24,406 nucleotides of DNA, from positions 1 to 24,406 of the IMG/VR virus record IMGVR_UViG_3300022602_002910; one strand, written 5' to 3'. A model generated the notes under the pieces. It was not told the DNA's origin. It worked only from the letters and a program-made list of their open reading frames with translations, and did not search any database. The position numbers were made by a program, and so were the translations under genes. The DNA comes from a virus. Shown piece by piece: positions 1-24,406 of the stretch (its first letter is position 1; every line of letters starts with the position of its first letter).

Positions 1-222
1 TCTTGCATTATGTAATGTTCTTTTGTCTTCGCCGCTTTCTTCTTTCATCATTCGTTTTGCAATATCAAAACGTGGTCTTGCGCCAGAAGAAGCAATAACG
101 TCAGCGTAAGATTGACTTACTTGCTCAACTTTTGGTTCTTCTTTTTTAACTGGTGGTGTTGAAGCCATAACTTTTGAAGCAGCTTCAGCAACCGATTTAT
201 TTGTTTTACTAAAAATATTCAT
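1..222 (-). CDS. Partial hypothetical protein (N-terminal 74 residues)
   Basis: The reading frame is open from an ATG at 222-220 to the left edge, giving 74 codons with no stop, so the C-terminus lies outside the window. The start overlaps the stop of the Dps-like gene as TAATG, and the ribosome-binding stretch AAAGGTGA lies in the last codons of that gene. The visible part is Ala/Ser/Lys-rich with a proline patch (STPPVKKEEP) and looks flexible. It contains no domain I recognise. Its position last in the late-looking cluster suggests, by inference only, a virion or assembly role. Confidence 0.6.
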   Translation of the reverse strand, partial: MNIFSKTNKSVAEAASKVMASTPPVKKEEPKVEQVSQSYADVIASSGARPRFDIAKRMMKEESGEDKRTLHNAR

Positions 223-758
223 TATTCACCTTTAATTGTGGATGCGATCATCCATCCTAGTTTTTTGTGATCATTAATACGGTCTTGCAAATAGTTTGAA
301 AGACCCATTTCGCCAGCTTGTTCAGCTAATCTGTAACCTGCATTTAAATCGCCAAGTAGTTTTTCATTGTCTACTGAAAGAATTTGAAACATCTCTTTTG
401 GAGAAGGAATATGCATTGTTTCTTTTACACTAGAAAGCATTGACAGAGTATTCAGAGTCATTGGAGTATATCCATTAATAGCACGAATCTGCTCAGCTGT
501 TGCGTCTAACTTATTATAAACTTCAGTGTAAATCTTTTCTAAGAATTCGTGATACTGTGGGAAGTTTGACCCTTCAATGTTCCAATGGAAAGCATGTGCT
601 TTATAATAGAACACATAACCATTAGCTAAAATTACTTTCATCTGTCTCATCAAAGAAGCTTTAGCGTGTAACATTAATTCAGTTTCGCTTTGTTCTTTCT
701 GCATGCTTCTAACAGCACCAGCAACAGAGTGAATAGATTTCATGGGTGTAATTTGCAT
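222..758 (-). CDS. Dps-like ferritin (DNA-protection / iron-storage family)
   Basis: This 178-aa protein matches the Dps branch of the ferritin superfamily, whose members form 12-subunit shells that oxidise and store iron with peroxide. The diagnostic HWN motif is at about residues 58-60. His58, His70, Asp85 and Glu89 keep the spacing of the inter-subunit ferroxidase ligands of E. coli Dps (H51, H63, D78, E82). The acidic ligand four residues after the second His is Glu74 rather than the usual Asp. An extra N-terminal segment of about 25 residues precedes the first helix. The ATG directly abuts the stop of the 686-aa gene (TAAATG), and the next gene starts inside its stop. A phage Dps could protect viral DNA from oxidative damage or be packaged in the virion; neither is shown here. 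Family confidence is high, role unknown. Confidence 0.85.
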   Translation of the reverse strand: MQITPMKSIHSVAGAVRSMQKEQSETELMLHAKASLMRQMKVILANGYVFYYKAHAFHWNIEGSNFPQYHEFLEKIYTEVYNKLDATAEQIRAINGYTPMTLNTLSMLSSVKETMHIPSPKEMFQILSVDNEKLLGDLNAGYRLAEQAGEMGLSNYLQDRINDHKKLGWMIASTIKGE

Positions 759-2819
759 TTATTTTTCCAATTCTTGATCAAAGTTATTTATTTGGGAAGA
801 GATCTTAGTTCTAATTGATTCTAGCGTTGTTGTAAGAATCTCTTGGCCACCTTGATCTTCTGGCGAAAGACCTGCACTTACTTTATTTGATGGTGGAAGT
901 TTCTTTTTCTTTTCTTTTTCTTCTTTATAATCTAACATGCCAACAGCTGCGGCAGAGTTGTAATTTGGTGGAGCATTACCAATTCCTGAGCCGAAAGTGA
1001 CTCCAGTCTGTTTCGGAGTAACTGGTGATAGCCCTCTAAACTTCTTAAATGTTATTTTCTTTTCGGCCAATGACATGCCTGCACCCATCGGACCAACACC
1101 TGATGGCATGTCTACTGCGCCGTTTTCTTTTCCACCGATCTCGCCTGGATCTGTGCTATTATATGAGCTTTTCTTTTTCTTCTTTTCTGTAATTCCAGAG
1201 AAGCTTTGAGGGTTTGATCCGTTATCACCAACTGGAACTTTGCCTCTATGTTTTACAGCTTCATAAGTATTTTGTGATGCGCCTAAACTTGATACACCAA
1301 TGTCGCCAGTTCCCATATTATTGCTCATACCGATTGTTGCAACATTGAGTGGAGAATCTACTGTTTTTAATTTTCTGGAACCATGCATTTTTGCAATGTG
1401 ATGTTGGTCTACTTTTATTTCTTCTGGTATAGTTCTTTGTGTTGCATTTCTTGCAGCGAACCCAACACCGCCATGATATTTGTCACCATCTTTTGGATTT
1501 TCTTTTCCAGTAAACTTTGGTCCTGGAACAATCTTATCTGCCTCTGCGTATGTCAAAGCTTTTTTTGTAAATTGTCCTGGAGTAATCATTCCGTAGAATC
1601 TAGATGTAGTTGGTAAGCCAATCTCCATAACTCTTTCTTGAATCCACTCAACAGCAGCTTCATTAGATGGATCTTTGGCTAAGAAACTAATGACTACATC
1701 ATTTAGCTCTGCCAACCAACTTGTAATTTCTGATTTCTTTTCTTCATCAACAGTAATGAAATTATTTGAGTTATCATACAACACAAAATTATCGAACATC
1801 TCTAAATATTGTTTCATGTTGCTAATAGAACTGTCATATTTCTCTTTACGAACACTTTCGCTAAATGTTTTAGCACCACGAGAAATTCTAAAGTCGTTTC
1901 TTGTTTTAGAAGACTCATCAGTAGAGTAAACATAAATCATTGCTGTATCATAGCCCATTGTCTCAAGAATGGCTTTAGTTACAACAACTTTATCAGCGTT
2001 GTCTGCATTGCCATTAATGATTACAGATGGGAAGTTTTCTAATTCTTCAATGTTTGTTTCTTTTACAATCGCATTGAATACGCGATCCATTGATAATTCT
2101 TTAAGAGCAAATTCATTCAATGATGAATGGATTAAGAAATCTTTACCGCTTCCTGGACCACCAACAAGGAACAATGCCTTAAAGTGATCAGCACATGCTT
2201 CTTCTTTTAATTTCTTTTTAGGTGCGGCTAATCCAGCTTTAACATCATTAAACATTTCTCTAACGTGTTTAGCTGCCATTGTTTTTGGAGCAGAAGCAGC
2301 AAATAATTCATAATCATTATTTTTGGCATGCTTTCTCATCTTAGAAGCAGAATGACCTTCAATTCCTTCTGAGTCAGGATCTCTTTCACCTGATGATGTC
2401 ATACTGACATGTTTAAATTTATAATATCCGTGTGGATCTTTTACACCATTATATTGATGGATTAACTTATGCATTCCTTCTGTTCTATCTGCACCAGCAA
2501 CCATATGAAGATGAGTTACACCGTTTTTATGGAGCTTAGATAGATGCTGAAGTAATCCACTATCTGATTCAACGTGAGCGTTAGGAAATGCATTCTTCAC
2601 GTGATGTAATTTTTGTTCTGGTGATAATGGATTCTTTTTAGGATCGTGTGTTCTAGAAAGAACTATGCTAGAGGTTCCACCGTGTTTCTTTTGTTCTGCG
2701 TGGACTTTATCAACCAATTCACCATGCCCTGCGTGTGGAGGGTTCATGCGCACAAATGCCATAGTATGATGCACTTCTTTTTCCTCTAAAATTTTATTTG
2801 TTTTTAACTGTTTTTGCAT
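759..2819 (-). CDS. NadR-like fusion: nucleotidyltransferase plus P-loop kinase with long disordered tail
   Basis: This is a 686-aa multidomain protein. Residues about 18-200 look like a cytidylyltransferase/NMN-adenylyltransferase-type Rossmann domain, with the H-x-G-H signature in NPPHAGH (about 27-32) and GHSASKMRKHA (about 155-165), which resembles the ISxTxxR motif. Residues about 213-390 hold a P-loop domain with Walker A GGPGSGKD (220-227), probably a small-molecule or nucleic-acid kinase. This order recalls bacterial NadR (NMN adenylyltransferase plus ribosylnicotinamide kinase), but the substrate cannot be read from the sequence. The last roughly 290 residues are Gly/Ser/Asn/Lys-rich with lysine runs and look disordered. 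It sits between late-looking virion-type genes and the Dps gene. The start is the first ATG after a 41-bp gap; the upstream GGGAAAA is only a fair ribosome-binding site. Confidence 0.7.
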   Translation of the reverse strand: MQKQLKTNKILEEKEVHHTMAFVRMNPPHAGHGELVDKVHAEQKKHGGTSSIVLSRTHDPKKNPLSPEQKLHHVKNAFPNAHVESDSGLLQHLSKLHKNGVTHLHMVAGADRTEGMHKLIHQYNGVKDPHGYYKFKHVSMTSSGERDPDSEGIEGHSASKMRKHAKNNDYELFAASAPKTMAAKHVREMFNDVKAGLAAPKKKLKEEACADHFKALFLVGGPGSGKDFLIHSSLNEFALKELSMDRVFNAIVKETNIEELENFPSVIINGNADNADKVVVTKAILETMGYDTAMIYVYSTDESSKTRNDFRISRGAKTFSESVRKEKYDSSISNMKQYLEMFDNFVLYDNSNNFITVDEEKKSEITSWLAELNDVVISFLAKDPSNEAAVEWIQERVMEIGLPTTSRFYGMITPGQFTKKALTYAEADKIVPGPKFTGKENPKDGDKYHGGVGFAARNATQRTIPEEIKVDQHHIAKMHGSRKLKTVDSPLNVATIGMSNNMGTGDIGVSSLGASQNTYEAVKHRGKVPVGDNGSNPQSFSGITEKKKKKSSYNSTDPGEIGGKENGAVDMPSGVGPMGAGMSLAEKKITFKKFRGLSPVTPKQTGVTFGSGIGNAPPNYNSAAAVGMLDYKEEKEKKKKLPPSNKVSAGLSPEDQGGQEILTTTLESIRTKISSQINNFDQELEK

Positions 2820-2860
2820 AGTTTTCCCACACTTTGGGGATAGGTTTAGTTAAGTATTAT

Positions 2861-4042
2861 TTATTTATTACGGCTTTTTAAGAGGTTTGCGCGAGAAAAA
2901 TCTTCTTGGTTAACCAGCTTAGTCATTCCGTGTTTATGATGACTTGCGACAAACCCTTCACCATGTGTTGGAGTTTCGCCTATCTTAGTTTCATATTTTT
3001 CTGTTGGAGCCAAAGACTTAACTAAAGCATTCTTGGCTTGTTGTAGATGATGATGAATTTTTAGTGCAGATTCAAAGTGTTTCTTATGTTGATCAACATG
3101 AGCTAAGTGTGCAGTTAAATCAGCAGAGACTTTAGCTTTACCCTTTTCGCTAGAAAGTTTATCTGCTTTTTTGCCAAACTTTGACGATAAGTGCTTCTTG
3201 TAACCTTCTACAGAAGGAACTTCCCCAGTCTTTACTGTATCATTTAAGTAAGTGTTAAGATGTTCAGAATGAGGAACAACAACAGAATGCATATTATGCG
3301 GCGCACTCTTATGGGCTTTTTCTGCTTCTGCCATATGATGCTGAAATTCTTTCTCATGTTCTTTTTCATGTTTTGCTTTTGACATGTCAATTTCAGGATC
3401 AATTAAATTTACATCTGGGTGTTTGCCAAAGTCGTGTAGATGTTCTGCAGGAGCAGCTCTCATTGTTTCTAATGTTGGACCATGATACTTGGTATGGACA
3501 ACTACACCGAGTTTAGATTTCTTTACTTTCTTAGCTTCATCGCCATGAGCAGTATAAGTGATTGTGTTTGGTGTAAACGATGCTGAATCTTTACCGTGTT
3601 TAACATCACCTTCACCATACATTAAGTCGCCTTGATAGACACCTTTCTTAGGAGCAACTTTCTTAAGATGCTTTAGTGCTTGCTTCATCTTTTCAGCAAG
3701 ACCTGGTTTATCTCCATGGTTTGCTTCAATATCTTTTTCTGAATAGTTTATTTTTGGTGTTTTATTGAATGCTGATTTTGTAGCAACAAAAAACTTACCA
3801 GTGCTTGGGTGGTGACCGAATACAAGAGAAGGAGATCCATCATATTTGGTTGTAATGCGAGTATCATTGTGACCACCAGTTGTAACGTGGCCATGTACAG
3901 CATTTAACATATGAACAGCTTTATGATAACCAGGCTCGCCTTCATCAATATGATGCATATTGACATGAGTCAAATGCTTTAGATGAGATGGTGTTTTAGC
4001 TGCTTCTGCTTGTTCTTTTAGAAATGTTTTAAATCCGAACAT
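2861..4042 (-). CDS. KxDG-motif ligase-like phage protein with capsid-targeting-like N-terminus
   Basis: This 393-aa protein is strongly His/Lys-rich and has no cysteine I can see. Around residues 62-75 it has ITTKYDGSPSLVFG, which resembles motif I (KxDG) of covalent nucleotidyltransferases such as RNA and DNA ligases. VYQGDLMYGEG (about 135-145) is a possible motif III counterpart. I recall T4-like phages carrying an uncharacterised family with a similar K-W/Y-D-G-A/S-P block, so ligase activity is an inference. The first residues, MFGFKTFLKE-QAEAA, resemble the T4 capsid-targeting peptide MKTYQEFIAE-A that gp21 protease cleaves after Glu. The C-terminal half (about 215-350) is helical and highly charged. 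The ATG overlaps the previous stop (TAATG), with AAAGGTGA as ribosome-binding site, so the two genes are translationally coupled. Confidence 0.6.
   Translation of the reverse strand: MFGFKTFLKEQAEAAKTPSHLKHLTHVNMHHIDEGEPGYHKAVHMLNAVHGHVTTGGHNDTRITTKYDGSPSLVFGHHPSTGKFFVATKSAFNKTPKINYSEKDIEANHGDKPGLAEKMKQALKHLKKVAPKKGVYQGDLMYGEGDVKHGKDSASFTPNTITYTAHGDEAKKVKKSKLGVVVHTKYHGPTLETMRAAPAEHLHDFGKHPDVNLIDPEIDMSKAKHEKEHEKEFQHHMAEAEKAHKSAPHNMHSVVVPHSEHLNTYLNDTVKTGEVPSVEGYKKHLSSKFGKKADKLSSEKGKAKVSADLTAHLAHVDQHKKHFESALKIHHHLQQAKNALVKSLAPTEKYETKIGETPTHGEGFVASHHKHGMTKLVNQEDFSRANLLKSRNK
2862..2870 (-). promoter_or_regulatory. Candidate T4-type late promoter (TAATAAATA)
   Basis: The same 9-mer, TAATAAATA, occurs on the minus strand across the stop codon of the 393-aa gene, 43 nt before the ATG of the 686-aa fusion gene. 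The following 41-bp gap is longer than most gaps in this window, which leaves room for a start site. The match to the late consensus is imperfect and no further element is visible. Confidence 0.25.
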
Positions 4043-5010
4043 TATTCACCTTTATATTCTTGCGAATGTCCATGTTCATCAACATGATGCGCATGGAAAT
4101 CTATATGAGGAAATTCGTGTTTCAACTTCAAAAACTCATGGAGGTTTTTCTTGTCATCATCATATAAATGAGCTTCTCTATATTTACCACTATTTAAATG
4201 ATGACGAATAACTTGTGCTTTCTTTTGAGCTGTTGAATGATCAGTCTCAATATTACCTGCTCTTTCAACACGAATATGGTCAATATCAACACCATGTTTG
4301 CGCCAAGTATTTAGAAACTTTTCTTTATTATCAAAGTTAGAACGAGCAGTTGCCATAATCACTTTACTGTTTGGATGTTGTTTTACAGTTTTATGAATGG
4401 CTTTTAATTTTCTCATCATTGGATGAATTGGCTTTTCGTGTTCAAATTTATCTGAAGAACGAAACTCGCTAAAATCATAATGGTGATTAGGAGGAAGTTT
4501 ATGTGCATTAAATTCGCTATGAGTTAAAGAACCAACATGTTGCCCTTTATTATTCATAACATGAACTTTAGCAGTAGTATGCATTAAAGTTCCATCGATG
4601 TCAAATGCATGTAATGCGCCAGCGTGTGCAGCTGATTCAAAAATATTTGGATTAGTGCGACCATAGTTGCGCATAATAATGCCAGCTTCAGCGTTGGCTT
4701 CGTTTTCTATATCGCTTCCAGTCGCACCAGATTCAGCATGGATTCTATTTTCCACGTCTTGTTTGTAATGTGTTAATTCGTGCGCAATTGTACGCATGAC
4801 ATCAACTTTGTGACGTCCAGCGGTATTAACGTAGATGGCTTTATGTTCGGGATGATATCCCCCGAAGCTCTTATTCTTTTTAGCTTGCGCTTTATCGTCT
4901 ATCAGGTGGATTTTCGGAGGATTAGCAATACCTAAGTGGTGACAGGCGAACCCCACAAAGTGGTGCATATCATTCTTAGATTCATTTAGGAATTGTTTAA
5001 ACTTTTTCAT
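4042..5010 (-). CDS. HExxH metallopeptidase-like plus HAD-phosphatase fusion with capsid-targeting-like N-terminus
   Basis: This 322-aa protein appears to join two enzymes. Residues about 12-115 form a small zincin-like unit with HELTH at 77-81 and acidic candidates downstream in IENEANAEAG (101-110) for the third zinc ligand. Residues about 132-322 look like a HAD-superfamily phosphatase. Motif I is DIDGT (137-141), MATARS is a plausible motif II, and LYDDDKKN is a motif IV. The linker contains IFE-S (123-126), which fits the T4 gp21 cleavage pattern (I/L-x-E followed by a small residue). The N-terminus MKKFKQFLNE-S closely resembles the T4 capsid-targeting signal MKTYQEFIAE-A. The C-terminal tail is His-rich. 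A TAATAAATA motif at 5040-5048 upstream may be a late promoter. Substrates are unknown; the motifs are clear, and the packaging idea is inference. Confidence 0.65.
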   Translation of the reverse strand: MKKFKQFLNESKNDMHHFVGFACHHLGIANPPKIHLIDDKAQAKKNKSFGGYHPEHKAIYVNTAGRHKVDVMRTIAHELTHYKQDVENRIHAESGATGSDIENEANAEAGIIMRNYGRTNPNIFESAAHAGALHAFDIDGTLMHTTAKVHVMNNKGQHVGSLTHSEFNAHKLPPNHHYDFSEFRSSDKFEHEKPIHPMMRKLKAIHKTVKQHPNSKVIMATARSNFDNKEKFLNTWRKHGVDIDHIRVERAGNIETDHSTAQKKAQVIRHHLNSGKYREAHLYDDDKKNLHEFLKLKHEFPHIDFHAHHVDEHGHSQEYKGE

Positions 5011-5039
5011 TTGCTACCGAAATACTGATATCGATAGTC

Positions 5040-5048
5040 TATTTATTA
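5040..5048 (-). promoter_or_regulatory. Candidate T4-type late promoter (TAATAAATA)
   Basis: On the minus strand this 9-mer reads TAATAAATA, one base from the T4 late consensus TATAAATA in its last eight positions. It ends 30 nt before the ATG at 5010 and overlaps the stop codon of the SDR gene. The next gene begins the cluster of proteins with capsid-targeting-like N-termini, which would be expected to be late. Such AT-rich strings also occur by chance here, so this is weak evidence. Confidence 0.3.
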
Positions 5049-5864
5049 TTTAATTAAATCGTTCACGATGCCTTCCACGGTATAATTCTGTACATATCCC
5101 AGAGCTTTTAACTTGGTATTATCGAGGTACATGGACTTAACTTGGACGATTTTATGGAAGTCTTTCTGAGGGATCGATACGATCTCACTCTTTGATCCAA
5201 GCTTCTCATATGCCATAGTGATAACGTCTCTGAACAGAGTTGCCTCGCCGTTTGCAATATTGTAAATTTCGTTCAATTCGCCTCTGTTTATAACCAAATT
5301 TATGGCTTCAATACAGTCTTTTACATGGATATAATCGCGGTAGAACTCGCCATTCTCATAAAGTTCGATTGGCTCATTCTCTTTCAGGCGGTTTATGAGA
5401 TACTGTAGAGCATTCTTTTTAGCCGAAACTCTACCGTCTCCGCGACCAACCACGTTACCTAATCTCAGAATACGATAATTCATACCAAAGGTTTGACAAT
5501 ACGAAATAAGCAACTGTTCGGCTGCTCTTTTTGTAATAGAATAGAATCCTTTTGGATCGCAATATGAGGTCTCTTTGGCTGGTAAGTCTGTGTCTCCATA
5601 GACAAACCAGCTGGAGATAAAGTTGAACGTCTGGACGTTAGCCTTGCGACAAGCGTCCAGAGTATCTAGAAGGTGGCTAAGATTTGTATCTACATCAACG
5701 TGAATGTCAGTAAACACATTATAATTATCAGTGGTGCTGATAAAATACAATACGTCTTGACTTTTTGGTGTATGCTCAATTCTAGGAATTACTTCGCCGC
5801 CAAATCTTTTGACGTAGCGGCTGCCGATAAAACCTGTGCCACCGTATACACTTAGCCCATCCAT
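5046..5864 (-). CDS. NAD(P)-dependent SDR sugar reductase/epimerase (abequose-synthase-like position)
   Basis: This 272-aa protein belongs to the extended short-chain dehydrogenase family that acts on nucleotide sugars. Near the start is the dinucleotide-binding loop GGTGFIGS (about 8-15). The catalytic Ser lies in ISSWFVYGD and the Tyr/Lys pair in YSITK (about 148-152). GEFYRDYIHVKDC and MYLDNTKLKALGY are typical C-terminal substrate-binding segments. It is the last gene of the sugar cassette and overlaps the 3-dehydrase gene by 13 bp. After a C3-deoxygenating enzyme, the known pathways (RfbJ/Abe, RfbS) end with a 4-ketoreductase of this type, so I infer it reduces a 4-keto-3,6-dideoxyhexose. 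An epimerase is the main alternative. At 272 aa it is slightly shorter than typical (about 300). Confidence 0.75.
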   Translation of the reverse strand: MDGLSVYGGTGFIGSRYVKRFGGEVIPRIEHTPKSQDVLYFISTTDNYNVFTDIHVDVDTNLSHLLDTLDACRKANVQTFNFISSWFVYGDTDLPAKETSYCDPKGFYSITKRAAEQLLISYCQTFGMNYRILRLGNVVGRGDGRVSAKKNALQYLINRLKENEPIELYENGEFYRDYIHVKDCIEAINLVINRGELNEIYNIANGEATLFRDVITMAYEKLGSKSEIVSIPQKDFHKIVQVKSMYLDNTKLKALGYVQNYTVEGIVNDLIK

Positions 5865-7153
5865 TTATGTAACACCGATTCGTAATATTTGAATACTTCT
5901 TCCCCGTATCCAGGATAACAGCCAACAAAGAATACATTGCTCAACGCTTTGTTAGCGTTAGGATAATCGTCAGCATTTCCTAAGTGTTTGTATCCTGGAT
6001 GTAATAGAATGTTGCCAGCAAAGTAGTTACGAGTTTGAATGCGATTCTTCTCGAGGAATGCTTGTAACTGTTCTTTCATTTCTGCAGTATCAGTGATCAA
6101 TGGAACACCGAACCATGATGGATCAGCTTCAAGCAATCGAGTGGCAATTTTTACACCTGGAACATATTTCTCGAACATTGCTTTGATGCGTTCGAAATTA
6201 GCACGGCGCTTAACGTCAATCTCATCGATCTTTTCTAACTGTTCCATTCCGATTGCGCCTTGCATATCTAATGGCTTTAGATTGTAACCCATGTTGCTGA
6301 AGAGATACTTGTGATCAATTATCCCATTATAGCCTTCAAGCCACTTATCAAAGCGGTTGCCGCAAGTGCCGCAAGCCAACAAGTTAGCAGAACCAATACA
6401 ACGACAGTCGCGACCCCACCAAGATATTGATCTTGCTGTGTTGATGAGAGCTTCGTCATTAGAGCAGACCATGCCCCCTTCACCTGTTGAGATGTGGTGC
6501 GCTGGATAGAAAGAAGTTGTCCAAGCATAGTAGTATTCCGTTAGTAGTTTGTTGTCCCATTTAGTACCAAGAGAATCACAATTATCACCTAACAATATCA
6601 AACCATGATCTTCACACAATTTCTTTAGGAAATCCATATGTGGTGGATTGCCAAGAACAGGAGAAACAAAGATTGCTTTTGTACGAGAAGTAATCTTCTC
6701 TGCAATCTTAAAGATATCGAAGTTCAAAGTATCCATTTCAATATCAATGAATACTGGTTTTAAATTATTTTGTACGAGCGGAGCAATTGTAGTTGGGAAT
6801 CCCACTGGTGAAACGATAACTTCATCACCATCTTGCCAACCCAAATGTTTTTTCACTGCACTTACTAATGTCAAGTTAGCTGATGAACCTGAGTTCACCA
6901 TATGCGAATACTTAACATTAAACTTTCTACCAAACTTGACTTGAAACTTGGCAACGTTCTCGCCAGAAACAAGCCACTTGCCTGTCAAAAATGCTTTGAC
7001 GCCAGCCTTAACTTCTTTATCGTCCCAGTATGGACCACTGTAGAATACAGTATCCTTATCTGGATTAAATTGTTTACAGTTATATGCATATTTAGGTGTA
7101 CCAACCTCAGCAACCAACTGATCAATCAAATCACTTACTTTATCTTTATCCAT
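5852..7153 (-). CDS. E1/RfbH-type nucleotide-4-keto-6-deoxyhexose 3-dehydrase (PMP and [2Fe-2S])
   Basis: This 433-aa protein has the DegT/DnrJ fold, but its residues point to the E1/RfbH dehydrase rather than an aminotransferase. The PLP-anchoring lysine is replaced by His220 in SFYPAHHISTGEGG (214-227), as in Yersinia E1. The E1 iron-sulfur pattern is present: Cys192 (DNCD), 57 residues, Cys250, one residue, Cys252 (DCRC), then Cys264 before GNRF. The last spacing is 11 rather than 7, because a four-residue insertion adds an extra Cys261. E1 removes the C3 hydroxyl of a 4-keto-6-deoxyhexose using PMP and electrons from a reductase; no partner E3 reductase gene is visible, so a host ferredoxin system may supply them. 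The length matches RfbH (about 437). The gene overlaps rmlA by 8 bp and the SDR gene by 13 bp. Confidence 0.88.
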   Translation of the reverse strand: MDKDKVSDLIDQLVAEVGTPKYAYNCKQFNPDKDTVFYSGPYWDDKEVKAGVKAFLTGKWLVSGENVAKFQVKFGRKFNVKYSHMVNSGSSANLTLVSAVKKHLGWQDGDEVIVSPVGFPTTIAPLVQNNLKPVFIDIEMDTLNFDIFKIAEKITSRTKAIFVSPVLGNPPHMDFLKKLCEDHGLILLGDNCDSLGTKWDNKLLTEYYYAWTTSFYPAHHISTGEGGMVCSNDEALINTARSISWWGRDCRCIGSANLLACGTCGNRFDKWLEGYNGIIDHKYLFSNMGYNLKPLDMQGAIGMEQLEKIDEIDVKRRANFERIKAMFEKYVPGVKIATRLLEADPSWFGVPLITDTAEMKEQLQAFLEKNRIQTRNYFAGNILLHPGYKHLGNADDYPNANKALSNVFFVGCYPGYGEEVFKYYESVLHKWMG

Positions 7154-8072
7154 GTTCCACCATTTCCTTTAAGTATTTACCATAATCATTTTTACACATA
7201 TTAGCAAATCGTAATAAATTTTCTTTTTCCATCCAACCGTTGTTGTATGCAACTTCATGCGGCGAGCCAACTAAAATGTTCTGTTGGTCTTGAATGGTTT
7301 GTACAAAGTGAGATGCTTCAAGCATTGAGCTTGGTGTTCCTGTATCAAACCATGCTGTTCCACGCTGTAACTTTTTAACAAGAAGATTACCTTGTTCCAT
7401 ATAAACCTTATTCACGTCAGTAATTTCATATTCATTACGAGGCGGTGGAGATTTTTTAATTTTACCCTCAACTGGATCTGTAATATCATACACACTTGGT
7501 GGATAAAAATATAATCCAGTTGCAGCATAATTGCTTTTTGGCTTTTCTGGTTTTTCTTCAATGCTTGTTGCAATATGAAAGCGATTGTCGAATTCTTTAA
7601 ACTCAACAACGCCAAAACGTTGAGGGTCTTTAACTTTAGTTGCAAATACAACAGCTTTATCTTTTACGCTTTGGCTATTTGATTGCCATAACTGTTCGCT
7701 TAAGCCTGCACCATAAAAGAAATTATCGCCAAGAATCAAACAAGTTCTGTCAAACTTTTGTTTAATGTCTTTACCATATTGATATTTGGCAATAATAAAT
7801 GCTTCTGGTATTCCCCAGTTTTCGGCTTGTATTGTAAATCTAAGATCTACACCAAAATCATGCATATGGAACAATCTGTCTTTGAAGGTGGTATATTCGT
7901 ATGGTGTAGTGATTATGAGAATGTCTTTGATGCCAGCAAGCATCATAGTTGACAATGGATAATAGATCAACGGTTTATCGTAGATCGGAAGTAATTGTTT
8001 TGTTACGCTAAGTGTTGACGGATACAGTCTGGTAGATTTACCTGCTGCTAGAATTATTCCCAATGTTTTCAT
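7146..8072 (-). CDS. rmlA: Glucose-1-phosphate thymidylyltransferase
   Basis: This 308-aa enzyme is expected to couple glucose-1-phosphate with dTTP to give dTDP-glucose. The N-terminal nucleotide-binding signature LAAGKSTRLYP is at about 8-18, with Ser where Gly is more usual. It is followed by LSVTKQLLPIYDKPLIYYPLS, typical of RmlA. Further family blocks are QAENWGIPEAFIIA, LGDNFFYG, DPQRFGVVEF, EEKPEKPKSNYAATGLYFY and RGTAWFDTGT. The length is near the usual 290-300. The ATG overlaps the rmlB stop by 4 bp, so the two are translationally coupled. The RmlA-type signature rather than an RfbF-type one suggests the cassette uses dTDP sugars, which is notable because the E1-type enzyme downstream classically uses CDP sugars. 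Family assignment is firm; nucleotide preference is inferred. Confidence 0.92.
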   Translation of the reverse strand: MKTLGIILAAGKSTRLYPSTLSVTKQLLPIYDKPLIYYPLSTMMLAGIKDILIITTPYEYTTFKDRLFHMHDFGVDLRFTIQAENWGIPEAFIIAKYQYGKDIKQKFDRTCLILGDNFFYGAGLSEQLWQSNSQSVKDKAVVFATKVKDPQRFGVVEFKEFDNRFHIATSIEEKPEKPKSNYAATGLYFYPPSVYDITDPVEGKIKKSPPPRNEYEITDVNKVYMEQGNLLVKKLQRGTAWFDTGTPSSMLEASHFVQTIQDQQNILVGSPHEVAYNNGWMEKENLLRFANMCKNDYGKYLKEMVEHG

Positions 8073-9025
8073 AAATTTCTCAATCTGTAAAAATCAATAG
8101 TTTTCATTAGACCTGCATCGAAGTCAGTTTCTGGCGACCAGTTAAGCTCATTCACGATCTTACTATTATCTATACTGTATCTAAAATCGTGACCTGGACG
8201 ATCAGTAACATACTCAATTAATGACTCGGGTTTGCCCATTAATTTGAGTATCTTCTTTGCGAGGTCTATATTTGAAATCTCGTTATTACCACCAATGTTG
8301 TACTTCTCACCGATTTTACCTTTGCTTAAAACTTTACAAATAGCTTTACAGTGATCGTCAACATATAACCAATCTCGAACATTCATTCCGTTTCCATAAA
8401 CTGGAATCTTTTCGTTCTTCAACGCTTTACTTATAACGGTTGGAATAAACTTTTCTGGATGTTGATATGGTCCATAATTGTTAGAACAGTTTGTAATAAT
8501 TACAGGAAGTTTATATGTGTTACGGTATGCCATTACAAAGTGATCAGAAGCCGCTTTGGAGGCTGAGTAAGGTGATCGAGGGTCATACCTAGTCTCCTCG
8601 GTGAAAGACCCCTCTGGACCCTCTAGAGAGCCGTAAACCTCATCCGTAGAGACGTGTATGAACTTGAATTTTTTATCGAGAATATCAATGTTATCTTTTA
8701 CAATATCTAATAGATTTACAGTACCTAATACGTTAGTTGTAACGAAAGGCATAGAACTTTTTATAGAATTATCAACATGGGATTCTGCTGCGAAATTTAT
8801 AACTGCTCTGATATTATTGTTCACCATAAACTTAGTGAGCAATTGTCTATCGCAAATGTCACCCACTATGAGCATAGTTTGTTTATTGATGTGGATGTTA
8901 TCAGGATAACAAGCAGCATATGTCATCTTGTCGACATTATATACTTTTTCTTTATACTTTTTAGTAAAGTATCTTATAAAATTGCTGCCGATAAATCCGC
9001 AGCCACCAGTCACTAATATTGCCAT
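8069..9025 (-). CDS. rmlB: dTDP-glucose 4,6-dehydratase
   Basis: This 318-aa protein is an extended SDR enzyme that converts dTDP-glucose to dTDP-4-keto-6-deoxyglucose. It has the NAD-binding loop TGGCGFIGS (6-14) and the dehydratase triad VSTDEVYG (Thr127-Asp128-Glu129). The catalytic Tyr153 and Lys157 are in YSASK, followed by TNCSNNYGPYQHPEKFIP and NVRDWLYVDDH, all classic RmlB blocks. It is the first gene of a four-gene sugar cassette and overlaps rmlA by 4 bp. It lies 3 bp after a 94-aa hypothetical gene, so it is probably transcribed from the replication cluster. At 318 aa it is a little shorter than typical bacterial RmlB (about 340-360). Confidence 0.93.
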   Translation of the reverse strand: MAILVTGGCGFIGSNFIRYFTKKYKEKVYNVDKMTYAACYPDNIHINKQTMLIVGDICDRQLLTKFMVNNNIRAVINFAAESHVDNSIKSSMPFVTTNVLGTVNLLDIVKDNIDILDKKFKFIHVSTDEVYGSLEGPEGSFTEETRYDPRSPYSASKAASDHFVMAYRNTYKLPVIITNCSNNYGPYQHPEKFIPTVISKALKNEKIPVYGNGMNVRDWLYVDDHCKAICKVLSKGKIGEKYNIGGNNEISNIDLAKKILKLMGKPESLIEYVTDRPGHDFRYSIDNSKIVNELNWSPETDFDAGLMKTIDFYRLRNL

Positions 9026-9028
9026 AAA

Positions 9029-9313
9029 TTACTTCTTTTTGTTTTTTGCGTTAAGTGCCTTTTTAGCAGCCATTAATACATCTGATGCATATTCAGCTAA
9101 CAATGCATAATCAGTAGATGGCGCACTAATCATTCTTCCCATTTCCCTAACTCTTTTTCTGATAACATTATCAGGTTTATAGAAATAGTTATTTACAATG
9201 TTTGAAGGTGTAATCAAACTCAAAAGATTTGTAACATTGAGTGCAGAATTCTTTCTTGAAAAAGATTTCTTCACTGCAGTTCGTTTTACATTATCGTTTG
9301 AACTTGTCTTCAT
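9029..9313 (-). CDS. Hypothetical basic protein, 94 aa
   Basis: I do not recognise this family. The protein is Lys/Arg/Asn-rich, with basic ends (KRTAVKKSFSRKNS near the N-terminus, KKALNAKNKKK at the C-terminus) around a more hydrophobic middle (LSLITPSNIVNNYFYKPDN). Its ATG overlaps the stop of the helicase C-part as TAATG, and rmlB starts 3 bp after it. Its tight coupling to the helicase supports it being a real gene. It could be a small nucleic-acid-binding accessory, but only its charge suggests that. Confidence 0.6.
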   Translation of the reverse strand: MKTSSNDNVKRTAVKKSFSRKNSALNVTNLLSLITPSNIVNNYFYKPDNVIRKRVREMGRMISAPSTDYALLAEYASDVLMAAKKALNAKNKKK

Positions 9314-10479
9314 TAAACTTTCAATCCACTGAATTTAGATTTACTATCGCGTCTTGGTTCTGGAGAATCAAACTCTTGACCTGAATCGGCAATCTTTTGT
9401 TGTGCGCCTTGTTCAATATCATAAAGTCTCATCTTTGAACGGTCAACGCCAATAGCGAACCTTTTATTTAGCGTCGGGTCATTATAACGATTCTTTAACT
9501 GCTTGACCATAATCTGACCAAGACTTTCCAGTTCTTCGCTTGTAACCAACGCAAACATCATATCCGCAGTTGCTGGCAAACCAAATGACTCTGAAGTATC
9601 CTCAAGACCTGGATCTGTATTAGTGTAACCAGATCGAGTCGTTTGAGTTGCTGAAACAACAGGAACGCCAAACTCAACAGCAAGACCACGCAGTTCTTCA
9701 GCGATAGCTTTAATGTATGAATATGAGTTAACATTAGCACCATGTTTCAAACGAGCTGAAGCACAGATGTTCAAATAGTCAATAAAGATAATGTCTGGTT
9801 TGAAGTTCTTTTTCAAAGACAAGTCATTAATCAAATTACGAAAGTGAATCGTTGAAGCCGAGGCAGTTGGATATTCCTCAATGATTAGTTTACCTTTAAT
9901 GCTTTCCTTCAAACGAGAAATCTTACGATCATACATGTCTTTAGGAAGATTAGAAAGATCGTCAAGTTTTACATTAAGTAGATTGGCGTCAATACGTTCC
10001 GCAATCTTTTCCTTAGCCATTTCCATAGTTATGTAGAGAACGTTATAATTCTGAGACAAACTAGAAGCGGCAACGTGACACATGAACAATGACTTACCGA
10101 CACCTGTATTGTGTGAAGAAACACCATTAGTGTAATATCTATGATTCTCGTGGTTCACATTAATATCAACAATCGGGATTTTTAAACCAGTCTTAGAAAC
10201 TCTACCAATAGAGAATCCAGAAACTGTATTGAATTCTTCTACACCAATCTCACAAAGATCTTTTGCATATTTCCAACCAGATGCGGTCTCAAATAGATGA
10301 TTTTCGTTAACGCGAACTTCAGTTCCATCATCCATCGTCAACTTGTATTCTTCCCATTCACCTTTATCGATAAAGAAATTCACACCAACCCATCCATCAG
10401 GCGAATCAACTTCGACTTCATATCCTTGATTCAGAAGAGTTTGAATTTCAGAAATTGAAGTTTCTTTAGTTTCCCACAT
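9313..10479 (-). CDS. 41: Replicative DNA helicase gp41, C-part: intein-C plus C-extein
   Basis: This ORF carries a 124-aa intein C-fragment followed by the rest of a gp41/DnaB-family helicase (264 aa). The intein ends NGVSSHN, and splicing would join Thr107-side codon ACA at 10105-10107 to the upstream N-part. The C-extein opens with TGVGKSLFM, which completes the Walker A loop when joined to LAG. YITMEMA, DIIFIDYLNIC, AIAEELRGLAVE and ESFGLPATADMM closely match T4 gp41 blocks. The joined protein would be about 461 aa (T4 gp41 is 475). I chose the ATG at 10479 because TGAGGAATTTT precedes it; an in-frame GTG at 10491 falls on that ribosome-binding site. Only 34 bp separate this start from the N-part stop. 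Trans-splicing is inferred from intact intein motifs. Confidence 0.9.
   Translation of the reverse strand: MWETKETSISEIQTLLNQGYEVEVDSPDGWVGVNFFIDKGEWEEYKLTMDDGTEVRVNENHLFETASGWKYAKDLCEIGVEEFNTVSGFSIGRVSKTGLKIPIVDINVNHENHRYYTNGVSSHNTGVGKSLFMCHVAASSLSQNYNVLYITMEMAKEKIAERIDANLLNVKLDDLSNLPKDMYDRKISRLKESIKGKLIIEEYPTASASTIHFRNLINDLSLKKNFKPDIIFIDYLNICASARLKHGANVNSYSYIKAIAEELRGLAVEFGVPVVSATQTTRSGYTNTDPGLEDTSESFGLPATADMMFALVTSEELESLGQIMVKQLKNRYNDPTLNKRFAIGVDRSKMRLYDIEQGAQQKIADSGQEFDSPEPRRDSKSKFSGLKV
10108..10479 (-). other. Split intein C-fragment (124 aa) of the helicase
   Basis: The fragment holds most of an intein fold: a block-B-like VNENHLF where the conserved His follows N-E-N, a block-F region VDINVNHENHRYYTNG, and the terminal block G SHN followed by Thr as the +1 residue. 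No LAGLIDADG or HNH homing-endonuclease block is visible. With the 16-aa N-fragment the intein totals 140 residues, a mini-intein size. Having block B in the C-fragment is the hallmark of the atypical split class (AceL-TerL, VidaL). Confidence 0.88.
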
Positions 10480-10513
10480 AAAATTCCTCACAAATCATAT
10501 AAATAAAAAGGAT

Positions 10514-11155
10514 TTACTGTTTCTTCCTGAATCTGATTCTAACTCTCGTTTCTGGATGGACGCATCCAGCCAGTGCGATGTTCAATGTTTTAATCGGCAA
10601 ACCACCTTTGGTGATTCGATTAAAATAATCTAGATCAAAAGGAATACGTTTTTCAGTCTTATGATAAAACTCATAACGAGAATCTGAATCTTCCAAGTAA
10701 TCGTGACCGATGTTTGGATCAAATGAAACTGATAAGGCATCGGATAGGATTTTAGGAATCGCACCCTTAGTCTTATCAGTTTTAGTTTTGCCATCTAGAA
10801 TCTGAATCGATTCTAGAATGGCATTATGGATTGCTTTCTCTTGACAGAACTTCTCAGTTTCAACCATCAACCAGTCATTTGGAGTAGATTCTAAATCTTT
10901 CTGAACCTCATCGATCAGTTCAGAACATTTCTTAAAATCTTCTTCATATAGATTTTCTCTATTGTTTAGAGAAATCTGGATTGCTTCATGAGTGGGAATC
11001 TGGTTGTACTGGAGGACGTACTTTTGTACCTCTTCGAACAGGACTCTTTCGCTTCTTTCCTGAAGATACTCGCTTTTTAGATACGGAAGAATTTTTCTTA
11101 CGAACGGTTCGTTGAGGAACAGGTTCTTCAATATAATCTTCTCTAATTTCTTCAT
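10514..11155 (-). CDS. 41: Replicative DNA helicase gp41, N-part: N-extein plus 16-aa intein-N
   Basis: This 213-aa ORF encodes the N-terminal 197 residues of gp41, a hexameric 5'-3' helicase of the T4 replisome, then 16 residues of intein. KIILKNLFLNEPFVRKILPYLKSEYL aligns well with the T4 gp41 N-terminus. GAIPKILSDALSVSFDPNIGHDY, IPFDLDYFNRITKGG and the final TLNIALAG lead straight into the Walker A loop, where the break occurs. The following residues, CVHPETRVRIRFRKKQ, begin with the catalytic Cys and run to the stop. The start has GGAGA seven bases upstream and lies inside the preceding gene, giving a 170-bp overlap in another frame. On its own this half lacks ATP-binding residues and cannot be an active helicase. 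Confidence 0.9.
   Translation of the reverse strand: MKKLEKIILKNLFLNEPFVRKILPYLKSEYLQERSERVLFEEVQKYVLQYNQIPTHEAIQISLNNRENLYEEDFKKCSELIDEVQKDLESTPNDWLMVETEKFCQEKAIHNAILESIQILDGKTKTDKTKGAIPKILSDALSVSFDPNIGHDYLEDSDSRYEFYHKTEKRIPFDLDYFNRITKGGLPIKTLNIALAGCVHPETRVRIRFRKKQ
10517..10564 (-). other. Atypically short split intein N-fragment (16 aa)
   Basis: The peptide CVHPETRVRIRFRKKQ follows extein residues LAG. It begins with Cys1, the splicing nucleophile, and has the block-A look C-V-x-x-x-T-x-V. It stops before block B, which lies in the other ORF. It is strongly basic, with six Arg/Lys among the last ten residues. Canonical split inteins have N-fragments of about 100 residues; 16 is the size I recall for VidaL. 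Confidence 0.85.
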
Positions 11156-11516
11156 TCAAATTCTCCAGAGCAAACTTTTCAGCTTGAGCTTTTACAGCTT
11201 CATCAATTATCAATAACAAAATGTCACTTACTATTTTAGTAAACTTTTTATCATTTAGCAAATTATTTTCACCAACATTTATAAAAAGTTCATATGAAGC
11301 GTCTGCGCCTTTATATCCTAAATCATCACCAATTGTAATTGGACCATAAGAATATACAACACCTTTATATGGTCCAGCGAGCAATTCTACTTTTAAAATA
11401 GAAAGAAGTTCATCGCTGGGAGGAGTAGAGATCTTGAAGTATTTGTCTCTTTTATATTTTCTCTCACGATTCCATCTTTGGTATTTGTCAATAATTGGTT
11501 GTAATAGCTTACTCAT
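10986..11516 (-). CDS. Putative gp40-position protein (head-vertex chaperone candidate), basic tail
   Basis: This 176-aa protein starts with MSKLLQPIIDKYQRW at the ATG at 11516; a longer in-frame extension is unlikely because it would run through uvsX coding. The start overlaps the uvsX C-part stop by 8 bp. In T4, gene 40, a head-vertex assembly chaperone, lies between uvsX and 41, so position suggests a gp40 relative. The block LAGPYKGVVYSYGPITIGDD followed by a long helix KIVSDILLLIIDEAVKAQ would fit a small chaperone, but I cannot confirm homology. The last 56 or so codons overlap the helicase start in another frame and encode a Lys/Arg/Ser/Pro-rich tail. The body is likely real; the function is tentative. 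Confidence 0.55.
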   Translation of the reverse strand: MSKLLQPIIDKYQRWNRERKYKRDKYFKISTPPSDELLSILKVELLAGPYKGVVYSYGPITIGDDLGYKGADASYELFINVGENNLLNDKKFTKIVSDILLLIIDEAVKAQAEKFALENLNEEIREDYIEEPVPQRTVRKKNSSVSKKRVSSGKKRKSPVRRGTKVRPPVQPDSHS

Positions 11517-12036
11517 CGTCACTCTCCGTTTCTTCATCTTTGAAAATAGAACCAGTGTTTTGCTGATAAGTCTTAGCAATCCATTCTTTGAATGTTTCAT
11601 CTGCTAGAATTGGTTCCCAGAACTCTTTACTGTCTGTATCAGCAATACGATATTTCTTATCTTCAACTTCACCAGTTTCGGTGTTCACTCGAGAATACCA
11701 ACCATTGCTTGGCTTTACAACGTGACCCGATTCAAGAGCCATTTCTAACAAACCAGACCATTTACTGATACCACCTTCAAAGGTTACAGTCACAGGAATC
11801 TTTGCTTTCTCTCTAACATAACGTGACTTCTCAACGTTGATAATAAAGTTATAACCTACAATCTCTGTACCTTCTTTCTCTTGCTGACGACCGAGAATAT
11901 AAATGTTATCAGCTGAGTAATATGAGCCTGTGTTATGGGTGACAACACCATTTTCTAAAACATAATGTTCTGCTTCCTTTACAGAAAGATCATAAACTTT
12001 TCTTTTGCCGACCGAAGTAATACTTTTAATTTTCAT
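11509..12036 (-). CDS. uvsX: UvsX recombinase, C-part: intein-C plus C-extein
   Basis: This 175-aa ORF has a 35-aa intein C-fragment and 140 residues of UvsX. The extein starts TGSYYSADNIYILGRQQEKEG and continues with NVEKSRYVREKAKIPVTV, FEGGISKWSGLLEMALE and VVKPSNGWYSRV, closely parallel to the second half of T4 UvsX. It ends in an acidic tail (DEETESDDE), as T4 UvsX does. The ATG has GAGGAA five bases upstream, so this half is translated independently. The joined product would be 350 aa (T4 UvsX is about 390). UvsX coats single-stranded DNA and drives strand invasion for recombination-dependent replication and repair. Confidence 0.92.
   Translation of the reverse strand: MKIKSITSVGKRKVYDLSVKEAEHYVLENGVVTHNTGSYYSADNIYILGRQQEKEGTEIVGYNFIINVEKSRYVREKAKIPVTVTFEGGISKWSGLLEMALESGHVVKPSNGWYSRVNTETGEVEDKKYRIADTDSKEFWEPILADETFKEWIAKTYQQNTGSIFKDEETESDDE
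11932..12036 (-). other. Split intein C-fragment of UvsX (35 aa)
   Basis: The fragment runs from MKIKSITSVG through the block-F segment VYDLSVKEAEHYVLENG to block G VVTHN, with Thr as the +1 extein residue (codon at 11929-11931). A 35-residue C-fragment is the usual size for canonically split inteins such as Npu DnaE and gp41-1. All catalytic residues expected in this part are present: the block-F His, the penultimate His and the terminal Asn. Confidence 0.9.
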
Positions 12037-12088
12037 AATTTCCTCTTTTTACATTTATCATTGTGCCACCGTTTTAGATTGCTGGATC

Positions 12089-13027
12089 TTAGTATTCTAC
12101 TGACAATACCTCCATATCAACTGTCATATTTTTAGCCTCAATCCAATCCGCGCCGCTACCATTATCTCTTACATATGGAATAAGGAATTTATGTTTATCT
12201 GAACATATAACTTTATGCCCATCATCAAACTCAATTTCATAACATTCAGGTTCACCATCATCTAGAGTTTCTGGATTCCAGATAGCAGTAACTTCCTGCG
12301 GACCATTTAGTGTTTTAACTAAATCGCCAACAACGAAATCTTCAACACTCTTACAAGTTCCATCAGCAAGTTGAATCTTTGTTCCAGCAATTACACAACC
12401 ACCACCAACAATTGCTTTCGGAAACATACCAATTTCCATATAGGTATGGTTCACAACAACCATCGGAATATCTTTCAAAGTCAAGTGTGGTGTAACCATA
12501 CGGAACAATGACTTGATTTGTTTAGCACGAGTCATATCCGCTGCTGATTTTTGCTCAAGAGCATCTTCAACTTCTTTCTTTGAAGCCAAGTTACCGATTG
12601 AGTCAATAACAATCATCACACGCTCGCCGCGATTAATTTCACGCAACTGAGCCATGATATCAAACTTCAATTGTTCAATATCTGTAATTGGAGTATGGAC
12701 AACTCGGTCAGTATCAATACCAAAACTGTTAAAGTAGTTTTGTGGAGTACCGAACTCTGAGTCATAAAACAAAATTACAGCATCTTCATACTTGTCTTGA
12801 TATGCTTTAGCCATCAACAAACTGAATGCAGTTTTAAAGTGCTTTGATGGACCAGCCCACATTGTAAGACCTGGAGTTAGACCACCGTCTAATTTTCCAG
12901 ACAATGCAATATTAACCACAGGAATCTTTGTTGGGATCATATCCTTATCAACAAAGAGCTTTGACTTTGAAAGAATAGCCGAATCTTTGATTGTGGTATT
13001 CTTTTTGATTTTATCTAATAAACTCAT
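12089..13027 (-). CDS. uvsX: UvsX recombinase, N-part: N-extein plus intein-N
   Basis: This 312-aa ORF encodes 210 residues of UvsX, the T4-type RecA homologue, followed by a 102-aa intein fragment. TKIPVVNIALSGKLDGGLTPG and the P-loop AGPSKHFKT (58-66) match T4 UvsX, which also lacks the usual Gly before the Lys. FYDSEFGTP, MIVIDSIGNLASKKEVEDA and DMTRAKQIKSLFRMVTP also match closely. The extein ends at AIVGGG, the strand-exchange region equivalent to VMGGGTG in T4, and the intein begins at Cys211. It lies 10 bp after the polymerase-side boundary (polymerase stop 13038) and is followed by only 52 bp before the C-part. This half lacks the C-terminal core strands, so activity should need splicing. 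Confidence 0.93.
   Translation of the reverse strand: MSLLDKIKKNTTIKDSAILSKSKLFVDKDMIPTKIPVVNIALSGKLDGGLTPGLTMWAGPSKHFKTAFSLLMAKAYQDKYEDAVILFYDSEFGTPQNYFNSFGIDTDRVVHTPITDIEQLKFDIMAQLREINRGERVMIVIDSIGNLASKKEVEDALEQKSAADMTRAKQIKSLFRMVTPHLTLKDIPMVVVNHTYMEIGMFPKAIVGGGCVIAGTKIQLADGTCKSVEDFVVGDLVKTLNGPQEVTAIWNPETLDDGEPECYEIEFDDGHKVICSDKHKFLIPYVRDNGSGADWIEAKNMTVDMEVLSVEY
12092..12397 (-). other. Split intein N-fragment of UvsX (102 aa)
   Basis: Blocks A and B are clear. The fragment starts CVIAGTKIQLADG (Cys1 and a block-A pattern), continues VEDFVVGDLVKTLNG, and has ECYEIEFDDGHKVICSDKHKF, where the last His is in the block-B position. It ends with MTVDMEVLSVEY and a stop, at the site where endonuclease-bearing inteins carry their endonuclease. 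No endonuclease remains. Together with the C-fragment the intein is 137 residues. Confidence 0.92.
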
Positions 13028-13037
13028 TTACTTTTCC

Positions 13038-15581
13038 TCATTTAAAGAAATCTTCAAGTGTGTTACTTCGTTCAGCTTTCCAATTAATCGCATCAAGAAC
13101 TGCCTTTAACGGTTCAATAAACGCTTTATCATACATTGTATTATAATCGATATACTTCTCTAAGTCAAATTCTTTTGGGATAGTGCCCATGAAAGAAATT
13201 ACATCAGATTGAATTGTATTTGGTTGTTTCAGATAAACATATTTGATTTTTTCACCATCTTTAATCTGTTCATACTGTTTAACCAAACCTAACTTAATTA
13301 ATTGATTATTATACAACAAAGATCCTCTCACATGAATCGGTGTTTTTGATGCATAAATTGTTTTGTTATCGCTATATTTTTCAAGACCGTTTACGCCTCT
13401 AGGAAATGAAATTTGATCAACAGGCAATTTCGAAAACTCTTCTCGGAATGTTTCAATAAACTCATAAAGTGCATTCTGATCTTTACTTAAGATAACCTCA
13501 AATGCTTCTTTAATTTTATCACGACAAGCTGATGGAGTCGAAGATTTGATCGCAGCCAGACCCATAATTTTCATTTTAGGTTTGGCATATTCAACGCCTT
13601 CGTTATTGTAAACATTGAGAAGATAGTTTTTCTTGGCTGTCCAGATTGCCTTGTCAGCCAAAGCCTCACGCTTCATTTTCATCTTCTGCGCATAAGCGTT
13701 CATATAATCAGCCAGCTCTTGATAACATTTATCAATAAATGGTTGAATGCGGTCTTCACAGAATTTGTCGAGCATTCGAATAGTGCGCTTAGGATCAGAA
13801 GCATCTTTAATATATTTGTCAACTAACCCACCCAGATTCAAGTAGATTGAGTCTGTATCCGAAGCAATAACATAATCAACTTCACGAGTCCCAAGTGTAC
13901 TATTCAAATGCCCATTTAGTTTTCTTTCAATCCAACGAATAGCAAGTTGACCTGAAAGAGTAATCGCTTCCGCAATGCGAATATCAAAGAAGCGGAAGTA
14001 TTCGTTACCGATAGCACCGTAAGCGGAGTTCAATGTAACTTTCATGGCTAACTGAATATTATTAAAGCGAGCAATCTGCTTATCAAGTTCATTCTTTTCA
14101 GATTCGCTTACAGCTTTTTCTTTTCGCTTACGAGCGTCAATCGCCTTAGACTTATACAGAGCGCGATCTTCATACATCGTTTCCATAATCTCAGGCAAGA
14201 ATCCTTGCTTTTGAATACTGAACAATTGACCATTAGGCGTTAGCGCGACTTTATGATCTTTTAGAATGCTGGTATCAATCTCTTGCCTCAAGAGATTATC
14301 AACATTAATATTTGGTCCATTTTCGGCAAAGAACTTTCTCAGTTCAGCATTTAACATATCAGGTTCAATCAACGTCTCAGGTGATAGATTGTACATCATG
14401 ATAAGGTGCGGATACAGACTGTTTAAATCGAATGACGCGACCCAGTTATGGAATCCTATGATTGGATTCTTCACAAACGCACCAGCATACTGAGAATCTT
14501 TTCTAGCAGATTTCTTTGGCGCAACAGCGATATGCTTTTTCTTTAGAATGTTGTATGTAATTGTATCCCACATTCTTACCTGCGAGAATACGTCATCTAG
14601 ATTCACTTTAGCATAATAAGCCAAAGTGCATACCAGTTCAATTAGGCGAATCTTATCTTCAAGTTTACAAACAAGCTCAACGTCGCGGACGTTATACTCG
14701 ATAAACTTTTGATAATTGTTTTTATATAATTGATGTAGATTACCATACTGAGAATAATCTAATTTCTTTTCGCCCAGTTCTACATCGGCGATATAATCCA
14801 GCTTGTAGCTTTCTTGGTTGGGATTAGATGAGAACTTGCGATACATCTCATAATAGTCAAGCATCGCCACGCCCATGATCTCATAGACGGATTGTTTCTT
14901 GCTCTTGAATTCAACTTCACGAGCATTGACTTTACCCCATGGGGAAAATTTGGCGATCTTTTCGTCACCAAATAAACGCTTGATTCGATTGATTAGATAT
15001 GGGATATCAAAGAAGTTGATATTCCATCCAGTAATTGCATCTGGATAATGTAGAGTCCAAAGGTCTAGAAACTTATCAACTAATTCATATTCATCAGCAC
15101 AGAGATTGTAGATAACGTCGTCCCGATGCTGCTCATAATGTCCACATCCAAATATATGATATTTTCCACCAAGAAATATTGTAATTGCTGTAATCGCTTC
15201 ATTTGCTCGCTCAGGTTCAGGAAATCCATTTTCAGATCCAACTTCAATGTCTATATATGCAACTGACATCTTAGACATATCCCAATCAATATCATCTTGG
15301 AATACGTCTGAGATGAAAGCATATTCATTACGAACATTACCATAGATGGGGAAATTGCTCACCCCATCATATTGTTTTACAAATTCACGTGCGTCGCGAA
15401 TAGAATCAAACTTCATCTCCTCGAGCGGCTCGCCCTTTAGAGACTTCCATTTTGTGCCAGACTTATTACTTCTGACAAACAACTTTGGTTTGTACTTGAT
15501 CTTTTGGCGAACTCTTTTACCGTCTTTTACACCACGGAAGAGGATGTTATCGCCAATCATCGCGACATTAGTATAGAACAT
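13038..15581 (-). CDS. 43: Family B DNA polymerase, gp43-like
   Basis: This 847-aa protein is a complete T4-type replicative polymerase (T4 gp43 is 898 aa). The proofreading domain has Exo I AYIDIEVGSENG (Asp111, Glu113), Exo II GWNINFFDIPYLINR and Exo III YNVRDVEL. The polymerase domain has motif A DLNSLYP (near residue 382), motif B KVTLNSAYGAIGN (near 507) and motif C ASDTDSIYL (near 572). The C-terminus, TLEDFFK, looks like a sliding-clamp binding peptide comparable to the T4 end. The ATG lies 3 bp after the stop of the 96-aa gene, and the next gene is uvsX. In contrast to its two neighbours in the replisome, no intein interrupts it. Confidence 0.97.
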   Translation of the reverse strand: MFYTNVAMIGDNILFRGVKDGKRVRQKIKYKPKLFVRSNKSGTKWKSLKGEPLEEMKFDSIRDAREFVKQYDGVSNFPIYGNVRNEYAFISDVFQDDIDWDMSKMSVAYIDIEVGSENGFPEPERANEAITAITIFLGGKYHIFGCGHYEQHRDDVIYNLCADEYELVDKFLDLWTLHYPDAITGWNINFFDIPYLINRIKRLFGDEKIAKFSPWGKVNAREVEFKSKKQSVYEIMGVAMLDYYEMYRKFSSNPNQESYKLDYIADVELGEKKLDYSQYGNLHQLYKNNYQKFIEYNVRDVELVCKLEDKIRLIELVCTLAYYAKVNLDDVFSQVRMWDTITYNILKKKHIAVAPKKSARKDSQYAGAFVKNPIIGFHNWVASFDLNSLYPHLIMMYNLSPETLIEPDMLNAELRKFFAENGPNINVDNLLRQEIDTSILKDHKVALTPNGQLFSIQKQGFLPEIMETMYEDRALYKSKAIDARKRKEKAVSESEKNELDKQIARFNNIQLAMKVTLNSAYGAIGNEYFRFFDIRIAEAITLSGQLAIRWIERKLNGHLNSTLGTREVDYVIASDTDSIYLNLGGLVDKYIKDASDPKRTIRMLDKFCEDRIQPFIDKCYQELADYMNAYAQKMKMKREALADKAIWTAKKNYLLNVYNNEGVEYAKPKMKIMGLAAIKSSTPSACRDKIKEAFEVILSKDQNALYEFIETFREEFSKLPVDQISFPRGVNGLEKYSDNKTIYASKTPIHVRGSLLYNNQLIKLGLVKQYEQIKDGEKIKYVYLKQPNTIQSDVISFMGTIPKEFDLEKYIDYNTMYDKAFIEPLKAVLDAINWKAERSNTLEDFFK

Positions 15582-15584
15582 GAA

Positions 15585-15875
15585 TTAACCTGTGATCAAA
15601 GTTTTTGGAGGAGTTACGATACCACCAAACATTGAGTTGTAGTTATTCTTCAAGTCATCAGAAGCTGCAGCTGTAAACAATAGCTTGTCCTTTTTAATAG
15701 TGATATCACCATCAACCATTGCGCCGAATGGAACAAAACCAAAACTAAGTTTACCATCACGTGATGGTTGAAGAACCGAAGCAACGCAGTTCTTTAATGA
15801 AACGCTGTCTTCTGTTTCACTAACAACTTCAGCAACAATTTCTTCACCAGTTATCAATTTAAAAATTTTAATCAT
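15585..15875 (-). CDS. Small beta-rich phage protein, 96 aa (Sm-like fold possible)
   Basis: The protein starts MIKIFKLITGEEIVAEVVSETEDSVSLKNC, an alternating beta pattern like the first strands of Sm/Lsm or related small barrel proteins, and continues with a second strand set (GKLSFGFVPFGAM, GDITIKKDKLLFTAAA). I recall similar small proteins in T4-like cyanophage replication regions but cannot name a function. It lies between the membrane protein, with adjacent stop and start, and the polymerase, 3 bp apart. An RNA- or protein-binding accessory role is a guess from the fold-like pattern alone. Confidence 0.6.
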   Translation of the reverse strand: MIKIFKLITGEEIVAEVVSETEDSVSLKNCVASVLQPSRDGKLSFGFVPFGAMVDGDITIKKDKLLFTAAASDDLKNNYNSMFGGIVTPPKTLITG

Positions 15876-16655
15876 TTAATTTTCCTCTAAGTTTAAAACA
15901 TCATCTTCAGTCACAACAAAACTCTCACCATCATCAACATTTCTTTTCGTTGCTGCAATTAAAAGCATGACAGCAAGAGGATCAAAAACAATGACAATAA
16001 GTATAATAACCAATCGCACTGCATCATCAAAATGACTCTTTGCATTTTGTCCATATATCAACTCCGCAATGTATTTCAATGGACCAATATCAACTTCGTT
16101 CTTTTCAACTTGAAGTTGAGCCTCAGCCAACTTCTTATTGTTTTCCCTTAGCCTTTTAGTCGCTTCTTTCTTTTCATTTGTCAAGGCAGTGCGAGTTCTT
16201 TTTTGACTAAGGATGATATTATAATCTTCTTTTACTGTATTATCAAGTAAATTTAATTGCTTGTCAGCATCAGCTACAATTTTCTCATCTGCTTTTATAT
16301 CAGATTGTAATTCGACTACAACTGCGTCTACGTCAGCTGATCTGTTAATATTATTTTCAATATGGGCTTTTGAAAGGAATCCAAAGATTCCCATTGATGT
16401 GATGAACATCAGAATGACCACAGCGATGGTCATGTATATTCGCATGAAGAGTTTTATTGAGTTACCGCTTTTGTAAAGATAAGTTGCGGTTACTATTTTG
16501 GCAAATTCCAGAGAGCCACCCATTAATAATATAGGTGTAGTGGCTCCTGGAAATATTGCTATGAGACCTGCTATTGAATAATAAGCAGCAGCTGACGAAA
16601 GAAACAAACCAGACAATAATAGGTATGTTCTTATGTTTTTAAGAACTCTTATCAT
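15876..16655 (-). CDS. Four-helix membrane protein with a central coiled coil
   Basis: This 259-aa protein has three hydrophobic segments near the N-terminus (about 11-35, 40-60 and 73-95), then a charged helical stretch of about 110 residues (about 105-190, rich in K, E, D, L and N) that should form a coiled coil, then a fourth segment (about 213-236, RLVIILIVIVFDPLAVMLLIAA), and an acidic tail. Two hydrophobic hairpins flanking a long helix suggest an inner-membrane protein with the coil on one side. It is the start of the polymerase transcription block and overlaps the 42-aa gene by 17 bp. I do not recognise a function; proteins of this layout occur in T4-like phages of marine bacteria. 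Inner-membrane remodelling or lysis-inhibition roles are unproven. Confidence 0.75.
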   Translation of the reverse strand: MIRVLKNIRTYLLLSGLFLSSAAAYYSIAGLIAIFPGATTPILLMGGSLEFAKIVTATYLYKSGNSIKLFMRIYMTIAVVILMFITSMGIFGFLSKAHIENNINRSADVDAVVVELQSDIKADEKIVADADKQLNLLDNTVKEDYNIILSQKRTRTALTNEKKEATKRLRENNKKLAEAQLQVEKNEVDIGPLKYIAELIYGQNAKSHFDDAVRLVIILIVIVFDPLAVMLLIAATKRNVDDGESFVVTEDDVLNLEEN

Positions 16656-16767
16656 TACCTTGTTTAGTTTTCTTTGTTTTTACCAACTTACGAGTTGATG
16701 GATGAGCACCAAATTCGCGCTCATAAACTGTCTTGCCTTTGTCAGGACTTTCGTATATTTTTGGCAT
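16639..16767 (-). CDS. Small basic protein, 42 aa
   Basis: An ATG at 16767, preceded by GGAGAG, opens MPKIYESPDKGKTVYEREFG and ends after 42 residues with a basic tail (KLVKTKKTKQGND). It overlaps the membrane-protein start by 17 bp and follows the tRNA by 16 bp. I recall small phage proteins with the same MPKIYESPD-type opening in T4-like phages, which supports a real gene. The function is unknown. Confidence 0.65.
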   Translation of the reverse strand: MPKIYESPDKGKTVYEREFGAHPSTRKLVKTKKTKQGNDKSS

Positions 16768-16783
16768 TATGCTCTCCAAATTC

Positions 16784-16855
16784 TAGCGGGTGCAGGACTC
16801 GAACCTACGACCTATGGATTATGAGTCCATCGCTCTGCCTCTGAGCTAACCCGCA
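16784..16855 (-). tRNA. tRNA with CAT anticodon (Met, or Ile2)
   Basis: The minus strand folds into a full cloverleaf of 72 nt. The D arm is GCTC/GAGC, the anticodon arm ATGGA-CTCATAA-TCCAT (anticodon CAT), the variable loop AGGTC, and the T arm GTAGG-TTCGAGT-CCTGC. The acceptor stem pairs GCGGGT with ACCCGC, but the outermost pair would be T with T. CCA is not encoded; the 3' end reads CTAGAA. The loop CTCATAA is shared by elongator tRNA-Met and by tRNA-Ile2, whose C34 is modified to lysidine. Initiator identity is unlikely because the three G-C pairs of the initiator anticodon stem are absent. Confidence 0.9.
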
Positions 16856-16861
16856 ATTAAT

Positions 16862-16869
16862 TATTTATG
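16862..16869 (-). promoter_or_regulatory. Candidate late promoter (CATAAATA)
   Basis: CATAAATA on the minus strand lies 7 bp before the tRNA and overlaps the end of the 67-aa gene. It differs from T4 TATAAATA only at the first base. A promoter this close would start inside the tRNA, serving the 42-aa gene and membrane protein rather than the tRNA. Evidence is motif only. Confidence 0.2.
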
Positions 16870-17068
16870 TTGATTCAGTTGATTCTTCTTTAGAAGAATT
16901 ATCAGTCATACGCTTCTTATTCTTTGCAGCTTTATGAATGGCATGAGCTTCAATAAATGCTCGCTTCCATGCACCACGCTCATGACTGTCTTTAAAATCT
17001 TTCAACCCCATCATTCTTTTTAAATAACGTGGAAGAGTTGCACTATCAAAATCTGATCTTGCTGCCAT
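16865..17068 (-). CDS. Hypothetical protein, 67 aa
   Basis: This is a small basic protein with an acidic, serine-rich tail (MTDNSSKEESTEST). The core DSATLPRYLKRMMGLKDFKDSHERGAWKRAFIEAHAIHKAAKNKK looks like two or three helices. The ATG has GAGGTA nine bases upstream, supporting expression. The gene lies between a glycosyltransferase and the tRNA. I do not recognise a family. Confidence 0.6.
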   Translation of the reverse strand: MAARSDFDSATLPRYLKRMMGLKDFKDSHERGAWKRAFIEAHAIHKAAKNKKRMTDNSSKEESTEST

Positions 17069-17082
17069 AAAATATACCTCAA

Positions 17083-17784
17083 TTATAGATATGATTCACA
17101 CTTAGCCCAAAAACGTTCTTGCTGTCCAGGATGGAAAATCTGGAAGTTATGATAGATTCCACTTGTGAAAGTAGTACCTAAACCATAATGCGGCATCCCA
17201 TCGGCTAAACGCCAGAATGGTTCTTGATTGGTTTCCCAGTCCATGCGAATAGGTGGAGCATCAAATTTCAAAGGCATAAATGTTTGAACAGGAACTCCTT
17301 CCTCTTCTGCCCTGAATGTCCACTCTTCACAAACGTCACCACGAGCATTAGGAATAGCTGATGGCTTACCAATCTTTTCAAATACATCTTTATGCATTGC
17401 TACACAAGAAGGTGCAGCAAACACGTGTTGATTGTTTTCAATATGACCTGAACGTTGAGCATTACCAACTAAAATTCCTTCAGCAGCAGCATCAATAATT
17501 AAATCAATAGCTAACACGTTAGTTGGAATCGCATCAATATCTAAAAAGAAAATGACATCATGATCAAGTTTCTTTTCAATAGGATCTTTAAATGTTCCAG
17601 TATTCTGACCATTCATACACCAAACATAATCCATCATTGGTCCAGGCATTATGTTTGTTTGAATTGAGTAGTGAGGATATCTGCTCACATTAAACTTCTC
17701 AACAACTTTTCTTTGTAGTTCTGCAGTCTTTGGGTTTACATTACCCATGAAGAAAGAGACAATACATGCATTTATTTTTTCCAA
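17083..17784 (-). CDS. GT-A-like glycosyltransferase, 233 aa
   Basis: Sequence features point to a GT-A fold enzyme. An N-terminal strand (NACIVSFFMGNVNP) is followed by VIFFLDIDAIPTN, where Asp82-Ile-Asp84 is the metal-binding DxD, and later by acidic CEEWTFRAEEEG. No specific family is identifiable to me, and the substrate is unknown. The ORF starts with TTG at 17784 after GGAG; the next in-frame Met is 13 codons in. It overlaps the GT2 gene by 13 bp, so the two are coupled and likely act together. Confidence 0.65.
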   Translation of the reverse strand: MEKINACIVSFFMGNVNPKTAELQRKVVEKFNVSRYPHYSIQTNIMPGPMMDYVWCMNGQNTGTFKDPIEKKLDHDVIFFLDIDAIPTNVLAIDLIIDAAAEGILVGNAQRSGHIENNQHVFAAPSCVAMHKDVFEKIGKPSAIPNARGDVCEEWTFRAEEEGVPVQTFMPLKFDAPPIRMDWETNQEPFWRLADGMPHYGLGTTFTSGIYHNFQIFHPGQQERFWAKCESYL

Positions 17785-18521
17785 GGGAGAACTCCATTAT
17801 TACGTTTCAACATTTCAGCATTACCTCTATCAAAGAACTCACGCTGAACTGACAATCCTGAATTTCCAACAGTATAATTTACCGTATACTTATATGTAGT
17901 ATCGTATTTTGGAGCAACTTGTCTTAGGAAGTGCATCATCTTACGATCAATCTCTGGCTGTCCAGGTTCTCTGAATTTACAATACCAAACAGGAACCATG
18001 GAAACTGCTAATAGTCGTGGGAGGAAATAGCAGTTAACATCTACAAAATAATCTTGTGGATGTAAAATACTTGGCCACTTACCTAGACTTTCGCAGTTAT
18101 CTTCGCAAAGAAAGTTATGTTGGTTGTCTACGATTTTTCTGAACGAAAATGTCCAGTCGTTACCTTTTTGTATAACATCGTAACAATCTTGTATATGAGT
18201 AGGCTCAAGAGCGTTATCATCATCAAGGAAAATAAGAAAATCGCCGTCAGCAACAAAAGTACCACTGCCATAAATGCGATGACCATTCCACCTATCTTTT
18301 CCGATTGAATAAGGGAGATCAATAACATCTAATCTGTAACCTTCCTTTTTGTATTCTGGCAAACCACCAATAATCTCATATGCTTTGGCGCTGCGTTCTG
18401 GACCATCTATCGTTACGAGATGTTGAACATTACCCCAAGTCTGATTTCTTACAGACTCAATACATTTATTTAGTAGAGGGTTGCCAGTTGTGGCAGTAAT
18501 TACAGTCACTAATGGTTTCAT
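17772..18521 (-). CDS. Family 2-like glycosyltransferase, 249 aa
   Basis: The protein opens MKPLVTVITATTGNPLLNKCIESVRNQTWGN, the standard GT2 nucleotide-binding start. It has FLIFLDDDNALEPTH with Asp100-102 as the DxD metal site. In the C-terminal half WYCKFREPGQPEIDRKMMHF and DTTYKYTVNYTVGNSG are unusual and suggest a phage-specific subfamily. The start overlaps the 31-aa gene stop as ATGA. GT2 enzymes transfer sugar from a nucleotide donor; whether the acceptor is DNA, protein or host surface glycan cannot be told. Confidence 0.8.
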   Translation of the reverse strand: MKPLVTVITATTGNPLLNKCIESVRNQTWGNVQHLVTIDGPERSAKAYEIIGGLPEYKKEGYRLDVIDLPYSIGKDRWNGHRIYGSGTFVADGDFLIFLDDDNALEPTHIQDCYDVIQKGNDWTFSFRKIVDNQHNFLCEDNCESLGKWPSILHPQDYFVDVNCYFLPRLLAVSMVPVWYCKFREPGQPEIDRKMMHFLRQVAPKYDTTYKYTVNYTVGNSGLSVQREFFDRGNAEMLKRNNGVLPWKK

Positions 18522-18613
18522 GATTTCTGCTTGTTGCGACGAGCTGCTCTTTTCTTTGAGCCTAATTTGGCTCTGCCCTTACCGAATCCTTTAGTTCCTA
18601 CTTTAGCTGGCAT
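18518..18613 (-). CDS. Tiny basic protein, 31 aa
   Basis: An ATG at 18613 opens MPAKVGTKGFGKGRAKLGSK followed by KRAARRNKQKS and a stop. Thirteen of the 31 residues are Lys or Arg. The start overlaps the end of the 192-aa gene by 11 bp and its stop overlaps the GT2 start (ATGA), which is hard to explain unless it is translated. It could bind nucleic acid, which is an inference from charge. Confidence 0.6.
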   Translation of the reverse strand: MPAKVGTKGFGKGRAKLGSKKRAARRNKQKS

Positions 18614-19181
18614 TGTTATCTCCAATAATTTCTTTAATCTTTTGAATTTGCTCATCAACAACTTCAGCACGATTTGGCCAATGAATCATTGACTTCTCAG
18701 GATCCAATTTTAAACTTTCTAAAAATGGAAGAATCGTGTCATTGAGTTGTTCTAAACTAATTTCAGATTTAGCTGTAAATGGTGCATTAGGATCTTCAGC
18801 ATCTACAGTTGGGTCAGATCTAAACTGATCATCAAAAGCAGTTGTAGAAACATAATTAGTTTTCTCTAACTCTTTTTGTTTCCATCTTTCTAAGATTTCT
18901 TGCATTTCTCTTTGTTCTTTTTCAGAAGCAGTTTCAATTACATCATCTAAAGGTTTAAAATGATCAGTGTCTTTTGAAGACACACCCTCATCCTCATCCT
19001 TTACAAGTTCAAGGCGATCATTTAATTTAAATTGATAGCCGCATCCTTTCATGAACATTAAAAAATGTTCTAAAAGTTGATTTACAGTTTTTTCACCATG
19101 TAGAACCATGGTGTACTCCTTGTCATCAAAATCAGTATGAGTGAAAGTAAATTTATCTTGTCTAAATTCTTTAGAAAGCAT
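18603..19181 (-). CDS. Hypothetical acidic protein, 192 aa
   Basis: I do not recognise a family. I chose the ATG at 19181 because GGAG lies about nine bases before it and it follows the upstream stop by 1 bp; an earlier in-frame Met would overlap the metallophosphoesterase. The N-terminal third (FTFTHTDFDDKEYTMVLHGEKTVNQLLEHFLMFMKGCGY) looks like a small folded domain, followed by an acidic, low-complexity middle and helical segments. It is located between the phosphoesterase and the 31-aa gene in a coupled run. Confidence 0.65.
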   Translation of the reverse strand: MLSKEFRQDKFTFTHTDFDDKEYTMVLHGEKTVNQLLEHFLMFMKGCGYQFKLNDRLELVKDEDEGVSSKDTDHFKPLDDVIETASEKEQREMQEILERWKQKELEKTNYVSTTAFDDQFRSDPTVDAEDPNAPFTAKSEISLEQLNDTILPFLESLKLDPEKSMIHWPNRAEVVDEQIQKIKEIIGDNNAS

Positions 19182-19182
19182 T

Positions 19183-20013
19183 TTAAATCTCCAATTCAAA
19201 ATCTACGTTAAAACTTTTATTCTCTGGCTCACCTGCGCGATCCGAAGTATATTTGCGAGCATAACCTCTAGGATTAGCAATTACACGACAGTCGCCAACC
19301 ATATAGTCGAAACTATCATGAGTGTGACCGTGGAACCAATATTTGATATTGGTGTGTCTGAAAATAACTTCGCTTAAATCACTAGAATAAGCATAATTCA
19401 AATCATCAACACCATATTTGAGGTGGATGCTTTTATATGTTGGTCCATGATGCCCCATCACGATGGTTGGTTTATCAACGACCTCCCAATTATATAGGGT
19501 TTCATCCAAAATAGCAATTGTTTTTTTATGCTCTTCGTAAGCATCTTCTGGACTAAATTTAGCAATTACACCATTCTTATGCACTTTGTGAATAATGTGG
19601 TGATCATTCATTGCTTTACCAGCAGTTAATTTCGCAAAAAAATTATCTTTGTTGTAATCTGTCCAGAAAGTTGCCCCGAAAAGATTCCAGTCACCTAGAT
19701 CCACCATTTCATTATCAAGAACAGTTACGTTACTTCCTGCAAGAAATTGCTTCAGCGTTTCCACACTGTGATCAAAAACACCATGATAGTGTTCATGGTT
19801 TCCTGCAATGTAATATACCTTACTGTACTTTTTGCATTCTTGATAAAAGAATCTATCGCAAACTTTTTGATTTTCGCGTGCTCTGGCATCAGTTCTACTG
19901 TTAGTCAGATAACCAGCTACACAAATGTCACCTGCAAGCAAAAGCACGTCGCCCCCAGGAAGTGCCATGGAGGCGAACTCTAAATGCAGGTCAGACATCA
20001 CATTAATTTTCAT
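19183..20013 (-). CDS. Calcineurin-like metallophosphoesterase
   Basis: This 276-aa protein carries the five metal-binding blocks of the calcineurin-like phosphoesterase family: SDLHLE (Asp8, His10), LAGDICVAG, AGNHEHY (near residue 70-76), VMGHHGPT and HGHTHDSFDY. Such enzymes hydrolyse phosphomono- or diesters with two metal ions; the substrate is not identifiable. It overlaps the upstream 77-aa gene by 4 bp (ATGA) and is followed 1 bp later by the 192-aa gene. Phage relatives may act on nucleotides or DNA ends, but it is not obviously the gp47 recombination nuclease, because no gp46-like partner is adjacent and it is shorter. Confidence 0.85.
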   Translation of the reverse strand: MKINVMSDLHLEFASMALPGGDVLLLAGDICVAGYLTNSRTDARARENQKVCDRFFYQECKKYSKVYYIAGNHEHYHGVFDHSVETLKQFLAGSNVTVLDNEMVDLGDWNLFGATFWTDYNKDNFFAKLTAGKAMNDHHIIHKVHKNGVIAKFSPEDAYEEHKKTIAILDETLYNWEVVDKPTIVMGHHGPTYKSIHLKYGVDDLNYAYSSDLSEVIFRHTNIKYWFHGHTHDSFDYMVGDCRVIANPRGYARKYTSDRAGEPENKSFNVDFELEI

Positions 20014-20243
20014 TGTAACTTTGGAGCGTCAAAAGGTTGAATTTTATGTTTACTATCATAAACATGTTGAACCATTAAATCAAAATCGGCATCAGACAAT
20101 CCTGTTTTGTAGATTCTCAAAGAAGTAGCCATCATTACTGCGGCAATAGCTAATGGATCATATTCAGCAAAACTATCTCCAGCGAATTGATACATTTTAT
20201 CATACAATTCTACGATAACTTGATCTGGGTGTTTTTCATTCAT
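20010..20243 (-). CDS. Hypothetical protein, 77 aa
   Basis: This is a small helical protein (VIVELYDKMYQFAG, DPLAIAAVMMATSLRIYK, DFDLMVQHVYDSKHK) with no domain I recognise. ATGA overlaps on both sides couple it to the 122-aa gene and the phosphoesterase. Proteins of this size and helical pattern are common in the early regions of T4-like marine phages. Confidence 0.6.
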   Translation of the reverse strand: MNEKHPDQVIVELYDKMYQFAGDSFAEYDPLAIAAVMMATSLRIYKTGLSDADFDLMVQHVYDSKHKIQPFDAPKLQ

Positions 20244-20608
20244 TTTATTTTCCTTCCTAGTGTTTGAATATCAGCGTCATCAGTAATGTACTGAACAGCA
20301 CCTTTCGAATAAGCAGGAGCAAGACGCTTAGACTTTGCGATAATAGCATCGCGGACTTCAGGACTTTCCTTAGCCAATTTGACTGGATCCATCATACCTG
20401 TCCTGTTAGGAATGAATTGTGTCGTTGAAACCAAAGACGGTAAAGAAGAAGCAGTGTCTGCGCCAACACGCAACGAAGCACTAGCATAGTTTGGAACTTT
20501 AAGAGTGTTGTATTTCTCTAAACGAGAGACGTTTAGTTTCTTAGCGAGAACGCCTTTCGGCTTACGTTTCTTTTTTGGTTTGAAACTTGTACGAGTATAG
20601 ACCATCAT
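20240..20608 (-). CDS. Hypothetical protein with a basic N-terminus, 122 aa
   Basis: Residues 8-25 (SFKPKKKRKPKGVLAKKL) are strongly basic and could bind nucleic acid. The rest is neutral with few hydrophobic blocks, so it may be partly disordered. The start follows the 79-aa gene by 4 bp. No known family is evident. Confidence 0.6.
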   Translation of the reverse strand: MMVYTRTSFKPKKKRKPKGVLAKKLNVSRLEKYNTLKVPNYASASLRVGADTASSLPSLVSTTQFIPNRTGMMDPVKLAKESPEVRDAIIAKSKRLAPAYSKGAVQYITDDADIQTLGRKIK

Positions 20609-20612
20609 AAAA

Positions 20613-20837
20613 TTACACCATGTACTTTGCTAGAAAATGTTCTACAACTTTAGCATTGATCATTGAAGGAATATCTTCAAATGGATCTTCCAACAAATAA
20701 TTACAACCATTTATCCAACTGCTATGTTTTAAAAATTGAGCATAGTCAATCAAATGATCTTTATTGGTTGGGTCAAAAATCTCGCGAGCGCGAGGAGTCA
20801 AAACACTTTTGCGATATGTACTCACAGTATCCTCCAT
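20613..20837 (-). CDS. Hypothetical protein, 74 aa
   Basis: I chose the ATG at 20837 (MEDTVSTYRKSV), giving 74 aa. A longer reading from TTG at 20852 would begin on the promoter's predicted start site. The protein has DPTNKDHLIDYAQFLKH and NGCNYLLEDPFEDIPSMINAKVVEHFLAKYMV and looks like a compact helical protein of unknown function. It is the first gene after the only clear promoter. Confidence 0.55.
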   Translation of the reverse strand: MEDTVSTYRKSVLTPRAREIFDPTNKDHLIDYAQFLKHSSWINGCNYLLEDPFEDIPSMINAKVVEHFLAKYMV

Positions 20838-20854
20838 CACTATCTTATACAACT

Positions 20855-20883
20855 ATTATACTAAATTGGAGCATAAAAGTAAA
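20855..20883 (-). promoter_or_regulatory. Sigma70-like promoter (TTTACT-17-TATAAT)
   Basis: On the minus strand TTTACT (20878-20883) is followed after exactly 17 bp by TATAAT (20855-20860), a perfect -10 box. The start of transcription would be near 20848, about 11 bp before the chosen ATG. It lies in the roughly 100-bp gap at 20853-20952, the largest intergenic space in the window. This is a host-polymerase-type promoter, so the genes downstream are probably early. Confidence 0.6.
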
Positions 20884-20952
20884 GTATAATAATTGTAATA
20901 GAATCAATAACTTACAAATGCCGTATAAGCTCCTATAATCGCCTTGGAGGAA

Positions 20953-21714
20953 TTAGTCCCACAGTCCTCGATAATATTTACCAAACAATATTAAACCATT
21001 TTGAATACGCTTATGATGCTTTTCATGACCTTTTTTATCAAACACACTGGTATCATTTGGTCCCTTTACCATTTCGTAAGTGACCACTCCTTCGTGCTTA
21101 GTTCTAGATTTCATATCTTCCGGCACACCGATGTGATTTCCATCTTTATCCAATGCTTGCCAAAGCATTTCAGATTTGCCAGAATGAAATTGCGCATCAT
21201 TATCATCGTCATTAAGCTGTTCAAACGTCCAAATCATCTCGTCTAAGACCCAATCCCAACGTTCGTGCATCATGTCCCACGCTTCTTTCTCGCCTTCTTC
21301 ATAGAAGTCGAAAGATTTTTGAGATGGATCTTTATCTTGATCGTCTAGAGTGCGCAGATTTTCAGGAACATCTTCAAGGTCAACATAAGGTGAACCGTGT
21401 TTAGTTGCTTTTAGTTGCTTTAGCATTGGAAGAGTGAGCATTGCAAGAGTGTCATTCATATTCCATGTATCATATTTGTCAATACGGATTTTGATTTTGC
21501 GCTGGCGCTTCTTGTCTACCCACAGGCAAAATTTAGCCAACAAAGAATCATTGCCATTTTTATCTTCGGATAACCAAGTACCAAAATCATGTACCCAATC
21601 TGGATATCGTAAAAATCCATATTCGTCTGGTACTTTCTTTACCCAAAAGCAAAGCGCATAAGCGATTTGATATGGACCAATCCATTTTTTGTGCGGACCA
21701 ATATATACTTTCAT
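20953..21714 (-). CDS. Hypothetical phage protein, 253 aa
   Basis: The N-terminus MKVYIGPHKKWIGPYQIAYAL is familiar from uncharacterised T4-like phage proteins, but I cannot assign a function. The middle is very acidic and Trp-rich (EGEKEAWDMMHERWDWVLDEM), and the C-terminus is basic and helical (KGHEKHHKRIQNGLILFGKYYRGLWD). The start overlaps the upstream glycosyltransferase stop by 4 bp. After its stop comes the only sizable intergenic gap. Confidence 0.65.
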   Translation of the reverse strand: MKVYIGPHKKWIGPYQIAYALCFWVKKVPDEYGFLRYPDWVHDFGTWLSEDKNGNDSLLAKFCLWVDKKRQRKIKIRIDKYDTWNMNDTLAMLTLPMLKQLKATKHGSPYVDLEDVPENLRTLDDQDKDPSQKSFDFYEEGEKEAWDMMHERWDWVLDEMIWTFEQLNDDDNDAQFHSGKSEMLWQALDKDGNHIGVPEDMKSRTKHEGVVTYEMVKGPNDTSVFDKKGHEKHHKRIQNGLILFGKYYRGLWD

Positions 21715-22685
21715 TTTATAAACACCTCATCAAATTTCTTCATAACATTTTCAGGACTAAAAGGTTCAACTATTTGTTTAAAGTTTCTATTCAATATATG
21801 TCTAACATGAATCATTTTTGCATGTAAATTCTGTTCATTGTAAAGTAATCCATGTTTACCCAACAATATTACATGGTTTTTATCTATTCCACCTTCCCAT
21901 GCTAAAACAGGTTTATTGTGATATAAAAAATCACAAATTGCTAACCCGAAAGATTCACCATGACTTCTACCATGAATCATCGCATCGCAAGCATTAACAA
22001 AGTTAGAAGTTTCTTGTGCGCCGAAAAACGATGGCAAGTAAATAATACTTGGGTGGTCTAAAAACTTCTTCGTATTCACCATTAGAAATACAACGTCATC
22101 TCTGGTAGTTACAATATTCTCAATTGTTTTGTGTACGAATGGAAGATCAAAAGTTGTCATTCCACCATGACGACCAAATACAAACTTAGTTCTTGGTATT
22201 CCAAGTTTCTTTCTTACATCCAGATTTGGTGGCGGCAGACTAACAATATGCGGAACATATTGTAATAATCCATCAGAGCAATGATTGCTTAACCACTCTG
22301 AAACATAAGCGTAAACATCACCATGCGGCTCATATGCTTGAAACACTACATGGTTTGCTGTCTTTGTGCTTTTTATTTCTGGCTTTTCTTTTTTGCCAGC
22401 TTTCAAAAAGTAAAACAGATCATATTGTGCAGCGATGCTTTCCATTGGTCCAAAGTTATCATCTGGACCAGCATCATAACCAATAACATTAAATCTTTTT
22501 GAGAGTTTGTTTATGACATTTTGATCAGACAGAATATCTAACTTTCCTGGATCTCTTAATCCAGAATTAAAAATGATTGTGCTTTCATTACCGAGAATAG
22601 TTTGATTGTATTCTGCATAATCCACGATAGCATTTGTCGTGCCTCTAAGATTAAGTTGATGGCTGTAAAATAATACTTTTTTCAT
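21711..22685 (-). CDS. GT4-like glycosyltransferase, downstream tandem copy
   Basis: This 324-aa protein looks like a GT-B, GT4-type glycosyltransferase: KFVFGRHGGMTTFDLPFVH in the middle, then NACDAMIHGRSHGESFGLAICDF and NKPVLAWEGG, the donor-binding region. The family's E-x7-E pair would be Glu244 and residue 252, which here is Asp. It is a close paralog of the next gene upstream, conserved from the first residue (MKKxLFYxHQLNxRGTTN) to the last (DEVFIK), and overlaps it by 4 bp. A recent tandem duplication is the simplest explanation. Donor and acceptor are unknown. Confidence 0.7.
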   Translation of the reverse strand: MKKVLFYSHQLNLRGTTNAIVDYAEYNQTILGNESTIIFNSGLRDPGKLDILSDQNVINKLSKRFNVIGYDAGPDDNFGPMESIAAQYDLFYFLKAGKKEKPEIKSTKTANHVVFQAYEPHGDVYAYVSEWLSNHCSDGLLQYVPHIVSLPPPNLDVRKKLGIPRTKFVFGRHGGMTTFDLPFVHKTIENIVTTRDDVVFLMVNTKKFLDHPSIIYLPSFFGAQETSNFVNACDAMIHGRSHGESFGLAICDFLYHNKPVLAWEGGIDKNHVILLGKHGLLYNEQNLHAKMIHVRHILNRNFKQIVEPFSPENVMKKFDEVFIK

Positions 22686-23665
22686 TTGATGAACACTTCG
22701 TTAAATTTATCCATAACATTCTTAGGTGTAAATGGCTCGACAATATGTTTAAAATCTTTGCCTTCAACGTACTCTTTAAGATGTAACATATTACTCAAAA
22801 CAGTATCCTGCGTATACAATAATCCAGATGAATTCAGAAGCAACACATGGTTGCGATCAAATCCACCTTCCCACGCCATCACTGGCTTATTAAAAAATAA
22901 AAACTCGCAAATAGCTCCACCAAACGACTCACCTAGATTGCGTCCATGAATCATGGCATCACAAGCATTTACAAAATTAGATTTCTCTTGATTACCAAAA
23001 AATGGTTCTAAGTAAATTACATTTGGATGCTCAACAACTTTCATAGTATTTGCTAACAGAAATACTATGTCGTCTCTATTCTCAGCAATGTATTTTATGG
23101 CAGACCAAGTAAACCCTTTATCAAAGGTATATTGTCCACCGTGTCGACCATAAACAAACTTATCTTTTGGAATCCCTAACTCTTTTCTCAAATCTTTATT
23201 TGGTGGAGGCAGATCAACAACATATGGAACAAAAGGAACATCTATATTGTGTGTCTGCTTATTGTTTATTGACAGCCACTCAGAGATATAAGCATATCGA
23301 TCGCCATGTGGATCGCAGTATTGAAACACTGCATGATTGGCTGTTTTAGTTGATGTGATCTCAGGGTTTTCTCTTAACCCTGCTTTTTGAAAATAAAACA
23401 AATCATACTTAGAAGCAATATCATTTAACTTGTCAAAGTTCTTTTCTGGACCAGCTTCATAAGCAATAACATTAAATCTTTTTTTGATACTTTGAACAAC
23501 ATCATCATTAGAAAGAATATCTAATCCCTCATCATTGAAAGATGCGTTGTATACAATCGTGCTTTCATTACCAAGCACTGATTGATTGAATTCAGCATAA
23601 TCCACTAAAGAATTAGTGGTTCCGCGATAATTAAGTTGGTGCGCGTAGAAGAGAATCTTTTTCAT
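22682..23665 (-). CDS. GT4-like glycosyltransferase, upstream tandem copy
   Basis: This 327-aa protein is the sister of the downstream copy, similar over its full length and well over half identical by eye. It keeps the canonical E-x7-E pair (Glu246, Glu254) in GRNLGESFGGAICEF. Other shared blocks are RFNVIAYEAGPEKNF, STKTANHAVFQY, PHGDRYAYISEWLS and LGIPKDKFVYGRHGG. The start lies 35 bp inside the dCMP deaminase gene; because its paralog begins at the same residue the overlap is likely real. The two copies may have different acceptors or form a dimer. Confidence 0.72.
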   Translation of the reverse strand: MKKILFYAHQLNYRGTTNSLVDYAEFNQSVLGNESTIVYNASFNDEGLDILSNDDVVQSIKKRFNVIAYEAGPEKNFDKLNDIASKYDLFYFQKAGLRENPEITSTKTANHAVFQYCDPHGDRYAYISEWLSINNKQTHNIDVPFVPYVVDLPPPNKDLRKELGIPKDKFVYGRHGGQYTFDKGFTWSAIKYIAENRDDIVFLLANTMKVVEHPNVIYLEPFFGNQEKSNFVNACDAMIHGRNLGESFGGAICEFLFFNKPVMAWEGGFDRNHVLLLNSSGLLYTQDTVLSNMLHLKEYVEGKDFKHIVEPFTPKNVMDKFNEVFIK

Positions 23666-24119
23666 ATTTTGTCACAGTAATAGCGCGAGACTTTAATAAA
23701 TCAACACCTGCTGTTGATCTGTAGTCTTCCAAATAATAAACATTACAAATGCCACTCTGTAGAATTATTTTCGCACATTCTATACAGGGAGCATGAGTTA
23801 GAAACATTGTTGCATCTTTACATGAATCGCCATGATATGCAATTTTAGCAATGGCGTTCATTTCAGCATGGATTACTTCTGGCTTAGTTTTAAGCTCGCC
23901 AGTTTTAACTAATTTAGATCCAATACCGTATTCGGTTTGAAATTCAGTTACTTCAAATTCACAACAATTATCGAATCCAGAAGGTGTGCCGTTATATCCG
24001 TAGGAAAGGATGCGGTGATCCTTAACAATCACCGCACCTACTTTTAGCCTCTTGGCATGAGAGAGTTCTGCAACTCTCTTTGCTACATCAAAGTAAAATA
24101 ATATAAACTTTTCTTTCAC
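23631..24119 (-). CDS. cd: Deoxycytidylate (dCMP) deaminase
   Basis: This 162-aa zinc enzyme should convert dCMP to dUMP, feeding thymidylate synthesis. The active-site motifs are HAEMNAI (His84, Glu86) and APCIECAKII (Cys112, Cys115), and KVGAVIVKDHRILSYGYNGTPSG matches the family's N-terminal part. T4 Cd is 193 aa. The start is GTG at 24119, 4 bp after the Hsp20 stop. The 3' end overlaps the next gene by 35 bp. In a phage with an AT-rich genome and a dTDP-sugar cassette, extra thymidylate supply would make sense, but that link is inference. Confidence 0.93.
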   Translation of the reverse strand: MKEKFILFYFDVAKRVAELSHAKRLKVGAVIVKDHRILSYGYNGTPSGFDNCCEFEVTEFQTEYGIGSKLVKTGELKTKPEVIHAEMNAIAKIAYHGDSCKDATMFLTHAPCIECAKIILQSGICNVYYLEDYRSTAGVDLLKSRAITVTKYEKDSLLRAPT

Positions 24120-24122
24120 AAA

Positions 24123-24406
24123 TTACTTCTTAGAAGCCTTCGGTACAGTGATTTCCACTTTGTGTGGTTTTTGTTCTTCAGGAATGACATTTTCTAATGA
24201 GATAGAAAGAATGCCATCTGCTAGAACTGCGTCGCGAACAACCACAGTGTCAGCTAAAACAAAGCTGCGAGTGAATGAACGACCAGCAATACCTTTTACA
24301 AGATATGTGCGTTCATCTTTCTCTGCTTTCTTACCCTCAATCTTTAGAGAGTTCTTTGCTGCTGTGATTTCGATTTCTTCCATTTTATAACCAGCGACTG
24401 CTAATT
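24123..24406 (-). CDS. hsp20: Small heat-shock protein Hsp20 (alpha-crystallin domain), partial
   Basis: The frame is open through the right window edge. The visible part reads LAVAGYKMEEIEITAAKNSL and continues KIEGKK, with a Met that looks internal, since LAVAG belongs to the family core; the true start is therefore outside the window. YLVKGIAGRSFTRSFVLAD, ADGILSISLENVIPEE and the C-terminal VEITV (the I-x-I/V anchor) are typical alpha-crystallin segments. Phage Hsp20 is common in T4-like cyanophages and related marine phages, where it probably acts as a holdase during assembly. It is followed by dCMP deaminase. Confidence 0.85.
   Translation of the reverse strand, partial: LAVAGYKMEEIEITAAKNSLKIEGKKAEKDERTYLVKGIAGRSFTRSFVLADTVVVRDAVLADGILSISLENVIPEEQKPHKVEITVPKASKK

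Follow-up and report, generated by a model that had tools for sequence, protein, structure and literature searches.

Targeting of proteins to the capsid by a short N-terminal tag is already known from phage T4, where suppressor analysis of the internal protein IPIII assigned targeting mainly to residues 4 and 7 and processing to residues 8 and 10 (PMC9026906). Enzymes have also been reported in cyanophage virions. Published proteomes list an NMNAT/cytidylyltransferase, detected by mass spectrometry, in CsCl-purified virions of S-SM1 (PMC3037559), S-SZBM1 (PMC9146016), S-CREM2 (PMC10665884) and S-SCSM1 (PMC9602691). T4-like phages that infect cyanobacteria and other bacteria of aquatic habitats are very abundant; the recurrence of NMNAT-type enzymes in their virions has called for an explanation, contamination being the cautious one, and a sequence tag that predicts packaged enzymes would supply a mechanism. 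The passages of these four reports that we read do not mention a targeting tag, and the open-licence literature on cyanophages and marine phages yielded no discussion of capsid-targeting tags. Within the literature searched, the enzyme cargo and the phage group described here appear to be new.

Two tag-like N-termini in a T4-like phage fragment

The stretch of DNA analysed here (the window), 24.4 kb long, comes from a T4-like phage whose DNA polymerase is nearest to cyanophage gp43 (about 51%); the phage group is that of the Kyanoviridae-like aquatic T4-like phages. Two genes of this fragment, which overlap by one base, encode proteins of 322 and 393 residues (Table 1). The initial annotation had pointed to their N-termini, MKKFKQFLNE-S and MFGFKTFLKE-Q, likened both to the T4 capsid-targeting peptide and described both proteins as Lys/His-rich. 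These points hold. Both N-termini belong to real, ATG-started minus-strand ORFs, both tags are 10 residues long, as fits T4-type propeptides (about 10-19 residues), and carry F4, F7, L8 and E10, matching IPII/IPIII at positions 4, 7, 8 and 10, and both predicted cut sites (LNE/S and LKE/Q, respectively) fit the L/I-x-E rule. With K+H contents of 24.7% and 22.0% (pI 9.4 and 9.0), the two proteins rank first and second among the 29 window ORFs. Structure models place both tags outside the fold: the 322-aa tag is modelled at a pLDDT of about 33, and residues 1-22 of the 393-aa protein fall below 50.

A regular expression fixed beforehand from the window proteins and T4, M.{1,4}[FYW]..[FLI][FILVM].E, matched 2/29 window ORFs, the 322-aa and 393-aa proteins only. 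Across the whole of T4 it returned two proteins starting MKTYQEFIAE/A, which we take to be IPII and IPIII, and one spurious match; it had no match in T7, P-SSP7 or HTVC010P. The pattern was later widened to Tyr at position 7 because the strict form missed Tyr-7 tags such as MNFKQYLTE/A and MAFKEYLKE/A on a 165-kb contig (G001). The tag takes the form M-x-x-[FY]-x-x-[FYL]-[LIV]-x-E. Among 149 distinct tags, 121 are exactly 10 residues long, position 4 is F in 138 and Y in 11, position 7 is F in 94, Y in 41 and L in 14, and position 8 is L, I or V in 145; since this constraint at positions 4, 7, 8 and 10 is partly built in by the search pattern, the statistical weight rests on the shuffle tests given below. 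Positions 5, 6 and 9 are variable, and the residue after the Glu is mostly E, A, S, D or Q.

Table 1. Features of the tagged genes and of the genes downstream of them; coordinates are those of the window.
Feature	Position	Strand	Basis or remark
322-aa protein	4042-5010	minus	ATG start; tag, IrrE/PprI-like HExxH metallopeptidase domain and HAD phosphatase domain
Predicted capsid-targeting propeptide MKKFKQFLNE, 322-aa protein	4981-5010	minus	predicted cut Glu10/Ser11
IrrE/PprI-like metallopeptidase domain (residues 12-119)	4654-4977	minus	Foldseek, VIA-align
HExxH zinc motif HELTH (residues 77-81)	4768-4782	minus	direct reading
HAD phosphatase domain (residues 128-320)	4051-4629	minus	motif and VIA-align
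393-aa protein	2861-4042	minus	ATG start; tag and DUF6267 (PF19782), ATP-dependent-ligase-like fold
Predicted capsid-targeting propeptide MFGFKTFLKE, 393-aa protein	4013-4042	minus	predicted cut Glu10/Gln11
KxDG motif (K66-Y-D-G69), candidate covalent nucleotidyltransferase motif I	3836-3847	minus	alignment
686-aa NMNAT/cytidylyltransferase-like and P-loop (kinase-like) protein	759-2819	minus	downstream in cluster
Ferritin/Dps-like protein	222-758	minus	directly downstream of the cluster

The two tagged genes belong to one conserved cluster with the gene for the 686-aa protein, which matches a PHROG cytidyltransferase (E 1.2e-48) and, below threshold, Zeta_toxin. Its combination of NMNAT and P-loop domains resembles NadR in architecture only (PMC9503650), and a PDB sequence search with it gave nothing useful. 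The N-terminus of the window's NMNAT (MQKQLKTNKILEE) shows no clear tag, and tagged orthologues of this protein occur in sister contigs; packaging of the window protein via a partner is possible. Most sister lineages tag either the NMNAT and P-loop protein or DUF6267. The ferritin/Dps-like protein has an N-terminal extension of roughly 30 residues, also with no clear tag.

Several other features of the window were recorded. The uvsX gene appears to be split (11509-13027, minus): the last residues of an upstream ORF are N-intein-like (CVIAGTKIQLADG...), and a second ORF opens with a C-intein-like stretch ending VVTHN/T, followed by the rest of UvsX, which by its sequence looks like a split intein. 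A gp41-like helicase (9313-11155, minus) is also split, its upstream ORF carrying only about 16 N-intein-like residues (CVHPETRVRIRFRKKQ) and its C-part being longer and ending GVSSHN/T; it resembles an atypically split intein. Sugar-nucleotide genes lie at 5046-9025 on the minus strand (two epimerase/dehydratase-like, one aminotransferase-like and one nucleotidyltransferase-like), and two tandem, similar glycosyltransferase-like ORFs of 324 and 327 aa lie at 21711-23665.

Domains of the tagged proteins

The 322-aa protein had been read as a metallopeptidase/phosphatase fusion and the 393-aa protein as ligase-like; structure models support both readings at the fold level, together with the HExxH and DxDGT motifs for the former and a conserved KxDG for the latter. 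The model of the 322-aa protein is moderate (pLDDT 73). Foldseek returned IrrE (3dti, prob 0.92, E 7.8e-3) as its top match, and VIA-align superposed PprI over residues 12-115 (Z 7.9). A Pfam search gave no match for the metallopeptidase domain, and a PDB search with the profile of the 322-aa protein gave nothing useful; the PHROG matches are to a metallo-protease and a polynucleotide kinase. HEL.H is kept in all four full-length orthologues aligned. The IrrE assignment, drawn solely from the fold and short motifs, is thus a putative one. HAD structures lead the VIA-align list for this model, and the HAD domain aligns with the phosphatase domain of T4 Pnkp at Z 10.9, a value that other HAD phosphatases equal. 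Its DxDGT nucleophile motif lies at residues 137-141, and D137, D139 and T141 are invariant in the orthologue alignment.

Residues 22-389 of the 393-aa protein match DUF6267 with an E-value of 3.9e-91 (306.6 bits, against a curated cut-off of 27), a family with relatives in 467 phage records. When 14 DUF6267 sequences were aligned, K66 and D68 were invariant and G69 nearly so, one orthologue (contig L007) carrying KYDE at this place; G138, G363 and K375 were also invariant and D139 and E362 near-invariant, and were placed in motifs III-V by eye. A model built from these 14 sequences reached a mean pLDDT of 86. Among the VIA-align matches listed for it, 50/50 were ATP-dependent RNA/DNA ligases or tRNA-ligase domains, the best of them being Naegleria RNA ligase (Z 9.4, rmsd 3.6 over 185 residues). 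The matches from Foldseek were weak (E 0.06 at best), and a PDB sequence search with the DUF6267 profile found no relevant match. The fold and the short motifs, from which the assignment is solely drawn, point to a ligase-like protein, and DUF6267, a family of so far unknown function, would gain an identity open to testing.

The basic composition of these proteins admits another reading, namely that they are packaged and act in head assembly or in DNA condensation within the particle and not in the host, their enzymatic domains being secondary. They are the most Lys/His-rich proteins of the window, and T4 IPIII is thought to act in head morphogenesis (PMC9026906). However, the KxDG, HExxH and DxDGT motifs are conserved, and the cargo of relatives includes SAM lyase-family and kinase-like proteins, more sensible in a host than in a head; we consider a role confined to the particle unlikely.

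The tag is linked to virion detection in relatives

The NMNATs reported in virions of S-SM1, S-SZBM1, S-CREM2 and S-SCSM1 are tagged in 4/4 cases (MKKFSAFLNE/A, MRFRQFIIE/A, MKNFSSFLTE/A and MKSFLQFLKE/A, respectively). The S-CREM2 proteome names four non-structural virion enzymes: a SAM hydrolase that starts MKDFDSFLEE, a kinase-like protein that starts MKRFDAFLTE, the cytidylyltransferase and a Cas9-like nuclease. The last label is the authors' annotation (PMC10665884), and our Pfam search with this protein found no match; it carries the motif RFASFMAE/A at residues 17-25, offset from the N-terminus and recognised post hoc. The pre-set regular expression matched 3/4 of these enzymes versus 0/53 named non-virion, non-structural proteins (p 1.4e-4; p 2.5e-6 with the post hoc fourth enzyme counted), and none of the 26 structural proteins listed for the virion. 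Over all 219 S-CREM2 genes, 5/7 matches were virion proteins (p 0.009). Tag and virion detection are statistically linked in these relatives. Many virion proteins are untagged, which is no surprise in proteins of the tail and shell; conversely, the tagged S-SZBM1_191 and S-SCSM1_30, both of about 105 aa, are not reported in virions. In S-PM2, where NMNAT forms a fusion with an untagged DUF6267, the protein was not detected. A kinase is reported in S-CRM01 virions, as cited in PMC10665884, and the S-CRM01 homologues of the kinase (MISFDQFLSE) and of the NMNAT (MKLFNQFFKE/A) are tagged.

Four consecutive S-CREM2 genes, gp12-gp15 (L154:7704-13331), encode products that are all reported in virions. 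The N-termini of gp12, gp13 and gp14 are tag-like and that of gp15 is a looser variant (MNFSEFNES), making these genes a candidate packaged-effector operon.

The shared N-terminus could also be an interaction tag for a membrane, for a replication complex or for the proteins themselves, virion detection then reflecting contamination by abundant enzymes. In two of the proteome papers the authors caution that contaminating enzymes may be present in CsCl preparations, and a RegA-type translational repressor stands among the S-SCSM1 virion annotations. Contamination by abundance is nonetheless disfavoured because the tag separates detected (3-4/4) from undetected (0/53) enzymes in S-CREM2; moreover, NMNAT was found in four independent preparations, as reported, and the end of the tag is the gp21 cut-site consensus. 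We regard this explanation as improbable.

The tag is conserved in orthologues. Glu10 is kept in 14/14 aligned DUF6267 proteins, with identities down to 28%, and among 80 further contigs fetched by DUF6267, 58/65 distinct DUF6267 proteins were tagged, some exceptions being near-misses (e.g. MIAFHQFLLVES). The tag of the 322-aa protein is kept in contigs L006, L007 (MKSFLRFIKE) and L012 (MKKFKYFLNE). It is also common to non-homologous proteins: DUF6267, NMNAT-like proteins/cytidylyltransferases, HAD phosphatases and several families with no known function. The HAD phosphatase is tagged when alone (L023, MYFTEFLSE) and when fused, as in the window. In S-SZBM1 the tag is on NMNAT and absent from DUF6267, whereas in the window and in L172-L181 the reverse holds; such shifts between the two by lineage would be expected of an address tag and not of inherited enzyme homology. 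Of the cyanophage DUF6267 proteins examined, most lack the tag, including S-SZBM1_141 and those of P-HM2 and S-SM1. A rule that every DUF6267 is packaged was discarded, given these untagged proteins and the absence of S-SZBM1_141 from the S-SZBM1 proteome; S-SZBM1_139, which was detected, is not the DUF6267 protein, its coordinates being those of another gene.

A gp21-type protease homologue was present in 13/13 large or near-complete relative records where one was expected; the window stops short of the head genes. In most relatives the major capsid protein carries an L-x-E site at about residues 51-58, e.g. FLTE/S, which resembles the FLTE/A of T4 gp23. P-HM2 and HTVC008M had no match to the strict tag pattern. 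P-HM2 retains the L-x-E capsid site. The Pelagibacter phage HTVC008M (L074-L081) has no strict-pattern tags, and its major capsid protein lacks an L-x-E site within residues 1-110, which suggests a shift in the specificity of its protease.

Chance was assessed by shuffling residues 2-16 of every N-terminus 500 times. Nine related isolates gave 16 tag matches against 2.3 expected (maximum 7 in the 500 shuffles), and the environmental contigs with the window gave 17 against 0.62 (maximum 4). The widened pattern gave 43 matches in all non-T4 genomes, with 3.0 expected. A stricter DUF6267 protein set was tagged in 54/63 cases (0.42 expected), and other ORFs on the same DUF6267 contigs in 43/267 (0.64 expected). 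Tabulating the N-termini of the window and its relatives thus places the tag far above shuffled expectation. Although N-termini in these genomes frequently start MK and use many A/T-rich codons, so that AT-rich starts could yield K/F/L-rich N-termini resembling the tag, chance or coding bias is rejected as its origin, with hardly any probability left to it, by these composition-preserving shuffles with their far fewer matches, by the internal-Met background, by the zero matches in the three non-T4 phages and by the invariance of Glu10 across the 14 diverged DUF6267 proteins.

Proposed role and comparison with known systems

The reading of the two N-termini as T4-type capsid-targeting tags on packaged proteins is, in our view, very probable. 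It is supported by conservation in orthologues, by non-homologous carriers, by the key positions shared with T4, by the gp21-type protease of relatives and by the virion contents of relatives; packaging and cleavage of the two window proteins are strongly inferred. During head assembly, the tag, a short helix whose residues 4 and 7 are aromatic, would bind the prohead core and so draw in the enzyme. Cleavage after Glu10 (L-x-E before S or Q) by the gp21-type prohead protease would then remove the tag, and the mature Lys/His-rich enzymes would stay in the head with the DNA and could enter the host alongside it. The predicted cargo is (a) the IrrE-like metallopeptidase and HAD phosphatase fusion and (b) the DUF6267 protein with its ATP-dependent-ligase-like fold. 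Because the tag matches the T4 signal and tagged proteins of relatives occur in virions, these phages probably deliver ready-made enzymes along with their DNA, and injection of the tagged enzymes into the host is likely.

What the enzymes would do there can be proposed only tentatively. The combination of ligase, phosphatase and P-loop domains would fit a kit for repairing nucleic-acid ends, and the presence of NMNAT suggests restoration of NAD, so that immediate repair of nucleic-acid ends or of cofactor damage might serve as counter-defence at DNA entry; both activities would help a phage whose host defends itself by cutting tRNA or destroying NAD. As a broader and equally speculative picture, aquatic T4-like phages might preload their heads, via an interchangeable ten-residue tag, with a variable kit (ligase, phosphatase/peptidase, NMNAT, SAM lyase, kinase, nuclease) that acts in the host before phage gene expression, e.g. 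mending cut tRNAs or restoring NAD. If so, the repertoire of injected enzymes could be read from the genome sequence via the tag alone, and the injected proteins of uncultured phages could be listed from metagenomes and then tested.

The closest described system, the T4 IPII/IPIII capsid-targeting sequence (MKTYQEFIAE/A), is alike in length, N-terminal place, residues 4, 7, 8 and 10, Glu-X cut site and basic cargo; however, the cargo there consists of small internal proteins and here of multi-domain enzymes, whose targeting and cleavage are predicted. T4 Alt, a packaged ADP-ribosyltransferase, offers the parallel of an enzyme placed in a T4-like head for delivery to the host, as predicted here, although the enzyme classes differ and no ADP-ribosyltransferase was found in the window. 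DUF6267 resembles the ATP-dependent RNA ligases (Naegleria RNA ligase, T4 Rnl1/Rnl2, Trl1) in its predicted fold and KxDG, yet differs from them in sequence (identity about 10%), in a Foldseek E >0.05 and in a long helical region. The HAD domain of the 322-aa protein shares its alignment (Z 10.9) and DxDGT motif with T4 polynucleotide kinase/phosphatase, where it is fused to a kinase and not, as here, to an IrrE-like metallopeptidase. Finally, whereas the window carries the tag on two genes upstream and not clearly on NMNAT itself, it shares both the gene cluster and the N-terminal tag with the virion NMNATs of S-SM1, S-SZBM1, S-CREM2 and S-SCSM1.
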